A stretch of DNA of 64,000 nucleotides from Trichocoleus sp. GTDB taxonomy: Bacteria; Cyanobacteriota; Cyanobacteriia; Elainellales; Elainellaceae. Below the pieces are notes generated by a model, which saw only the letters and a list, made by a program, of their open reading frames with translations, had not been told where the DNA came from and did not search any database. This document shows, in pieces, positions 1 through 64,000 of this stretch (its first letter is position 1; every line of letters starts with the position of its first letter). The position numbers and the translations under genes are program-made. The stretch spans positions 124,001 to 188,000 of the forward strand of contig DATNQD010000071.1 in NCBI GenBank assembly GCA_036702865.1, read 5' to 3'.

Positions 1-2
1 TC

Positions 3-578
3 GCCCCCGCACAGGCACAGCAACTGCAAGAGCAAGGTTCACTTCAGCCGATGCAGCAGGCGCACAAATTTTCAGGTAAAGCAGGCGAGGCTGTGACAAT
101 CTCCCTGGATAGCTCCGACTTCGACACTTACATGGTGCTGGTTGATCCAAGCGGCAAGGAAGTTGCCTCAAATGACGACTATGCCCGTACCATGAACTCA
201 ACGATCGTCATTACACTGCCGCAGGACGGCGAATATCAAGTACTGGCGCGATCGTTCAGTGGTGCAGGTGGACAGTACAACGTCAACGTCAGACCAGCTA
301 CAGCGTTTGATCAAGCCTACTGGAAGGGCGTCCAGCTTTACTCGCAAGGACAGTTTCAGGAAGCAGAAGTGTTACTAACCCAAGCGATCGAACTCGACCC
401 TACTCAACCCGCTCCTTATCTTGATCGAGCAGAAGTTGCCTATGCTCAGGGCAACCTGTCATCCGTCATTGCCGACTACCAAAAAGCAGCCACTCTCTAC
501 GAGCAAGCAGGCAACCAAAAAGCAGCGCAAGACATTCGAGCGCAGATTGGAACTTTGCAAGGACAGGCAACACCTTAA
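3..578 (+). CDS. PPC-domain / TPR protein, 5'-truncated by window edge
   Basis: The reading frame is open from the first bases of the window, so the true start lies outside it; the in-frame ATG at 51 is probably internal. The visible part has two sections. The first 80 or so residues form a beta-rich bacterial pre-peptidase C-terminal (PPC)-like domain, with the characteristic DFDTYMVLVDPSGKEVASNDD stretch and the GEYQVLARSF strand. The second is a pair of TPR-like helices (YWKGVQLYSQGQFQEAEVLL, then YLDRAEVAYAQGNLSSVIAD). PPC domains usually sit on exported proteins and TPRs mediate protein contacts, so an envelope or extracellular role is likely, but the signal peptide would be outside the window. 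Specific function unknown. A hairpin follows 24 bases after the stop. Confidence 0.75.
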   Translation, partial: APAQAQQLQEQGSLQPMQQAHKFSGKAGEAVTISLDSSDFDTYMVLVDPSGKEVASNDDYARTMNSTIVITLPQDGEYQVLARSFSGAGGQYNVNVRPATAFDQAYWKGVQLYSQGQFQEAEVLLTQAIELDPTQPAPYLDRAEVAYAQGNLSSVIADYQKAATLYEQAGNQKAAQDIRAQIGTLQGQATP

Positions 579-601
579 CCCATACCCCCAAAAAATAAAA
601 G

Positions 602-619
602 TCCCCCAATGTTGGGGGA
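602..619 (+). terminator. hairpin downstream of the PPC-TPR gene
   Basis: TCCCCCAA and TTGGGGGA are a perfect 8-base inverted repeat separated by two bases, so in practice a CCCCCA/TGGGGG stem with a four-base loop. Only a weak T tract follows (TTTGGGG), so termination efficiency is uncertain. It lies between convergent genes and could serve both. Confidence 0.5.
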
Positions 620-737
620 TTTGGGGTCGAGATAACAGCAAACCTTAAACAGAAAACTGCCACCTATCAGCTTTAAGCATAAGTTTTAGGCAGCATAGGA
701 TTCGATCGGCTTAAACTCAACGATCGAACTCCACCCG

Positions 738-1355
738 TCACGCATTACCCTCTATAGGCTTCGACGGCAGAATTTTTGCTGGAATACCAACTGCTGTTTG
801 TCCTGCTGGAATATCCTTCAGAACAACCGCGTTCGCGCCTACACTCGCATCATCGCCGATCGCCACATTCCCTAAAATCTTGGCTCCGGCCCCAACATTG
901 ACGCGCTTTCCAAGCTTTGGAGCATCAAGAGGGCGATCGAGGTAGCGATTACCGAGCGTTACACCCTGACGAATGATACTGTCGTCGCCGATTTCGCTGT
1001 AGCCATGAATAATAATGCCGTTCTGATGTTCGATGACGACTCGCCGACCCAGCTTGACAGTGTAGGGTAAATCAATCCCGTAACCGTTACGAACTTTTCG
1101 GTAAAGCGCGCGGTAAAGGATGCTGAGTGGGGCGCGTAAGACCTTGGGCTGAACTGTCATCCGCCAAGCACCAAATCGGCAGATAGCAACTGCCCGAAAT
1201 CCGGGCTTTGTCCAGTCTCGCCCATGAGATTCCCAATCTTCTCGAATTTGTTGCCAGAGACTCAAGGCTGCGGTTGATGAGCCATCCTGACTAACGTTTG
1301 AGTGGGCAGTGGGCTGCTCCAATAAAGGGTTCGCTTGTGCTTTCAAAATATTCAA
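738..1355 (-). CDS. hexapeptide-repeat O-acetyltransferase (serine acetyltransferase-like)
   Basis: 205 residues. The C-terminal half carries left-handed beta-helix hexapeptide repeats (VVIEHQNGIIIHGYSEIGDD, IIRQGVTLGN, VGAGAKILGNVAIGDDASVGANAVV) and ends with the usual IPAGQTAVGIPAKIL loop. This is the fold of CysE-type serine acetyltransferases and of sugar acetyltransferases in polysaccharide clusters. The N-terminal helical part is short compared with true CysE. The gene overlaps the upstream glycosyltransferase by four bases (ATGA), which implies translational coupling. Together with the neighbouring exporter and chain-length genes this favours acetylation of an exopolysaccharide sugar over cysteine synthesis, but the substrate cannot be read from sequence. 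Confidence 0.85.
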   Translation of the reverse strand: MNILKAQANPLLEQPTAHSNVSQDGSSTAALSLWQQIREDWESHGRDWTKPGFRAVAICRFGAWRMTVQPKVLRAPLSILYRALYRKVRNGYGIDLPYTVKLGRRVVIEHQNGIIIHGYSEIGDDSIIRQGVTLGNRYLDRPLDAPKLGKRVNVGAGAKILGNVAIGDDASVGANAVVLKDIPAGQTAVGIPAKILPSKPIEGNA

Positions 1356-2365
1356 ATCTGTCCTCCTTTTAATAAGGCACTGTTCATCACGAAATCGGTC
1401 AGCAAGTAAGGAGGGTCAGTATCGGGCTTGCGCTGAACCGATCGCCGCAATCGCCAGAGGGCAAAACTGCTTGCCCAAACAATTTCAGTCAGAATGGTAT
1501 ACCACCAGCCATAGTTTTTAATGAAGAATCGCCGTCGGGAATCAAACCAGTAGGTTGGCCGACGCTGCGGCTGACGCTTGGTATCAGTGACGCCCGTACT
1601 CTGCCCAACATAGTGAACGACGCGGCTTGATGGCACATACCAGCAGCTCCATCCGCCTCGATTGACTGCCATGCAGAAGTCAACTTCTTCGTAATAAAGG
1701 AAGTAGTTTTCATCCATTAAGCCAACCGTCTCAAACACCGATCGCCGCACAATCATACTAGCGCCTGCAACCCATTCAACCTGGCAAGCTTCTTCAAGCG
1801 GGGGTAGGACTAGTTTCCAGCGATCGAGCAGCTGAGAAACAATTCCAAGCCTCAAGCCATCATCTAGTTCGCTGAATACAGTAGGAAATCGAAATGCTGA
1901 GCATTGTGGCGTTTCGTCAAGTTCTTCAAGGCGGCTACCCGCGATTCCAGCTTCCGGATGGTCATCCATAAATCTGACGAGGGCGGAGAGCGCATCAGGA
2001 CGGACGACTGTATCTGGGTTGAGCAAAAGGATATAGTCAGGCGGTTGCTTGGTTGCCAGCAGGTGACGAATCCCAACATTATTGCCGAAAGCATAGCCGC
2101 CATTCCGCGACTGGGGCAGGAATGTCACCCAATCCCACTGTTCTTGGCGGATGGCACTCCCAATTTTTTCAACAGAATCATCCGGGGAGTCATTATCAAC
2201 CACAACCACATGGGTTCCTGGTAAAGATTGAACTTCCTGCTTCAAGGAGCGCAGACAGTCGATCGTTAAATCAGGCGTTCGATAGTTTAAGATGACCACT
2301 GCCAACCGGGGTGTTGGATGGATCGACCCAGCAGATGACATATCGGGTTGAATCGTGGCAGACAT
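1352..2365 (-). CDS. family 2 glycosyltransferase (rhamnosyltransferase-like)
   Basis: 337 residues from the ATG at 2365, preferred over an in-frame start 42 bases upstream because GAGAGAA lies just before it. GT-A fold signatures are visible: RLAVVILNYRTPDLTIDCL at the N terminus, VVVVDNDSPDDS for nucleotide binding, LLLNPDTVVRPDAL as the DxD-like metal site, and VGLMDENYFLYYEEVDFC as the acceptor/catalytic segment. These are typical of GT2 enzymes adding rhamnose or similar sugars to surface glycans from nucleotide-sugar donors at the cytoplasmic face of the membrane. No transmembrane helices are obvious. It is the first gene of a two-gene unit with the acetyltransferase, divergent from the export gene at 2803. 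Confidence 0.88.
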   Translation of the reverse strand: MSATIQPDMSSAGSIHPTPRLAVVILNYRTPDLTIDCLRSLKQEVQSLPGTHVVVVDNDSPDDSVEKIGSAIRQEQWDWVTFLPQSRNGGYAFGNNVGIRHLLATKQPPDYILLLNPDTVVRPDALSALVRFMDDHPEAGIAGSRLEELDETPQCSAFRFPTVFSELDDGLRLGIVSQLLDRWKLVLPPLEEACQVEWVAGASMIVRRSVFETVGLMDENYFLYYEEVDFCMAVNRGGWSCWYVPSSRVVHYVGQSTGVTDTKRQPQRRPTYWFDSRRRFFIKNYGWWYTILTEIVWASSFALWRLRRSVQRKPDTDPPYLLTDFVMNSALLKGGQI

Positions 2366-2608
2366 AAAATTCTCTCTAGGCAGTAGACGGAATCCGGTAC
2401 AACACAATCGCTCGATTGCGATCGGCAGCGGAAAAATTAAGCAGTGAACAAGTGAAAATACGGTGCCTCAACTACCACACTAGTCAAAATCTCGGACAAA
2501 TAATATAAAAGCTTGAGCAGTAGATCGAGCAGTAATACGAAGATTCTGAAAAGAAAGTCCGCTAGTTGATAAAAACCTATTCAGTCAACCCCCTTTTCCA
2601 CTGATATA

Positions 2609-2689
2609 CCAAAAACTTGTGATAGTTTGGATGGATAATTCAGGCACTACTCAAATCTGAACGCTCTATCATAGCCTGCAAGTTTTTGG
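2609..2689. repeat. 17-bp two-part inverted repeat in the divergent spacer
   Basis: The 437-base gap between the divergent glycosyltransferase and export genes contains CCAAAAACTTG (2609-2619) and its exact reverse complement CAAGTTTTTGG (2679-2689). Just inside lies a second matching pair, TGATAG (2620-2625) and CTATCA (2666-2671). Together they can form a 17-bp stem with a 7-base bulge on one side and a 40-base loop. No clean T tract follows on either strand, so this is not a simple terminator. It could be a regulatory hairpin in a leader, a small RNA or an operator. The rest of the gap shows no recognisable feature. Confidence 0.5.
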
Positions 2690-2802
2690 AGCGTTTATCC
2701 GGCTGGTGAACAGGGATGCATCGATATAGTTTGCTCAGCTTGTGCTGCTTCACCCTGGCACGCGTCTTGCCCCCATCTATGCAGACTTCCTAACTCTAAG
2801 AT

Positions 2803-4191
2803 ATGAAACTCTTGCCGAACAAGATAGAGACCAATACGGAATCTCTGGATCAACACAAACTTGCTCCTAGATCAGTCCGTTCTTCTACCGATAAGATGAT
2901 GTCGATCAATAAGCTATTTCAGCCAATCGCGTCTGGAGTTACAACTACCCTCTTTGCAACAACGCTATGGGCAACAACGGTTCTTGCTGGTGCTGGAACC
3001 GCAGAGACTGCTTCTCCCCGAGTCACTCCCACTGCACCGAATTCAACTATCCCATCGACCACAATTCCTGTCCCACCCGCCGGAACTGCCGAAACTTCTG
3101 GGGAGCTAATTCAGACGAATCCAACGGCGCCTGTGTCACCTGACACCTTGCAGCCAAACCGCACGATTATTCCTCCTCCTGCAACAGCGACTCCTTTTGA
3201 GAATGTTTATCTGCTTGGTCCCGGTGATCAGGTACAAATTGATATTTTTGATGTGCCAGAGTTGAGCAGTGGTACTGCAGGGAACTATCTAGTCTCGATC
3301 GACGGAACCATTCGTCTTCCTTGGGTAGGCGGCGTTCGAGTTCAAGGCATGAGCCTGGATCAAGCATCCAATGCAATTGAGAAGGCATACGCACCTTACA
3401 TTCGTGACCCGAGGGTGGCACTGAAGCTGGCTTCAGCCCGCACGCTTAGAGTCAGTGTTGCTGGAGAAGTGAAGCGTCCAGGAGCTTATGTGATTAGCCC
3501 AACCAGCCAGACAAATGCGCCGCTGACAGCAGATACGACAGGAACCACCACAACAGGCGGAACAGCCGCGAACCAATGGCCCACTGTTTCTCAGGCAATT
3601 CAGTCAGCGGGCGGCATTACCCAATTCGCAGATTTACGGCAAGTGCAAGTGCGCCGTCCTCAACCTGATGGTTCAGTTGAGTTAATTGATATCAACTTGT
3701 GGGATCTAATTCGGCAAGGTAACTTGAACCAGGACGTTCGACTGCGCGACCAGGATGCCATTGTTATCCCAACTGCGACTGCTCTAAATAGTAATGAGGC
3801 AATTTTGCAGGGTTCTGCGAACATTTCTCCCGCATCTGTTCCTATTAATGTGGTCGGGGAAGTTGGTACTCCAGGAACAGTTCAGGTTCCTCCCAATACG
3901 CCTCTCAACCAAGCTTTGATGTCAGCAGGGGGCTTTGATCAGGCGAGAGCAAGACGAAGCCGTGTTGACCTCATTCGTCTCAATTCTGATGGAACAGCAA
4001 GCCGACGCACAATTAAGGTTGACTTGGCAGCAGGCGTGAACGAAGAAACAAACCCGGCACTGCGAGAGTATGACACGATCGTTGTTAGCCGCTCAGGTAT
4101 AACTGCAACTTCTGAAGCAATCACGACGCTTCTTTCCCCCTTCACAAGTCTTATCGGGACGTTGGGAAGTATCTTTGCGATTTTCCGTTAG
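2803..4191 (+). CDS. Wza-like polysaccharide export protein (SLBB domains)
   Basis: 462 residues. The N terminus has a basic stretch followed by a hydrophobic segment around residues 45-65 ending in Ala-rich sequence, consistent with a long export signal; an internal Met pair near residue 32 is an alternative start. A Pro/Thr-rich linker follows. The poly-export motif begins near residue 137 (YLLGPGDQVQIDIFDVPEL) with SIDGTIRLPWVGGVRVQG. SLBB-type repeats start at VSVAGEVKRPGAYVIS and again at INVVGEVGTPGTVQVPP, each followed by an AGG-like turn (QSAGGITQF, MSAGGFDQA). The family forms the outer-membrane channel for capsule or exopolysaccharide. The chain-length/kinase partner follows at 4448. 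Confidence 0.9.
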   Translation: MKLLPNKIETNTESLDQHKLAPRSVRSSTDKMMSINKLFQPIASGVTTTLFATTLWATTVLAGAGTAETASPRVTPTAPNSTIPSTTIPVPPAGTAETSGELIQTNPTAPVSPDTLQPNRTIIPPPATATPFENVYLLGPGDQVQIDIFDVPELSSGTAGNYLVSIDGTIRLPWVGGVRVQGMSLDQASNAIEKAYAPYIRDPRVALKLASARTLRVSVAGEVKRPGAYVISPTSQTNAPLTADTTGTTTTGGTAANQWPTVSQAIQSAGGITQFADLRQVQVRRPQPDGSVELIDINLWDLIRQGNLNQDVRLRDQDAIVIPTATALNSNEAILQGSANISPASVPINVVGEVGTPGTVQVPPNTPLNQALMSAGGFDQARARRSRVDLIRLNSDGTASRRTIKVDLAAGVNEETNPALREYDTIVVSRSGITATSEAITTLLSPFTSLIGTLGSIFAIFR

Positions 4192-4447
4192 GTCCGGTGG
4201 GAGTGCATGATTCTTGGTCTTGTTATCTCGATCGATTTTAACTATCCTCCCAAGCCTCAAACTAGAATCAGCAATAGTTTCTAGAGAATAGGTTTTCAAG
4301 GTGTGCATCTCGAACATGGACAAGCAGTAAATCTCAGTTCAAGCAACCCTATCAGGCAATCTATCATCGGTGATTTGTCTTGCCTGAGCAGTATGGAGAC
4401 CTGTGGTTTTCTTAGGGGTGGGTTATTTCAGCTACATAGAGGTCAAC

Positions 4448-6778
4448 ATGGAAACAGAGCAGACAGTTCAACCTTCCGTCCCTAGCATGAGAGGCAGGAT
4501 CGCCCCAGTTTCATCTGGCGACCTGGATGAAGTCGATAGCTCACCCAATCGTGGTTTAAACCTGCGTTCTCTCGGTCGCACCATTCAACGACAAGCATTA
4601 TTGATTGCTGGAGTCGCAACAGCAACAGCAGCAGCGGCAACGTTTCAGGCAATGAAAATCCCACCCAACTATGTGGGCGATTTTCGGATTCTGGTCGAGC
4701 CTGTTACCAATGAAGCTCGAATTTCTGACCCTGTGACGGTGAGCCGTGGCGATGGGGCAATTCCTGGTCAAGACACTTTCACGCTGGACTATCCCACGCA
4801 GCTTCAGATTCTGAAAAGCCCAGGCATGATGAATCTGATCGTGCAGCAAGTCCAAACTGAGTATCCTGGCTTTACTTATGATGCGCTGCTGCGAGGTCTG
4901 ACCGTTGAGCGGCTTGTTCCTCAAGATCCTTCTGCTCAGGGAGCGGCAACGAGAATCGTTAGAGTAACTTATTCTGGCGGTGATCCAGCCTTAGTCCAAA
5001 AGGTGCTGAAGGCAACCGCCGATCGCTACCTGCAATATAGTTTAGAGGAGCGCAAGAGCCGTTCTAGCGAAGGTATCAAGTTTATTGAGGATCAGCTTCC
5101 AGAGCTTCAGCAGCGCGTCAATACGCTGCAAGATCAACTCCAGCGACTGCAGCAGCAATATAACGTGATCGACCCTGCAACACAAGGGGGTCAGCTTTCA
5201 GAGCAGATTGGGGATATTACGACGCTTCAACTGGATACAAACCGCCAGTTACAAGAGCAAAAAATCCTTTACAGCAATCTACAAAAACAGCTGCGGCTAA
5301 ACCCTCAAGAAGCAATCACAGCTTCTGCCTTGACGGAAGATCCTACCTACCGGGCACTGCAGACTGGGCTAGGAGAAGTTCAGCAACAAATTGCCATTGA
5401 AACTGCTCGATTTAATGACCAGAGCCCTGTTGTTCGATCGCTACGAGAGCGGGAAAAGAATCTGATGGCTTTGATGAATCAACAGGTTCAGCGTAGCACC
5501 GGACAGAGCCTTGCCAGTCAGCCAGGGCAACAGGGGGGCAATCCTCAGGTGCTCGCGTTCCAAAACTCAGTTCGTCTCGCTCTCATTCAGCAGCTTGTGA
5601 CTGCAGGCAACCAAATCAACATGCTGGAGGAGCGGAGTCGGCAGGTTGCTCAAGCAAGAAATGGATATGAACGGCGTATTCAGCAGTTCCCATCCATCTC
5701 TCGGCAATACAACGACCTGACGCGAGAAGTAGAGATTTCAACAGCAACGCTCGATCGATTACTGACCCAACGAGAGTCACTGCGTGTTCAGTCAGCCCAG
5801 ACAGAAGTCCCCTGGCAACTCATTTCGGAACCCCTAATTCCTAGAGATGCTGATGGCAATCCGGTTCCTGCTCCCTCAAAAGCTGCAAACCTCGTAATTG
5901 GTGGGACGGCGCTGGGTCTTATCCTCGGAACACTGCTGGCACTCCTGCTAGAGCGGTATCGCAATGTCTTCTACACGATTGAAGACATTCAGGAAGGAAT
6001 TAACCTGCCGATTGCTGGTGTCATTCCTTTTTCCAGGGGCGCAAAGCAGTCGCTTGATTTTCCCATGACGTTTGGGGCAACTGGAGAACTCGAAGACAAT
6101 CGTCTGGAAACGGCTTCATTTCGAGAGTCCTTCAGCGATCTGTACTCAAATATTCGTCTGGCAGAACCACCTATCCACTCACTGATGGTTTCATCGGCAG
6201 AGCCAGGAGACGGCAAGACAACGGTTGCTCTTTACCTGGCACAAACGGCGGCTGGGGCAGGTCAACGAGTGCTGCTGGTGGATACCAATCTACGGATGCC
6301 TCAAATTCAGAGTCGCTTAGACTTACGGAATAACAAGGGCTTAAGTGATGTGCTGACCAGCAATGTCAGCCCTGATGAAGTGATTCAGCGATCGCCGCTT
6401 GCAGACAATTTGTACGTGCTAACTGCGGGTTCAGCCATGCCTGGTTCAGCTCGTCTGTTAGGGTCAGACCAAATGAAACAGCTAATGGAGAAATTCCAGT
6501 CTGCGTTTGATCTGGTCGTTTATGACACGTCTCACCTGTTTGGGCTCACGGATGCCAGCTTCCTGACGGCTGAAGTGGACGAAGTACTGATGGTTGTGGC
6601 AGCGAGCAAGACTAACCGTACTGCAATGCAGCGTGTCCTAAATAAGCTGACTACCCTGCCAGTGCAGCACACTAGCCTGGTTGTGAATTACCTCAAAGAG
6701 CACGGGAACTCAACCGGAACTTACATTAGCTACCCTCAAGGCGGACAGAGCCGTCGCGAAAGGCAAGCGTCAGTTTAA
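4448..6778 (+). CDS. Wzc-like chain-length determinant / BY-kinase-like protein
   Basis: 776 residues from the ATG at 4448, which has AGAGG just upstream. Layout: cytoplasmic N terminus; first membrane helix near residues 48-68; Wzz domain; long coiled coil (about residues 195-420); second membrane helix (NLVIGGTALGLILGTLLALLL); and a C-terminal P-loop ATPase. Walker A is SAEPGDGKTT near residue 585, and the Walker B-like DLVVYDTS is present. Walker A' reads VLLVDTNLRMP, where the second Asp of the family's DxD is Asn. The C-terminal tail has only three scattered tyrosines rather than a dense cluster. It probably controls polysaccharide length with the Wza-like partner; kinase activity is doubtful. 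A terminator follows. Confidence 0.88.
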   Translation: METEQTVQPSVPSMRGRIAPVSSGDLDEVDSSPNRGLNLRSLGRTIQRQALLIAGVATATAAAATFQAMKIPPNYVGDFRILVEPVTNEARISDPVTVSRGDGAIPGQDTFTLDYPTQLQILKSPGMMNLIVQQVQTEYPGFTYDALLRGLTVERLVPQDPSAQGAATRIVRVTYSGGDPALVQKVLKATADRYLQYSLEERKSRSSEGIKFIEDQLPELQQRVNTLQDQLQRLQQQYNVIDPATQGGQLSEQIGDITTLQLDTNRQLQEQKILYSNLQKQLRLNPQEAITASALTEDPTYRALQTGLGEVQQQIAIETARFNDQSPVVRSLREREKNLMALMNQQVQRSTGQSLASQPGQQGGNPQVLAFQNSVRLALIQQLVTAGNQINMLEERSRQVAQARNGYERRIQQFPSISRQYNDLTREVEISTATLDRLLTQRESLRVQSAQTEVPWQLISEPLIPRDADGNPVPAPSKAANLVIGGTALGLILGTLLALLLERYRNVFYTIEDIQEGINLPIAGVIPFSRGAKQSLDFPMTFGATGELEDNRLETASFRESFSDLYSNIRLAEPPIHSLMVSSAEPGDGKTTVALYLAQTAAGAGQRVLLVDTNLRMPQIQSRLDLRNNKGLSDVLTSNVSPDEVIQRSPLADNLYVLTAGSAMPGSARLLGSDQMKQLMEKFQSAFDLVVYDTSHLFGLTDASFLTAEVDEVLMVVAASKTNRTAMQRVLNKLTTLPVQHTSLVVNYLKEHGNSTGTYISYPQGGQSRRERQASV

Positions 6779-6803
6779 GGTCATCGTTACTAAAACGATT
6801 GCA

Positions 6804-6831
6804 GGGTGGGCTACTTTGCCCGCCCATTTTT
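6804..6831 (+). terminator. intrinsic terminator after the Wzc-like gene
   Basis: GGGTGGGC (6804-6811) pairs with GCCCGCCC (6818-6825), an 8-bp GC-rich stem with one G-T wobble and a six-base loop, followed by ATTTTTG. It ends the export operon just before the convergent metallophosphoesterase gene. Confidence 0.85.
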
Positions 6832-6848
6832 GTCATCACCCAATTCCT

Positions 6849-7715
6849 TCAAGCCATATTGCCCGATTGAGCAGCAAGCGTAATCACCGTTACTTCTGGT
6901 GGGCAGAACAGGCGTCCTGGTAGGTAGGTGCCCAATCCGCGATTTACATAAAGCGCATTTTTGCCAATCTGATGAAAGCCTTGTGCCCACTCCCATCGCT
7001 TGACGACTTTGCAACAGTCTTCCTGCATATAAGGAATCCAGGGACGCAGTGATTTTGGTACATAGCGACGAATCACCTGATACGCATAGGGAAATGGACC
7101 TATCCCGGGAATGACAATTTGCCCACCATGCGTATGACCTGAAAGCTGCAAATCCACGCGCCAGGGTTGCAGTTTTGTAGCACTGTCTGGGTTATGAGAC
7201 AGCACAATACGAGGAGTTGCTCGATCGAGTTGTTCCATCACAGGAGCCGGATGAAACTCACGCGACCAGAGATCTGCTAAACCGACTAAAGGCAACCCTG
7301 CCCCTAAAGGATAGGCAATCTCATTCCACAACACCCGAATGCCGCCTGCAGTAAAGGCATCTGTCACGGCTGCCTGAGAACCGGGCACACTAATATCATG
7401 GTTGCCTAAAACAGCGTAGGTTCCGTAACGGCTTTTTAGTGTCTTAAGTCGCTCGACCAGTGCCTTGATTGGAGTAGGGTCATCAGTGACGTAATCTCCT
7501 GTCAGCACAACGAGATCGGGTTGAGCTTGATTACTTGCCTCGATCGCCTCTGTCAGCATTGAATCGGAAAGACGCAGCCCATCGTAGTGCAGGTCAGACA
7601 ATTGTACGAGCTTTGTTTGTTCAAGCGATGGTGGCAAGTCAGCAATTTTAATCGTGAGGCAATCAACCTTTAATGAGCCAGACAGCAGCTTATGCATTAC
7701 CCTGCTTTCTTTCAA
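6849..7715 (-). CDS. metallophosphoesterase (YkuE-like)
   Basis: 288 residues. All calcineurin-like blocks are in order: LVQLSDLHYDG (D-x-H), LVVLTGDYV (GD), YAVLGNHD (GNHD), IVLSHNPD and LQLSGHTHGGQ (GHTH), which bind two divalent metals. The C-terminal segment ending VNRGLGTYLPGRLFCPPEV is typical of the YkuE/YaeI subgroup, whose characterised members act on lipid A-type or other phosphodiesters. No clear N-terminal membrane anchor is present; a second in-frame Met (residue 7, position 7697) is an alternative start. It is transcribed towards the Wzc-like gene and looks monocistronic. Substrate unknown. Confidence 0.88.
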   Translation of the reverse strand: MKESRVMHKLLSGSLKVDCLTIKIADLPPSLEQTKLVQLSDLHYDGLRLSDSMLTEAIEASNQAQPDLVVLTGDYVTDDPTPIKALVERLKTLKSRYGTYAVLGNHDISVPGSQAAVTDAFTAGGIRVLWNEIAYPLGAGLPLVGLADLWSREFHPAPVMEQLDRATPRIVLSHNPDSATKLQPWRVDLQLSGHTHGGQIVIPGIGPFPYAYQVIRRYVPKSLRPWIPYMQEDCCKVVKRWEWAQGFHQIGKNALYVNRGLGTYLPGRLFCPPEVTVITLAAQSGNMA

Positions 7716-8028
7716 AATGTCTTTCTCAGACTAACAAATGATACTGATAGAGCTCGTGTTGTCCTTACGACAAATCCGCTGATTTGAGGGATTCAAGATT
7801 TATGTATTTGAATTAATAACGAATTTCAAGCTAGTTTCAGGATGTTTCTCTTTACTCTTTGTATAAATTACCTAGATATCTGCCTAAATTGACTAGAATT
7901 TTCTGATGAAGTGCAAATTTGACAAGTGTTAACGTTTGTTAAGCAGATTATTACAGTGAGGCGGTAGGCAATAATTAGGGCAAATTAGGGTTTAGGGCAA
8001 CGCTTGTATCAACAGAGATTGGACTGAA
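7716..8028. other. divergent intergenic region upstream of the secretion operon
   Basis: AT-rich spacer of about 310 bases between two divergent genes, so it should hold both promoters; I cannot assign -35/-10 boxes with confidence. Just before the PpiC gene TTAGGG occurs three times within 25 bases (7975-7997). No gene or RNA is recognisable. Confidence 0.4.
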
Positions 8029-8778
8029 ATGGCTGTCGTACTACAAATTGGGAATCGTTCCATCACTGCTGAGGAAGTTCTGCCGCTTATGGCAGGCTAT
8101 CAAATGCTGCCGCAGTTCCTTCAAGAACTTCTGATTGACCAAGCGATCGCGGCGCTCGATTGTACAGAAGCGGAGATGGCTGAGGCTTATCAGCAGTTCT
8201 ACAGTCAGAACCAAATCACCACTGATGAAGCTCGCCAAGCCTGGTTAGCCCACTATCGCATGAGTCAGGCTCAACTGGAAGCTTTGGCAACGCGAGAGAT
8301 GCGAATTGAGAAATTTAAGCAAAAAACCTGGGGACCCAAGCTTGAATCCTACTTTCTAAGCCGAAAAGATAAGCTGGATAAAGTCATTTATTCCTTAATC
8401 CGAACTCAAGATGTTGGCATCGCTCAAGAGCTATATTTTCGAGTGCTGGAAGGAGAACAAAGCTTTGCAGAATTAGCTCGCGCCTACTCTCAGGGACCAG
8501 AAGCACAAACGGATGGGTTAATTGGTCCAGTTGAGTTAAGTGTCCCGCACCCAACCTTGGCACAACTATTAACACTCAGCCAGCCCGGACAACTCAGCCC
8601 TCCTACCCGAGTCGGAGAATGGATTGTTTTAGTTCGTTTAGAAAAATTTATTCCGGCTCAAATGGACGAGTCGATGCGTCGCCGTTTGTTAAATGAATGT
8701 TTTAGTACCTGGATCAAAGAACAGCTTGAGCAACTTGGTTCTCTGGATTCAAGTTCTCCTACCGTCCCTTCTCTCTAA
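8029..8778 (+). CDS. PpiC-type peptidylprolyl isomerase / foldase
   Basis: 249 residues. The N-terminal half is helical and SurA/trigger-factor-like (FLQELLIDQAIAALDCTEAE). The C-terminal half is a parvulin domain: VIYSLIRTQDVGIAQELYFR, then EGEQSFAELARAYSQGPEAQTDGLIGPVELS and a terminal VGEWIVLVRLEKF strand. There is no signal peptide, so it should act in the cytoplasm. It starts the operon: the ABC transporter gene begins 21 bases after its stop and the HlyD gene follows. In cyanobacteria such leaderless PpiC proteins often sit beside HlyB/HlyD-type exporters, which suggests a role in keeping the exported polypeptide unfolded or delivering it. NifM-like function is not supported, since no nif genes are nearby. 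Confidence 0.85.
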   Translation: MAVVLQIGNRSITAEEVLPLMAGYQMLPQFLQELLIDQAIAALDCTEAEMAEAYQQFYSQNQITTDEARQAWLAHYRMSQAQLEALATREMRIEKFKQKTWGPKLESYFLSRKDKLDKVIYSLIRTQDVGIAQELYFRVLEGEQSFAELARAYSQGPEAQTDGLIGPVELSVPHPTLAQLLTLSQPGQLSPPTRVGEWIVLVRLEKFIPAQMDESMRRRLLNECFSTWIKEQLEQLGSLDSSSPTVPSL

Positions 8779-8799
8779 GTTCTTCTGCCCCCTTGCCCC

Positions 8800-11781
8800 A
8801 TGACTTACACAAAAACATCTGTCCAAGATTTTTTAGCAACAATCCCTCCCTTTGATCAGCTTTCACCAAATGCCCTGTCCTACGTAACCGAGCGGTTTCA
8901 GCTTTTGCGCTATCGGATGGGGCAGGCAGTCTTAGTCCGCGATCGGCTCCCGAATCAGATTTGTGTCCTTTATCAAGGGCAGATTCGCTTGTTGGGCTAT
9001 GATCCTCGAACCGAAAAGCCTGTAACGCTTCAATTACTCCAACCTGGAGATATCTTGGGTTGGGTGGGCTTAGTCCGGGGGGTTCCTTGTGAAACAGCGA
9101 TCGCCTCGAATGAAACGATTTGTCTCACTCTGCCAGCGAATGATTTTCTGGCACTGTTGGAACGAGAACCAGTACTAGCGGCTGCTTTTCGCCAAAAAAC
9201 TTCCTTGATTGAAGTCTTTGAGTTATTGGGGACAGAGCTGCACCGCCAGGCAAATGGGGATACTGACCTGAAAGAACTGGCAACACACGCAGAAACTGAA
9301 GCGGTCGTTTGTAATTTGCCGCCCGGTAAAGTGCCAGTCAGCCAGCTAGAACAAGATCGGCTCTGGTTGGTCAGTGGCGGCGGTGAAGTGGCAGGTTTTC
9401 CGGCAGGAAGCCGCCTGACCCTCAACGGCAGAACACAGGATGTGGAAGTCACTGGGGATAAGGCAGCGCGGGTGATTGGTTTCTCAAACGACGTGCAAAT
9501 TCAAACCAAAACCTACAAGTCTGCGGCAGACGTTTCCTTACCGACTGATCTGGAGCTAGATATCCCCTACGCGCCCGATCGTCCCCCAGAAGCCGACCCA
9601 ACATTGGCAGGATCAGCCAAGACGCAAGATCGCTCCAAATATCCTTTTATTCGAGGTAAGGGACCGATCGATGAGGCAATGGCTTGTCTGCAAATGCTCA
9701 GCCAGTTCTTCACCATGCCTTTCCGTCGAGATGTGGTGCATCGAGTCTTGGTGAGCCAGATGGAGCGCAGTGGTGCGGTTTCACTAGAACTTTGTGGTGC
9801 AGTCGCAGAAATGATGGGCTTAAATGCTCAGTTGGTTGGTATTCCAGCAAGTGCGATCGGTCGATTAGAGGCTCCGGCACTGCTGCAATGGCAGGGTGGT
9901 TTAGTATTGCTCTATGAAGTCAACGAGCGTGAACTGCTGATTGCCGACCCTCAATCTGGGGTTCGCCGCCGTAAAACCGCAGACTTTATCCAAACCTGGG
10001 GTGAACAGGGCGAAGTCCTGCTGCTGAAGCCAACTCCGCAAACGCCGCAAAAGCGATTCGGTCTGGAGTGGTTCTTGCCTGCAATCAAAAAACATCAGCG
10101 AGTCTTGATTGAGGTCTTTGTTGCCTCGTTCTTTGTTCAGCTTTTTGCGCTGGCGAATCCACTGATGATCCAGGTAATCATTGACAAGGTCATCATTCAG
10201 AAGAGCATTGATACGCTGCATGTCTTAGGGGTTTTGCTGCTGGTACTGGCAGTCTTCGAGGCGATTTTGGGCAGTCTGCGAACTTATTTGTTTGTCGATA
10301 CAACAAACCGCATTGATATGTCGCTGGGGTCAGAAATTATCGACCACCTGCTGCGATTGCCCTTGCGCTACTACGATCGCCGCCCTGTGGGTGAACTGGC
10401 AACCCGAATCAACGAACTTGAGAATATCCGGCAATTCCTCACCGGAACGGCGTTAACGGTGGTGCTAGATGCTGTTTTTTCGCTCATCTACATCGTCGTC
10501 ATGTTTATCTACAGTTGGGTACTGACGCTCGTTTCGCTGGTCACGATCCCGCTGTTCATCCTACTGGCGATGGTTGCTTCTCCAGTCATTCGGGATCAAC
10601 TGCGAGTTCGGGCAGAGCGCAACGCTGAAACTCAGTCTTATCTGGTGGAAGTGGTATCTGGGATTCAGACGGTCAAAGCTCAAAATATGGAGTTGCGTGC
10701 CCGCTGGCAGTGGCAGCAGCGCTATGGACGATACGTCAGCGCAGGCTTCAAGACCGTTCTTACTTCAACGACTGCCAACTCTGCCAGTAACTTCCTCAAC
10801 CAACTTTCCGGTCTGCTGGTGCTTTGGGTCGGGGCATATCTAGTGCTGAAAGGAGAACTGACGCTGGGTCAGCTCATTGCTTTCCGAATTATTGCAGGCT
10901 ACGTTACCAGTCCGTTGCTGCGTCTGGCGCAACTGTGGCAAAACTTCCAGGAGATTGGTCTGTCACTTGAACGCTTGAGCGACATCGTAGACTCGGCTCC
11001 GGAAGCAGGTGAAGTCGATCGCCAGAATATTCCAATGCCTCCTGTTGAAGGGCATGTTGGCTTTGATGATGTGTCGTTCCGCTTCGGCACTAGCGGTCCA
11101 TGGCAATTGAGCAATGTCACTCTAGAGTTTCCAGCAGGTGCGTTCATTGGTGTCGTCGGACAGAGTGGATCGGGTAAGAGTACGATGATGAAACTTTTGC
11201 CTAGACTCTATGACTTGGAAGAAGGACGCATCTTAATTGATGGTTACGATATCAGCAAAGTCGAGCTTTACTCACTGCGTCAGCAAATCGGGATTGTACC
11301 GCAGGAAACCCTGCTCTTTGATGGCACGGTTCAGGAAAACATCGCTCTTACCTGTCCCAATGCCACAGCAGAAGATATTATTCGAGCAGCTAAAGCCGCC
11401 GCAGCTCACGACTTCATCATGCGATTGCCTAATGGCTACAACACACGAGTTGGAGAAAGGGGTTCATCCCTCTCTGGTGGACAACGTCAGCGGGTTGCTA
11501 TCGCCCGTACCGTGCTGCAAAATCCTCGCCTGCTCATTCTGGACGAAGCCACCAGCGCCCTCGACTATGACTCTGAGCGGCAAGTCTGCCTCAACCTTGC
11601 CGAAGTCTTCCAAGGTCGCACAGTCTTTTTTATCACCCACCGTCTGACTACAATTCGCAATGCAGACATCATTTTGATGATGGACAAAGGTTCTCCGGTC
11701 GAAATGGGAACACATGATGAACTGATGGCGTTACGAGGACGGTATTACTGCCTCTATCAACAGCAGGAAGCCGAGATGTAG
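8800..11781 (+). CDS. HlyB/HetC-like ABC exporter with cNMP-binding and degenerate C39 domains
   Basis: 993 residues with four domains. (1) A cyclic-nucleotide-binding-like domain, about residues 13-130 (FDQLSPNALSYVTERF, LQPGDILGWVGLVRG). (2) A C39 peptidase-like domain, about 285-415, whose active-site block reads DEAMACLQM where bacteriocin exporters have D-C-G-x-A-C-L; the catalytic Cys is Glu and the catalytic His position (GGLVLLYEV) is not His. (3) A six-helix transporter domain, about 430-720. (4) An intact ATPase domain with GQSGSGKST (about 786), LSGGQRQR (about 891) and LLILDEATSALD. It should export a protein or peptide with the HlyD adaptor, without leader cleavage, like HlyB. 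The HetC name is not used because heterocyst function cannot be inferred. Confidence 0.9.
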   Translation: MTYTKTSVQDFLATIPPFDQLSPNALSYVTERFQLLRYRMGQAVLVRDRLPNQICVLYQGQIRLLGYDPRTEKPVTLQLLQPGDILGWVGLVRGVPCETAIASNETICLTLPANDFLALLEREPVLAAAFRQKTSLIEVFELLGTELHRQANGDTDLKELATHAETEAVVCNLPPGKVPVSQLEQDRLWLVSGGGEVAGFPAGSRLTLNGRTQDVEVTGDKAARVIGFSNDVQIQTKTYKSAADVSLPTDLELDIPYAPDRPPEADPTLAGSAKTQDRSKYPFIRGKGPIDEAMACLQMLSQFFTMPFRRDVVHRVLVSQMERSGAVSLELCGAVAEMMGLNAQLVGIPASAIGRLEAPALLQWQGGLVLLYEVNERELLIADPQSGVRRRKTADFIQTWGEQGEVLLLKPTPQTPQKRFGLEWFLPAIKKHQRVLIEVFVASFFVQLFALANPLMIQVIIDKVIIQKSIDTLHVLGVLLLVLAVFEAILGSLRTYLFVDTTNRIDMSLGSEIIDHLLRLPLRYYDRRPVGELATRINELENIRQFLTGTALTVVLDAVFSLIYIVVMFIYSWVLTLVSLVTIPLFILLAMVASPVIRDQLRVRAERNAETQSYLVEVVSGIQTVKAQNMELRARWQWQQRYGRYVSAGFKTVLTSTTANSASNFLNQLSGLLVLWVGAYLVLKGELTLGQLIAFRIIAGYVTSPLLRLAQLWQNFQEIGLSLERLSDIVDSAPEAGEVDRQNIPMPPVEGHVGFDDVSFRFGTSGPWQLSNVTLEFPAGAFIGVVGQSGSGKSTMMKLLPRLYDLEEGRILIDGYDISKVELYSLRQQIGIVPQETLLFDGTVQENIALTCPNATAEDIIRAAKAAAAHDFIMRLPNGYNTRVGERGSSLSGGQRQRVAIARTVLQNPRLLILDEATSALDYDSERQVCLNLAEVFQGRTVFFITHRLTTIRNADIILMMDKGSPVEMGTHDELMALRGRYYCLYQQQEAEM

Positions 11782-11900
11782 GTGCACCTTAGCAACCTGA
11801 GCCAAAGCAGAAATTTTCTACAATGGATGAGGCGATCGTCCTTATCTCCTGCAAAACTAAACCCCACGATTCTCATAACCCCCTTAAGGAGTCTTCTGCA

Positions 11901-13505
11901 ATGAACGGACATAATGGTGCGAACGGTGCTAGGAACGGAGCAAGTAGTCACCAAAACGGCAAAGACACCCTCAATCCCAAAAATGATTCTGCAGTTGCAG
12001 TCGGCACTTCTTCAAGCGAGCTTGCTCCAGCAGAAAGAGCGCAAAATAAAGTACTGCGAACTGAAGCCTTCGATCAGCCCGTTATTTTGCAGCAAACTCG
12101 CCTCTGGTCTCATGCCATTTTGTGGGGAATTATGGGAGTCGCCACGTTTGTTGTGACTTGGGCCTCCCTTGCCAAAATTGAAGAAGCAGTTCCGGCAACG
12201 GGTCAGTTGCAGCCTGAAAGCCAGGTACAGCCTATTCAAGCTCCGGTAGGAGGGGTAGTTCAGGAGATCTTTGTTAAAGATGGGCAGCACGTGAAGCAAG
12301 GCGACTTGCTAATCAGGCTTGACCCCACTGCGGCACAGGCACAACAACGATCGTTGGAGCAGGTCAAGAATTCTCTAGTACGTCAGAATCGGTTTTATCA
12401 GTCGCAGTTGTCTGGTTCGGCTCCGCTGACGCTGGAACAAGCAAAGCAGTTGAACTTGCCTCCAGAGGTTATGTCTTTAACTGAAAATCGCGCTGCCCTG
12501 GTTGCAGAGAACCAGCTTTATCAGACTCAGTTAGGGGGTTCTGGTAACAGTGCTGCTCTCACGCCCGAACAGCGAATCCGTCTGCAAATTGCCACCCAAG
12601 AGGCAAGCACAAGAGCATCAACGGCACAGTTAGAGGTTTCTCAGCTACAACAGCAGCTTGGGCAAACCCAGAGTCAACTGAGCGCTGCCCAGCAGAGTTT
12701 GGCGATCGACGAAAAAATTTATAGCGACCTGCGTCCCCTGCTAGAAGATGGGGGTATCTCTAGGGTGCAGGTGGTGAAGCAAGAGCAGCAAGTGATTCAG
12801 TCACGTGGCGAGGTGGCGCGTCTGTCGCAGGAATCATCGCGGCTTCGCTATGCAATCGACCAGGCAAAGGAAAAGCTGCAAAACACGATCGCGCTGACCA
12901 GTAATGATTTGCTCAATAAGATTGCAGACAATAGCAAGAAGATCTCAGAAATTGATAGTCAGTTGAATCGGGCAGTGTTGGATAACCAGAACCGAATTTC
13001 AGAAATTGATAGTCAGCTGAGCCAAGCAGCTCTAACCCTCCGCTATCAGGAATTACGCGCTCCCGTGGATGGGGTTGTGTTTGATATGAAGGCGAAAGGA
13101 ACTGGCTATGTTGCCAATACCAATGACCCAATTCTGAAAATTGTGCCGGGCAATGGTCTATTTGCAGAGGTTTATATTACAAACCAGGACATTGGTTTTG
13201 TGAAAGAAGGCATGCCTGTTGATGTGCGGGTTGATTCCTTCCCTTCCAGTGAGTTTGGTGACATTAAGGGAGAGATATCGCAGATTGGTTCAGATGCCTT
13301 GCCGCCTGATCAGGTTCATCCCTTCTATCGCTTCCCTGCCAGAATCACCATTAAGCAGCAATACATCGCAGTGAATGGCAATAAAGTACCCCTCCAGTCA
13401 GGGATGGCGATCGGTGCCAACATCATCACTCGCAAGCGAACTGTAATGAGCATCTTTTTGGATCAGTTCTCCAAAAAAGCGGACAGCTTGAAGACGGTAC
13501 GGTAG
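11901..13505 (+). CDS. HlyD-family membrane fusion protein
   Basis: 534 residues from the ATG at 11901, which has AAGGAG at 11886-11891; the open frame extends 78 bases further upstream but without support. The N terminus is Asn/Gly-rich and cytoplasmic, with one membrane helix near residues 71-92. The biotinyl-lipoyl half begins at ATGQLQPESQVQPIQAPVGG with the VKDGQHVKQGDLLIRLD turn. A long periplasmic coiled-coil hairpin of about 230 residues follows, then the second lipoyl half (LRAPVDGVVFDMKAKGTG) and a beta-barrel domain. Inside the coiled coil ISEIDSQL occurs twice, 18 residues apart, a small duplication. It bridges the inner-membrane ABC exporter to an outer-membrane channel; no TolC gene is in the window. 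Confidence 0.92.
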   Translation: MNGHNGANGARNGASSHQNGKDTLNPKNDSAVAVGTSSSELAPAERAQNKVLRTEAFDQPVILQQTRLWSHAILWGIMGVATFVVTWASLAKIEEAVPATGQLQPESQVQPIQAPVGGVVQEIFVKDGQHVKQGDLLIRLDPTAAQAQQRSLEQVKNSLVRQNRFYQSQLSGSAPLTLEQAKQLNLPPEVMSLTENRAALVAENQLYQTQLGGSGNSAALTPEQRIRLQIATQEASTRASTAQLEVSQLQQQLGQTQSQLSAAQQSLAIDEKIYSDLRPLLEDGGISRVQVVKQEQQVIQSRGEVARLSQESSRLRYAIDQAKEKLQNTIALTSNDLLNKIADNSKKISEIDSQLNRAVLDNQNRISEIDSQLSQAALTLRYQELRAPVDGVVFDMKAKGTGYVANTNDPILKIVPGNGLFAEVYITNQDIGFVKEGMPVDVRVDSFPSSEFGDIKGEISQIGSDALPPDQVHPFYRFPARITIKQQYIAVNGNKVPLQSGMAIGANIITRKRTVMSIFLDQFSKKADSLKTVR

Positions 13506-13601
13506 AGCAATCGAGAAACGATCGAATTTCTGTCGTAAAACTGCTTTTGGAAAAATCGATCGCTTCGCACCTAACGGTGTACCTTGATGTGTTATTCTAA
13601 A

Positions 13602-13703
13602 AAAGACCTGGACTCATGCGATTACAACGCCCAAATCTTGTCAGGACCGGAAGGTAGCAGCAATACGGGATGCTTGGAATAGGCGTGATCTCCGGGTCTT
13701 TTT
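13602..13703 (+). ncRNA. ffs: signal recognition particle RNA, small bacterial type
   Basis: The domain IV core is unmistakable: GTCAGGACCGGAAGGTAGCAGC around 13640-13661, containing the GGAA tetraloop and the Ffh-binding internal loops. The ends pair as an 11-bp closing helix, AAAGACCTGGA (13602-13612) with TCCGGGTCTTT (13691-13701), giving a transcript of about 100 nt, the normal 4.5S size. The last helix strand runs into TTTTT, so the end may double as an intrinsic terminator. TTATTCT just upstream (about 13592-13598) could be the -10 box. Confidence 0.95.
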
Positions 13704-13880
13704 GTATCTAATTGTATCTGAAGGTTAAGGTCGAGTTGGAATGCTTGCTCACCGATCAAAACCTTGAACGCTGCAAGTGGAGAAAACCGAAAGCAAAAGT
13801 CGTAATTCTGGCTCATCTTCTGTCGATCGCATCCTCTAAGCTAGAAGTTAAGTAGCCTGTGCGAATAAGGAACAGTAGCA

Positions 13881-14243
13881 ATGGCAGGTTTTGGTGATTT
13901 AGTTCAAAAAGCATTTTATTTAGGCGTTGGGGTTGCTTCATACGCAGCCGAAAAAGCAGGCGGAACACTGACTGAACTTCGAGCGCAAGCCCAAAAAATT
14001 GCGGATGAAATGGTTGCAAGGGGCGAGATTACGGCTGACGACGCCAAGCGGATGGTGGATGAAGTGCTGAACCGCGCTCAACAATCCCCTCCAACTCCTG
14101 AAGCAAAACCATCCGAGCCACGGCGCATCGAAATTTTAGAGGAAAACGACCCTGAACCTGAGGCAAATCCTCAAGCAGTTGATAATTTGCGCGAGCAAGT
14201 TGCAAAACTTCAAGAAGAACTCAAGCGGCTCAAACGAGAGTAG
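13881..14243 (+). CDS. phasin-like small helical protein
   Basis: 120 residues. The N terminus (GDLVQKAFYLGVGVASYAAEKAGGTLTEL) is an amphipathic/hydrophobic helix like those in poly(hydroxyalkanoate)-granule-associated proteins. A helical segment (ARGEITADDAKRMVDEVL), a Pro/Glu-rich linker (residues about 70-95) and a C-terminal coiled coil (DNLREQVAKLQEELKRLKRE) follow. Homologous cyanobacterial proteins are commonly labelled phasin family, but no phaC/phaE gene is nearby, so a granule role is not shown. A general membrane- or aggregate-associated scaffold is equally possible. An AAGGAACAG ribosome-binding site precedes the ATG. It stands alone after the SRP RNA gene. Confidence 0.7.
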   Translation: MAGFGDLVQKAFYLGVGVASYAAEKAGGTLTELRAQAQKIADEMVARGEITADDAKRMVDEVLNRAQQSPPTPEAKPSEPRRIEILEENDPEPEANPQAVDNLREQVAKLQEELKRLKRE

Positions 14244-14404
14244 ATTAGAGAAATCGGCGCAGCGATCGCTTGTTTATCTTGGTTTTGCGGAACATTAAAA
14301 GCATTACTCGAAAGTTGGTCATTGCTCAAGGTAATGGGTCACGATTTTAACGAATCACCCATCACTATCTCAGTCCGCTTTACTTTAAAATCAGCAGACG
14401 CTTT

Positions 14405-14875
14405 ATGGAAGGTTGGCAAGACGATTGGTCTAAAGCTCTAGAAACCGTAGCGAATGAATTTGAGCAATTCTTTCAAAACGTTGGACGAGAAATCAGCGAA
14501 TTTACAGATAATTTAATCGAGTTTTCTGAAGAAATTGCTGATGAGATGGAACAGGCAATTATTCCGAAGCTTGATCAAATTGACTATCAGATGACGGAAT
14601 GGCTCGATCCGCTGCTACAAGCCATTTTGGGAGTTGAAGCGACGATCGATCGGGCAGTCGAGCCTGTCACTCATACCGTAGAACCTTGGCTGAATCAGCA
14701 TCCTGTTTGTATAGGCTGCCGTCACTATCATGGGCAAATGTATAGTGGGAATTTGCTCATCTGCGCCATGCACCCTTACGGAGTAGATGAAGGTGCAGAA
14801 ACTTGTTCTGATAAAGAGCTTGTATCCTGGTCGTTTCCCTCTGCAAACCAACATGACTCATTCGATCAAAATTAA
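14405..14875 (+). CDS. conserved cyanobacterial protein with C-terminal Cys/His cluster
   Basis: 156 residues, no recognised enzyme family. The first 95 residues are acidic and helical (TVANEFEQFFQNVGREISEF, LIEFSEEIADEMEQAIIPKL), likely amphipathic or coiled. The C-terminal 50 residues carry a compact metal-site-like pattern: CIGCRHYHG, LICAMHPYG, then a final C in ETCSDKE. That is four cysteines plus histidines in the order C-x2-C-x3-H-x-H, C-x2-H, C, which could bind zinc or an iron-sulfur cluster. No signal peptide or membrane helix is seen. Function unknown. A strong terminator follows about 80 bases downstream. Confidence 0.75.
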   Translation: MEGWQDDWSKALETVANEFEQFFQNVGREISEFTDNLIEFSEEIADEMEQAIIPKLDQIDYQMTEWLDPLLQAILGVEATIDRAVEPVTHTVEPWLNQHPVCIGCRHYHGQMYSGNLLICAMHPYGVDEGAETCSDKELVSWSFPSANQHDSFDQN

Positions 14876-14956
14876 CGGTTCATCCTACCTGAAACTCTCC
14901 GGATGATAAATTTGATGCAACGTATAGAGAAGTGGTAGATGCACCCTGATTGTTAG

Positions 14957-14982
14957 CCCCTGGTTTACACCAGGGGTTTTTT
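14957..14982 (+). terminator. intrinsic terminator
   Basis: CCCCTGGT (14957-14964) pairs perfectly with ACCAGGGG (14969-14976) over a TTAC loop and is followed by TTTTTT. It ends transcription of the Cys/His-cluster gene before the DUF4079 gene. Confidence 0.93.
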
Positions 14983-15113
14983 GTTGGCAAATTTTCAGGG
15001 ATAGATCGCAAAAGCAATTGACCTTTCTTTTCTAGATGCAGTTTGTTCGGAATAGGCTTAACATTTCTTTAAGTATGTTTTCGACAGCGCACTGCATCAG
15101 GAGAGAGAACAGT

Positions 15114-15596
15114 ATGGCATCCAGTTTGAGTGAGTTACTAGAACCGATCGCGGCATTTTTTCGCAGCTTGCACATCCCTGAGCCGATCGTGCATTGGGGG
15201 CACCCGGTAATGATGGGGATTGTGGTGCTGGTGTTGGGTAGCTATGTTGGCTTCATGGGTTGGCGAGGTCGAGTAGCACCTGATCAGGAAGTGGCGCTCC
15301 AGAGTCGATCGGCTCACCGCAAGCTGGCTCCACTCATGTTCCTATTTATTGCTCTAGGCTATACCGGCGGCGTATTGTCTCTGGTGATGCAGCATCAACC
15401 AATCTTTGAAAGCACCCATTTCTGGACAGGCTCGATCGCGCTGATCATGCTGGCACTCAACGGTGTTTTCGTCGTGATTGGTTTTGGGAAAGATAAGTCT
15501 ATATTTCGCACAATTCACGCCTATCTAGGCAGTGTGGCACTTTGCTTATTATTCCTGCATGGCATCTTTGGATTGCAGTTAGGGCTTTCAATCTAA
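15114..15596 (+). CDS. DUF4079-like four-helix membrane protein
   Basis: 160 residues from the ATG at 15114, chosen because AGGAGAGAG precedes it and the upstream 78 bases of open frame look non-coding. Four hydrophobic helices are visible: MMGIVVLVLGSYVGFMGW, PLMFLFIALGYTGGVLSLVM, WTGSIALIMLALNGVFVVIG and TIHAYLGSVALCLLFLHGIF. Each pair has membrane-edge histidines (VHWGHPV, SAHRKLAP, STHFWTG, IHAYLG, LFLHGIF), as in cytochrome b561/DUF4079-type heme proteins. Heme binding and an electron-transfer role in the thylakoid or plasma membrane are inference. Single gene with a terminator on each side. Confidence 0.75.
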   Translation: MASSLSELLEPIAAFFRSLHIPEPIVHWGHPVMMGIVVLVLGSYVGFMGWRGRVAPDQEVALQSRSAHRKLAPLMFLFIALGYTGGVLSLVMQHQPIFESTHFWTGSIALIMLALNGVFVVIGFGKDKSIFRTIHAYLGSVALCLLFLHGIFGLQLGLSI

Positions 15597-15622
15597 GCCA
15601 GTCCTAATACACAGATATCTGA

Positions 15623-15667
15623 AGGTCGTAGGAAACGCTGCAATGTTGCAACCTGCGACCTTTTTTT
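15623..15667 (+). terminator. intrinsic terminator abutting the comEC start codon
   Basis: AGGTCGTAGG (15623-15632) pairs with CCTGCGACCT (15652-15661), a 10-bp stem with one G-T wobble, followed by an uninterrupted T tract to 15667. The very next base is the ATG of the comEC frame, so the terminator occupies the place of a ribosome-binding site. Confidence 0.88.
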
Positions 15668-17953
15668 ATGAATCAAATCAGCGGTGCAGTGCTTTGTCTG
15701 GCTTATGTTCTGGGATTGCTGTTAACTGGAATTCCGGGAGAACTGCGAGGGATACCGATCGGTTCAATGGCAATGTTGAGTGGCGGTATTCTCTTCGCGT
15801 TTGTTGTGCCTCGCTTTTGGCGATCGGCTCTCCGATCTCGGATTTGGCTTCTTGCAGCAGTTTGTGGATTTCTGGCAGGTCTATATTTTCAGTGGAGAAT
15901 GCCAGCACCTGTTGCCACAGATATTAGCAGCCTCATTCGTAGCCCTGCTCTAGAGGCAGTCTTGGAAGTCAAAGGGCAAGTTATTACGACACCGCAGCGA
16001 ACGCGAAGTGGCAAAACGCGCTTTGAATTACAGGCGATCGAGGCAACTGAAATTAGCGACCAGAAATCTGCGCCTAAAGCTGTTACCGGGCTGGTGTATG
16101 TCACAGTGCCTCAACCGAAACAAGACTTGTATCCGGGGCTAACTGTAAAAGTAATCGGAACCCTTTATTTACCCGAACCTGCCAAAAATCCTGGCGGTTT
16201 TGACTTTCAAGCATACCTGAAGCGAGAAGGCATTTTTTCGGGACTGAGAGGACAGAAATTCACCATTCTAGAAACAGACAAGCCAACACCACCGTTGCTT
16301 TGGTGGGTACGGCAACGCATCGCTCAATCGCAGATCAAAGGGGCAGGCGATCGGGAAGGGGCACTCCTGACAGCGATGGTCATGGGACGGAATGGCGTTG
16401 ATGTGCCCTACGACATTCAAGATACGTTTGCTCAGATTGGGCTATCTCATGTTCTGGCTGCATCCGGGTTCCAGGTGTCGCTGCTCGTTGGCGTAGTTCT
16501 GACACTCACAAAACGGCTTAAATCCCCACTACGGCTGCTAATTGGCATCAGCACGATCGTTTGTTATGTGAGTCTGACTGGTGGCGACCCGCCTGCCTTA
16601 CGGGCTGGACTGATGGGATTTGTGGCACTGCTCGCATTAACACTAGAACGAAAAGTCAAACCGATCGCTGCTTTGCTCTTTGCGGCAGTCTTGATGCTGC
16701 TCTGGAACCCCCTTTGGATCTGGAACTTGGGATTTCAACTCACCTTTCTAGCCACATTAGGGTTGATGGTGACTGTGCCCATTCTCGAAAAATGGCTGGA
16801 CTGGTTGCCACCTGCCCTTGCAGCACTGATCACCGTTCCCACTGCAGCTTACCTCTGGCTGTTGCCCCTCCAGCTCTATGCTTTTAGCATCGTTTCCCCC
16901 TACAGCATTCCGATCAACATCCTGACTAGCCCACTCATTCTGTTTGTTAGTTTGGGCGGCATGATCAGCGCTTTAGCTGGGCTTATTTACCCGATCGCTG
17001 GCAGTTTTCTCGCTTGGCTATTGTTCTACCCGACTCACTTCTTTATCCAACTGGCAGAATTTGGCACTCAGCTTCCGGGTAGTGTCTACGCAACAGGCAA
17101 AATTACCGTGTTGCAGGTCATCATTCTCTACAGCTTGTTTCTCTTAATCTGGTGGAAAGCAAAATGGCAGCGATATTGGTGGGTCGCGGGCATTGTTGGA
17201 CTCAGCTTAGTGGCACTTCCGGCTTGGGCAACGACAACGCATCAGCTTCGAGTCACAATTCTCGATACAACCAATCCCCCAGTCTTAGTACTACAAGATC
17301 GAGGACAAGTAGGGTTAATTAATGGCGGCAGCGAGTCAGCCGTTCAGTTTACGGTTCTGCCGTTTTTGCGTCAGCAAGGGGTAAATCAGATCGATTGGGC
17401 AGTCGACCTCAACCTGGATCCGGCTGCAATCACCGGTTGGCAGGCACTATTGTCACAGATGCCCATCCAAAACTTTTACAGTCGAGCCGCCAAAAAAACG
17501 TCAGCCGGGGCACAGCGATCGCTGATTCAAGCAATCCAGTCTCAGCAAGGTACAGCAATTGCTCTCACCATCGGTCAACCGATTTCCTTTGGTGCAGCCC
17601 ATCTAAAGCTGCTAAACTCACGACCGATCGCGCTTCAAATCCAGCTTCAAGGACAAACTTGGATACTGCTGCAAAATTTACCACCTCAATCCGACGCACT
17701 CGCAGGAATTGCAAAAGCGTTACCGCCTGCTACATTGCTCTGGTGGTCTGGCCACTTACAAGAGACTGCAGTTCTGGAAAAAATTCAGCCCAAAACGGTG
17801 ATCGTCTCTGGTAACGCTATTCCTCCTCAAATCCAAACTTGGCTACAGCAGCAACAGACAAAGACTTACCTTACCGACAAAGAAGGTGCCATTCGTTGGA
17901 CAAACGATCGAGGATTTCAGACAAGCTCTGATGCAACAGATACAGTACAATAG
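15668..17953 (+). CDS. comEC: ComEC/Rec2-family DNA-uptake channel homologue
   Basis: 761 residues. The N-terminal helices (AVLCLAYVLGLLLTGIP) are followed by a DUF4131/OB-like soluble domain (about residues 95-200), including the NPGGFDFQAYLKREGIFSGL block. The competence membrane domain (about 225-520) has LLTAMVMGRNGVDVPYDIQD, LSHVLAASGFQVSLLVG and GGDPPALRAGLMGFVAL. In transformable bacteria the family moves single-stranded DNA across the plasma membrane. The C-terminal 230 residues occupy the metallo-beta-lactamase position (RVTILDTTNPPVLVLQD, VGLINGGSESAV, VLPFLRQQGVNQIDWAV), but the metal motif HxDH is absent (DLNLDPAAITGW), so this domain is unlikely to be a nuclease. No Shine-Dalgarno precedes the start; a downstream start is possible but would remove the first helix. 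Confidence 0.87.
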   Translation: MNQISGAVLCLAYVLGLLLTGIPGELRGIPIGSMAMLSGGILFAFVVPRFWRSALRSRIWLLAAVCGFLAGLYFQWRMPAPVATDISSLIRSPALEAVLEVKGQVITTPQRTRSGKTRFELQAIEATEISDQKSAPKAVTGLVYVTVPQPKQDLYPGLTVKVIGTLYLPEPAKNPGGFDFQAYLKREGIFSGLRGQKFTILETDKPTPPLLWWVRQRIAQSQIKGAGDREGALLTAMVMGRNGVDVPYDIQDTFAQIGLSHVLAASGFQVSLLVGVVLTLTKRLKSPLRLLIGISTIVCYVSLTGGDPPALRAGLMGFVALLALTLERKVKPIAALLFAAVLMLLWNPLWIWNLGFQLTFLATLGLMVTVPILEKWLDWLPPALAALITVPTAAYLWLLPLQLYAFSIVSPYSIPINILTSPLILFVSLGGMISALAGLIYPIAGSFLAWLLFYPTHFFIQLAEFGTQLPGSVYATGKITVLQVIILYSLFLLIWWKAKWQRYWWVAGIVGLSLVALPAWATTTHQLRVTILDTTNPPVLVLQDRGQVGLINGGSESAVQFTVLPFLRQQGVNQIDWAVDLNLDPAAITGWQALLSQMPIQNFYSRAAKKTSAGAQRSLIQAIQSQQGTAIALTIGQPISFGAAHLKLLNSRPIALQIQLQGQTWILLQNLPPQSDALAGIAKALPPATLLWWSGHLQETAVLEKIQPKTVIVSGNAIPPQIQTWLQQQQTKTYLTDKEGAIRWTNDRGFQTSSDATDTVQ

Positions 17954-17967
17954 GCAAGGAGTCACCT

Positions 17968-18052
17968 GGAGAGGTGGCAGAGCGGTTGAATGCGCTTGAC
18001 TCGAAATCAAGTTTGGGGCAACTCAACGGGGGTTCGAATCCCCCCCTCTCCG
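17968..18052 (+). tRNA. tRNA-Ser (anticodon CGA)
   Basis: The acceptor stem GGAGAGG pairs with CCTCTCC and the discriminator is G. The anticodon arm CTTGA-CTCGAAA-TCAAG puts CGA at 34-36, reading UCG. A long class II variable arm (TTTGGGGCAACTCAA) and a T arm GGGGG-TTCGAAT-CCCCC follow. The length is 85 nt and the 3' CCA is not encoded. It lies 14 bases after the comEC stop. Confidence 0.96.
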
Positions 18053-18323
18053 TCCAGAAATCTATTTAACGAAATGTAAACTTATTGCGGCGTGGAACTG
18101 AATTCTGCATCGCTTTTTTATTTGTTCATCCTGATCGCCTTAAGCTATTGTGGCTTAATTTTGATGCAGTCGCTTGTCCCCAACTCTTCACCATAGAATA
18201 TTGGTACAAAGCAATGCTGTCTTTAGCTTTACATTTATTTACTTTGAGTTATGCCGCGATATTAACCCTCGATCGCTGCTGTAAATCAAGGCAGAACCTA
18301 TAGCAGAAGAACCTTGTGGCTCC

Positions 18324-18337
18324 GTACCGTATTTTAC
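18324..18337. promoter_or_regulatory. candidate NtcA-binding site upstream of rbcL
   Basis: GTA-CCGTATTT-TAC is an exact GTA-N8-TAC match inside a wider palindrome CCGTA...TACGG. A -10-like TATTTA lies about 22 bases downstream (18360-18365), the spacing of NtcA-activated promoters. NtcA/BifA binding upstream of rbcL is known in Anabaena. A chance match in a region this long is possible. Confidence 0.5.
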
Positions 18338-18455
18338 GGATTGATAGAAAGATAAACAATATTTATTCATAAGCTAAGAAGATTCAAAGTTAGGCTTATT
18401 ACATTCCTGATATATTTTGATTGAACCTGCAAACAGGGCAGAACATAAAGATAAG

Positions 18456-18474
18456 ATTAATGTTGCCAGTTAAT
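18456..18474. promoter_or_regulatory. palindrome resembling a LysR-type (RbcR) site
   Basis: ATTAA and TTAAT are separated by nine bases, inside flanking GGGCA (18436-18440) and TGCCC (18476-18480). RbcR-type regulators use ATTA/TAAT half-sites, but with a shorter spacer, so this is only a weak candidate. Confidence 0.25.
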
Positions 18475-18632
18475 TTGCCCTGACTCATCCAACTGGATCA
18501 GCACTACAGAATTTTTGTGGCTGTTGTTGGCACGGTATAAGCCTGCTTGGGCGTGATCGCGCATGAGCAGGGCAGGGTTCCTATGTTTTGGATCTCGCAT
18601 TCGGATCGAAGTGATTCACAGGAAGGGAAATC

Positions 18633-20063
18633 ATGTCGTATTCACAAACTAAAACCCAGACGAAAGCTGGGTATCAGGCTGGGGTAAAAGACTATCGCCT
18701 CACCTATTACACGCCAGACTACACACCAAAAGATACAGATATTCTGGCGGCATTCCGCGTTACGCCTCAGCCTGGCGTTCCTTATGAAGAAGCAGGTGCC
18801 GCAGTTGCAGCTGAATCTTCGACCGGAACCTGGACAACCGTATGGACGGACTTGCTGACTGACCTCGATCGCTACAAGGGTCGTTGCTACGACATCGAAC
18901 CCGTTCCCGGTGAAGACAACCAATTCATCGCTTATATTGCGTATCCGTTGGATCTGTTTGAAGAAGGTTCTGTGACCAACATGTTGACCTCGATCGTGGG
19001 GAACGTGTTTGGTTTCAAAGCCCTGAAAGCGCTACGTCTAGAAGACCTGCGGATTCCTGTTGCTTACCTGAAAACGTTCCAGGGTCCTCCTCACGGGATT
19101 CAGGTTGAGCGTGACAAGATCAACAAGTATGGTCGTCCTTTGCTGGGTTGCACCATCAAGCCGAAGCTCGGTTTGTCTGCGAAGAACTATGGTCGCGCAG
19201 TTTATGAGTGTCTGCGTGGTGGTCTGGACTTCACCAAAGACGACGAAAACATCAACTCCCAGCCTTTCCAGCGCTGGCGCGATCGTTTCACCTTTGTAGC
19301 TGAAGCAATATATAAAGCTCAGGCTGAAACGGGTGAAGTGAAGGGTCACTATCTGAATGTGACTGCTGCAACCTGCGAAGACATGCTGAAGCGTGCTGAG
19401 TATGCTAAAGAGCTCGGAATGCCCATCATCATGCATGACTTCTTGACCGCTGGTTTCACCGCTAACACAACTCTGTCGAAGTGGTGCCGCGACAACGGCG
19501 TTCTGCTGCACATTCACCGCGCAATGCACGCTGTAATCGACCGTCAGAAGAACCACGGGATGCACTTCCGCGTTCTGGCAAAGTGTCTGCGGATGTCAGG
19601 TGGTGACCACATTCACACCGGAACCGTTGTGGGTAAGCTGGAAGGCGACAAGGCAGTCACGCTAGGTTTTGTAGATCTGCTGCGTGAGAACTACGTTGAA
19701 CAAGACCGCTCCAAGGGGATTTACTTCACCCAAGATTGGGCTTCCATGCCTGGTGTAATGGCAGTCGCTTCTGGTGGTATCCACGTATGGCACATGCCTG
19801 CTCTGGTCGAAATCTTCGGCGATGATTCCGTGCTTCAGTTTGGTGGTGGTACACTGGGTCACCCCTGGGGTAATGCTCCTGGTGCAACCGCTAACCGTGT
19901 GGCTCTGGAAGCTTGCGTTCAAGCTCGGAACGAAGGTCGTGACCTGATGCGTGAAGGTGGCGATATCATCCGTGAAGCTTGCCGCTGGTCTCCTGAACTG
20001 GCAACCGCTTGCGAACTGTGGAAGGAAATCAAGTTCGAGTTTGAAGCACAAGACACCATTTAA
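18633..20063 (+). CDS. rbcL: RuBisCO large subunit, form IB
   Basis: 476 residues, the normal length. It catalyses carboxylation or oxygenation of ribulose-1,5-bisphosphate in the carboxysome as an L8S8 complex with RbcS. The activation lysine lies in [10 protein letters not shown] (Lys202 here), with the Mg-binding DDE following. The other active-site blocks [40 protein letters not shown] and [12 protein letters not shown] are intact. The sequence is cyanobacterial/plant-like (form IB), which predicts beta-carboxysomes; no ccm genes are in the window. The start is supported by AGGAAGGG 12 bases upstream. It is the first gene of rbcL-rbcX-rbcS, with rca 166 bases after rbcS. Confidence 0.99.
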
Positions 20064-20071
20064 TGGGCTAG

Positions 20072-20180
20072 GGATGAAGGGTGAAGGGTGAAGGATGAAT
20101 CGTAGCTGTCCTTCTGACTTTCCAGAAACAAGCTGCTATTCTTAACCTCATCCCTCATCCCTCTTAACTCATCCTTATCC
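20072..20180. repeat. complementary short repeats in the rbcL-rbcX spacer
   Basis: GGGATGAAGGGTGAAGGGTG followed by AAGGATGAA (20071-20099) is an array of 7-base GGGTGAA-like units. The opposite end (20146-20178) holds CCTCATCCCTCATCCCTC and ACTCATCC, the complementary heptad pattern. The arms can fold into a long imperfect hairpin that spans the whole spacer. It ends two bases before the rbcX ATG and leaves that gene with a pyrimidine-rich leader and no Shine-Dalgarno. Confidence 0.7.
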
Positions 20181-20181
20181 T

Positions 20182-20598
20182 ATGGATCTCAGGCAAATTG
20201 CCAAGGATACTGCCAAAACGCTAATGAGCTATCTCACCTATCAAGCGGTGCGAACGGTGATTGCTCAGTTAAATGAAACTGACCCACCTAGAGCGTTGTG
20301 GCTGCATCAGTTCTCCTCAAGAGAGCGAATTCAAGATGGTGAAGCGTACCTTCAGGCTTTATTCCATGAACGTCAGGATCTTGCGTTTCGGATTCTGACT
20401 GTTCGGGAACATATTTCGGAGGAGATTGCAGAGGTGCTGCCGGAAATGCTGCGATCGACCGTCCAGCAAGCCAATATGGAGCAACGCCGCCAGCAGCTAG
20501 AGCGGATGACGCAAGTCAGTGTGGATGTCGGAACGGTTCATCCTGACCAAGCGATCGACGTTCAAACCGCTGAGACAGACCCTGAGCATCGCGAGTAG
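20182..20598 (+). CDS. rbcX: RuBisCO assembly chaperone RbcX
   Basis: 138 residues. This is the all-helical RbcX family: DLRQIAKDTAKTLMSYLTYQ, AVRTVIAQLNETDPPRALWL, FSSRERIQDGEAYLQALF, LAFRILTVREHISEEIAEVL. The dimer clamps the C-terminal tail of RbcL during L8 core assembly. The tail after about residue 112 is polar and variable, as usual. Its position between rbcL and rbcS is the classic cyanobacterial order. No ribosome-binding site is visible (CCTTATCCT precedes the ATG), so translation may depend on the spacer structure or be weak, fitting a chaperone needed in smaller amounts than RbcL. Confidence 0.95.
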   Translation: MDLRQIAKDTAKTLMSYLTYQAVRTVIAQLNETDPPRALWLHQFSSRERIQDGEAYLQALFHERQDLAFRILTVREHISEEIAEVLPEMLRSTVQQANMEQRRQQLERMTQVSVDVGTVHPDQAIDVQTAETDPEHRE

Positions 20599-20689
20599 CG
20601 TTTGGCAGAAAGCCATTGAGCAAACGGCTGATCAGATTCGATCGAACAGGTTGCTCACGCTGTAAACCCTAATCCAAACAGGTAAATCA

Positions 20690-21031
20690 ATGAAGACTCT
20701 ACCTAAAGAGCGTCGTTACGAAACTTTTTCCTACTTGCCTCCCCTCAGCGATGCTCAAATCGCGCGGCAGATCCAGTACACGATCGAGCAAGGCTATTTC
20801 CCTTGCATCGAGTTCAACGAAGACTCTGCGGCTGACATGTACTACTGGACAATGTGGAAGCTGCCTCTGTTCAACGCTCGTACTCCTCAGGAAGTTCTGA
20901 ACGAAGTACAGCAGTGCCGCTCTGAGTTCCCCAATTGCTACATTCGTGTAGTTGCATTTGACAACATCAAGCAGTGCCAGGTCATGAGCTTTATCGTTCA
21001 CAAGCCCGGCAACAGCAACTTCCGTTACTAA
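20690..21031 (+). CDS. rbcS: RuBisCO small subunit
   Basis: 113 residues, typical cyanobacterial length without the plant betaA-betaB loop extension. The hallmarks are [39 protein letters not shown] and [15 protein letters not shown]. It caps both ends of the RbcL octamer. An AGGT ribosome-binding site precedes the start. It is followed by a hairpin (21149-21171) before rca. Confidence 0.98.
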
Positions 21032-21148
21032 GGGCTTCAACCGTTTTTCGGTGATCTTGTAATGGATACAAAGGGGAAGGCTTCATCAGTTAACCGCCAG
21101 TTGTTTTTGCGATCGGTCGATTAACCTCAGCTTTTTCTTTTTAATTCT

Positions 21149-21171
21149 GGGAGGTGGATTATCTGCCTCCC
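21149..21171 (+). terminator. hairpin between rbcS and rca
   Basis: GGGAGG and CCTCCC enclose GAT/ATC, forming a compact stem, with TTCTGTAT downstream. It is a weak terminator or attenuator that would lower rca transcription relative to rbcLXS. Confidence 0.5.
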
Positions 21172-21197
21172 TTCTGTATGACTATGGGTTAATTCTT

Positions 21198-22469
21198 ATG
21201 AGCTATTTTGTTTCTCCACGCTTTCTCGACAAGATTGCCGTTCACGTTACCAAAAACTTTCTTAATATTCCTGGTGTAAAAGTGCCGCTCATTCTGGGCG
21301 TTCATGGGAAAAAAGGAGAAGGTAAATCGTTTCAGTGTGAACTGGCATTTGAGAAGATGGGCGTAGAGGCAGTTTTTATGTCTGCCGGAGAATTGGAAAG
21401 CCCAGATGCAGGTGATCCGGCTCGATTGATTCGATTACGCTATCGCGAAGCAGCCGAACTGAGCCGAGTCCGGGGACGGATAGCAGTATTGATGATTAAC
21501 GACATTGATGCTGGGATGGGACGAGTCGATCAGTTCACCCAATACACAGTGAACACCCAGTTGGTGGCAGGTACGTTGATGAATATTGCCGATAATCCCA
21601 CCAACGTCCAGCTACCGGGAAGCTACGACTCTGAGCCGGTTCAGCGAATTCCGATTATTGTCACTGGAAATGATTTTGCTACCCTCTATGCGCCGCTGGT
21701 GCGAGACGGACGGATGGAAAAGTTCTATTGGGAACCCGATCGCGCCGATCGCATTGGCATTGTGGGAGGAATTTTTGCGACCGATGGGGTAGCTCAGCCC
21801 CAGATCGAACAATTGGTGGACAACTTCCCCAATCAATCGATCGACTTTTTTAGCGCGTTACATTCACGCCTATTTGATGAGCAGGTGCGTCAATTTATCC
21901 ACAAGATTGGAATTGAGCGAATTTCGACAAGAGTTGCAAACAGCACTGAAAAACCACCTGAGTTTCAAAAGCCAGATTTTAGTCTGTCTCACTTGGTAGA
22001 GATGGGCAATCTGATGGTGAAAGAACAGCAGCGAATTCAGGAATTGCGTTTGGTACGAGAATATCATTCAGCCTTGCAAGATCAGAATTCTGTGCCCAGC
22101 CGATCGATGCAAGCAAAGCCGACTGCTCCAGTTGAGTCAGCTTCTGTTGTGCATAAAACTGCTGGTAATGGGAACGGTAAAGCTCAGTTCGATTCTGGAG
22201 CCAGTCATGCTAACCTCGGCGGTGAAATGTCAGAGGCGGTCAGACAATTTGTGAATCAGGGCTATCGAATCGGGATTGAGTATGTAGATCAGCGGCGGTT
22301 CCGCACCAATTCCTGGCAGTGCTATACCGTTGTTCAAGGAACTGAGGCAGAAGCGATCGACGCGCTCAAAAACTGCTTGCAAGAACACCAGCAGGACTAT
22401 GTGCGACTCGTAGGAATCAACCCAGGCGATCGGCGGCGAGTCACGGAAACGATTATCCAACGTCCCTGA
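21198..22469 (+). CDS. rca: RuBisCO activase, cyanobacterial type with SSU-like domain
   Basis: 423 residues. The AAA+ module (residues about 1-290) is closely plant-Rca-like: Walker A GVHGKKGEGKSFQ, Walker B IAVLMINDIDAG, sensor-1 region PIIVTGNDFATLYAPLVRDG and sensor-2 arginine in RMEKFYWEPDRADRI. A flexible linker (about 290-345) leads to a C-terminal RbcS-like SSUL domain (VRQFVNQGYRIGIEYVDQRR, FRTNSWQCYTVV, QDYVRLVGINPGDRR). In other cyanobacteria that domain docks on RuBisCO and recruits the activase to carboxysomes, where it removes inhibitory sugar phosphates. No strong ribosome-binding site is seen. The gene is separated from rbcS by a hairpin, so expression may be partly independent. 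Confidence 0.94.
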   Translation: MSYFVSPRFLDKIAVHVTKNFLNIPGVKVPLILGVHGKKGEGKSFQCELAFEKMGVEAVFMSAGELESPDAGDPARLIRLRYREAAELSRVRGRIAVLMINDIDAGMGRVDQFTQYTVNTQLVAGTLMNIADNPTNVQLPGSYDSEPVQRIPIIVTGNDFATLYAPLVRDGRMEKFYWEPDRADRIGIVGGIFATDGVAQPQIEQLVDNFPNQSIDFFSALHSRLFDEQVRQFIHKIGIERISTRVANSTEKPPEFQKPDFSLSHLVEMGNLMVKEQQRIQELRLVREYHSALQDQNSVPSRSMQAKPTAPVESASVVHKTAGNGNGKAQFDSGASHANLGGEMSEAVRQFVNQGYRIGIEYVDQRRFRTNSWQCYTVVQGTEAEAIDALKNCLQEHQQDYVRLVGINPGDRRRVTETIIQRP

Positions 22470-22499
22470 AGTTACGGAAGCGGTAAGGAGATGACATTT

Positions 22500-22551
22500 T
22501 TGTGGGATGAGTATTTTGTCCGTTGAGGCGGATGAGGATACCATCCCACAA
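22500..22551. terminator. hairpin between convergent rca and NRPS genes
   Basis: TTGTGGGATG (22500-22509) and CATCCCACAA (22542-22551) form a perfect 10-bp stem, with GTCCG/CGGAT pairing inside. There is no strong T tract on either side, so it is probably a shared but imperfect terminator. Confidence 0.55.
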
Positions 22552-22569
22552 GCTATTTCATCCGCAATC

Positions 22570-25500
22570 CTAACCGCCGATCGATCGGGTAATGCAGTAT
22601 TGGAGTTTCTCACCCAACACCTGTACAAATGGCTCTTGCAGCATTCCTAGGTGAGTGCCGGGAATCTCATAAATTTCTAGCCCGCCTGCAGCCCACTCAT
22701 GCCAGCCTAGATTAGGGTCAAGACCGTATTCTGGATTGATTGATGGTTGAGCTGCCTTGAAGAGAGTGACATGACCCAGATAAACCTGAGGGATATAGGC
22801 TTCCATCGATTCAAGATTCTGTTGTTCATGGAAAAAATCTTGAAGTGCAGCCGGAAGGGGCTGTCTGGTGTGTTGACAGACCTCTATGCCAAGTTGCAAA
22901 ATCCGCTGCCGTAAATATTCTTGCCAATGATAAGCCTGACCTACAACTCGCTCTTTTAGTTTTTGTGCCCCATAGCTCCAGCCAATATCCGAAAAGTGCT
23001 GCCAATGTTTTGTTAGTTTTTCAGATTTGGATATGGGGATATTGGCATTAGGGGAGCGGCTGTCTAGCAGGGCTAAGAGTGCCACATCCTGACCCTGAAG
23101 CTTTAGCTGTCGTGCCATCTCATAAGCAACCAATCCTCCATAAGAAACTCCTGCCAGCAAGTATGGACCTTCCGGCTGAAGTGCCTGAATTTGTTTGATA
23201 TAGTGAACTGCCAGGTCTTCAGCTTGATTAGAGGGAAACGATTCACCCGCAATATGAGTTGATAAACCATAAATAGGCTGTTCAGGATCAAGATGACGCA
23301 CGAGCGAGCGATAAAACTTGAGCCCTCGACCCAAAACATGAATACAAAAGAGAGGCGGTTTTTTGCCTTGAGATCGATCGGGTTGAATCAAAACAAGCGA
23401 CGGACAGAGCAGCGATTGATCAGACTCGGAAGGAATATGAGACTGGCGTAACCGTTCTGCAAGTTGTTCGATCGTGGGTTGTTGAAACAGTGTAACGAGC
23501 GGTAGCGTTTGATTGAACGTTTTTTCAACCGTAGACCAGAGCCGCACAGCAACCAAGGAATTGCCACCTAACTCAAAGAAATTGTCCTGAATGCCAATCG
23601 GTTGAACCTGTAAAAATGTTTCCCAGATCTGGACAAGCTGCTGTTCGATCGCATTACGAGGGGCGGTCAGCGTAGGGTTGGAGCGGGATGCATGGCTCAG
23701 ATCAGGGTCAGGTAAGGCTTTGCGGTCTAGCTTGCCGTTGGGAGTGAGGGGTAAAGAGGACAGCCAGACAAAGGCAGCCGGAATCATATAGTCTGGCAGC
23801 TTTTCCTTGAGAAAGTGGCGAATTACCTCAAGTGAAGGTTCTGACTCAGTGCGATCGGCAACGAGATAAGCCACGATTTGTTGATCACCAGGCGAGACTT
23901 CTCTTGCTAGAAGTGCCGCTTCTCGAATCCCTGAACACTGAAGTAAAACTGCCTCAATTTCACCCAATTCAACTCGGAAGCCGCGGATTTTGACCTGATG
24001 ATCAATGCGACCCAGAAATTCTATGTTGCCATCGGGTAAGTAGCGCCCCAGATCTCCAGTCCGATAGAGATGGGCAGATGGATTATCGCTAAACGGATCA
24101 GGAATAAACTTGGTTGCATTCAGCTCAGGACGATTCAGATAACCCCGCGCCACACCGTCCCCTCCGATAAACAGCTCCCCGATCGTCCCAATTGGAACCG
24201 GATTGAGTTGCTCATCGAGTACATAGAACCGCTGATTTGCTAAAGGCTTCCCGTAAGGAATGCTCTTCCAGGCTGGGTTAATTGACTCGATCGGATAGAA
24301 GATTGACCAGATTGAAGCTTCCGTCGCCCCACCCAAACTAATGATTTCGATCGGTTCTTCACCAATTTTTAATTCCCGAATCAGGGAAGGCAGGGTGAGC
24401 GAAATCCAGTCACCGCTTAAGAGCAACAGCCGGAGCGATCGGGGTAGCCTACACTCCATGTCCGCCAAATGCCCGGAAAACATTTGCATTACTGGTGGAG
24501 CAGAATTCCAGATCGTTACCTGTTCCTGCACCATTAAGTCAATCCAGTGCTTCGGATCAGGAGCGATCGAGGGTTGAGGTAGAATTACTGTTCCCCCCGC
24601 TGCCAGCAGCCCAAACAGGTCATAAACAGAGAGATCAAAATTGAGCGAGCAAACTGACAACACCCGATCGGACGCTTGAACCCCAAATCGACTGTTAATA
24701 TCCAGAACCGTATTGACTGCACCGCGATGTTCAATCAAAACGCCCTTGGGCTTGCCTGTTGAGCCAGAGGTGTAAATGATGTAAGCCAGGTTTTCAGATG
24801 TAACGGGACTGACTGGATTATCCTGAGGTTCGGCAGCGATCGATTGCCAATCTGTATCTAAGCAAATGCTAGTCAGGTGGGAGGGAAGTAAAGCCTGAAG
24901 TTTTGCCTGCGTGAGGACAACAGACATTTGAGCATCAGCAAGGATGTGGGCGAGGCGATCGGCAGGATAGGTCGGATCGAGTGGTACATAAGCGCCCCCG
25001 GCTTTCAGGATGGCAAATAGCCCAACGACCATTTCGATCGAGCGTTCAACACAAATACCGACAGGGGTTTCTGGGGTAACGCCAAGCTTTTGGAGGTGAT
25101 GAGCCAACTGATTTGCCCGCTGGTTTAATGCTGCGTAAGTTAGAGATTCGCCTGCAAAGACAACGGCAACTGCATCTGGTGTGCGATCGACTTGGGCTTC
25201 AAACAAATCATGGAGCCGCAGTTCTCGATCGTATTCCCTTTCCGTTGCGTTCCATTCCATCAAAATCTGATGGTGTTCTGCCTCACTCAATCCCCCCAGA
25301 GATGACTGTAAAGAGACGGATGAATGCTGTTGAAGTGAACGATCGGGAGATGAGATGAGTTCTTGTAAGAAAGTAAAAAATTGATGGTTAATTACCTGAA
25401 TCTTTTCAGAGTCAAGAACGTTTTGGTTGTAGATCCAGCAACAAGTTGACTCAGTTTCAGAAATTACCAGTGTCAATTCGCGTCCCAGGGTTTCAGGCAG

Positions 25501-27015
25501 GAAAGAATCAACAGACTGGGATAAATTCTGACTGGTAAAGTGAACGCTAATTGAAAAGAAATGTTGACTTTTGAGTTCAGGTTTTACAGCAAGTACAGGA
25601 TATCTTGCAACTAAGTCAGCACTGTAAGTTTGAGCCTTTTTGAGCTGCTCTACCTGCCCTGTAACAGTTTGCAGAACCGCTTCAAAACTCTGATCCGGAT
25701 TCAGTGAGATTCGACAGGGAACCTGAGATGCAAAGAAAAGCGATAAATCGACAACATCACTCTGGAGGCCAGAATCACGGAAACCTAAATCAAAACAAAA
25801 GGTACGACTGGCACAGGCAAGATAGCTGACAAATCCTGCCATCAAAGCTTGGCTCAATTGCTGCTTATCCCGTGTTTTATCCAAAGGATGCAGGATACCT
25901 GCTGGAATCTCAGCCTGCAGCATTGCATAAATGGGTGGTTCAGATGAGCATGTCGCCTTCTGGACAAAACTCAGCAGATTCAGTGGTTGCAGGTTCGCTA
26001 GTTGGTTAACCCAAAATTTTTCATGTTTTGCCAGTTGGCTATCCAAAGAATCGATTTGCTGTGCGGCATCGGCATCCAGATCAGGGAAACGATCGCCCAC
26101 CTGTAAACCGAACTGAGCCACAAAAGTGGAAATGGAGAGGGGTTGTCCTTGCAGGGTTAGGAGTTGGCGGAGGGCGATGTCATTTGTGGCGGTTGTGACT
26201 TCCACTGCATCAGCGCGGATAGCCGTAATCGTGCCGGGTGGTTGACTAGATGGGCGATCAAGAATAGTTAATTCAGAAATTGCCAGCAGCGTTTGCTTGT
26301 GATTTGCCTCAACAATCAATTTTGGTAGCGTCAGCGGATTTGGAAAGGGTTCAAAATGGAGCGATCGAACTAGAGCATCGAGGTGATCCGCGGGTTTATG
26401 CCACTGAAACTGAACTCCCATCTCTGGTTTGCGAGTGCGGGAGTAATAGCTGCGATTTGCTAAATTTTGTTTTGTAAAAGTAGCCGTATCCGTTGCTAAC
26501 TCATCAATCAGTTCTGTGAATGAATCGATCGCTGCCTCAAAGCACTTCGCATTAAGCGTGAATGCCGTTTCATCTGGAACAATATCAATCCATGCCTGCT
26601 TTAAAATATCTCCTTCGTCAATGCCTGAACTGACTTGATGCCAGGTGATAGCATGTTGCTTTTCCTGATGCAGTAACGCCCAAGTCGAGGCATAAAGCCC
26701 AGCATATTGGGGCAATGGTGAATCGTGATAATTAATGATTAATTGCTGCGGTAAGGATAAAACGTCTTTTGATAAGATGACGTGGTTAACAATACTAAAA
26801 AGATAATCAAAGGGCTGTCCAGCCAACACTTTGAATAGGTTGTGATCAGGGGTAGCATGAAAGATCCGGTGTTCTACTGCCCATTGCTCAACTTGGGGAT
26901 CAGGCGAAATGATGCCCAACAATTGATAGTTTCTTTCTTGTAGAAGCTGAGCGCAATGGATGGACAGGCTTCCTTCACCCATGAGGAAGCAACGCAACGA
27001 TCGCGGATTAACCAT
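22570..27015 (-). CDS. single-protein NRPS: formyltransferase, half-C, A(Cys), PCP, TE
   Basis: 1481 residues. (1) Residues about 1-310 are a methionyl-tRNA-formyltransferase-like domain with YHDSPLPQYAG near 97 and the SSGIDEGDIL block. (2) About 325-565 resembles only the C-terminal half of a condensation domain (HEKFWVNQLANLQ onward); no HHxxxDG is present. (3) About 590-1100 is a full adenylation domain: YIIYTSGSTGKPKGV, YRTGDLGRYLPDG, VKIRGFRVELGEIE, NGKLDRKAL. The pocket residues read by alignment to PheA are D-L-Y-N-L-S-L-I-W-K, the cysteine code. (4) A PCP with DNFFELGGNSLVAVRL near 1152. (5) A thioesterase with GVSYGG near 1289 and PGTHLGM near 1453. The predicted product is a formylated, Cys-derived small molecule released by the TE; this is inference. 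No other biosynthetic gene is adjacent. Confidence 0.9.
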   Translation of the reverse strand: MVNPRSLRCFLMGEGSLSIHCAQLLQERNYQLLGIISPDPQVEQWAVEHRIFHATPDHNLFKVLAGQPFDYLFSIVNHVILSKDVLSLPQQLIINYHDSPLPQYAGLYASTWALLHQEKQHAITWHQVSSGIDEGDILKQAWIDIVPDETAFTLNAKCFEAAIDSFTELIDELATDTATFTKQNLANRSYYSRTRKPEMGVQFQWHKPADHLDALVRSLHFEPFPNPLTLPKLIVEANHKQTLLAISELTILDRPSSQPPGTITAIRADAVEVTTATNDIALRQLLTLQGQPLSISTFVAQFGLQVGDRFPDLDADAAQQIDSLDSQLAKHEKFWVNQLANLQPLNLLSFVQKATCSSEPPIYAMLQAEIPAGILHPLDKTRDKQQLSQALMAGFVSYLACASRTFCFDLGFRDSGLQSDVVDLSLFFASQVPCRISLNPDQSFEAVLQTVTGQVEQLKKAQTYSADLVARYPVLAVKPELKSQHFFSISVHFTSQNLSQSVDSFLPETLGRELTLVISETESTCCWIYNQNVLDSEKIQVINHQFFTFLQELISSPDRSLQQHSSVSLQSSLGGLSEAEHHQILMEWNATEREYDRELRLHDLFEAQVDRTPDAVAVVFAGESLTYAALNQRANQLAHHLQKLGVTPETPVGICVERSIEMVVGLFAILKAGGAYVPLDPTYPADRLAHILADAQMSVVLTQAKLQALLPSHLTSICLDTDWQSIAAEPQDNPVSPVTSENLAYIIYTSGSTGKPKGVLIEHRGAVNTVLDINSRFGVQASDRVLSVCSLNFDLSVYDLFGLLAAGGTVILPQPSIAPDPKHWIDLMVQEQVTIWNSAPPVMQMFSGHLADMECRLPRSLRLLLLSGDWISLTLPSLIRELKIGEEPIEIISLGGATEASIWSIFYPIESINPAWKSIPYGKPLANQRFYVLDEQLNPVPIGTIGELFIGGDGVARGYLNRPELNATKFIPDPFSDNPSAHLYRTGDLGRYLPDGNIEFLGRIDHQVKIRGFRVELGEIEAVLLQCSGIREAALLAREVSPGDQQIVAYLVADRTESEPSLEVIRHFLKEKLPDYMIPAAFVWLSSLPLTPNGKLDRKALPDPDLSHASRSNPTLTAPRNAIEQQLVQIWETFLQVQPIGIQDNFFELGGNSLVAVRLWSTVEKTFNQTLPLVTLFQQPTIEQLAERLRQSHIPSESDQSLLCPSLVLIQPDRSQGKKPPLFCIHVLGRGLKFYRSLVRHLDPEQPIYGLSTHIAGESFPSNQAEDLAVHYIKQIQALQPEGPYLLAGVSYGGLVAYEMARQLKLQGQDVALLALLDSRSPNANIPISKSEKLTKHWQHFSDIGWSYGAQKLKERVVGQAYHWQEYLRQRILQLGIEVCQHTRQPLPAALQDFFHEQQNLESMEAYIPQVYLGHVTLFKAAQPSINPEYGLDPNLGWHEWAAGGLEIYEIPGTHLGMLQEPFVQVLGEKLQYCITRSIGG

Positions 27016-27333
27016 GTTTAATTTTCTGAAATGAACTAAGTATCCTAAAGAGTTAGTGAGTTAAGCAGCACTAAATTCGCTCGTGAGAATTATTTTCAGC
27101 AGTAAGCACACCCAATTGGATGAAAACTTTAATGTTTACAGATATTATTTGACGCTTTGCCTAGAAATGCCAGGAATGGGCTGACCCTTTGCAGAAAATT
27201 TAGATTTGGGCTAGGGAAATACAACGGAATCGGTAAATTCAGTAACGTAGTTTTGGAACTAGATTTAACGTAAAAAAACAAACTCAAGAAATAGTGAAAT
27301 ACGTGTTTTCATCTTAGATTTTGGAAATTGTAA
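27016..27333. other. spacer upstream of the NRPS gene
   Basis: 318 AT-rich bases between two minus-strand genes. It should contain the NRPS promoter, and there is a seven-A run near 27273. I see no hairpin terminator for the CHAT gene and no small gene. Confidence 0.35.
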
Positions 27334-30012
27334 TTACAAACCGTTGCCAATCAAGATAAAAGGCGACCAGTAGTGTGGATGAATTAAATTCAGCGGTTGT
27401 TCTCCCAGATCTGTCAGATGCGCTTGCACTTCTGGCGTAGATGCTCCATGAATCAGGGCAATTTGTGCTTGCTGAAGGGCTGCTGCTTTCGTGAGATTGG
27501 GCTGTCTCAACTGAGTATAAAACTGACGCATTAAAGCCTCAGTACCGCCATCGTCTACTGACCAGAGGGAAGCGATCGCCGCTCTTGCTCCAGACTGCTG
27601 AATCTGATAGCCGAACCCCAAAATTTCTTTACCATCTCCCAACGCCAGCGAACTTACGGCAGTCTGGCAAGCACTCAACACGATCATATCAACGTTGCGC
27701 AAAGTCAAAGCGCCGACATCCCGCAGGCTGACCGTATTACCATCGCCAAACACAATAAATGAGTCTTCTGGTGCTCCTGTAGAGAACGTCGCGTGAGTCG
27801 CTAAATGAACGATGTTATAGTCATTCATTACAGGTAGGGTTGCCTCTCTGGTGAATGCCCGATCGACGAGTTCACGGGTATTGGGGAAGAGAGCACCGAT
27901 CGCTTGTACCTCTGTTCTAGCGAAAGGAAGCCCATTAAAAACGTTATAGTAATCGCCTCGCTGCACGTTGTATCGTCCTTCGGCAAAGGCTCCGGCAATG
28001 ATATGAGGTTGCGTTTGGGGGCGAGTATCCAGATTAAAGAGGCTAACAGCCGTAATGTAGTTCACGCGAAATCGTTCAATCAGCCATTGATGCCCGTCGT
28101 GCAGCGCAGCCAGAGGAATGTAGCGCAATTGGCGATCGGGCGCATAGAGAATGGTTTTGGCATTCGCTTGAGCTAATTCTGACTCGATCGGTTTAATTAG
28201 CCAGTTGTAGAGCCGTTGTGCTGAGGGTTTAACGTCAGAGGTGGGATCTTTGAGGGCGGTCAGAAAGTCAGAAATGGCGTGATTCAGTTCAATCTGAGTG
28301 ACAGCAACCGATCGATGAATTGGGACAGAGTGAGGCGACATGACCACCAGTTCCAGGCGATCGGGCAGAACCAGCGGATAGATCAGCACCACATCTTGCT
28401 TGAGGTTGTAAAGTTTGTCTTGTATGGCACTAAGGTCGCTTGGATCAATGGCTTGAACGCCCGGAATTTGCAATTGCTGAATTGCAGACAGAACATCGGG
28501 CTGAGCTAAAAAGTCATTGAACGCTGATTTAATTTGTCCTTGAGTTTGTCGCAGTTGCAGAACTTCTTGCTGCTGCTCTGGGGTGCGGTTCTCGGCAGGA
28601 ATCGCTTCTAATTCAATGAGTCTACGACCAGACTCGATCGCTCGTTGCACCAGTGCGTCATAGTTTTCTGAAATCTGTCGTTCGGGAGCCAGCAAATCAA
28701 CTCCCTGAGCAGTCTGCTCATTACCGCGCACGCCTCGCCGCAAATAGTCTTGAATCTCTTGCACTTTCAGCAAATCCAACACCTGCTGTGCTTCTAACAC
28801 GCGATTCTGCTGCAGCAACAAATCCGCCAATCTACGATAAGTATCAGCGATCGTATTCGTATAAGACTGCTGCTGTTCGATCGGCAATCCTCGAATATCT
28901 TGACGGATGGATTCAGTTACATTGACCGATCGTTTGTAGAAGAGAATGGCGAGTTGGGGTTGGTTTTGTTGGACAAGGAGATCGCCTAAATGACTCAAAA
29001 CATTTCGTTGTTCAGGAAGATTATTGAGACCAGCCAGAATAAATAGTGCTTGCTGATATGCACTCCAAGCCTCATCGGTTTTCTTTAGAGCTGCATAAAC
29101 CCGACCAATGCTAGTAAGAGTATATGCTAAGCTATCTCGATCGTTTAAGTCTTGAGAAAGATCCAGAGATTGTTTTAACGTTAACAAAGCATCGTCTAGC
29201 TTTCCCATTTTATATTGGGTAAAACCGATCGCATTCAAACTATCTGCTTGACCTGATTGATCGCCAAGTTCTTGATCGATCTCTAGCGACATTTGATAGT
29301 TTTCAAGAGCAAGTGGAAGCTGCTGCATTAGCTCATAAGCCCAGCCCATATTATGGAGAATGATACTTTCGCTGCGCTGCTGAAATGCTCTATCTTCAGA
29401 TGATGCAGTATGTATCTGGTGATTCAGTTGTAAGGCTCTTTGGTAAAGACTAATCGCTTGCTCATACTCACCCAAGTAGGTATAAGTAAGTGCAGAACCA
29501 GTTAACACACGCTGCTCATCTTGAGGACGGCCTGATCGTTGAACAATACTTAATGCTTCTTGATTAGAAGCTACAGCTTGAGCAAACTGTCCAATCCTGC
29601 CATAAACTGCTCCAATGGAAACTAGAGTGCGCCATGTTCGATAAGAGTTGTTTGTTCTTCTAGCAAGTGATAAAGTTTCTTGAAAAACTTCTATTGCTTT
29701 TTCGTAATTCCCTTGTCCATGATATGCATGACCAATACCATATAAAGCATTAGTCTCACCTGACACATCACCAATTGTTCGATAGAGCGTTAGAGCTTCT
29801 TGATATAGGTCAATAGCAGAAGCAAATTCTCCTTGATTGCTGTAGGTTTCACCGTTTTCATATAGCTGATCTGCTTCTTCTTGTTGGATGTTTTGAACTT
29901 CTTGAATTTGCTGTTTTGATTCAACTGCCCAAGCTAAATTTTTTATACATAAGTGACTTGATATTACGCCTACAACAATAGAAGCGACAAGAATTTTATA
30001 TCGGTAGACCAT
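27334..30012 (-). CDS. TPR-CHAT protein (caspase-like peptidase fold)
   Basis: 892 residues. The N terminus has a hydrophobic signal or anchor (ILVASIVVGVISSHLCI) ending in AWAVES. From about residue 45 to 420 there are about ten TPR/Kinesin-light-chain-type repeats (for example LYGIGHAYHGQGNYEKAIEV). A helical linker follows and the last 300 residues are a CHAT domain. The presumed catalytic pair is present: His740 in HLATHATF and Cys782 in VLSACQTA; GYWSPF-like PHYWSPFILIG closes the domain. CHAT proteins are caspase/separase relatives, some of which are proteases in bacterial signalling or defence. The signal peptide suggests envelope or periplasm. A terminator lies upstream (30105-30159), so it is probably transcribed separately from the STAND/kinase genes. 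Confidence 0.88.
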   Translation of the reverse strand: MVYRYKILVASIVVGVISSHLCIKNLAWAVESKQQIQEVQNIQQEEADQLYENGETYSNQGEFASAIDLYQEALTLYRTIGDVSGETNALYGIGHAYHGQGNYEKAIEVFQETLSLARRTNNSYRTWRTLVSIGAVYGRIGQFAQAVASNQEALSIVQRSGRPQDEQRVLTGSALTYTYLGEYEQAISLYQRALQLNHQIHTASSEDRAFQQRSESIILHNMGWAYELMQQLPLALENYQMSLEIDQELGDQSGQADSLNAIGFTQYKMGKLDDALLTLKQSLDLSQDLNDRDSLAYTLTSIGRVYAALKKTDEAWSAYQQALFILAGLNNLPEQRNVLSHLGDLLVQQNQPQLAILFYKRSVNVTESIRQDIRGLPIEQQQSYTNTIADTYRRLADLLLQQNRVLEAQQVLDLLKVQEIQDYLRRGVRGNEQTAQGVDLLAPERQISENYDALVQRAIESGRRLIELEAIPAENRTPEQQQEVLQLRQTQGQIKSAFNDFLAQPDVLSAIQQLQIPGVQAIDPSDLSAIQDKLYNLKQDVVLIYPLVLPDRLELVVMSPHSVPIHRSVAVTQIELNHAISDFLTALKDPTSDVKPSAQRLYNWLIKPIESELAQANAKTILYAPDRQLRYIPLAALHDGHQWLIERFRVNYITAVSLFNLDTRPQTQPHIIAGAFAEGRYNVQRGDYYNVFNGLPFARTEVQAIGALFPNTRELVDRAFTREATLPVMNDYNIVHLATHATFSTGAPEDSFIVFGDGNTVSLRDVGALTLRNVDMIVLSACQTAVSSLALGDGKEILGFGYQIQQSGARAAIASLWSVDDGGTEALMRQFYTQLRQPNLTKAAALQQAQIALIHGASTPEVQAHLTDLGEQPLNLIHPHYWSPFILIGNGL

Positions 30013-30104
30013 ATCGAAGAACCTTGAAACTTGGAATTTTAGCTTTCAGTGAAGGAGAACGATAATTTTCTATAAGACATCTAGATTACATTACAAGGGT
30101 TAAT

Positions 30105-30159
30105 CATAAAAAGAGATTTAGGAAGCATAACAGTTCTGTATTCACTCCCTAAATCTCTT
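30105..30159 (-). terminator. strong intrinsic terminator (minus strand)
   Basis: AAGAGATTTAGG (30111-30122) and CCTAAATCTCTT (30148-30159) are a perfect 12-bp inverted repeat. Read on the minus strand the stem is followed by a T run (CTCTTTTTATG). It ends the transcript that carries the 30188-30796 gene, before the CHAT gene. Confidence 0.85.
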
Positions 30160-30187
30160 AATAGTGAAATCAAATTTAACCTATTCT

Positions 30188-30796
30188 CTATATTCTATCT
30201 TTTGGCGACGTATTACTACGCTGTAGAATCCAAATTTTGAGCAGAGAAATCAGTTTTTCAGCATCAACATTGCGTGGATTCTTTGGTCCTGTATTTTTGA
30301 CTCCTGAATCCTTCAAAGCAAAAGACTTAGGGAAAACGGGATTTGCAGGATTTGTGTCTGCTATTTGTCCTAGAAGAGGTACAGGATTTGCAGGATTTGT
30401 GTTTGCTACTTGCTCTAAAGGAAGAGGAGGTTTAGGATTTGTATCTTCCTCAACATCAAAGGGAGGAAAGATTGGGTTCATTGGACCTGAATCTTCAATC
30501 TTTTGTTTATATCTAAGAGCCTCTACTACATACTTGAACCACGCTTGAACTTTTGTAATGTACTCTACATCATCTCCAATTTGAATTGTTAGGCATTCAA
30601 GCAGTTCCAAAAATGCCTTGAGTTCATCTAAGGAATTACAGTCCTTTAAAGCAGATTGAACTGTAGATTGTGTTAGTTGACCTGTGAACTTCTTTAGCTC
30701 ATCTAGTGTTTCTTCAAAATCTAAGTTGCCTGCTTCATTTTTCTCAGTTATGCTCTGATAAAGTTCCTGTGCATTTTTATTAAGCTTGCGATCCAT
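30188..30796 (-). CDS. hypothetical protein with 15-residue NPxNP repeats
   Basis: 202 residues, no family recognised. The first 100 residues are helical and charged (NAQELYQSITEKNEAGNLDF, ETLDELKKFTGQLTQ, SLDELKAFLELLECLTIQIG). Residues about 105-170 are Pro/Asn-rich with a 15-residue period: EDTNPKPPLPLEQVA, NTNPANPVPLLGQIA, DTNPANPVFPKSFAL. At DNA level two copies of GGATTTGCAGGATTTGTGT are 45 bases apart (plus strand, 30339 and 30384). The C terminus is a basic helix (AEKLISLLKIWILQRSNTSP). There is no signal peptide. It is more AT-rich than its neighbours. It sits between the TPR gene and the CHAT gene and ends at a strong terminator, so it may be part of the STAND/kinase transcript. Role unknown. 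Confidence 0.7.
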   Translation of the reverse strand: MDRKLNKNAQELYQSITEKNEAGNLDFEETLDELKKFTGQLTQSTVQSALKDCNSLDELKAFLELLECLTIQIGDDVEYITKVQAWFKYVVEALRYKQKIEDSGPMNPIFPPFDVEEDTNPKPPLPLEQVANTNPANPVPLLGQIADTNPANPVFPKSFALKDSGVKNTGPKNPRNVDAEKLISLLKIWILQRSNTSPKDRI

Positions 30797-30931
30797 TTTT
30801 CTATTCTCTACTTAGAAACAACTCGTATTAGCGAGAGCCGACTAACGTACTGGCTTCGTTTAATTCAACAACATTCGCATATCCACTCCCGCACTCGGAA
30901 ACGTGATCGGCGGAAGGTTGAGATGTAGACA

Positions 30932-31810
30932 TTACGATAGGCTTGTCACTTCTTCTTGCAGCTTGTTCACTTTCAGCAAATTTCCTAATTTTTCATAGCT
31001 CTCCTTTGCTTGCGTAAACCACTTCATCGCTTCTCCCCGTTGCTCGATCGCCACATACAGTTCTCCCAGCGATTCTTGAATTCGGGCTTGTTCGGTTAAA
31101 TCTCCTTCAGCGAGTGATGCAGCCTTGATATAGTTGGGTTCGGCTCGGATATGGAGGTTCGATCGTGCATATAGATCACCCAATTCTCGGTAAACAATCG
31201 CGGAATTCGTGCCCTGTTTGACTAGCGCTTCGAGGAGGTCGATCGCCTCGGCGTAAAGCCTTGCACCTGCATAGAGATCGGCTTTGAGCAGCGTTGTTTT
31301 TTCGGTAGCGGGCTGGTTGGCGAAGAGGGACTCCGTTGCTTGAAAGGTTGCAGCTTCGGAAGGAGAGAGCAGGTAAAAGGTGGTTTGGCTGTCTTCCTCT
31401 TGAGACGATCGACCATTTCCAGCCTCAATCACCAACCTGTAGTCAATTCCGGCTTGTAAGGCAGGCTGATCGGTCGGGTAAGGCATTTCCTTGGTGGTTG
31501 CCGTTTTAGTCCAGAGAACCCTATCACCATTCAGTAAGCTGACTCTGTATTCAGTAACGCCTGCGATCGGGTTCCAGCGCAAGGTTGGGCGATCGGTTGA
31601 GACGGCTGTATTGCGGAGGCTGACAACATAAGGAATGAGAGAATCTTCTGGCCCGCGTGGATTGGCGGTTCGGGCAGTGCGGCACTGGGCAATTTGATAT
31701 TCCGTAACGACAGGGGCAATGGCTCGATCGGACGAAGCCAGCGAAACGGGAAAGACCAGGGCGACGCTCATAGTGGCAATTCCAACCGGACGGAAAAAAC
31801 GATCGTTCAT
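30932..31810 (-). CDS. exported Ig/Fn3-like plus TPR protein
   Basis: 292 residues. Residues 1-30 are a signal peptide (GIATMSVALVFPVSLASS). A beta-sandwich-like segment follows (RPTLRWNPIAGVTEYRVSLL, DYRLVIEAGNG), resembling a fibronectin III or Ig-like fold. The C-terminal half has three to four TPR helices (LLKADLYAGARLYAEAIDLL, VYRELGDLYARSNLHIRAEP, LGELYVAIEQRGEAMKWF). Its start overlaps the end of the kinase gene by four bases (ATGA), so it is translationally coupled to it and probably works with it as an extracytoplasmic partner. No catalytic motif is seen. Confidence 0.82.
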   Translation of the reverse strand: MNDRFFRPVGIATMSVALVFPVSLASSDRAIAPVVTEYQIAQCRTARTANPRGPEDSLIPYVVSLRNTAVSTDRPTLRWNPIAGVTEYRVSLLNGDRVLWTKTATTKEMPYPTDQPALQAGIDYRLVIEAGNGRSSQEEDSQTTFYLLSPSEAATFQATESLFANQPATEKTTLLKADLYAGARLYAEAIDLLEALVKQGTNSAIVYRELGDLYARSNLHIRAEPNYIKAASLAEGDLTEQARIQESLGELYVAIEQRGEAMKWFTQAKESYEKLGNLLKVNKLQEEVTSLS

Positions 31811-33408
31811 GGCTGCACCTCAGAAGACTGCAAAAATTGGTGGGCACGCGCTATCCAGATTTGCTCATCGGTGTTGTTGCGATCAGCATGATCCAGACAT
31901 TGTTGCCAGGCTGCCAGCATTGCCGCTTTACTGTTTGTTGCCTCATGCACCTGAGCCATTAGACAGTAGGCTGCCCCTTTATTTGGATTGAGGGCAATTG
32001 CGGTTTGTAAGGCCTGTTGTGCCTCCTGGTATTGATTCAATTGCAAATACGCCCATCCCAGATTTTTGTACAGTGCATATCGATCGCGCCCATCTTGCGC
32101 TTTTTGTAACCCTTCTTTGAGTAAAGAAATCACTTCACGCTTAAACGGTTTGCTCTGTATATACAGCCGCGCCAGGTTGTTATAAGCTTCTGCTTTCCCT
32201 CCTTTAATAGCAGTCAAATATGCAACTCGTGCATTGTCAAACTGTTGTCGTGATTCGTAAAGATCGCCCAGGTTATAAATCGTCTCGAAGTTTTGTGAGT
32301 TGAAGAGTAGAGCCGATTGATAGTACCACCAGGCAGCATCAAACTGTTTTGATTGAACAGCATCTAAACCCCAATTATTGAACTGATCTGAAATACTAAT
32401 TCGATCGTTCCAAACATTAAAACCTGCAAAAAGCAAAGACATCACCAGCATTGCTTTAAATCGAGTCGGGCGCAGCCAACCGCGAGCAAGCCAGGGATGT
32501 TTGCGAAGCTGTCCCAGTGAAGCAAGAAACGGGAGCCAGTGTTGGAGCAACAACTGTCGTTCAATTCGCTTCAGGGTTTGTTCGATCGCCTCACAAGAAA
32601 CAGGACGTTGACCCACAACCGGAGCCATCATTTGGTCGATTAACGTTGCCAGCGTTGGCAATAGGGGAGGAGCATGGTCATGCCAGCAGAGCCGCCCGGT
32701 TTGTGGATCTTTGGGCAACTCGTAGGGATCTTTGCCCGTGAGGAGATAGACAAAGGTGCGTCCGAGCGCAAAAAAGTCAGACTGAGGCACTGCCTGACCT
32801 TCTGCCTGTTCAGGGGGTGTATAGCCTGCTGAAACGATCGCCGTTCCCGTTTCCTGCTGCTGTTGCTTGACCAGATAAGTAACGGTAACTTCTCGAACTG
32901 CGCCGAAGTCAATTAATACAAGCTGCCCGTCGGGGCGAAGCATAATATTTGAGGGCTTAATATCGCGATGAAAAAACTGCTGTTGATGCAAATGCGCCAA
33001 AATATCGACTAACTGCCGCAACCAATCGATCGCCTGCTCCTGAGATAAGACCGAACGGTGCTTCTGAAACCACTGCTGTAGCGTCAAGCCCGGAATTTTT
33101 TCCATTGCCAGACAATGCAGCGCCACCTGACCATCATGCTTCCAGACAAAATAGCCTTCTGGCTCAATCTGGGGAATGCCCGGATGGTTGACCTGGCTCA
33201 GCACCTCTGCCTCACGTTGGAATAGATCGATCGCTTTTTGATATTGCGAATAACCAAAAGAACTAGCATCTAAAACCTTGAGGATCTTGGTTGCGCCCTC
33301 TGTTTCCACTTCAAAGACACAACTAAACCCACCGCTGCCAATGGCTTGTAGAACTCGATAGCGATTTTGTAGCAAGGTTCCTGGTGTGAGTTCGATTGAG
33401 GTAGCCAT
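31807..33408 (-). CDS. Ser/Thr protein kinase with C-terminal TPRs
   Basis: 533 residues. A complete eukaryotic-type kinase domain spans residues about 16-275: glycine loop AIGSGGFSCVFEV, Lys in ATKILKVLD, HRDIKPSNIMLRPDG catalytic loop, LIDFGAVRE metal loop, and an activation segment leading to GYTPPEQAEGQAVPQSD. A single membrane-spanning segment (AMLVMSLLFAGFNVW) near residue 325 separates it from four or five TPRs, ending YLQLNQYQEAQQALQTAIAL and YCLMAQVHEA. The TPRs would thus be extracytoplasmic, on the same side as the exported TPR protein encoded next. It starts 8 bases after the STAND gene stop. It likely phosphorylates cytoplasmic targets in response to a TPR-sensed signal; the substrate is unknown. 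Confidence 0.92.
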   Translation of the reverse strand: MATSIELTPGTLLQNRYRVLQAIGSGGFSCVFEVETEGATKILKVLDASSFGYSQYQKAIDLFQREAEVLSQVNHPGIPQIEPEGYFVWKHDGQVALHCLAMEKIPGLTLQQWFQKHRSVLSQEQAIDWLRQLVDILAHLHQQQFFHRDIKPSNIMLRPDGQLVLIDFGAVREVTVTYLVKQQQQETGTAIVSAGYTPPEQAEGQAVPQSDFFALGRTFVYLLTGKDPYELPKDPQTGRLCWHDHAPPLLPTLATLIDQMMAPVVGQRPVSCEAIEQTLKRIERQLLLQHWLPFLASLGQLRKHPWLARGWLRPTRFKAMLVMSLLFAGFNVWNDRISISDQFNNWGLDAVQSKQFDAAWWYYQSALLFNSQNFETIYNLGDLYESRQQFDNARVAYLTAIKGGKAEAYNNLARLYIQSKPFKREVISLLKEGLQKAQDGRDRYALYKNLGWAYLQLNQYQEAQQALQTAIALNPNKGAAYCLMAQVHEATNSKAAMLAAWQQCLDHADRNNTDEQIWIARAHQFLQSSEVQP

Positions 33409-33416
33409 TATCCGGT

Positions 33417-35177
33417 TCAGGTAGTGCTAATTATTTTTAACAATTCCATTACGTTCATTTCCGCATAACCAACAGAATGAGAATTTTGTTCTTGTATCCA
33501 GGTTAAAACTGCTTGCAAGTTAAGCTTCACCTGTTCCACATCACCCTCTAGCGTTTTGTTCAGCCGATCGCCAATGCGGTGCAGAATTCGCTGCGATTGA
33601 TAAAAATTAATTTCGTCTGCATCTGGAGCAGCAACCAGCCGATGACTTCGCAAAATACCCAACTGCGCGATCGATTTTGTCTGGATCACCTGATCAATCG
33701 ACTGACAAGCCCGATCGATCAACTGCTGCACGACATACTTCATCACCACAGGTTCCAGCGCAAACAAAGTCTCTTTCGTTCGCAAGTCTGGAATATCCCC
33801 GATCGGAATTCGCACCGTTTTTTCAATCAGCGATCGTCTTCGCAGCGATTCCAGTGCAGAGAGCAGATCCGATCGATCCTCGGCAGCAAAGTCAGTTTTC
33901 AGAGCCGTAATTGACACGGCACGTCCGGCAATCGCCAACCAGAAAATCACAGTCTGTTCGATCGTCGAGAGGCGCGTTAGTTGCTGTTCGAGCAAATTCA
34001 GCAGGACATCTCCTAAGATCAGCGAGGTTTGAGCCAGAAAATGGGGTATTTTGCCGTCGAATAAATCTTGGATCGTGATCGCAGTTAGCTTCAGAGCTGC
34101 CGGATTGCCTCGATGGACTTCGATTAGTTCTGGCAGGCTGGGTTCCTCTGGCGGAAATCCTTGTTCAATCAGCAAGGCTTGAGCATCTGGCAATTTTAGC
34201 CCCTTCAGCTTCAGCAAATGTACAGGCGAACTGCCGCCCAGACAAGAGCTGAGTTCGATCGGTTGTTCTCGACTGATCAACAGCAAGCAGCTTTTGTGAT
34301 GCTCTGCCGCGAGGCGCTGCAACAGCCTGCCATAGCCCTGATGTTCCTGAGCGCAATAGCCTGCTAATTTGCCTTCTTGCAAAACGTTTTCCCAATCGTC
34401 TAGAACAATCAGAAATCGCTGTTGTCGCAGATGACTTAAAAGATAGGAAATTTGCTGGTCGAGATTGCCAGAAGGGGATTCACTGCTCTGGGTCACAAAT
34501 TGAATCAGCTCAGTCAGGGTTTCGGTAACGGGTGGAGCATAGCGGAGCGATCGCCAAATGATGCCGCTCCAACCTACTTTGGCAAACGGGGAAGCTGCCA
34601 CCAATCCATCCTGAAGAAACTTCGCCGCTAATGTCGTTTTACCAATGCCGCCCATGCCTGTAATTGCGACAGCCCGACAAGCCTGATTCACTATCCAGGT
34701 CTGCAAATGATCCAGATCGATCGATCGTCCATAAAACTGGGATACGTCAATCATCTCGCCAAAATCCTGTCGGATTGAAGAGAGAGGCGAGGTTTGTTTT
34801 GCTTGGGTTGAATTCAGTCGATAGCCTGCTTTTTGCAGGAGAAAAGAGACTTGCTGCCAGTTGCGCGGACGTTGCTCAATTAAAATTTCGATATATTCAT
34901 ACATACCTCTGGACAAGTCCACCCGCAGCCCCGTAATGTCGCGTTTCAAGGTATTGGCGATCTCAGTGGGACTATAGCCGCAGAGCAGCCCCCGTAAACA
35001 AGCTTTCTCAACATCAGTTAATGCAACAATCCGGCGATTGCTGTTACTAAAAACTCGCTTAACCTCTCCCAAGTCGGCATAGAGTCTGTCCAAATCCCAT
35101 TCCCCAGCCGCTTCAACAAATGTATCCTCTACCATATTGAAATTGAATTCGGGACGATCGACTTGGTGGTAACACAT
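33417..35177 (-). CDS. STAND NTPase (NB-ARC type) lacking C-terminal repeats
   Basis: 586 residues from the ATG at 35177, which has GGAGAG upstream; an in-frame GTG 27 bases earlier is the alternative. An N-terminal HTH-like domain of the kind found before cyanobacterial NB-ARC modules is visible (LTDVEKACLRGLLCGYSPTE). The NTPase has Walker A AITGMGGIGKTTLAAKFL, Walker B RFLIVLDDWENVL, the sensor LLLISREQP, the GxP-like HRGNPAALKLT motif and a winged-helix region (about residues 380-500). Cyanobacterial relatives continue after the GYAEMNVMELL-type segment into a linker and WD40 or pentapeptide repeats. Here the protein stops nine residues past that segment, so the sensor/effector repeats are absent. 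It is the first gene of the unit with the kinase. Confidence 0.88.
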   Translation of the reverse strand: MCYHQVDRPEFNFNMVEDTFVEAAGEWDLDRLYADLGEVKRVFSNSNRRIVALTDVEKACLRGLLCGYSPTEIANTLKRDITGLRVDLSRGMYEYIEILIEQRPRNWQQVSFLLQKAGYRLNSTQAKQTSPLSSIRQDFGEMIDVSQFYGRSIDLDHLQTWIVNQACRAVAITGMGGIGKTTLAAKFLQDGLVAASPFAKVGWSGIIWRSLRYAPPVTETLTELIQFVTQSSESPSGNLDQQISYLLSHLRQQRFLIVLDDWENVLQEGKLAGYCAQEHQGYGRLLQRLAAEHHKSCLLLISREQPIELSSCLGGSSPVHLLKLKGLKLPDAQALLIEQGFPPEEPSLPELIEVHRGNPAALKLTAITIQDLFDGKIPHFLAQTSLILGDVLLNLLEQQLTRLSTIEQTVIFWLAIAGRAVSITALKTDFAAEDRSDLLSALESLRRRSLIEKTVRIPIGDIPDLRTKETLFALEPVVMKYVVQQLIDRACQSIDQVIQTKSIAQLGILRSHRLVAAPDADEINFYQSQRILHRIGDRLNKTLEGDVEQVKLNLQAVLTWIQEQNSHSVGYAEMNVMELLKIISTT

Positions 35178-35204
35178 TACACAGGAACTCTCCAATTTAA
35201 TCAC

Positions 35205-35547
35205 TAGTGACTACTGTTGCGAAAAAGCTTCTATAAAGCTTAATAAGGCACATTAAAAGCCTTTGAACCTTCTCACTCAGAGCCTATAAAACTTTGTGTA
35301 ATTCGTCACCTAACGCAACTGCTAACTCCTTTCCTAACGGCAGCGATCACTGAAAACTCAGTACTTACTAATTGCTGTTAGCTGCTCCAGTGAGATTGCA
35401 GCAGTATTCTGTGTTTATTCGCCAACGAAGAACGATCGCATCGAGCCTGAACTCCATCAAGTATTCCTGAAAAAATGTTGTCAGCAAGTTGGGAATCCAT
35501 TCACTGCAACATGAATCAACCTTTACGTCTTCTTTAAGGAGCCAATC
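35205..35547. other. divergent spacer between the STAND gene and a small secreted peptide gene
   Basis: About 340 bases that must hold promoters for both directions. A strong TTTAAGGAGCC ribosome-binding site ends it on the plus side. I cannot assign operators and see no RNA gene. Confidence 0.4.
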
Positions 35548-35742
35548 ATGAACATCTACCTTCGCTCCCTTTTTGCACTTACCCTCGCTGTAACTCCTAC
35601 CCCTTCAGATATCCTGTTCCAGCCCGTTGCAGCGATGACGATCGCCAATACAGCCTCTCTCACTGCACCCAAAACGACAGAAATGCCGTCGCGTGAGCCT
35701 CAAAGAATTGGCGATTTAGGAGGAATTAAGCTCTCTCGCTAA
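35548..35742 (+). CDS. small secreted peptide, hypothetical
   Basis: 64 residues. AAGGAG is ideally spaced before the ATG, which is the main evidence that it is translated. The first 30 residues look like a signal peptide (YLRSLFALTLAVTPTPSDIL, ending in VAA). The predicted mature part is only about 35 residues, Thr/Ser/Pro-rich, ending IGDLGGIKLSR. No cysteines and no known peptide family. It precedes the 35759 gene by 16 bases and may be co-transcribed with it. Confidence 0.55.
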   Translation: MNIYLRSLFALTLAVTPTPSDILFQPVAAMTIANTASLTAPKTTEMPSREPQRIGDLGGIKLSR

Positions 35743-35758
35743 TCCCTTTTGGCATCGT

Positions 35759-36226
35759 TTGCTTGCTCAGGGTTTCATGGCTCCGCTCGTTCTCCCAATG
35801 CCCCAGAGGTTCGATTCCATGCCCTCAGTGTCTCAAGTTTTATCAACTGAGTTTCGGTTTTTTCTCGTTCGAGTTCGATTACTGAATCTCAGTCCAATTG
35901 CCTATCATCTGATGTATGCGTCAACGGGTCCAGAATGGACATCTGAGCAGACGACAAAAGCAATTACTCGCTATCTTGCGTTTCAATATCTCATCCATCA
36001 ATATCCTCACCTTTGCCTTATTCCAACTTTTGAAATTTGTCAGGTCTGGCAGTCCCATCTTTTCGACAAACAAAAATATACCGAGGACTGCCAACATTTA
36101 TTTGGGTCTTGTATCTTTCCTTCAGCCGAGCAGGAGGGCGATCGACCCGATCATCTCCGTGCCACAATTCTGACCCAGGTGCTTTTTCGGAAGCATTTCG
36201 GGCGTAGCCTCGTGACAGAATCATAG
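35759..36226 (+). CDS. hypothetical protein resembling the GRDP/DUF1399 motif
   Basis: 155 residues. The central block TKAITRYLAFQYLIHQYP followed by LIPTFEICQVWQSHLFDKQKY and TEDCQHLFGSCIFPS resembles the glycine-rich-domain-protein pattern in which a D-x-x-W-H-x-H-I segment is followed by Y-x-x-D-C and G-x-x-x-H. Here the tryptophan, one His (QSHLFD), TEDC and LFG are kept. No enzymatic function is established for this group. No membrane helix; residues 1-15 could be shortened if the second Met (MAPLVLP, residue 7) is the start. It is probably co-transcribed with the small peptide gene upstream. Confidence 0.55.
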   Translation: MLAQGFMAPLVLPMPQRFDSMPSVSQVLSTEFRFFLVRVRLLNLSPIAYHLMYASTGPEWTSEQTTKAITRYLAFQYLIHQYPHLCLIPTFEICQVWQSHLFDKQKYTEDCQHLFGSCIFPSAEQEGDRPDHLRATILTQVLFRKHFGRSLVTES

Positions 36227-36268
36227 GATTAGTGGGGTAGGTTGCTTCGCCTGCCCTGACTTTTCTTC

Positions 36269-38032
36269 TCAAGGCTGTTTCAAGAGACAGGCAGCATCTA
36301 ATACTCGGAACCGCTTAATTCTCGCTGCCGTACAGCTTTGCATCACCCGATTGAGCGCTGCCAGATTGCCCGATCGTCCTTCTGCCTGAATCACCTGTGA
36401 AACCGCTGGAAATTGCTGAAACAGAGGGTTCTCTTTTAGATATTTCGGCTCAAAAGCCGATCGATCGAGCAGCCAAAAATCAACGCCATATTTTTGAATC
36501 AGTTGCTTTGCCAGTGTTAAATCTGGGCTGTATTGCGCCTGCATTAATTCGGTTGTGCGCTGACTCAGTTCCTCAAAGTACTTCAGGTGATAAGGCAATA
36601 AATATCCTTCCCCACCAACCAGGATCGATCGGGCTGCAAAACTGGGAAGCTGGTTCGCTTCTGGGCTAAGGGAAGCAATCACGCTGTCTTTGGGCTGCTG
36701 CTGAAAGAACTGATAGAGTTCAGGAAATTCGCCAACTACATAGCCTGTGACAGGAAAGGCATCGCCATCAATTCTCACGGTGTAAGGATAGAGAAACAAT
36801 AATCCACCCAGCAAAAGCGAAACGCCAGAAGTTAAAAGAGCCTGGTTTCGATCGCGCATCGATCGCCAGTTCAAAAGAACGTTAATTAAACGATCCCAGA
36901 GAACAGTAATGGTAATACCAGCAGCAAAAGCAGCAATAATCCGAAAACTATGCTCGGTGTAACGATTAGGAAGATGTAGTCGGAATAGAAGTAAATGCGC
37001 CAGGAAAAACCAACCAAGAGAAACAAGCAGGAATTGCAGCAATATCTCAATTTGTCGTACTTGCTTAACTAGAGGAAATCGATCGCGCCACTTCAGCAAG
37101 AATGGAAGTGTAATGACAAACCATAGTTGCGGAATCCCAAGCCAACTAAGATGGTTTTTCGGATCTCTGGCTAAATTGCACCATTCAGTGGGAATCATGC
37201 CGCTGCGTTTGCCACACAACCAAAAATCGGTAAAGTCAGAGACAAAGAATTTAGACCATCCGGTTGATGAAAATGCCGGAAGTAATTTTGCTTGAGCGGC
37301 TGTAATAACGGGAGCATAGGGAGAGGATTCTAACGCATAAGGCAGAAGAACCAAAAAAGCAGCGACTAATCCAATCAGCGAGAATCTCAAATGTGATCGA
37401 TCGATCGTCAATCTACGATTCCAGCGAAATAACCGGATGAACAGTAAACCCGCCGATAAAAAGACGCTCTGGGGATAAAACAAGCCCTGCAAAACGATCA
37501 CAATTACGCAAGGAACGATCGATCGGCGCAGTAGGAAAAAGAGAAATCCCAGAAATAGTGGATAGATAAAAGCAACTGGCGTTGCAGATACGATATCATC
37601 CCGCATCCAGAGATTTTGATTCATCAGCACTGCACAGATGAATCCGGCGATCGGTATGGGTAAAAACTGCATCCCAATGCCAAACGCGAATACGGTGCTG
37701 ATCAGTGCCAGGACAGACGGCAACAGCTTACTGAGCAATACCGGATCGACGCCAATCATGGCAAAAAGCCGATACAGGTTTGTATATCCGGCAGGGGCAA
37801 CCGACTGGAAATAATCTGCGATCAGGTCATTAGGAAATAGCTGTGAGTCCCAAAAGCGGCGTGTCCAAAAGACGTGCTGTCGAGCATCATCTTGAATCAC
37901 ATATTCACTGCCAAATGCCGTTAAGAGAGCCGGAATACAGTAGATTAATGCAACGAGCAGACTCAACACTAGCCAGAAAATCAATCGATCGCGCGATGAT
38001 TTGAACGGAAGTAGATTAGGAGATTGCATCAT
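36269..38032 (-). CDS. polytopic membrane protein, glycosyltransferase-C-like
   Basis: 587 residues from the ATG at 38032, whose ATGA overlaps the stop of the flippase gene; the frame is open for 93 more bases inside that gene. About 11-13 membrane helices (for example IFWLVLSLLVALIYCIPALL). A first loop with YVIQDDARQHVFWTRRFWD has the acidic residue pair typical of GT-C enzymes, and a soluble C-terminal domain of about 150 residues (VVGEFPELYQFFQQQPKDSV) follows. GT-C proteins transfer sugars from lipid-linked donors on the outer face of the membrane. That assignment is by topology only. It is translationally coupled to the UPF0104 protein, so the two probably act on one envelope lipid or glycan. 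Confidence 0.7.
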   Translation of the reverse strand: MMQSPNLLPFKSSRDRLIFWLVLSLLVALIYCIPALLTAFGSEYVIQDDARQHVFWTRRFWDSQLFPNDLIADYFQSVAPAGYTNLYRLFAMIGVDPVLLSKLLPSVLALISTVFAFGIGMQFLPIPIAGFICAVLMNQNLWMRDDIVSATPVAFIYPLFLGFLFFLLRRSIVPCVIVIVLQGLFYPQSVFLSAGLLFIRLFRWNRRLTIDRSHLRFSLIGLVAAFLVLLPYALESSPYAPVITAAQAKLLPAFSSTGWSKFFVSDFTDFWLCGKRSGMIPTEWCNLARDPKNHLSWLGIPQLWFVITLPFLLKWRDRFPLVKQVRQIEILLQFLLVSLGWFFLAHLLLFRLHLPNRYTEHSFRIIAAFAAGITITVLWDRLINVLLNWRSMRDRNQALLTSGVSLLLGGLLFLYPYTVRIDGDAFPVTGYVVGEFPELYQFFQQQPKDSVIASLSPEANQLPSFAARSILVGGEGYLLPYHLKYFEELSQRTTELMQAQYSPDLTLAKQLIQKYGVDFWLLDRSAFEPKYLKENPLFQQFPAVSQVIQAEGRSGNLAALNRVMQSCTAARIKRFRVLDAACLLKQP

Positions 38033-38982
38033 TCTTGAGTCCCGCGCATTTCTCGAACGGTTGACAGATAGCGCCCTAAGAAAGGTAAGCCGCCGATCGC
38101 TGGCAGAAAATATCTTGCTGTGCACAATAATCCAAGTGCTGCCGCAGTTTGAGCGTTGAAATAGGGCTGATAAAACAGAATGAGAGCTGCATCACGAGTG
38201 CCAACCCCGGCAAAGGTGAGAGGCATCAGTCCGGCGAGAATTGCCAGAGGCGAAAGTGCCAGATTCACCAGAAATGGCGTCCATGCTTTCAGTGCCAGAA
38301 TGAATAGCCAGATTTGCAGCAAATGCAGAAACCAGATAAAAATAGATGTAATCGTAATCGTGAATAATTGGCGTTTATCCTGCCAAAAGTAGCGGTGCAT
38401 TTCCTGCCAGGAATAGCTGAGTTTTCCTAACTTTGCCCGCATTTTTTTGGGTGCGATCGACTGCATCAAGTCGAAAAAGGACTGAGCGAAACGCGGTAAT
38501 CCAATTAACGCCAGACCCAGGATTAGCCCGATCGCTACCGTTAGGGTCATCACGCCAAACAGCCAATCTTTCTGTGGGTAAAGTAATAGCCCAAAGGCGC
38601 ACCACAGCAGCAGCGACAACATATCACAGGTTTTTTCAAACACCACCAGCGACAGAGCCAACGCACCCGACAAATGTCCTCGATCGCGCATGAAATATGC
38701 CTTGGCAATGTCTCCCATTTTGGAAGGCAAAACCATGTTGAGTGAACTCGCTGCCAGAATTAATTGATTCGCTTCCCCAAATCCGAGCCGCGTTCCGGAG
38801 GGCATCAACTGTTGTAGTCGCCAGGATGTCATCATTGTGATCGGCACAACCATTCCCAAACTAATCGCCATCCAGAATCGATCGCAGTTACGGAACACTG
38901 AAATCAGTCCAGCAAAGTCGATTTTCCAGTAGATGAATCCCAGAATCAGCAGGCTGACAACGATCGAAATAAGGCGTTTCAT
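38029..38982 (-). CDS. UPF0104 / AglD-MprF-type flippase-like membrane protein
   Basis: 317 residues with about eight membrane helices. Family motifs are ISLGMVVPITMMTSWRLQQL, LILAASSLNMVLPSKMGDIAKAYFM and LSPLAILAGLMPLTFAGVGTRDAAL, matching the lysylphosphatidylglycerol-synthetase membrane region (UPF0104). Characterised relatives translocate or transfer lipid-linked groups. There is no synthetase domain, so aminoacyl-lipid synthesis is unlikely. The stop codon overlaps the next start. The gene is preceded by the toroid-like protein gene in the same direction (118-base gap). Confidence 0.88.
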   Translation of the reverse strand: MKRLISIVVSLLILGFIYWKIDFAGLISVFRNCDRFWMAISLGMVVPITMMTSWRLQQLMPSGTRLGFGEANQLILAASSLNMVLPSKMGDIAKAYFMRDRGHLSGALALSLVVFEKTCDMLSLLLWCAFGLLLYPQKDWLFGVMTLTVAIGLILGLALIGLPRFAQSFFDLMQSIAPKKMRAKLGKLSYSWQEMHRYFWQDKRQLFTITITSIFIWFLHLLQIWLFILALKAWTPFLVNLALSPLAILAGLMPLTFAGVGTRDAALILFYQPYFNAQTAAALGLLCTARYFLPAIGGLPFLGRYLSTVREMRGTQE

Positions 38983-39099
38983 AAAGTCGAAAAATGGGGC
39001 GATCGAGTTGCAGAAGAAAAGGGAGATGAGATTGAAGTTTGGCTTTGTTTAGCTGCTTAAACTGTTCAATTTTTAGGGATCTTGCACGCTTGCTGTCCT

Positions 39100-40689
39100 T
39101 TAGAACTTACGCTCAATGATCAAAGACTCTCCTAGTTTGAGGGACTGTAATTTCTCCGTTAAATCGAGCCAGGGTTGAAGCTGACCGATCTGAAAGGTGC
39201 GGCTCATCACGACATAAATCGAAGTTTGATCGCAGCCAATCCCCACGCTGAGGACATTCTCCCAGGAGTCGGCACGAAGCTCATCGCTGACGTACCAATG
39301 TCCCTCTCGCCAGACTAAACGGCGTGTAAACTGGAACGGCGCATCCTTTTTGCCAACAATCAAAACTTTCTGGAGAATCTTGCGAATTAAGTTTGGGAAG
39401 AATCGCCCGATCGTCAGCATCACAACGCGCAAGATCATCAGGTTTAAGGGAGTCATTTGCTTTTGTTTCGCCCAACCCAGTTTGCCGCGAATGATGATTT
39501 CATCCTCAGCAACATCGATCGTGTAATCACTCACAAGATGTGCAACTGCGTTCTTGACCTGATTGCCCTGTCGCACCTGTAGCGAAAACTGTGTATCAGA
39601 GGCAATGAGTTGATTGTCTTGAAACAGCTTGAATACGCCACCTTTGTTCAGTGCCAGATACAACTCAGTACCGTCTCGTCGATCGACCAGCAACCCGGCT
39701 TGCTTCAGCCAAAACCGCCCCACCGATCGCGCCAACAAGACTGGACGATTGACGACAAAATCTTGCCACGCCAGTAAATAATTCCAGGTGTGGTGTCCAA
39801 TGATGTGATCATCTGCATAACAGGACGCTTTGCCGTTTGCTAATCCGGTCAGGAAACGATCGTTAATTCCAAGTGCTTCTGGCAGCCAGCGTCCAACCAA
39901 TTCAAACCCATAGGGAAAGAAATTATAGGTATTGCGGCTGGTATATTCGCCACCATAGGAGCCGTCTGGATGCACAAATTCTGCCGCCAATCTCACTGCT
40001 TTAATCAGGCATTCTTTCAGCCTTGGATCAGGACGGAGTTCGTTGAGCCAGCCCAGGCAGGAAACTGTCAGCGTATGGTAGCCCGGATCGCAGCCCTCAT
40101 ATTCCTGAAACCAGCCTTCTTCGTTTTGCCAAGACAGAACCTGCTCTAGTCGCTGTGCCTTTGCCCTGTCCCATTGATCACTCCTAACCAACCGAGACAG
40201 AAGCTCTAGACAAAGCACAATCAATGCTTGATGGTTGGTCAGCTGTCCGCTTTCCTGGTGATGCGCCAGCCAGTTTGCTCGCTTTACAAAAAATTGCAGC
40301 ATCCGTTCGTCCTGCAAACCCAGGCGGCGATAGCTCTCCAGACAAGCCAACAGCGAAAATGCTGCCGCGCCCCCTGCTCGCTCAAACGGAAAATAGTCGT
40401 CGCAAGAGCCATCTGCATGAGCGCTCTTCGCCGCATAAAGGATACCTGCCTCCACCCAGGATTTAATTGCAGGCTGCTGGTAGTAAGGGTTGTCAGGCAG
40501 ATTTGCTTCATATGCCAGCGTCAGCGGCAGCACAAACTCCTGAGACATACCGCTGGGAAAGTCAATAATTTTGTACTGCCAGAAGTTGCGATCGAAGCAG
40601 CCATAGGTCGGGCTATGCGGGTTGCGATCGAGCAACGTCAGAATTTTGGGAATCTGGGCGAGAGCTTCACGGGCGAACAAATCTTTCAT
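39100..40689 (-). CDS. hypothetical protein, alpha/alpha-toroid plus beta-sandwich (lyase-like)
   Basis: 529 residues without a confidently recognised family. The first two thirds are repeating helical pairs with aromatic/glycine signatures (DGSCDDYFPFERAGGAAAF, EGWFQEYEGCDPGYHTLTVSCLGWL, PDGSYGGEYTSRNTYNFFPYGFELV), as in alpha/alpha-barrel polysaccharide lyases and GH family proteins. The last 190 residues are beta-rich (TELYLALNKGGVFKLFQDNQL). Heparinase/alginate-lyase-like architecture is the best guess. No signal peptide is visible, so it may act in the cytoplasm, or export may be non-classical. It lies upstream of the flippase and GT-C-like genes on the same strand, which suggests work on the same glycan. 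Confidence 0.65.
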   Translation of the reverse strand: MKDLFAREALAQIPKILTLLDRNPHSPTYGCFDRNFWQYKIIDFPSGMSQEFVLPLTLAYEANLPDNPYYQQPAIKSWVEAGILYAAKSAHADGSCDDYFPFERAGGAAAFSLLACLESYRRLGLQDERMLQFFVKRANWLAHHQESGQLTNHQALIVLCLELLSRLVRSDQWDRAKAQRLEQVLSWQNEEGWFQEYEGCDPGYHTLTVSCLGWLNELRPDPRLKECLIKAVRLAAEFVHPDGSYGGEYTSRNTYNFFPYGFELVGRWLPEALGINDRFLTGLANGKASCYADDHIIGHHTWNYLLAWQDFVVNRPVLLARSVGRFWLKQAGLLVDRRDGTELYLALNKGGVFKLFQDNQLIASDTQFSLQVRQGNQVKNAVAHLVSDYTIDVAEDEIIIRGKLGWAKQKQMTPLNLMILRVVMLTIGRFFPNLIRKILQKVLIVGKKDAPFQFTRRLVWREGHWYVSDELRADSWENVLSVGIGCDQTSIYVVMSRTFQIGQLQPWLDLTEKLQSLKLGESLIIERKF

Positions 40690-41274
40690 GCGAGAATGAG
40701 CAATTCTACTTGCAAGCCTCAGTGTAACGGAAGGGGACTTCTTTTACTCAACCAACAAGACGGCTCATTGCCTCAAACAGTTCACTCAAAATCCTAAATT
40801 CTGATCCAATCACCGCTGAGGCAACACACCCATCCCTGTCTGTATACAGCTGCTAAAAAACAAGGCTAAAACTACTTAACAAACGGTTTGCAACCGCCTT
40901 TCAAAACACGATTGCGCCATTAACTTCGGATAGCAATTCTCAAAATAGAAGGGCAGAGACGACATTCTTCTCAAAAAGTTCCTACGATTTTCTTGATTAC
41001 AAAATAAGATTAATAAAACTTTTTTCAGGTTAAGGAACAGCGAAAAAATAATTGGATTTGAAACTTTTAGTTCATTTCTGGGCATGATTATCTCTAGCGA
41101 AAAAAACGCCTAAATCCAAACATAGAAATCTCCTGATCAAACAGCCGCTTTTTAATAAGCGATTGAGGGATTTTTATGTCTTTTTAGGCGGAAGATGTGT
41201 GTTCCTCTGGCATCTATTCAGGAAGTAGTTCTCCAGCGGCTTCAATTCACCGATGCAAAGGAAGGTTAAGACTT
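40690..41274. other. AT-rich spacer before the PPC/DUF4394 gene, with structured leader
   Basis: About 580 bases between divergent genes. No convincing gene; a short minus-strand frame at 40876-41085 is low-complexity. CGCCTAAA (41107-41114) and TTTAGGCG (41183-41190) are an 8-base inverted repeat enclosing a small CGCTT/AAGCG hairpin (about 41146-41161). That is a possible folded 5' leader; it does not match a riboswitch I recognise. Confidence 0.4.
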
Positions 41275-43155
41275 ATGGCACAAGATTCAGGCTATAAATT
41301 TTCTGAGGCAGTTAAAGTTAAGCTCGATCAGGGCAAGCTCAAACTCAAGGGTTCAATCAGCGCTCCAGGTGAGTTTGATGTCTATCAATTTAAGCTCAAT
41401 CGACGCAGCAAATTTGATTGTTCTCTCAATCTCAATGCTAAAGATGTTGAGTTCACTTTGTTCGATCGCCAGGGCAATCAAGTTGCAGTTTCAGACAATA
41501 GCAGCGGCGATGACAACTCAAATTTTGTCCTCAATCGGAGCACCCGTAGCACTCTGCTATCCATTCAGAAGACGCTGAAGGCAGGTCTTTATTTTCTGGG
41601 AATTCGATCGCTTGCGCAAGACACTGAAACTCAAACAACAGCGATTGACTATTCCTGTAACTCTTCTACGATCGAGCTACCTGGACAGACCTACAAAGAA
41701 GCTCTGAAGATTAATTCCAACAAAAACAAACTCAAGGGAACCTATAGTTACTCTGGTTCTCTCAGCAGTGACAATCCGGTGGGTTTCTATCAGTTCGATC
41801 TGACTCAGCAGAGCAGTTTCACTAGCTTCTTGAATAGCCTCGGCAATAATGTCGCGATCGAACTGTATGACAGCAATCAGCAGCGCGTCACGGTTTCTGG
41901 CAGCAATCTTCAGCTTTTGGACGCAGGCAAATACTTTGTCAAACTGAAACTGAAGGCAAAAGGCGAGAGCATTGACTATAAACTCAAGCTGAAATTTGAT
42001 GCAGTGCCGATCGACTTCAGCGGCAACAGTTTGAATGAAGCGCGTGTTGTTTCTGCTAGCCCTAGCGTCAGCGTCTTCAAAGATTATGTAGGTCTGCTGG
42101 ACTCAGATGACTATTACAAAGTAAATGTTGCATCCCCAAGCAGCCTCAACCTGGTGCTGGATGGTTTATCAGCCGATGCCAATCTCCAGGTTATGGATCA
42201 GAGTGGAGCTGTCGTTGGTAGTTCAAACAACACAGGCACCGCGAAAGACCTGCTCAACCTGAGTGTGAAGGGAGGCACGTACTATGTGCGCGTCACCGCT
42301 GGCACAAACGCTTCAACCAATTACAACCTCAGCTTCACCTCAGCCCCACTGAAGCTATTTGGCTTAGCAAGCGATGGTACGAATGTTGTTGCGTTTAACC
42401 CCGATCGCCCCACGGATACCGTCAAACTAGGCATTACAGGCTTGACTGCCGGAGAAACGCTGAAGGCGATCGATTTCCAGACCTCGACCGGCGATTTGTT
42501 TGGTTTGAGCAGTGCCAACAAGCTCTACAAGATCGATGTTGCAACAGGGGCAGCCACCACAATGACGCTGCTCACCTCAACCACAACAACGGGTACGACT
42601 TCCACAACGACTACCACCAGCCCGCTAACCCTCACAGGAACAGTCACTGGATTTGACTTCGACCCGAGCAGCGGCAAGATTCGCGTTGTCACAGATGCCG
42701 ATGAAAACCGAACCTTAACCCCAGTAGCAGGCTCAACCAATACCTTCACTGTGGCGACAGACACAACCCTTGCCTATGCAACAGGTGATGTCAATGCCGC
42801 TCAGAATCCTAACGTAACGGCTTTAGCTTACAACAACAACTTCAGAAGTTCGACGTCTACAACACCCTATGGCATTGATACAACGCTAGACACACTCGTG
42901 CGCCTGGCTGAAGTTACCGCAGCCGTTGTGCCTGCCCCTGGTAATCTCACAACAGTCGGTGCGCTTGGCGTAGATTTTAGCGCCAGTGCTGGCTTTGATA
43001 TCTTCACAGATAGCACTTTGAGCAACACTGCTTATGCGGTGTCCGGTTCTGACCTGTACAGCATCAATCTAACCAGCGGTGCAGCAACGAAGCTAGGAGC
43101 GGTCAGCGTCAGCGGCGCATCCACACCACTCGTTGGCATTGCCAGCCGGGTTTAG
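41275..43155 (+). CDS. PPC-repeat protein with DUF4394-like C-terminal domain
   Basis: 626 residues from the ATG at 41275, chosen for the AAGGAAGG site upstream; the open frame reaches 78 bases further back. No signal peptide is seen (MAQDSGYKFSEAVKV). Three PPC-like beta-sandwiches cover residues about 5-385 (for example VYQFKLNRRSKFDCSLN, DYYKVNVASPSSLNLVLDGL, GGTYYVRVTAGTNAST). A DUF4394-like beta-propeller follows (LFGLASDGTNVVAFNPDRPT, LKAIDFQTSTGDLFGLSS, LYSINLTSGAATKLG), interrupted by a Thr-rich stretch near 430-450. Such proteins are extracellular, so a non-Sec route, such as type 1 secretion, may be used. Function unknown, probably a structural or adhesive surface protein. Confidence 0.82.
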   Translation: MAQDSGYKFSEAVKVKLDQGKLKLKGSISAPGEFDVYQFKLNRRSKFDCSLNLNAKDVEFTLFDRQGNQVAVSDNSSGDDNSNFVLNRSTRSTLLSIQKTLKAGLYFLGIRSLAQDTETQTTAIDYSCNSSTIELPGQTYKEALKINSNKNKLKGTYSYSGSLSSDNPVGFYQFDLTQQSSFTSFLNSLGNNVAIELYDSNQQRVTVSGSNLQLLDAGKYFVKLKLKAKGESIDYKLKLKFDAVPIDFSGNSLNEARVVSASPSVSVFKDYVGLLDSDDYYKVNVASPSSLNLVLDGLSADANLQVMDQSGAVVGSSNNTGTAKDLLNLSVKGGTYYVRVTAGTNASTNYNLSFTSAPLKLFGLASDGTNVVAFNPDRPTDTVKLGITGLTAGETLKAIDFQTSTGDLFGLSSANKLYKIDVATGAATTMTLLTSTTTTGTTSTTTTTSPLTLTGTVTGFDFDPSSGKIRVVTDADENRTLTPVAGSTNTFTVATDTTLAYATGDVNAAQNPNVTALAYNNNFRSSTSTTPYGIDTTLDTLVRLAEVTAAVVPAPGNLTTVGALGVDFSASAGFDIFTDSTLSNTAYAVSGSDLYSINLTSGAATKLGAVSVSGASTPLVGIASRV

Positions 43156-43185
43156 GGATTGGTTTAGGGATTGGTTTAGGGATTG
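43151..43185 (+). repeat. 12-bp tandem repeat over the stop codon
   Basis: Nearly three copies of TTTAGGGATTGG. Because the period is a multiple of three and each unit contains TAG in the coding frame, the gene ends with three successive in-frame stops. Confidence 0.85.
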
Positions 43186-43287
43186 ATAGACAGGATGTGT
43201 CAATTTGTCATCTCAAGTTCACACCAGGAAAACAACCCTGACAAACAAGACTGATACTTTAAGTATCACAGGTGAATGAATGCTGCG

Positions 43288-43350
43288 GAGGGGTAGTTAG
43301 CAATCTCTGAGAAGTCACTCGATTTCTCGATTTAGCTACTCCTCTTTTTT
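43288..43350 (+). terminator. probable terminator after the PPC/DUF4394 gene
   Basis: GAGGGGTAG (43288-43296) pairs with CTACTCCTC (43336-43344) with one G-T wobble, enclosing a smaller GAGAA/TTCTC hairpin, followed by TTTTTT. The loop is long, but the T tract is convincing. Confidence 0.7.
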
Positions 43351-43392
43351 GTTGCTGATAAACAAAAATGCAAGATGAACTTCTGCTTGTCT

Positions 43393-44607
43393 CTATCCTT
43401 CTGGAGTAAATGCCTCATAACTCCGACCACGCCATTGTTTGGGTTGGCGAGTTGAAGAAAGGAAGATGCGGTAGGCAGCCAGAGGGTCAGCGAGCGGGGA
43501 GAGCCAGAAGCTCCAGCTTGCCTTGGCTTGAGAGAAATCGTAGGAAGGGGCAATTGCAAATAGCAAAGCGAAGCGCATCAGCAGCAGTCCGAGGTTCAGC
43601 CCCAGTGCCGCAAGCACAAGAAATGAGGGATTGCCCAGCAAAACAGCAATCAACAGACCCAGCGCCGCCATCAGTGGGAGTCCCTGAACAGCGGTCAAAA
43701 ATGCCAGATCCCCCCATTTTTGTGCTGGAGTCGAAGCATCTTTGAGGTCGAGCGATCGTCCCCATTCCCGCCAGGTTTCAGCTGCTCCTTCATACATTCG
43801 CACTTTGAGAACTCTGGAACCATCTAAAAAGCCGACTTTTGCGCCTGCCTGGGCTGCATTTCTTGCCAGTGTCACATCATCGCAAAACGAACTCCGAGCA
43901 GAAGCATAGCCGCCTAATTGAGCCAGCAGCGATCGACGGCAGAGAAAGCACTGTCCATTTGCCATCACGCGATCGGCTCCGCCCACTGAACCGCCTGCGG
44001 CTCCAAAGCGATAGATCAGCGTCATCAACAAAGCAGGCTGTAGCCAGAACTCGCCCAAGTCTTTGAGGATAAATTGAGGGGCAAGCGACAGGAGATCATA
44101 GCCTTCTCGTTCAGCGGTCTTCAGCACACTGGCAACCATACCAATTTGTGGATAAGTATCGGCATCTACGCCCAAAATCCACTCGCTTTGCTCAGAACTA
44201 TTGAGAAATCCAGTGTGCAGTGCCCAGGGACGACCAACCCATCCAGCAGGTAATGGATCATCTGTGAGGACACGAAAGCGCGGATCGCTGGCTTGGGCTG
44301 CTTTGACCTTCTCGACAGTGCCATCTTGCGATCGGCTATCCACCACAATTACTTCGCGCACTTCGTAGCTCTGCCGCGTCAGCCCTTCTAAACAGCCTCC
44401 AATGCGATCGGCTTCATTCAAAGTAGGCACAACAACGCTGACCTTGCCCAACAAATCAGGCGTTGGCGATTCAGGCTTCAGGGGCGGCTGACGAAACGGA
44501 GCCTGCAACAGGCGAGATAGCAAAACGGCTACTGCGGGTAGCTGCACCACTAGCAAAACCAGAGCAACCCCACTCATCCAGTCATCAATCATCACAAAAT
44601 TCTGCAC
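43393..44607 (-). CDS. cruG: 2'-O-glycosyltransferase of myxoxanthophyll synthesis (CruG)
   Basis: 404 residues from a GTG at 44607; an ATG five codons in (44592) is an alternative. It has an N-terminal membrane helix, then a GT2 domain: KVSVVVPTLNEADRIGGCLE, VIVVDSRSQDGT, WILGVDADTYPQIG (DxD) and a C-terminal pair of membrane helices. The block LPAGWVGRPWALHTGF is typical of the carotenoid/hopanoid-type GT2 subgroup. Its identity as CruG, which glycosylates 2'-hydroxylated gamma-carotene derivatives to make myxol glycosides, rests on this block and on the neighbouring cruF. The enzymes are membrane-bound. The cruF-cruG gap is 113 bases on the same strand. Confidence 0.82.
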   Translation of the reverse strand: MQNFVMIDDWMSGVALVLLVVQLPAVAVLLSRLLQAPFRQPPLKPESPTPDLLGKVSVVVPTLNEADRIGGCLEGLTRQSYEVREVIVVDSRSQDGTVEKVKAAQASDPRFRVLTDDPLPAGWVGRPWALHTGFLNSSEQSEWILGVDADTYPQIGMVASVLKTAEREGYDLLSLAPQFILKDLGEFWLQPALLMTLIYRFGAAGGSVGGADRVMANGQCFLCRRSLLAQLGGYASARSSFCDDVTLARNAAQAGAKVGFLDGSRVLKVRMYEGAAETWREWGRSLDLKDASTPAQKWGDLAFLTAVQGLPLMAALGLLIAVLLGNPSFLVLAALGLNLGLLLMRFALLFAIAPSYDFSQAKASWSFWLSPLADPLAAYRIFLSSTRQPKQWRGRSYEAFTPEG

Positions 44608-44720
44608 GGTTCAAGCTCAAATGGAAAAAAGGAAATAACTCGAAAATAAAGGCAATGAGAATTTTACGTCTCACTGCCCAGCACTTTAAGATTAATTGTC
44701 ACGGTGAGGATGCCGATCGT

Positions 44721-45641
44721 CTACTTCGTTGTGACTGCAACCGGAGTCGAAGCACTCACAGGGTCAGGAAGCCCGAGCGAAGCAAGCGCTGTTTCCTCTG
44801 GCTGCAATTGAGCTATCCACCAGCAGATGACCGCCGGAGCAACCCCTAACAGCAGACCTAAGCCAAGTGGAATCCAGAAACCTGCAGCAATGCTCATGAC
44901 TGCGGCAAATGCAAAGTTACCCAGATAAACCACCAACGGAAACCCTAATTGCTGTGGCTGCGGGTTGATCGGCTGACGTCGCCAGAGAAACGCGGCAATG
45001 CTTATGTATACCAAGCCCGTACCAAACCAACCCACAAAATTCTGATAAGGCATTCCAAAAAAAGCACCGGGTTTATGCCAGTACCAGAAGGGCAGCGCAG
45101 TCTGACTCATCGCCGGATCTAGCACAAAGTCCCAGGAAGTAAGCATGAGTGCCCCCAGGACGATCGCCCCAACCTGCCCCAACCAGGCATATCGACCGCC
45201 CTTACCCACACCCAGAGCCGTCCGCGCCAGCAAATAAGCAGAGAATCCGAGGTAGAACCAGGAGAGCGGAATTGTGAATGGCACAAGACCTGCAATCTTA
45301 TAGCCCAAGCCGCTCAAATAGCTGTAGTGACCAAAGGGAAAACCAGTACTGGTTCCCAGTAACTCGCTGGTTAGTGAAATTCCAATGGCTGGAATGGCAA
45401 AAGTTAGCCAGTTTCGCAACCCAATGGTGCGATAAGCATAGATTGAAACGGCGATCGTTGCCAGTAACATGTAAGCAACCCCACCCCCTGCCAGGCTCCA
45501 CCGATACATGGCTTGTCCTGCAGGTAGATAGGATAAAAATTCTGGATGCGGCATAACCAGCAGAATGCCCGCTAGACCAAATGCCATCGCCACTAAATGC
45601 CCAATTAAACAAAACCGTTCGATACGCGCCAGTTGCCTCAT
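44721..45641 (-). CDS. cruF: carotenoid 1',2'-hydratase CruF
   Basis: 306 residues from the ATG at 45641, which has GGGGAGA just upstream and gives the usual family length; the frame extends 62 codons upstream without similarity. This is the DUF422/CruF fold: an integral membrane protein of about seven to eight helices with ISLTSELLGTSTGFPFGHYSY, IPLSWFYLGFSAYLLA, MLTSWDFVLDPAM and FGMPYQNFVGWFGTG motifs. CruF adds water to the psi end of gamma-carotene-type carotenoids on the way to myxoxanthophyll. It is followed by CruG. Confidence 0.9.
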   Translation of the reverse strand: MRQLARIERFCLIGHLVAMAFGLAGILLVMPHPEFLSYLPAGQAMYRWSLAGGGVAYMLLATIAVSIYAYRTIGLRNWLTFAIPAIGISLTSELLGTSTGFPFGHYSYLSGLGYKIAGLVPFTIPLSWFYLGFSAYLLARTALGVGKGGRYAWLGQVGAIVLGALMLTSWDFVLDPAMSQTALPFWYWHKPGAFFGMPYQNFVGWFGTGLVYISIAAFLWRRQPINPQPQQLGFPLVVYLGNFAFAAVMSIAAGFWIPLGLGLLLGVAPAVICWWIAQLQPEETALASLGLPDPVSASTPVAVTTK

Positions 45642-45893
45642 TGCATCTCCCCACTCGTAAATCGCCAGAAGAAATTTAAAATCCCTTGATGCTAATTTAC
45701 AAAAGTTAATTTGTCTCACGATACTACTCCAAAATGAGGAGGACTGTAAATCAGAAGGGGGGAGAAGGACGCGGCGAAGGGAAGACTTGGGCAAGGAGTG
45801 GTTTAATGACCCGTTACCGCTATCCATAACCGAATAAGCGATTCCCCATTACCAAAGTCGATTAGACTTCTATTTGACGTTTTTTATCGAGGA

Positions 45894-47084
45894 GTGAGCA
45901 AAAATACTGTGGCGATCGCAGAAGTGATAGGGGTTGGGGTAGCTGTCCTGGTTGGGCTAGTTCTACTGGGGCTAATTTTTGTGGAGTGGCAATATCGTCA
46001 TCGTCCAGGGAACCGGCTGGAAATGACGGCTGGAACGTGGGATTTTCCAATCTATGAGCCAAATCATTATTTGCTGTTAGGTGAACTGGAACTGATTAAT
46101 CAGACTCAACGGTTTGAAGTGATGGTTCCAGAACTGTGGGCAGAGGCAAAGCTGCTGTCAAAAGGGAGTTTAGAGTCAGTCACGACAAAAGTTCAGGTGA
46201 CGCCCCGCCATCCCGATGCTCCGGCTCGTCCAGATGGCTATTGGTTTGGCTACATCGTGAAGCGTAAGCCAACTCGCTTTGAAGTGGCAGTCGAAATCCG
46301 GGGGAAAGACCTTGCATCGCTGCAGTCTGCCTGGGTTCGGGTTCACTATGTCACCTATGGCCCGCAAGGTCGCATACCGAGGGTAAAGCATGTCATTGTG
46401 CCGCTTAGTTTTCCCTCGACTGATGAGCCGCTCCGTTGGCGACCGACCTCAAATGGGGACGTTTTGCCAGTTCGGACACACTTATTAACGCATCTGGATG
46501 ACCCGGTGGAAATTCTGAAGCGGTATGTGATGCCCCATGCTCAACCTGGTGATGTCGTGACGATCGGGGAAACGCCTCTGGCGCTGATGCAAGGTCGGTT
46601 TCGACATCCAACAGACATTCAGCCAGGATGGGTAGCGCAGCGCATCTGCTATTTCTTTTTGCCAACTTCAAGTCTGGCGACAGCTTGCGGAATGCAGGCA
46701 CTTGTTGATGTGGTTGGACCTTGGCGCGTTTTGTGGGCGTTTACAGCAGGGGCATTGGCGAAGAAGTTCTTGAAAAAACCCGGTGTCTTCTATCAATTGG
46801 CAGGTGAACAAGCCCGTCTGATTGATGATGTGACGGGGACGCTGCCTCCCTACGATCAGTTTATTGTCCTAGGACCTGACGATCCCCAAGCTGTTGTCGA
46901 TCGCATTCATCAGGAAACGGGATTACGTGCTGCGATCGTAGACGTGAATGACTTGAAAGCAGTTAAGATATTGGCAAAGACCCCAGAACTTTCTGAGGCG
47001 TTCTTGACTCAAGCTTTGATTAGTAACCCAGCCGGTAATGCTGACGAGCAAACGCCTGTAGTGTTGATTCGCCCGACTGCATAA
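45894..47084 (+). CDS. CofE-like (F420-0 gamma-glutamyl ligase) homologue, membrane-anchored
   Basis: 396 residues with GTG starts; an in-frame GTG at 45909 is also possible, since AGGAG overlaps the first candidate. A membrane helix covers residues about 10-31. A beta-rich domain of about 150 residues (YLLLGELELINQTQRFEVMV) follows, then the CofE-like core: VLPVRTHLLTHLDDPVEIL, VVTIGETPLALMQGR, VDVVGPWRVLWAFTAGALAK and TGLRAAIVDVNDL. CofE ligates glutamate to F420, a cofactor that this type of cyanobacterium may not make, so the real substrate is unclear. It starts the plus-strand run up to yqeG. Confidence 0.72.
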   Translation: MSKNTVAIAEVIGVGVAVLVGLVLLGLIFVEWQYRHRPGNRLEMTAGTWDFPIYEPNHYLLLGELELINQTQRFEVMVPELWAEAKLLSKGSLESVTTKVQVTPRHPDAPARPDGYWFGYIVKRKPTRFEVAVEIRGKDLASLQSAWVRVHYVTYGPQGRIPRVKHVIVPLSFPSTDEPLRWRPTSNGDVLPVRTHLLTHLDDPVEILKRYVMPHAQPGDVVTIGETPLALMQGRFRHPTDIQPGWVAQRICYFFLPTSSLATACGMQALVDVVGPWRVLWAFTAGALAKKFLKKPGVFYQLAGEQARLIDDVTGTLPPYDQFIVLGPDDPQAVVDRIHQETGLRAAIVDVNDLKAVKILAKTPELSEAFLTQALISNPAGNADEQTPVVLIRPTA

Positions 47085-47107
47085 CCTCATTCCTCTCTCT
47101 GGTGCTT

Positions 47108-48358
47108 ATGACTGTAGCCCCTCCGCAACAAACTTCCCTTGTCACAATCCGACCCTTCCAGTACCGGGATCTGGAGGAGGTTTCGCACATGACAACGCCA
47201 GACTCCAGTGAAGAAGGCAGTGAATTGGAGGTGACCCAGCGATTGCAGCAGCTTCGTCGTTGGTATGGTTTGCTGAAGTGCCTCAGTCTGTTTCCGAACC
47301 CGTTTCAACATCTGCTGGCGGCTTATGTGGCGGAGCAGAATAGCACCCTGGCTGGCATGATTCAGGTTTCACCCTTCAATCGGACGCGAAGCACCTGGAG
47401 AGTGGATCAGGTATTGGTCGATCGTCATAGCCCGAATGATGGCAGCCGCGCTCTACCCACTGATGTTGGCTCTCAGCTGTTGCGCCACTGTTTTCAGGCA
47501 ATCTGGGAAGCCCGAACCTGGCTTATTGAGGTCAATGTCAATGACAAAGACACGATGGCGCTCTATCGCCAAAATGGATTTCAAACGCTAGCGCATCTAA
47601 CCTACTGGGAGCTTTCACCCGAACTGCTCCAGACCATTGCTGAACGAGAGCCAGATCTTCCCAATCTGCTGCCCGTCAGTAACGCTGATGCTACATTGCT
47701 TCATCAATTGGATACTGTGTCAATGCCGCCGCTGGTGCGCCAGGTCTTCGATCGCCATGTGGGTGATTTTAAGACAGGTGTGGTGGGATCAATTTCACGG
47801 CGGTTACAGCACTGGTTGCACCACATGGAGCAGGCAAAGGGCTATGTATTTGAATCTCAGCGTAAGGCAGCGATCGGCTATTTTGATGTACAGCTTTGCC
47901 GGGATGGCAGCCAGCCCCATACTGCCAATCTCACCGTTCATCCGGCATATACCTGGCTCTACCCTGAACTTTTTACTCAAATGGCACGGGTGGCGCGAGA
48001 ACTGCCTACTCAATCGCTGCGCGTCGCTTCAACAGACTACCAGCCCGAGCGAGAGGAATATCTAGAACAGGTGGGCGCTACCCGAATTGAGCATTCGCTG
48101 ATGATGTCTCGATCGGTTTGGCATAAGCTGCGGGAGTCTCGCTTCTCGCTCGATGGGTTGCAGTTCTCTGAGGTGCTCCAGAGCTTCCAGCCTGCCCGCA
48201 AGCCCGTTCCGGGTCGGTTTTCGCTGTTAGATTCTATGCGCCCCATCCCCCAAACCCAGGCTTCGGGAGAAGTTCCTTATCCGGCGACAAAAGCTGAGGC
48301 TGACTTGCCCCAGAACCCAGCGAAGAATAGTCCGATCCCGCCCGATGAAGAAACCTGA
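47108..48358 (+). CDS. GNAT-family acetyltransferase with two GNAT-like halves
   Basis: 416 residues from the ATG at 47108; a GTG two codons upstream is less likely. The first half (residues about 10-175) is a GNAT domain: VTIRPFQYRDLEEVSHM, LLAAYVAEQNSTLAGMIQV, the acetyl-CoA strand WRVDQVLVD and the helix after DVGSQLLRHCFQ, then LYRQNGFQTLAHLTYWEL. The second half (about 215-330) repeats the pattern more weakly (YVFESQRKAAIGYFDVQL, LTVHPAYTWLYPELFTQMAR, YLEQVGATRIEHSLMMSR). The tail is Pro-rich. The acetylated substrate is unknown. It is separated by 18 bases from ruvX. Confidence 0.8.
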   Translation: MTVAPPQQTSLVTIRPFQYRDLEEVSHMTTPDSSEEGSELEVTQRLQQLRRWYGLLKCLSLFPNPFQHLLAAYVAEQNSTLAGMIQVSPFNRTRSTWRVDQVLVDRHSPNDGSRALPTDVGSQLLRHCFQAIWEARTWLIEVNVNDKDTMALYRQNGFQTLAHLTYWELSPELLQTIAEREPDLPNLLPVSNADATLLHQLDTVSMPPLVRQVFDRHVGDFKTGVVGSISRRLQHWLHHMEQAKGYVFESQRKAAIGYFDVQLCRDGSQPHTANLTVHPAYTWLYPELFTQMARVARELPTQSLRVASTDYQPEREEYLEQVGATRIEHSLMMSRSVWHKLRESRFSLDGLQFSEVLQSFQPARKPVPGRFSLLDSMRPIPQTQASGEVPYPATKAEADLPQNPAKNSPIPPDEET

Positions 48359-48376
48359 GTCTCTGAGAAAAGCGCT

Positions 48377-48850
48377 ATGTACAGTTCCTCAAATCGCGTT
48401 GCTGCCCTCGGTCTAGATATTGGCAGAAAGCGCATTGGGGTTGCGGGTTGTGATGGAACGGGGCTCATTGCCACAGGGCTGACCACGGTTTATCGACGAT
48501 CGTTTACAGAAGACGTTGCTGAGTTTCAGCGGTTAGTAGCAGAGCGGCAGGCGCAGATCCTGGTTGTGGGTTTGCCTTTCAATATGGACGGCAGCTTAGG
48601 CTTTCAGGCAAAACAGGTGCAAAACTACGTCAAGCGGCTGAGCCGAGCCTTAGATCTCTCAGTAGAATTTGTGGATGAGCGGCTGACTTCAGTCCAGGCA
48701 ATGGAATTAATTCGGGCAGAAAAACGGTCTTCTCACGACAAAGGCTTGATTGATCGCAAAGCAGCAGCTATTATCCTGCAACAGTGGTTAGACGAACGGC
48801 GGAGTCGGCAGCGATCGTCTCACCCGCCAGAGTCTACTTCCACACCTTAA
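48377..48850 (+). CDS. ruvX: YqgF/RuvX putative pre-16S rRNA nuclease
   Basis: 157 residues. The RNase H-like family signatures ALGLDIGRKRIGVAGCDGTG, ILVVGLPFNMDGSLG, VEFVDERLTSVQA and HDKGLIDRKAAAIILQQWL are all present with the catalytic Asp and Glu residues. The protein processes the 5' end of 16S rRNA in E. coli. The gene lies in a tight run with the GNAT upstream and DUF3727 and mltG downstream. Confidence 0.93.
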   Translation: MYSSSNRVAALGLDIGRKRIGVAGCDGTGLIATGLTTVYRRSFTEDVAEFQRLVAERQAQILVVGLPFNMDGSLGFQAKQVQNYVKRLSRALDLSVEFVDERLTSVQAMELIRAEKRSSHDKGLIDRKAAAIILQQWLDERRSRQRSSHPPESTSTP

Positions 48851-48984
48851 TCCGCGATCAATCAGCGGTATGAGTTCAAAACTCAGTTAGGAGATATTTG
48901 GTCTTTTCACAGGCTTCTCTCAGAGGTCAGACTAAAAATCTGCCACAGAAAGGTATAAGGAGTAAGAGTAAGAGAAAGCTGGAA

Positions 48985-49578
48985 ATGGATATTGAAATGG
49001 ACGATGTACCTACTGTAAGCCTGATGGATGACGATGGGCAGTCTCTCGTCTGCTATGTCGAACGCACACTAAAAGCACAAGGGAAAGAGTATGTGCTCCT
49101 GCGTCCGGTTGATTCCCCGATCGAAATTTTTGCCTGGACGGAAGAAGAAGACGATGAAGAAGAGATGTTGCTAGACATCGACGATAGTGAGTTGGATGAC
49201 ATTTTTCCTACAGCAAAGGCAGTACTGGCAGAGCAAGAGTTAGCGCTGCATCGTACGTCTCTCACCCTAATCGCCAGTGGCGAATTGCCTGAATTCGACG
49301 AACAGGATCTGATCACGCTGGATATTGAAAATGAGTATGGTCAGGTTAACTTAGAGCAATTCCAGCAGCTTGCTTCCTTCTTCCACGAAGAGCAGGAGTA
49401 CGTTGTCTGCACACCACTTGACCCCTTACTTTTCCTGGCTCGAATGAATGCTGGCGGACAGCCCGAACTGCTCTCAATTGAGGAACTGGAGGCTTTGCAA
49501 ACTTCAGAAGAATTCAAAGAGATGCAAATGGAACTGGAGCGTCAGGCAGATGAATTTGACGACGAGGAGTTGAACTAA
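48985..49578 (+). CDS. DUF3727 / DUF1292-type protein
   Basis: 197 residues from the ATG at 48985; the frame is open further upstream but lacks similarity there. N-terminal DUF1292-like fold (VSLMDDDGQSLVCYVERTLK, YVLLRPVDSPIEIFAW). Then a very acidic stretch (EEEDDEEEMLLDIDDSELDD) and the DUF3727 part (LEQFQQLASFFHEEQEYVVC, LSIEELEALQTSEEF). Conserved in cyanobacteria and plastids, unknown role, commonly found beside ruvX and mltG as here. The stop is 4 bases before the mltG start. Confidence 0.82.
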   Translation: MDIEMDDVPTVSLMDDDGQSLVCYVERTLKAQGKEYVLLRPVDSPIEIFAWTEEEDDEEEMLLDIDDSELDDIFPTAKAVLAEQELALHRTSLTLIASGELPEFDEQDLITLDIENEYGQVNLEQFQQLASFFHEEQEYVVCTPLDPLLFLARMNAGGQPELLSIEELEALQTSEEFKEMQMELERQADEFDDEELN

Positions 49579-49582
49579 CACC

Positions 49583-50695
49583 ATGACCACGGCTTCACGC
49601 ATCCCGAAAGGCTTGTTCTATCTGCTGCTGTTGCCGCTTACACTGGCAGCCTGTGGTTGGCAGGGTTGGTCTTGGTGGAGTTGGGCAAGTGCGCCCCCTC
49701 AAACAGAATCTACAACGACTGCGCCAACGCAGGCAAAAACAGTACAAATTCAGATTCCTGAGGGGACAACAGCTCAGCAAATTGGACGCGATCTTGAAGC
49801 CGCTGGTTTGATTCGATCGACCACTGCTTGGGGTCTCTGGACGCGGTGGCTCAGCTCTCGAGATAAGTCAGGCAGTTTCCAGGCGGGAACCTATGAGCTA
49901 TCGCCAACAGAGCCACTCCCGCAAATCGCCAGTAAGATCTGGCAGGGCGAGGTTGTGCTAAAGAGCTATACCATCCCAGAAGGCTGGACAATGCAGCAGA
50001 TGGGGAAATATTTTGAAGAGCAGGGTTTCTTCAGCGCTGATGCCTTCGTGGAAGCTGCAAAGCAAGTACCTCGCGATAAATATTCCTGGCTGCCCGAACA
50101 GCTTCCCCTTCTGGAAGGGTTCCTTTATCCAGATACGTATAAATTTGCTGGAGAACTAACTCCACAAGCGGTGATCGACCAAATGCTCGATCGCTTTCAG
50201 CAGGTCGCACTACCGATTTATCAACAGGCGCAGGGCAAAACGCCTTATTCTTTGCTGCAATGGGTCACGCTTGCCAGCATTGTTGAGAAAGAGGCAGTTG
50301 TTAGTACAGAACGTCCGGAGATTGCCAGTGTATTCGCGCGTCGCTTGAGAGAGAATATTCCTTTGGGGGCTGACCCAACCGTGGAGTATGCGCTGGGGAT
50401 TCGGCAAACGCCTGATCAGCCTCTAACTTTTGATCAGGTAAAAACTCCTTCACCCTACAATACTTATATCAATGCAGGGCTACCGCCTGCCCCTATCTCG
50501 AGTCCTGGTGTTGCGAGTCTGGAAGCGTCTGTCAATCCTGCTGACACTGAGTATCTCTACTTTGTGGCACGCTACGACGGCACTCACGTCTTTAGTAAAA
50601 CCCTGGCAGACCATGAAGCCGCGCAAAATGCGATCCATTCCGGACGAGATGCACAACCCAAAGCATCACCTGCTCCAACTCGCTCACCCAATTAG
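49583..50695 (+). CDS. mltG: endolytic murein transglycosylase MltG
   Basis: 370 residues. A single N-terminal hydrophobic helix is followed by LTLAACGWQ, which also looks like a lipobox, so it may be lipid-anchored. LysM-like subdomain IQIPEGTTAQQIGRDLEAAG, then the YceG/MltG domain: YTIPEGWTMQQMGKYFEEQG, LEGFLYPDTYKF, catalytic Glu in LASIVEKEAV, IPLGADPTVEYALG, PSPYNTYINAGLPPAPISSPG. It cleaves nascent glycan strands in the periplasm and so sets strand length. GAGGAG inside the end of the DUF3727 gene serves as ribosome-binding site. Confidence 0.94.
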   Translation: MTTASRIPKGLFYLLLLPLTLAACGWQGWSWWSWASAPPQTESTTTAPTQAKTVQIQIPEGTTAQQIGRDLEAAGLIRSTTAWGLWTRWLSSRDKSGSFQAGTYELSPTEPLPQIASKIWQGEVVLKSYTIPEGWTMQQMGKYFEEQGFFSADAFVEAAKQVPRDKYSWLPEQLPLLEGFLYPDTYKFAGELTPQAVIDQMLDRFQQVALPIYQQAQGKTPYSLLQWVTLASIVEKEAVVSTERPEIASVFARRLRENIPLGADPTVEYALGIRQTPDQPLTFDQVKTPSPYNTYINAGLPPAPISSPGVASLEASVNPADTEYLYFVARYDGTHVFSKTLADHEAAQNAIHSGRDAQPKASPAPTRSPN

Positions 50696-50806
50696 TCATT
50701 AAGTAACAAGCCATTTCGATCAGGGATTAGGGCACACTACTAGTAGGGGCATTTGATCAACCATCGTTGCTCCCCTCCGTTTTAGAACACTATCGAACCC
50801 TTCTTT

Positions 50807-51355
50807 ATGTCCTGGGGCAAATTATTACAGCCTGATTTGATTTTGGGAAGTCCTGTTCTCACACTAACACCAGAAATTCTTCAACAACATCACTTGAAGG
50901 GTTTAGTGTTAGATGTGGACGAAACCCTTGTGCCCATGAGCATGGCAGAAGTTTCAGAAGAGCTGCGGCAGTGGGTCAATCTGGTGCGATCGACCGTTTC
51001 TCTTTCGCTTGTCAGCAATAACCTGAGCCAGAACCGCATTAGCCGCATTGCCAAGACGCTCAATGTCCCCTATATTTTGGGCGCACGCAAACCCTCTCGA
51101 CGCAAGCTCAAACAAGCCGTTGACGCGATGGATCTACCACTGGAGCAGGTGGCAATGGTGGGCGATCGGCTTTTTACTGATGTGCTGGCAGGAAACCGCT
51201 TGGGGATGTTCACAATTCTGGTTGAACCGATGGTAAATCCAACAAAAACAGGACAACGCTATTTGCTGCGAGATTTCGAGGTTTGGTTTTCCCAGCTACT
51301 AGGCGTTTCTATCAACACTCTGCAACAAACTGTAACCCACTCGGACAATTCTTAA
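50807..51355 (+). CDS. YqeG-family HAD IIIA phosphatase
   Basis: 182 residues. HAD motif I is LVLDVDETLVPM, motif II is LSLVSNNLS, motif III is in ARKPSRRKLKQAV and motif IV is VAMVGDRLFTDVLAGNRLG. All catalytic aspartates are present. The family is near-universal in cyanobacteria and plants; in plants a relative acts on phosphatidylglycerophosphate, so lipid synthesis is the likely role. Last gene of the plus-strand run. Confidence 0.9.
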   Translation: MSWGKLLQPDLILGSPVLTLTPEILQQHHLKGLVLDVDETLVPMSMAEVSEELRQWVNLVRSTVSLSLVSNNLSQNRISRIAKTLNVPYILGARKPSRRKLKQAVDAMDLPLEQVAMVGDRLFTDVLAGNRLGMFTILVEPMVNPTKTGQRYLLRDFEVWFSQLLGVSINTLQQTVTHSDNS

Positions 51356-51430
51356 CCACTGTGCTTAATACTAAAGAAAAAGTTAAGCCTCTTAGAGTTG
51401 TACTGTATCTTTGATAACCTAAAAATTGAA

Positions 51431-51532
51431 ATTTAATGGGGTCAGCTTATATTAGACCCTAGACCTTAAATCCCCGTAGATACTTCGAATAGAGCGTTGG
51501 TCTTTGTTTATAGAAGCTGGCGCTCTATTTGC
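51431..51532 (+). ncRNA. candidate structured RNA between convergent genes
   Basis: The 376-base gap between yqeG and tpiA contains two adjacent foldable elements. One is ATTTAA/TTAAAT (51431-51436, 51466-51471) enclosing GGGTC/GACCC. The other is AATAGAGCG (51488-51496) with CGCTCTATT (51521-51529), followed by a short T run. It could be a small RNA with its terminator, or just terminators of yqeG. The strand is assumed. The rest of the gap shows only a direct repeat of CCCTGACA near 51659-51680. Confidence 0.3.
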
Positions 51533-51731
51533 ATTGCTGTTTTCAATTAGCTATGTCAGGTGTGGGCTGAGGAGATGACTAGGAACAAAGCAATCTGAAC
51601 GGTGAGGCAAGTTTAGCTGCAACGGGATCATTTGAGCGATCGTGCATTGTAAAACCTGCCCTGACACTCTGCCCTGACAAGTAGTTTGCTGAGTGGAATC
51701 CTTAGTGAATCCACCCGCCCCTCAACATCGA

Positions 51732-52460
51732 CTACGTGGTGTAGTTCACAATCCTGGAAAAGTCTTCCGGTGCTAAACTTGCACCCCCAACCAGTGCCCC
51801 ATCGATCTCAGGCTGTGCCATAATCTCGTCAATGTTTCCTGGCTTCACTGACCCTCCATAAAGGATTGAAACACCAGGATTTTTCAGCTGGCTACGAATG
51901 ATGCCGATAATGCGATTTGCCTCAATTGATTCGCAAGTGTCACCTGTACCGATCGCCCAGATAGGTTCATAAGCGATCACCAGATTATCAGGATCAACCG
52001 CTTCTAGATCCTTCTCAAGCTGACCACTAATCACGCTTTCGGTTTCGCCTGCATCTCGCTGCTGCTTCGTTTCACCCACACAGAGAATTGGGATGAGCCC
52101 ATGCTGCTGTGCTGCTTTCAAGCGTAAATTGACCGTGGCATCGGTTTCGCCAAAGTATTGTCTTCGCTCGCTGTGCCCAATGACCACATACCGCACGCCC
52201 AACTCAGTCAACATTGGTGCAGAAATTTCGCCAGTATAGGCTCCAGCAGTGTCCCAATGGACGTTTTGCGCCCCTAGCATGATCCGAGTTCCATGCAAGT
52301 TTTTGGACAGAATGCCCAAATCCGTGAAAGGCACACAGAGAACCATCTCTCGGTCTTCTGCCGTCTCACGTACTAGATCAAAAAACGCCTTCAAGAACTC
52401 CAGGGTTTCTGCCTGGGTCTTATACATCTTCCAGTTGCCAGCAATGATAACCTTACGCAC
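51732..52460 (-). CDS. tpiA: triosephosphate isomerase
   Basis: 242 residues, typical length. Interconverts dihydroxyacetone phosphate and glyceraldehyde-3-phosphate in glycolysis and the Calvin cycle. The substrate Lys is in [10 protein letters not shown], the electrophilic His in [12 protein letters not shown], the catalytic Glu in [12 protein letters not shown] (loop 6) and the phosphate loop [12 protein letters not shown]. The start codon is the one giving [12 protein letters not shown], the standard N terminus. Monocistronic. Confidence 0.98.
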
Positions 52461-52534
52461 GGGTGTCTCGATATCGGGTTAAGAACACATAAAAATGCAG
52501 CACGATCTAGTCTAAGGCTTTAGGGGACATTTCA

Positions 52535-53467
52535 TCATGCGTCATCCTTCGCTAGGGCTGCGATCGTCGCAACAACCGACTCTGCTAACGTTTGATAGTC
52601 ATAGCCGCCTTCTAAGCCCAAGAGGAGCCGATCGCAAATTTGCTGACAGCATTTTGTGAAAATGCCATAGTCTGAGGGTTGCAGGGAGATGTGCGCCAGC
52701 GGATCGGCTTCGTTTGCGTCATAGCCGGCACTAACAATCAGTAGATCGGGCTGGAATGCCTGGAAGAAGGGAACGATTTTTTCTTTAAATAGCGGTTCAT
52801 AGTCTTGTAAGGTACTGCCCGATCGCAGAGGAAAGTTCAGCACGTTGTGATGTTGTCCTCGTTCCTCGGCATAGCCCGTGTAAGGATATTGAGGCGACTC
52901 ATGTAAAGAACAGAAGGCAATCTTAGGGTTAGATTCAACGATCGCCTGGGTGCCATTGCCGTGATGCACATCCCAATCTAAAATCCCAACTCGGTTAATT
53001 CCGGGTTGCTGAAGCGCATAGTTTGCAGCAATCGCAGCATTCGAGAAGAGACAGAAGCCCATCCCTCGCGTGGGTAGGGCATGATGTCCGGGAGGACGCG
53101 CCAGCACAAAGGCAGGGGTTTCCGCTTGTAAAACATGATCAACGCCATCCAGCCAGGCATTAACAGCCAGTAGTGCAACTTCGTAGCTATGAGAAGAGAC
53201 AATTGTATCTGCATCAATTCGTCCGCCACCCATATCCGCTAACCGCTTCACAGATTCGATATAGCTAGTAGGGTGAATTGCCTGTAGAGCAGTAGTGAGG
53301 CGATCGGCTCTGGAATGAATGGGTGTTGGGACTCGCCAGTCCACTTGACGGTTCAGGGGAGCTTGCTTGAGAGCAGTAACGATCGCCGTCAGCCGTCCCG
53401 GATTTTCGGGATGAAAAGAACCGGTATCGTGATCGAGAAATTCGTCGGTATAAAAGACTGAAATCAT
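52535..53467 (-). CDS. histone deacetylase-family hydrolase (acetylpolyamine amidohydrolase-like)
   Basis: 310 residues of the arginase/deacetylase fold: PPGHHALPTRGMGFCLFSNA (catalytic His pair), GILDWDVHHGNGTQ (zinc-binding Asp and His), LIVSAGYDANEADPLA (second zinc Asp). Class II HDAC-like prokaryotic enzymes deacetylate polyamines, acetoin-related compounds or lysine side chains. Which one is not decided here. The start gives MISVFYTDEFLDHDTGSFHP, normal for this group. Same strand as tpiA and the LOG gene, with gaps of about 75-100 bases. Confidence 0.92.
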   Translation of the reverse strand: MISVFYTDEFLDHDTGSFHPENPGRLTAIVTALKQAPLNRQVDWRVPTPIHSRADRLTTALQAIHPTSYIESVKRLADMGGGRIDADTIVSSHSYEVALLAVNAWLDGVDHVLQAETPAFVLARPPGHHALPTRGMGFCLFSNAAIAANYALQQPGINRVGILDWDVHHGNGTQAIVESNPKIAFCSLHESPQYPYTGYAEERGQHHNVLNFPLRSGSTLQDYEPLFKEKIVPFFQAFQPDLLIVSAGYDANEADPLAHISLQPSDYGIFTKCCQQICDRLLLGLEGGYDYQTLAESVVATIAALAKDDA

Positions 53468-53570
53468 GCTTATAGCGTTCTAGATTTGAAGCAATCAAGC
53501 GGAATTCTGAAGAGACTGACAGGTTGTTCTCTACTACGCTTAGCCCCTGTCCCCAACCAACAGCTTTAAT

Positions 53571-54155
53571 CTAAGTCTTAATTTCTGGTTTTAGCCATTT
53601 TTCGACGACGGGCGGCTTATAGTTCTGCAATTGCTCCAGGAGTTGATCGGGTTCTCTCGATTCCAGCACAATCGATCGTAGCTCAGGCTGAAGAAACTTT
53701 TCGGTAACAGCGCGATCGAACAGCTCTAGGAGGGGATCATAGTATCCTTCCACATTGAGCAAGCCAAACGCCTTCTGATGCAGCTTTAACTGTGCCCAGG
53801 TCAAAATCTCGCAGAATTCCTCGAACGTCCCGTAGCCACCCGGTAATGCCACAAACGCATCCGACAGGTCTGTCATTAATGCTTTCCGCTCATGCATTGA
53901 CTCCACGACATGAAGCTGCGTTAACCCCAGGTGTGCTACTTCTTTGGCTTGCAAGAACTGTGGAATCACTCCGATCGCTTCTCCGCCTGCTGTCAAAACT
54001 GCATCTGCAATCGTTCCCATCAACCCAACATTGCCGCCACCATACACTAAACCCATGTTGTGACGGACGATCGCCTGCCCCATTGCAACTGCTGCTGCTT
54101 GGTAGGCAGGACGTGCTCCCATGCTCGAACCGCAAAAGACACAGATATATTTCAC
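53571..54155 (-). CDS. LOG-family phosphoribohydrolase (TIGR00730)
   Basis: 194 residues. Lysine-decarboxylase-like Rossmann fold with GLVYGGGNVGLMG (phosphate loop) and the PGGYGTFEEFCEILTWAQ signature plus the SMHERKALM block. The family releases free cytokinin bases from nucleoside monophosphates in plants, and in bacteria hydrolyses AMP-type nucleotides. The start gives YICVFCGSSMGARPAYQAAA, as in relatives. Confidence 0.93.
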   Translation of the reverse strand: MKYICVFCGSSMGARPAYQAAAVAMGQAIVRHNMGLVYGGGNVGLMGTIADAVLTAGGEAIGVIPQFLQAKEVAHLGLTQLHVVESMHERKALMTDLSDAFVALPGGYGTFEEFCEILTWAQLKLHQKAFGLLNVEGYYDPLLELFDRAVTEKFLQPELRSIVLESREPDQLLEQLQNYKPPVVEKWLKPEIKT

Positions 54156-54336
54156 GCTAAGCTGTGGTCAACTCAATTTTTAGGGCATCGGTTGTTAATA
54201 TAGCGGCTTTGCTCGGGTGCCACGATAGGCTGTGAGAAACTACAGGCGGCATAGCTCCGAAAACGGTATCTCTGTGAACCTTTCAAGCGCCGATGGGAGG
54301 GGAAATATGTTAAGATTTAATGGTTAGCGAGTGATA

Positions 54337-54399
54337 TTTAGCAGCGTGCTTACCTGAGCTACAGAGGGTCGGTCACATTAGTATTGGTAACCTGCTAAA
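54337..54399 (+). promoter_or_regulatory. folded leader upstream of gyrA
   Basis: TTTAGCAG (54337-54344) pairs with CTGCTAAA (54392-54399), and inside it TTACC (54350-54354) pairs with GGTAA (54386-54390), leaving a 31-base loop. It ends 30 bases before the gyrA start. It might control translation or reflect transcription-factor binding; no known riboswitch is matched. Confidence 0.4.
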
Positions 54400-54428
54400 C
54401 GCTCACATATCTGGAGTTTTTTCACGGT

Positions 54429-57023
54429 ATGAGTATTCCCCAGGAGCGGATTGTTCCCACGGATCTGCGGAACGAAATGTCCCGATCGTACTTGGAATAC
54501 GCCATGAGCGTGATCGTCGGTCGGGCACTACCAGATGCCAGAGACGGTCTGAAGCCAGTTCACCGCCGCATTCTTTACGCAATGCATGAGTTGGGGTTAA
54601 CCCACGATCGCCCCTTCCGGAAATGCGCCCGTGTGGTCGGGGAAGTGTTGGGTAAGTACCACCCTCATGGCGATACTGCCGTTTATGATGCGCTGGTACG
54701 GATGGCACAAGACTTCTCCATGCGCCACCCGCTGATCAACGGACATGGTAATTTCGGGTCGATCGACAACGATCCTCCCGCCGCAATGCGATATACGGAG
54801 TGTCGGCTTCAAGCACTCACAGGTGGCGCACTTTTACAGGATATTGAATCTGAAACCGTTGATTTTACAGACAACTTCGACGGCTCTCAGCAAGAACCGC
54901 TTGTGCTGCCTGCACGTCTGCCCCAACTGCTGCTAAACGGCTCCTCCGGGATCGCCGTGGGCATGGCGACGAACATCCCGCCCCACAATCTGAGTGAACT
55001 GCTTGATGGCGTCATCGCCCTGATTCAGAATCCAGACATTACTGATCTGGAGCTAATGCAGTACATTCCTGGTCCAGACTTCCCGACAGGTGGTCAGATT
55101 CTAGGAACGAGCGGCATCCGAGAAGCTTATACAACTGGGCGCGGCTCGATCACCATGCGGGGTGTGGCAGCAATCGAAACCATTGAACAGCGCGGCAGAC
55201 CCGACCGCGATGCCATCATCATTACAGAACTGCCTTACCAAACGAACAAGGCAGCGATGATTGAGCGGATCGCTGAGATGGTGAATGAACACCGCATTGA
55301 AGGTATTTCTGATATCCGGGATGAGAGCGATCGAGATGGAATGCGGATCGTGATTGAACTGCGCCGCGATGCTTACCCGCGTGTGGTGCTGAACAATCTG
55401 TATAAGCAGACTCCGCTGCAAGCCAACTTCGGCGTGAATATGCTGGCATTGGTGGATGGGGAACCGCAAATCCTGGGGCTGAAGCAATGCCTGCAAGTAT
55501 TCCTCGACTTCCGAATTGAGACGATCACCCGTCGCACTCGCTATGAACTTCGCAAGGCAGAAGAACGTGACCATGTTCTGCAAGGCTATTTGATTGCGCT
55601 GGCAAATCTGGATGCAATTATTGCGCTCATTCGCCACGCGGCTGATACCGTTACCGCAAAGCAAGAACTCATCGCTACCTACAGCCTGTCTGAAGTACAA
55701 GCCGATGCGATTTTGCAAATGCAGTTGCGCCGATTGACGGCTCTGGAGTCTGACAAGATTCAGCAGGAACACGAAGATCTGCAGCGTCGAATTACCGATC
55801 TGCGGGATATCTTGGCGCGACGTGAGCGAATTCTGCAAATCATTGAAACTGAAGTCTCAGACCTGCGATCGTCCTTCGGCAATCCTCGCCGTACCGTGAT
55901 CGAGTCGATGGATGGTGGGCTGGAAGACATTGACCTGATTGCAAATGAGCAAGCCATTATCCTGCTGACGGAACAGGGATATCTCAAGCGAATGCCCATG
56001 AGCAACTTTGTGGCGCAAAGCCGAGCCACCAGAGGCAAAGCGGGTGCCCGAATGAAGGAAGACGATGGCGTTAAGCACTTCCTCACCTGCTGTGATCATG
56101 ACAGCATCCTGTTCTTCAGCGATCGGGGTATTGCTTATTGCGTCAAGGCATATCAAATCCCAGTCAGTTCGCGCAATGCAAGGGGAACGCCGATCGTCCA
56201 GATGTTGCCCATCTCCCACGAAGAGCAAATTACCTCGATCGTTTCAGTGGCAGAGTTCACCGACGACGATTATCTGGTAATGCTGACCCAGAAGGGCTTT
56301 ATCAAAAAAACCGAGCTTTCTGCCTTCAGTAACATTCGCGCGAATGGACTGATTGCTATCTCTCTGGAAGCAGGCGACCAATTGCGCTGGGTGCGTCGTG
56401 CTAGGGCTGAAGATAGCATTATGATTAGCTCGCGGCAGGGTATGGCAATTCATTTCCGAGCTACCCATGAGCAACTGCGTCCGTTGGGCAGACCGACGAG
56501 AGGCGTGAAGTCAATGGCGCTGCGGGCAGGCGATGAACTGATCAGTATGGATATCCTACCGAGCCAGGTTGTCGCCACGATCGCTGAAAATGATGCTCCT
56601 GAAGCAGAGGCAGAAGAAGAACTTGATCTGGAATGTTCGCGGCAAGGTCCTTGGGCACTCGTGATTACGACTGGCGGTTTAGGCAAGCGGGTTCCAGTGT
56701 CTCAGTTCCGGCTACAAAACCGGGCAGGAATGGGATTGCGATCGATCAAATTCCGCAAAGCGGGCGATCGATTGGCGGCGCTGCAAGTGGTGAATGAGAA
56801 TGATGAGATCGTTTTGGTGACGAGTCGAGGCATTATTATTCGTCAGGCAGTGAATGCAATTTCCTGTCAGTCGCGGGCGGCAACCGGGGTAAGAGTCCAA
56901 CGGCTGGACGGTGATGATGCGATCGTTGCCGTAGCATTGGTTCCGCTTTCTAACGGTGAGGAAGCACTTGTCAACGGCGATGAAGAAGTTGTCAACGGCG
57001 ATGAAGAAGTTGTAGAAGAATAA
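54429..57023 (+). CDS. gyrA: DNA gyrase/topoisomerase IV subunit A (GyrA)
   Basis: 864 residues. The breakage-reunion part is highly conserved: [60 protein letters not shown] with the catalytic Tyr in MRYTECRL, and [15 protein letters not shown]. The C-terminal six-bladed beta-propeller (residues about 500-830) has blades like [20 protein letters not shown]. The canonical GyrA box Q-R/K-R-G-G-R/K-G is not exact; the position reads [10 protein letters not shown], a form seen in cyanobacterial GyrA. The last 25 residues are an acidic tandem repeat (VNGDEEV twice). With GyrB it introduces negative supercoils. A ParC assignment cannot be wholly excluded. A terminator follows. Confidence 0.9.
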
Positions 57024-57059
57024 ATTGCTTCGCTGAACAACTTATTTCTAAATTCTGAG

Positions 57060-57088
57060 GGGTGAATCTAACCCATTCACCCTTTTTT
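57060..57088 (+). terminator. intrinsic terminator of gyrA
   Basis: GGGTGAAT (57060-57067) and ATTCACCC (57075-57082) form a perfect 8-bp stem over a seven-base loop, followed by TTTTTT. Confidence 0.94.
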
Positions 57089-57229
57089 GCATGGATTTGC
57101 AATTTGCTGATGGAATGACAGGCAATGCAAAGCTCTTAGTTTTATCGCAGTAGTCACTCAGGCTAAGCTCCCGCGATCGAGCAAAAGTTGAGTACTCCTG
57201 TCCCTTAAACCCTATCCTCAGATCTGGAA

Positions 57230-57928
57230 TCATGAACTGATGGTCACTCGCTGCTTCAGTAATTGGCTGTTTTGATTGAGCGTTTGCTGAACGCTAATCA
57301 GCTGTGCCATTTGCTGTTTCGCATTTTCTGCTTGCTTCTTGAAGTTAATTTTGCGTTCCAGGGCAGCCCGCGCTAAATCTTCTCTGCCTTGCTTGAGTGC
57401 TTGCTTCGCGACCCGCTCCCAGGTGTTCATTTCGAGTTGTGCCTGGTTGTACTGCGATTGCAATTGCGATTGAGCCAGCGACACGTTGTCAAAGGCATTG
57501 CCTAAAAGCTGCATTGCCGTAACAGCATCACCTCCTTGTGCGGCTTCATCAATCAAGCGACGATCGAGCGATTGCAGTTGGGAAAGATCGAGTCCATAGT
57601 CGATGAGCTGCCGACTCTCATTTCTGCCCGTTTTACACCAATTAGCAAAATGTTCACAATTGTTCGTGAGCAGGTTATATTGTCTTTCGCCTAATCGGCT
57701 TTCTGCCCGTTCAATCACTACATCTGGGATAAAGGCGATCGGCTGTTGCTTTGTGTAGACGGGTGTCCCTCTCGCAAATGCCTCCATTGTCGTGCGAGTA
57801 ATCACCGCGTCATTGCCTTTGTGGTAGTGGATCACTGTGCCATCACCGCAGTCAATCCCATGATGCTCATAGACACCCTCCACACTCATTAGGGGGCGCA
57901 TAACATAGATTTGATCGCCTCTTGCCAT
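57230..57928 (-). CDS. LRAT/NC-domain protein fused to a PspA-like coiled coil
   Basis: 232 residues from the ATG at 57928 (MARGDQIYVMRP), where similarity begins; the frame is open 22 codons further upstream. Residues 1-115 are an LRAT-like (NlpC/P60 circular-permutation) domain: GDQIYVMR, VYEHHGIDCGDGTVIHYHKG with the catalytic His, and LLTNNCEHFANWCKTG with the catalytic Cys. The C-terminal 110 residues are a coiled coil whose core (TWERVAKQALKQGREDLARA, ALERKINFKKQAE) closely follows the PspA/Vipp1 pattern A-x-x-A-L-x-x-G-x-E-D-L-A-R-x-A-L. That suggests membrane or lipid binding by the coil and acyl transfer or hydrolysis by the LRAT part. The function is unknown and the fusion is uncommon in my experience. 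Confidence 0.78.
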   Translation of the reverse strand: MARGDQIYVMRPLMSVEGVYEHHGIDCGDGTVIHYHKGNDAVITRTTMEAFARGTPVYTKQQPIAFIPDVVIERAESRLGERQYNLLTNNCEHFANWCKTGRNESRQLIDYGLDLSQLQSLDRRLIDEAAQGGDAVTAMQLLGNAFDNVSLAQSQLQSQYNQAQLEMNTWERVAKQALKQGREDLARAALERKINFKKQAENAKQQMAQLISVQQTLNQNSQLLKQRVTISS

Positions 57929-58099
57929 AAGTCGAAACCGAAGAACGCTGCTGATCTTGATCCTGCCATGAGAACTAGGAGATTTGTTCTGCAAGAAGAG
58001 ATAGTGATTGTAACCAGAAAAAAGGTGGACAAGATGCCCACCGTAAGAGAGTTTCAGGAGAAGGTAATATCTGTCTTAGATCGAACGAACCAAAATCGA

Positions 58100-60250
58100 C
58101 TAAACGCCGATCGCTGTACTTAAAGAAGAGCCAAAAGAAGAGCCAACCAAATTTAAGCCCAGTGCAGTCGCCGCTCCAGAGCAATAAGAGCATTTGCACT
58201 TCGGCTTTACTGCCTGCCCATAAGCAGAGACAGTGGATTGCGGACTACCTGCCGGACTCAGAATAGACTGCGAGAGGGTAAAAGAATCAGTTGCGCCATA
58301 ATTCACATTCCAGCCAACATCCCGTAGGGAAGCAAGCGTCACCTGGCTGAGCGGCATTTTCACATTTGCCCCTTCCGCATAAGGCGTGAGAAGTTCATCA
58401 CCAAATTTGGCTTCATCCCAATGTCCCATTGCTCCTGCTTCTAAGGGAATTGCTGTTGGTGTATAAGTTCCAAGCAGCTCACCATAAGCTTTTCCAGCGT
58501 AGGTGTTGGCATTGTAGGTGTTGCTGGTGCGGCTAACCAGGCTGCGTCCTTGCTTCTCCCAAACTGTACCAATTCCCAGAACATGGGCAAATTCATGAAT
58601 CAGTAAGGTCTTGAGATAGGTCGGGTCGCTGTTATAGGAACTGCTGTAGCTGGTGTTGAGGCGAACCGTTCCCGTTGTCGGCATCCATTTCCCCGTGGCA
58701 TCGGTTGTGCCCGATCGATTGGTCGCCGCGGCAAGCCAGTCTTGGGGAGCTGCAACCCCGACCACATCAATTGCCAGATTATGAGGACCGTTAAACGTGC
58801 TGGAGGTAACGACATCCTCCCAGAATTTTGCGGCTTCACTGACTGCACTCCGAACGCCCGAATTAAGTGTACTCAGACCATCTCCATAGTTCAGCTGGAT
58901 GGAGAATTTGCGATCGTCGCTTGCAGCAGGCGTGAAGTTGGTGTTCACCGTATAGTTAATCGTCTGATTCCCAAAGCCTAAAACCTCAACCAGATAATTG
59001 CCTGACGACAGGAATCGACGGATCGATTCATTGGTGCTGCCCCACTCCGGTGCCCAAGCTATAATTTCGCCTTGATCGAGCGTGCCGTTGTTGTTTTTGT
59101 CTTGAATCAGCCGGACATCCGCATCTCCAGTTAAGCCTGTGAGATTTGCAGTAAACACACCCGATTGATTGACGCTAAACCGATAGAAATCTTGATCCGT
59201 GGAAGTTACCTGACCTGTGCGCGAGAAAGCCGCAGACTGAGACTCAGCCGAACCGATCGAGTTGCCAGGATCACCACTGGATGAACCGGGATTGCTAGAA
59301 GGCGTGGGGCTGGGAGTTGGAGTAACAACGGAGGTAGAACTACCACCGCCCGATGAAAGATCAAGCGTATATTCAGCTTTAGAGCCATCAAAAGCCGTTA
59401 CTCGAGCAAAATAGGTTCCGGCATTCAGCGATTTAGCAATAGACTCAGCGACCTGCCCATCATTATTCGATCGCCCAACTTCTGCACCAGAACTATCGAG
59501 TAGCTGTAAATCAGCATCACCACGCAGCTTGCCTAGGCCCAGGTTCACGGCGCCGTTCTCAGAGAGGGTAAAGCGATAGACATCACTGGTATCTCGACTA
59601 TCCACTTTGCCCTTGTAGCTGCGCTTTGTCCGGCTGAGGTTGCCAGCATCTAGAGCAGAGGAAGTACTGTTTCCTGCATCTGGGGCGCTGCCGTTCCCTT
59701 TCAGCTTCAGGGTGTAGTTGGCATTCGCACTATCTTTGGCAGAAACTCGAATAAAGTAGGTTCCAGAACGGAGATTTCCTTGAATTTTTTCATCCCGTCG
59801 ATCGCTGCGCGTTGATCGAGAGACTTCAGCCCCATTTGCTTTAAGAATTTGCAGGTCAGCATTCGCGCTCAGTTGGCTTAAGGAAAGCTTGAACCGCAGC
59901 GATCGAGACAGGCTGAATTGAAAATAGTTACTAGGGCTAGAGGTGCCAACTGTGCCATTCCAGGTGTAGTCTGACTTGCCGCTTAAATCGCCGAGTTTGC
60001 TAGCAGTCGCCTGACTTGTGCCGATGAAATTAGCATTCGCCCCTGGGCTAACAGGCTGAATTCGGAGTCCGCTACCGTCTTGAATGAAGCGAAACTTGTT
60101 ACGAGAACTAGAACTCCGAACCATCCGGAAATTTGATTGAGTATCGGTAGGATTCCGGGAAAGCGCTTGATCGAGCTGTAGTTGTGGGCGGGATAGGCTG
60201 TCCAGGCGACCCTGATTCCAGGATTGCCCAGCGGCAGACTGATATGACAT
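58100..60250 (-). CDS. leishmanolysin-like (M8) metalloprotease with PPC repeats
   Basis: 716 residues from the ATG at 60250, with AGGAGG immediately upstream. No signal peptide (MSYQSAAGQSWNQGRLD). Four PPC-type beta domains cover residues about 75-460 (YFQFSLSRSLRFKLSLSQLS; VYRFTLSENGAVNLGLGKLR; FYRFSVNQSGVFTANLTGLT). The protease follows, with zinc motif HEFAHVLGIGTVW near residue 550 and the third His in GAMGHWDEAKFGDELLTPY, as in the M8 family. The last 45 residues contain KPKCKCSYCSG and a Gly/Ser-rich end. The domain content fits an extracellular enzyme, so a non-Sec (type 1) export route is likely; no exporter gene is adjacent. Confidence 0.88.
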   Translation of the reverse strand: MSYQSAAGQSWNQGRLDSLSRPQLQLDQALSRNPTDTQSNFRMVRSSSSRNKFRFIQDGSGLRIQPVSPGANANFIGTSQATASKLGDLSGKSDYTWNGTVGTSSPSNYFQFSLSRSLRFKLSLSQLSANADLQILKANGAEVSRSTRSDRRDEKIQGNLRSGTYFIRVSAKDSANANYTLKLKGNGSAPDAGNSTSSALDAGNLSRTKRSYKGKVDSRDTSDVYRFTLSENGAVNLGLGKLRGDADLQLLDSSGAEVGRSNNDGQVAESIAKSLNAGTYFARVTAFDGSKAEYTLDLSSGGGSSTSVVTPTPSPTPSSNPGSSSGDPGNSIGSAESQSAAFSRTGQVTSTDQDFYRFSVNQSGVFTANLTGLTGDADVRLIQDKNNNGTLDQGEIIAWAPEWGSTNESIRRFLSSGNYLVEVLGFGNQTINYTVNTNFTPAASDDRKFSIQLNYGDGLSTLNSGVRSAVSEAAKFWEDVVTSSTFNGPHNLAIDVVGVAAPQDWLAAATNRSGTTDATGKWMPTTGTVRLNTSYSSSYNSDPTYLKTLLIHEFAHVLGIGTVWEKQGRSLVSRTSNTYNANTYAGKAYGELLGTYTPTAIPLEAGAMGHWDEAKFGDELLTPYAEGANVKMPLSQVTLASLRDVGWNVNYGATDSFTLSQSILSPAGSPQSTVSAYGQAVKPKCKCSYCSGAATALGLNLVGSSFGSSLSTAIGV

Positions 60251-60577
60251 AAATCCTCCTGATAACCTAAGCAGCAGTGAACGAGGTGAGCCAGAAGCAC
60301 CACAAACAAGGCTCGACCTCTGTCGGAATGGATAGACCTGCTTCAACAAATGCGTTGTTTTTTATGACTCAGGAGAGAGATCAGAGTTCCGCAACTTTCC
60401 ACAAATTTTGTGCCATTTTGCTTGGAATTGAGCTGCTTCCTCCTGAATCCCTGTCCTTGCGCTGGTTTAAGAGATCGATCGCTGCCGCACTTAGGTTAGA
60501 TATCTGAAATCAGGAACCCGGTTGTAGGATGTCCAAGTGAGAGGCGTGGGATGGCAATTTCAGGAAAATTTACTGCC
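60251..60577. other. spacer upstream of the M8 protease gene
   Basis: 327 bases between two minus-strand genes, holding the protease promoter and an AGGAGG ribosome-binding site at its lower-coordinate edge. Open frames here are short and lack ribosome-binding sites. No terminator or RNA recognised. Confidence 0.4.
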
Positions 60578-63106
60578 TCAGTCCGCAGAATCTGCCGAAT
60601 CAGAGAGCATCCAGTAAACTGCCCAAATTGCCATTGCTCGGAGATAGTGACTGGCTCGAAATGTGCCAACTGCTGTAATTGCTTCTGGAGTACGAAACTG
60701 CAATCCGTTGTCATAGATCTGCCGCACAACTGCCTCTGTTAATTGCAACGCCTCCGATCGCAGCCCCATTTGAATCAAGAAAGCTGCCAGCCCGAAGTTG
60801 ATCCCTGTCCAAACCTCTAGCGGATGCGTGTCATTCAGGTTTACTGGCGATCCGTCCGGTCGAACTCCATTTGCAGCACCAAGTAAGTCAGTGATTCCAG
60901 CAGCCGATTTCTCAGAAAATTTGCCTGGAAAAGCCTGAGTAACAAACCGATTAAAATTGATGAAACAGGCATCATACACGGTCTTCAAGGCAACCTGAGC
61001 ACAATCGATCGGCACAACGTCCGGCAATTTTAGCAACCGTGCATAAAACTGACCGCAAAGCTGATCCGCCATCACCACATCCGAGCCACTGCCGCTATCA
61101 AGGCGATAGTATTGCCCATTCCAGAGCTTTTCTTGATACAGCGGACGAGCCTGCTCTAACCAGGTTTGGTACAGCGCGATCGACTGAGCATAGGCAGCTA
61201 AATTCCCCGCTTCTCCGTCTCTCTGGCTCTCCTCCCCTTCCAAAATCTGCCCGATCGCCACGGCTGCTTCCAATGCAGCAATCCACAAGCCACCACAGTA
61301 GGCACTTACCCCTTGAAGCCGCCAGTCATCAAAGGTTTGATCAGGTGCGCCAGAATTTTCGGGAATGCCATCACCATCTTCATCAAAGGTTTTCAGGTAA
61401 TCGATCGTGGCGGTAATTGCTGACCAGCATTCTTTCAAGAATGGAATATCTGTCCGTCCGGTAAAGACAAAATCTCGGTAGACTTGCAGCACAAAATCAG
61501 AGCCGAGATCTTTCCAGAGATTACAGTCTTGATAGCTGGTGTAATTTGTTTTCTCCCAAACATGCTCATTGGGTGCACCTAGATCATGCGGTGTTGCATT
61601 CGCAATTTTTCGTTGAGCGATCGGGCTTTCAACGCCTTGCGTATAGTAGTAGCCAATGACGCGAGGGGTGTTATCAGCGGCAGGAATGGCACGGGCAAAG
61701 GCACGTAAAACCGCTTTATCCAGTTCTGGAAACAGGAGCAAGAGGGCAAAAGACCCGTAGAGCCGCACATCCAGGCTTTCATACCAGCGATAGTCCAAGC
61801 ATTCCAGCACTGCAAATTGTCCAACCGGATCTCGATCGGTTGCTGCACTCCAGAGCGTTCCGCCGCCCGTCAAATCATAGAGTTCATTAAATAGTGCCAT
61901 CTTCAACCAATCCGGCAAATCGGCGCGATCGAGGATTGGCTGCTGCCACTGCTGGATCTGCTGTTGCCAATGGGCGTAGTTTTGTAAGGCAGTTTGGGCG
62001 ATCGCTGACGCATTTTGACCATTGCGACCAAAGAAATCGGTATAGCGACGAAAATAAGTGACTCCTTCAGCAAATTCCGTCACCGGAAAATCCCAGGCGA
62101 GCACAAAAGGAATTTGGCGCGTTTCCCCTGGCGCTAAAGTAAACCGCAGCGCTACGGCAGTCCCAATTCTTTCTGATTCCCCTGCAGGCATTTCATCTGC
62201 AACATTCGCCAGCGAGCCATCTTGAGCAAACGTTTCCCAAATCTCTGCTCCATCCCCGATCGGATTCCAGCGCGTCTGATAAAACAGTTCTGCATTAGCT
62301 GGATCAGTCAAAATCGCCCACTGTCCATCTCCCTCCTCAGGGCTGCCTGCGTCTTCTCTCCTGCCCATTAAACAACCAGAACCCAGCCACCGATTCCAGT
62401 TTCCCTGGCTTTCTCCTAAACGCGGCTGATATTCATAGACCGGGCTACCATCATCGCGCACCTTCACTTCCGGCAACTTTGAGGCATTGGTAAACCAACC
62501 CACCATATTTTCCCAGGTGAGCATAATGCTGAGCGTTAATGGACGATCGCTCGGATTCTTTGCCGTCCATAAAAACACTGCCACCGGGTAGCTCGTCTCC
62601 TGATAGTTCTCTGCCCAAATTGGCGAAAACTGATCACAGGTTAATTCCGCCTGAAACACATTTCGGTAAACAAACCAGCTTCGCGGATACAGCGCGTAAT
62701 AATCTCCCCGGTTCCCGTCGCCAGACTGACCTGCCGCGTCTTCACTGCTTGCGTCTTTACTGCTTGGATACCACTGCCAACTCGCCAACGTTCCATCTGC
62801 CGGAGCTTCCGTACAGAGTGCATAAGCCTGAGCCGGACGATCGCCCCCCTGCTCAAAGATGCTGAATTGACAGGCAGGCATGGTTTGAAATAAATGCTCC
62901 CCGCCGTCAAGGTGCCAAAGATTAAAGTCGCCCCGCGAAGACCGCCCAAAGCAACCTGCCCCAAACCCACCCAGCGGCATCCCATGCCAGGGACCATCAT
63001 CTATATTGCTGGCATATCGAACGGTGTAGGGCTGCTGCCACCCCAAGCCGATCGCTCGACTCCAGGCACAGGTGGGGATTTGGGAGAGAAGATTGAGATT
63101 TTTCAT
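60578..63106 (-). CDS. GH116 beta-glucosidase (GBA2-like non-lysosomal glucosylceramidase family)
   Basis: 842 residues. The N-terminal beta-sandwich has GPWHGMPLGGFGAGCFGRSS followed by RGDFNLWHLDGGEH. The alpha/alpha-toroid catalytic domain has the nucleophile Glu in GQFAVLECLDYRWYESLDVR and the acid/base Asp in GAPDQTFDDWRLQGVSAYCG, matching the GBA2 block. The terminal part NLNDTHPLEVWTGINFGLAAF is also conserved. Members hydrolyse beta-glucosides, glucocerebroside in animals, aryl- or glycolipid glucosides in bacteria. No signal peptide is seen, so it is probably cytoplasmic. It could act on glucosylated glycolipids; the actual substrate is unknown. Confidence 0.93.
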   Translation of the reverse strand: MKNLNLLSQIPTCAWSRAIGLGWQQPYTVRYASNIDDGPWHGMPLGGFGAGCFGRSSRGDFNLWHLDGGEHLFQTMPACQFSIFEQGGDRPAQAYALCTEAPADGTLASWQWYPSSKDASSEDAAGQSGDGNRGDYYALYPRSWFVYRNVFQAELTCDQFSPIWAENYQETSYPVAVFLWTAKNPSDRPLTLSIMLTWENMVGWFTNASKLPEVKVRDDGSPVYEYQPRLGESQGNWNRWLGSGCLMGRREDAGSPEEGDGQWAILTDPANAELFYQTRWNPIGDGAEIWETFAQDGSLANVADEMPAGESERIGTAVALRFTLAPGETRQIPFVLAWDFPVTEFAEGVTYFRRYTDFFGRNGQNASAIAQTALQNYAHWQQQIQQWQQPILDRADLPDWLKMALFNELYDLTGGGTLWSAATDRDPVGQFAVLECLDYRWYESLDVRLYGSFALLLLFPELDKAVLRAFARAIPAADNTPRVIGYYYTQGVESPIAQRKIANATPHDLGAPNEHVWEKTNYTSYQDCNLWKDLGSDFVLQVYRDFVFTGRTDIPFLKECWSAITATIDYLKTFDEDGDGIPENSGAPDQTFDDWRLQGVSAYCGGLWIAALEAAVAIGQILEGEESQRDGEAGNLAAYAQSIALYQTWLEQARPLYQEKLWNGQYYRLDSGSGSDVVMADQLCGQFYARLLKLPDVVPIDCAQVALKTVYDACFINFNRFVTQAFPGKFSEKSAAGITDLLGAANGVRPDGSPVNLNDTHPLEVWTGINFGLAAFLIQMGLRSEALQLTEAVVRQIYDNGLQFRTPEAITAVGTFRASHYLRAMAIWAVYWMLSDSADSAD

Positions 63107-63366
63107 CTCCTGATTTTACCAAGGTGGGTGAACCCAATCGAGCAATTGGGAACTCTGAGTTTCTAATGCTGAATCTGGACTATCAGCCTGGGGGTATGTA
63201 TCTAACGAATGGAAAGCACAACAGATCTAACAGCAAGAATTAATCCCCGATTACCCTACCGGGATATGTGACTTTCGAAGATAGATCTGATACAATTCTT
63301 AGCCAACAGAAGCAATACGATTAGCAGAAAAAGTTTGTCCCTCTTGCAGACCTACGCCGATCGACT

Positions 63367-63915
63367 ATGAAACCGTTAAAGCCGCAGCGAATTAATCTGT
63401 TCTCCTCAGACCTTGCAGCCGAACCAGCCTTTTATTACTTTGCTTATGGTTCCTGTATGTGTCCGGTTGATTTGAAGCGTTCTTTAGGCGAAAAAACTCA
63501 TGCCTATGTGGTTGGTCATGCCACCTTAAAAGGTTACCGTTTGGGCTTTTTTCGGCGATCGCGGCTGCGAAACTGTGGGGTGCTGGATATTGTCAAAGAT
63601 TCCGGCTCAGAAGTGGAAGGCGTTCTCTATCGGTTGCCTTGGCGATTAAGCGATCGACTGGATGAGCGAGAAGATGGCTATCAGCATGAAACAATTGAAG
63701 TGAACTGTGAGGGGCATCGCTATACCAACGTCCGCACCTACACGGTGATTGAAAAGCTAACCGAGGAACACGCGCCCAACGACTGGTATTTCAACGTCGT
63801 TCTGAGAGGGGCTGTGACCTGCGGCTTGCCCGAACAATATTGCTGGCAACTCTTCAGCCACATGCACCAACTCCAAGAGCGCGATCGCTCGTTTTTAGAT
63901 TTGCGATCGGCTTAG
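63367..63915 (+). CDS. gamma-glutamylcyclotransferase-like (AIG2/GGCT fold) protein
   Basis: 182 residues. The fold signature FYYFAYGSCMCPVDLKRSL (YGS loop), GYRLGFFRRSRLRN, EVEGVLYRLPWRLSDRLDER and VNCEGHRYTNVRTYTV are typical of the GGCT-like superfamily. Characterised members release 5-oxoproline from gamma-glutamyl peptides or act on branched side chains; the exact reaction cannot be deduced. Its promoter region (63107-63366) is divergent from GH116. No further gene is visible to the window end. Confidence 0.85.
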   Translation: MKPLKPQRINLFSSDLAAEPAFYYFAYGSCMCPVDLKRSLGEKTHAYVVGHATLKGYRLGFFRRSRLRNCGVLDIVKDSGSEVEGVLYRLPWRLSDRLDEREDGYQHETIEVNCEGHRYTNVRTYTVIEKLTEEHAPNDWYFNVVLRGAVTCGLPEQYCWQLFSHMHQLQERDRSFLDLRSA

Positions 63916-64000
63916 GAGCCGATTTAACAGGCAGTTGCAGGTTCCTGAAGCAGGCAGATAGAACGTCTGCTACATCTTAAACAGGAATCTTCAAATTACC

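Follow-up and report, generated by a model that had tools for sequence, protein, structure and literature searches.

What kind of protein results when an LRAT-type catalytic domain and a PspA-like coil are joined in one short cyanobacterial gene, and does this gene belong together with the metalloprotease gene that lies directly upstream of it? Both questions are raised by a locus in a 64,000-nucleotide stretch of Trichocoleus sp. DNA (hereafter, the window), whose relevant features are:

57230..57928, minus strand: LRAT-PspA fusion gene with an ATG at 57928, 232 amino acids (from Pfam matches and the alignment of relatives)
57620..57928, minus strand: LRAT/PLAAT-type catalytic domain, residues 1–103, with H22, H34, and C91 (in NNCEHF)
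57233..57526, minus strand: PspA/Vipp1-type α1-α2 helical hairpin, residues 135–232, with its tip at about 170–193
58024..58042, minus strand: candidate intrinsic-terminator-like hairpin with a T6 run behind it, separating the protease and LRAT-PspA genes (fold z −3.1)
58100..60250, minus strand: PPC-domain HExxH metalloprotease, 716 amino acids, with an ATG behind AGGAGG (PPC E 6e-21, Pfam)

The listed open reading frame of the fusion runs from 57230 to 57994 on the minus strand and opens with TTG at 57994; we set the start at the ATG at 57928 because relatives align from the same methionine. In the resulting protein, Pfam LRAT (PF04970) matched residues 2–103 (E about 1e-24; 87.6 bits against a cut-off of 24.3) and PspA_IM30 (PF04012) matched residues 134–226 (E 8e-10 to 9.6e-10; 38.9 bits against a gathering cut-off of 33.9), the latter over positions 34–126 of a 220-position profile. 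An earlier note on this DNA had recognized a PspA/Vipp1 motif in the coil and had named a coil without profile similarity to PspA as the outcome that would speak against this reading; the profile search was run and the similarity was found, above the gathering score. An AlphaFold model based on a 77-row alignment (mean pLDDT 80, pTM 0.51) consists of a globular part up to about residue 100, a badly predicted linker, and helices at 135–179 and 183–231.

Relatives came from a genome scan with one genome per species, which yielded 244 stretches encoding relatives; the best 80 of these, with titles naming cyanobacteria (in part at genus level), were kept. The alignment comprises the window protein and 76 of the 80, with L079, L091, L092, and L095 left out for their start, stop, or length. 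LRAT and PspA_IM30 both matched at E ≤ 0.01 in 77 of 77 aligned proteins—as expected of rows that are the best matches to a full-length query, so that this count shows a coherent family and not the rate at which LRAT proteins carry a hairpin. LRAT-PspA is confirmed as a real, conserved enzyme-hairpin fusion.

The presumed active site of the catalytic domain is invariant in its core: H22, H23, H34, N90, C91, E92, and H93 are identical in all 77 aligned proteins, and F94 is kept in 75. Invariant H22, H34, and C91, together with the PF04970 score, bear out the LRAT-type His/Cys domain that had been proposed from the sequence. PLAAT3 uses a Cys113-His23-His35 set, as given in an excerpt of PMC4624172; in the alignment with HRASLS2, the main stretch pairs C91 of the fusion with the cysteine of NCEHF, and a weak stretch of 3.9 bits pairs H22 and H34 with H23 and H35. 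Compared with PLAAT3/4, the modelled N-terminal domain reached Z 13.8–14.0 (rmsd 1.5–2.0, 94–96 residues) and displayed a permuted NlpC/P60 fold, and Foldseek matched it to 7zom (E 1.6e-5). The top VIA-align row, tied with the PLAATs, was a subunit of the Euglena respiratory chain (8iuf_E7, Z 14.3); since this is not a lipid enzyme, the fold by itself is no proof of lipid chemistry.

Such a domain could act on proteins—as an amidase, a peptidase, or a protein/lipoprotein acyltransferase—and not on bulk lipid. LRAT-like proteins are one among four families of NlpC/P60, a superfamily to which peptidases and amidases belong (both according to an excerpt of PMC3142127), and a paper on the two-component lipoprotein N-acyltransferase of S. 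aureus also treats HRASLS and NlpC in the part consulted (PMC7387801). However, the solved structures related by sequence to the LRAT domain are PLAAT/HRASLS proteins, and the main subtype of the family lacks a transmembrane-like segment: the 19-residue Kyte-Doolittle mean (KD19) peaks at 0.65 in the window protein and at 0.19–1.41 in the 76 main-subtype relatives, none of which reaches 1.6. Periplasmic lipoproteins thus appear out of reach, and we judge a protein substrate to be distinctly improbable.

With PLAAT/HRASLS and LRAT proteins (PF04970), then, the fusion has the domain, the catalytic residues, the NCEHF motif, and the fold in common. The difference lies at the C terminus, where mammalian PLAATs except HRASLS5 have a transmembrane segment (from the available portion of PMC4624172), whereas the fusion carries the PspA hairpin and, in the main subtype, no hydrophobic segment.

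How much of PspA does this C terminus represent? The best profile match of the family's hairpin was Vipp1, a protein of thylakoid repair (8qbr, residues 24–128, E 2.7e-11), and the tip motif W-A-A-L...LAR-AL is common to fusion hairpins and Vipp1/PspA. The modelled hairpin aligned with residues 32–133 of Vipp1 7o3w at 28% identity and Z 10.6, which is no higher than unrelated helical rows; because helical bundles with no relation to it, CorA and chemoreceptors among them, also reach a Z of about 10, structure alone is not diagnostic, and the PspA assignment rests on the sequence profile. A generic coiled coil was considered and rejected, as PspA_IM30 passes the gathering score and matches throughout the 77 aligned proteins.

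The α1-α2 hairpin and the tip motif are as in Vipp1/IM30 and PspA, the bacterial ESCRT-III proteins. Unlike these, the fusion has neither the N-terminal amphipathic helix α0—its LRAT domain takes up the chain from residue 2 on, and the PspA profile is matched over positions 34–126 only—nor α3–α5, since the chain ends where Vipp1 has residue 133. In Vipp1 polymers, the hairpin tip accepts helix α5 of a neighbor, and polymers need this α5 domain swap. The swap that builds polymers is consequently missing from the fusion. According to an excerpt of PMC8281802, removing α5 and α6 abolishes Vipp1 rings and filaments. As the coil corresponds to a truncated hairpin and not to full PspA, PspA-like polymers are not expected from the fusion alone.

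What has been retained most strictly is the tip. Columns with at least 90% identity among the 77 fusions account for 12 of 24 in the tip (W170–K193) and 2 of 70 in the shafts (Fisher p 4e-7, descriptive only, since the tip limits were chosen after viewing the conservation profile and the rows are related); the same count in 18 cyanobacterial PspA/Vipp1 hairpins gave 15 of 24 and 28 of 70. On average, the hairpins of the fusions carry a net charge of +2.6 (range −3 to +8) and those of the 18 PspA/Vipp1 proteins one of +2.4, a pattern that is compatible with electrostatic membrane binding for many fusions; given this range, such binding may not apply to every member.

These same data could be read differently. 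The hairpin of E. coli PspA docks on PspF, and the coil of the fusion might be an arm for dimerization or regulation, through which the enzyme docks on a soluble partner protein and which binds no membrane. Tip-centered conservation suits a protein–protein contact, the charge of the hairpin is unconserved, and the FHA neighbors described below suggest signaling. The tip may instead be conserved for packing of the turn itself. Speaking against a soluble partner, a Synechocystis hairpin of the same type binds membranes alone: the isolated α1–3 fragment of IM30/Vipp1, which is longer than the fusion's hairpin, bound DOPG liposomes in vitro with an apparent KD of 3.2 µM, and membrane binding is also reported in vivo (both from an excerpt of PMC12636044). 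The nearest enzyme relatives of known activity, moreover, work on lipids, as far as the consulted part of PMC4624172 goes. A purely protein-docking arm therefore appears unlikely to us, and a membrane-targeted lipid acyl enzyme, as suggested in the earlier note, remains plausible, with catalysis and membrane binding both predicted.

The architecture itself turned out to have a precedent, contrary to the initial suggestion that it was new. In one sentence, Ravi et al. (2024; PMC11237479) predict that a PspA_IM30-NlpC/P60 fusion (AFZ52345.1) modifies phosphatidylcholine; as far as that sentence goes, the same two superfamilies are joined in a single chain with a predicted membrane-lipid modification, and the window family likewise has both domains in 77 of 77 members. 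Because LRAT-like proteins constitute one NlpC/P60 family, AFZ52345.1 very probably has the LRAT-PspA architecture, with its domain order and hairpin extent presumed. The terms "LRAT" and "FHA" are absent from the main text of PMC11237479, which was the only paper on an LRAT-PspA fusion among the matches listed from openly licensed PMC papers; in the same literature, no paper was found that treats lecithin retinol acyltransferase together with PspA. The fusion is common in cyanobacteria, and the present analysis adds how widely it occurs, that its coil is cut down to a hairpin, that conservation centers on the tip, that the tree points to one origin, and that FHA/kinase genes often precede it in a row. 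Phosphatidylcholine is not known to be made by cyanobacteria. The substrate predicted for the recorded fusion is thus a poor fit to these organisms, and PG, galactolipids, or sulfolipid are likelier.

Within the phylum the family is patchy. In a class sample, 127 of 291 genomes matched at 1e-12, LRAT-only relatives included—among them proteins of one family of small-genome species—and 164 did not; with the LRAT model, a phylum sample gave matches in 75 of 292 genomes at E ≤ 0.001, 70 of them over the cut-off. Another class of the phylum had weak, partial LRAT matches only, in 2 of 18 genomes. Synechococcus elongatus, used as a control, has an LRAT match. With so many class genomes lacking a match, the family is no general requirement for thylakoids, and the idea of a universal thylakoid gene was rejected on both samples. 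Spread via plasmids or phages was likewise rejected, as protein coverage of at least 80% was reached nowhere in the 30 plasmid and two phage records that matched. LRAT-only relatives do occur in those records.

A hairpin tree was built from 56 rows: the window protein, 26 of the 76 main-subtype relatives (every third), six rows of a second subtype, 18 PspA/Vipp1 proteins, and five glycine-rich paralogues. The 33 sampled fusions fell on one side, with PspA, Vipp1, and the glycine-rich paralogues on the other (support 100/100), while the main subtype by itself did not form one side of a branch. This topology is consistent with a single origin of the fusions, in a tree of 86 columns that has little resolution and an unknown root. 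In the second subtype (six rows), a glycine-rich hydrophobic stretch is inserted between the two domains, with a KD19 of 1.77–1.97 in the four measured. At L037, L039, and L040 the gene of this subtype adjoins one for an alpha/beta hydrolase (by Pfam on L037 and by similarity for the rest), and at L038 one for a PlsC-like acyltransferase.

We now turn to the neighboring protease, whose proximity had been put forward as relevant. Its coordinates confirm a gap of 171 bases to the fusion gene, which lies downstream on the same strand. The protease also appears leaderless, as had been claimed: the highest 19-residue Kyte-Doolittle mean within its first 60 residues is −0.72. Its assignment to M8 is a matter of motifs; the sequence contains an HExxH plus a later His, with the motifs HEFAHVLGIGTVW and, further on, AMGHWDE, but no M8 profile matched. 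Pfam gave no M8 at E ≤ 1 (weak M43 and M10 alone), NCBIfam listed no M8, and a PDB search with the protease returned a single chance-level match (E 0.93).

The shared strand and the short gap could indicate that fusion and protease form one functional pair or operon, and in a count over 32 loci, the window among them, seven had a homologue of the protease gene upstream of the fusion and on its strand. Across the 79 named loci, however, it occurred in only five (L065, L066, L068, L071, and L079), and many genomes keep the fusion gene without the protease. In addition, a terminator-like hairpin (58024..58042) separates the two genes in the window, although this is suggestive only, given that the region holds 4 terminator-like sites against 3.9 in shuffles; a comparable site was found in L065, that is, in at most one of the four M8 loci scanned. 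On the basis of the five loci and the hairpin—by itself not significant—we rejected an operon with the protease as the main association. A functional pair is highly improbable, and the protease, a lineage-limited neighbor, probably lies outside the system.

A different class of genes is found next to the fusion far more often. Neighbors were counted at 79 named loci from the best relatives (L092 was left out, and four loci had no upstream ORF): 32 of the 79 have an FHA-type gene upstream of the fusion and on its strand, as do 28 of the 70 loci whose upstream flank exceeds 1.5 kb. Pfam was also run on the 62 immediate upstream genes that are on the same strand and shorter than 1000 amino acids, neighbors on the other strand or of at least 1000 amino acids being excluded; 28 of them encode an FHA domain and 5 a protein kinase domain. 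A frequent gene row reads 6-phosphogluconolactonase (present at 17 of the 79 loci), zinc-ribbon/FHA, FHA or FHA-kinase, and LRAT-PspA, with the domains verified on L060. Across 24 loci, the median gap between a short FHA gene and the fusion gene is 44 bases, and a scan of such gaps longer than 20 bases found a terminator-like site in none of 19. FHA/FHA-kinase genes ahead of the fusion in many lineages suggest control by Ser/Thr phosphorylation signals; as no FHA gene lies upstream of the fusion in the window, this regulatory idea comes from the relatives. In openly licensed PMC papers, we found no literature linking FHA to LRAT proteins (the one match was an unrelated kidney paper).

From domain homology, residue conservation, the modelled hairpin fold, and the relatives' gene row, we favor, with moderate confidence, a cytoplasmic thiol acyltransferase/phospholipase that the hairpin would aim at anionic or stressed and damaged membrane, its activity, substrate, binding, and regulation all being predicted. 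C91 would take over a glycerolipid's acyl chain in thioester linkage, H22 being the putative base and H34 orienting H22, and the chain would then be handed to water or to an acceptor lipid (phospholipase A and/or acyltransferase activity). The truncated Vipp1/PspA α1-α2 hairpin would bring the enzyme to membrane patches that are anionic or under stress, where acyl chains—of PG or of glyco- or sulfolipids as candidate substrates—may be remodelled or cleared at sites of Vipp1/PspA action. FHA or FHA-kinase signals, through Ser/Thr phosphorylation, may govern the enzyme. Of the earlier interpretation, this proposal retains the LRAT domain, the PspA coil, and the plausible lipid enzyme, and gives up the new architecture and the relevance of the protease.

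The enzyme is possibly docked on Vipp1/PspA itself. The fusion has kept the tip that accepts α5 and is missing an α5 of its own, which would suit docking on a Vipp1/PspA polymer. Taken further, the hairpin-only subunit could serve as an ESCRT-III enzyme adaptor, docking on the end or surface of the polymer and bringing an FHA/kinase-controlled lipid acyl enzyme to damaged photosynthetic membrane; this extension is tentative, and we consider it rather unlikely.

The fusion bears on the way in which membrane repair of the Vipp1/PspA type may be coupled to changes in the lipids themselves. A conserved enzyme that bears an ESCRT-III hairpin and often lies behind FHA/kinase genes offers a direct handle on this link: a single gene to delete, and a single cysteine to alter, in laboratory cyanobacteria. 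If the adaptor reading were true, an enzyme would be incorporated in the ESCRT-III polymer.

The PPC-domain metalloprotease encoded upstream of LRAT-PspA ends in a Cys-rich C-terminal tail, in which a CxCxxC motif is followed by a Gly/Leu/Ser-rich end. Similar tails occur in three other loci (L045–L047), with a diverged version in L057, and a search of the window's own genome with the tail as query returned no further copies at E<=1. Upstream of the protease gene lies a GH116 gene; among the 62 named loci scanned, a GH116 gene also lay immediately upstream of the LRAT-PspA gene in four.

Window 58103-58255 (-), Cys-rich C-terminal tail of the PPC-metalloprotease
Window 60578-63106 (-), GH116 (beta-glucosidase 2-like) gene

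In a second LRAT-PspA subtype (L037, L038, L039, L040, L170, and L171), a hydrophobic glycine-rich insertion separates the LRAT from the PspA domain. Genes adjoining these fusions include an alpha/beta hydrolase, clpX (L039 and L040), and a PlsC-like acyltransferase gene (L038).

We also observed LRAT proteins without a PspA hairpin. One is encoded within a tig-clpP-clpX-LRAT-dnaX row in small-genome cyanobacteria; Pfam searches verified the domains of the L158 row alone, and L159 and L161–L163 were assigned from gene sizes. In two LRAT proteins, long hydrophobic glycine-rich C-terminal tails replace the hairpin.

L158:3057-9397, tig-clpP-clpX-LRAT-dnaX row
L165:5124-5942, LRAT protein with glycine-rich C-terminal tail
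L168:4917-5789, LRAT protein with glycine-rich C-terminal tail

Finally, five cyanobacterial loci (L179–L183) encode a PspA/Vipp1-type paralogue of 373–384 aa, in which a long hydrophobic glycine-rich stretch separates helix alpha0 from the hairpin; all five formed a single group in the hairpin tree (100/100).
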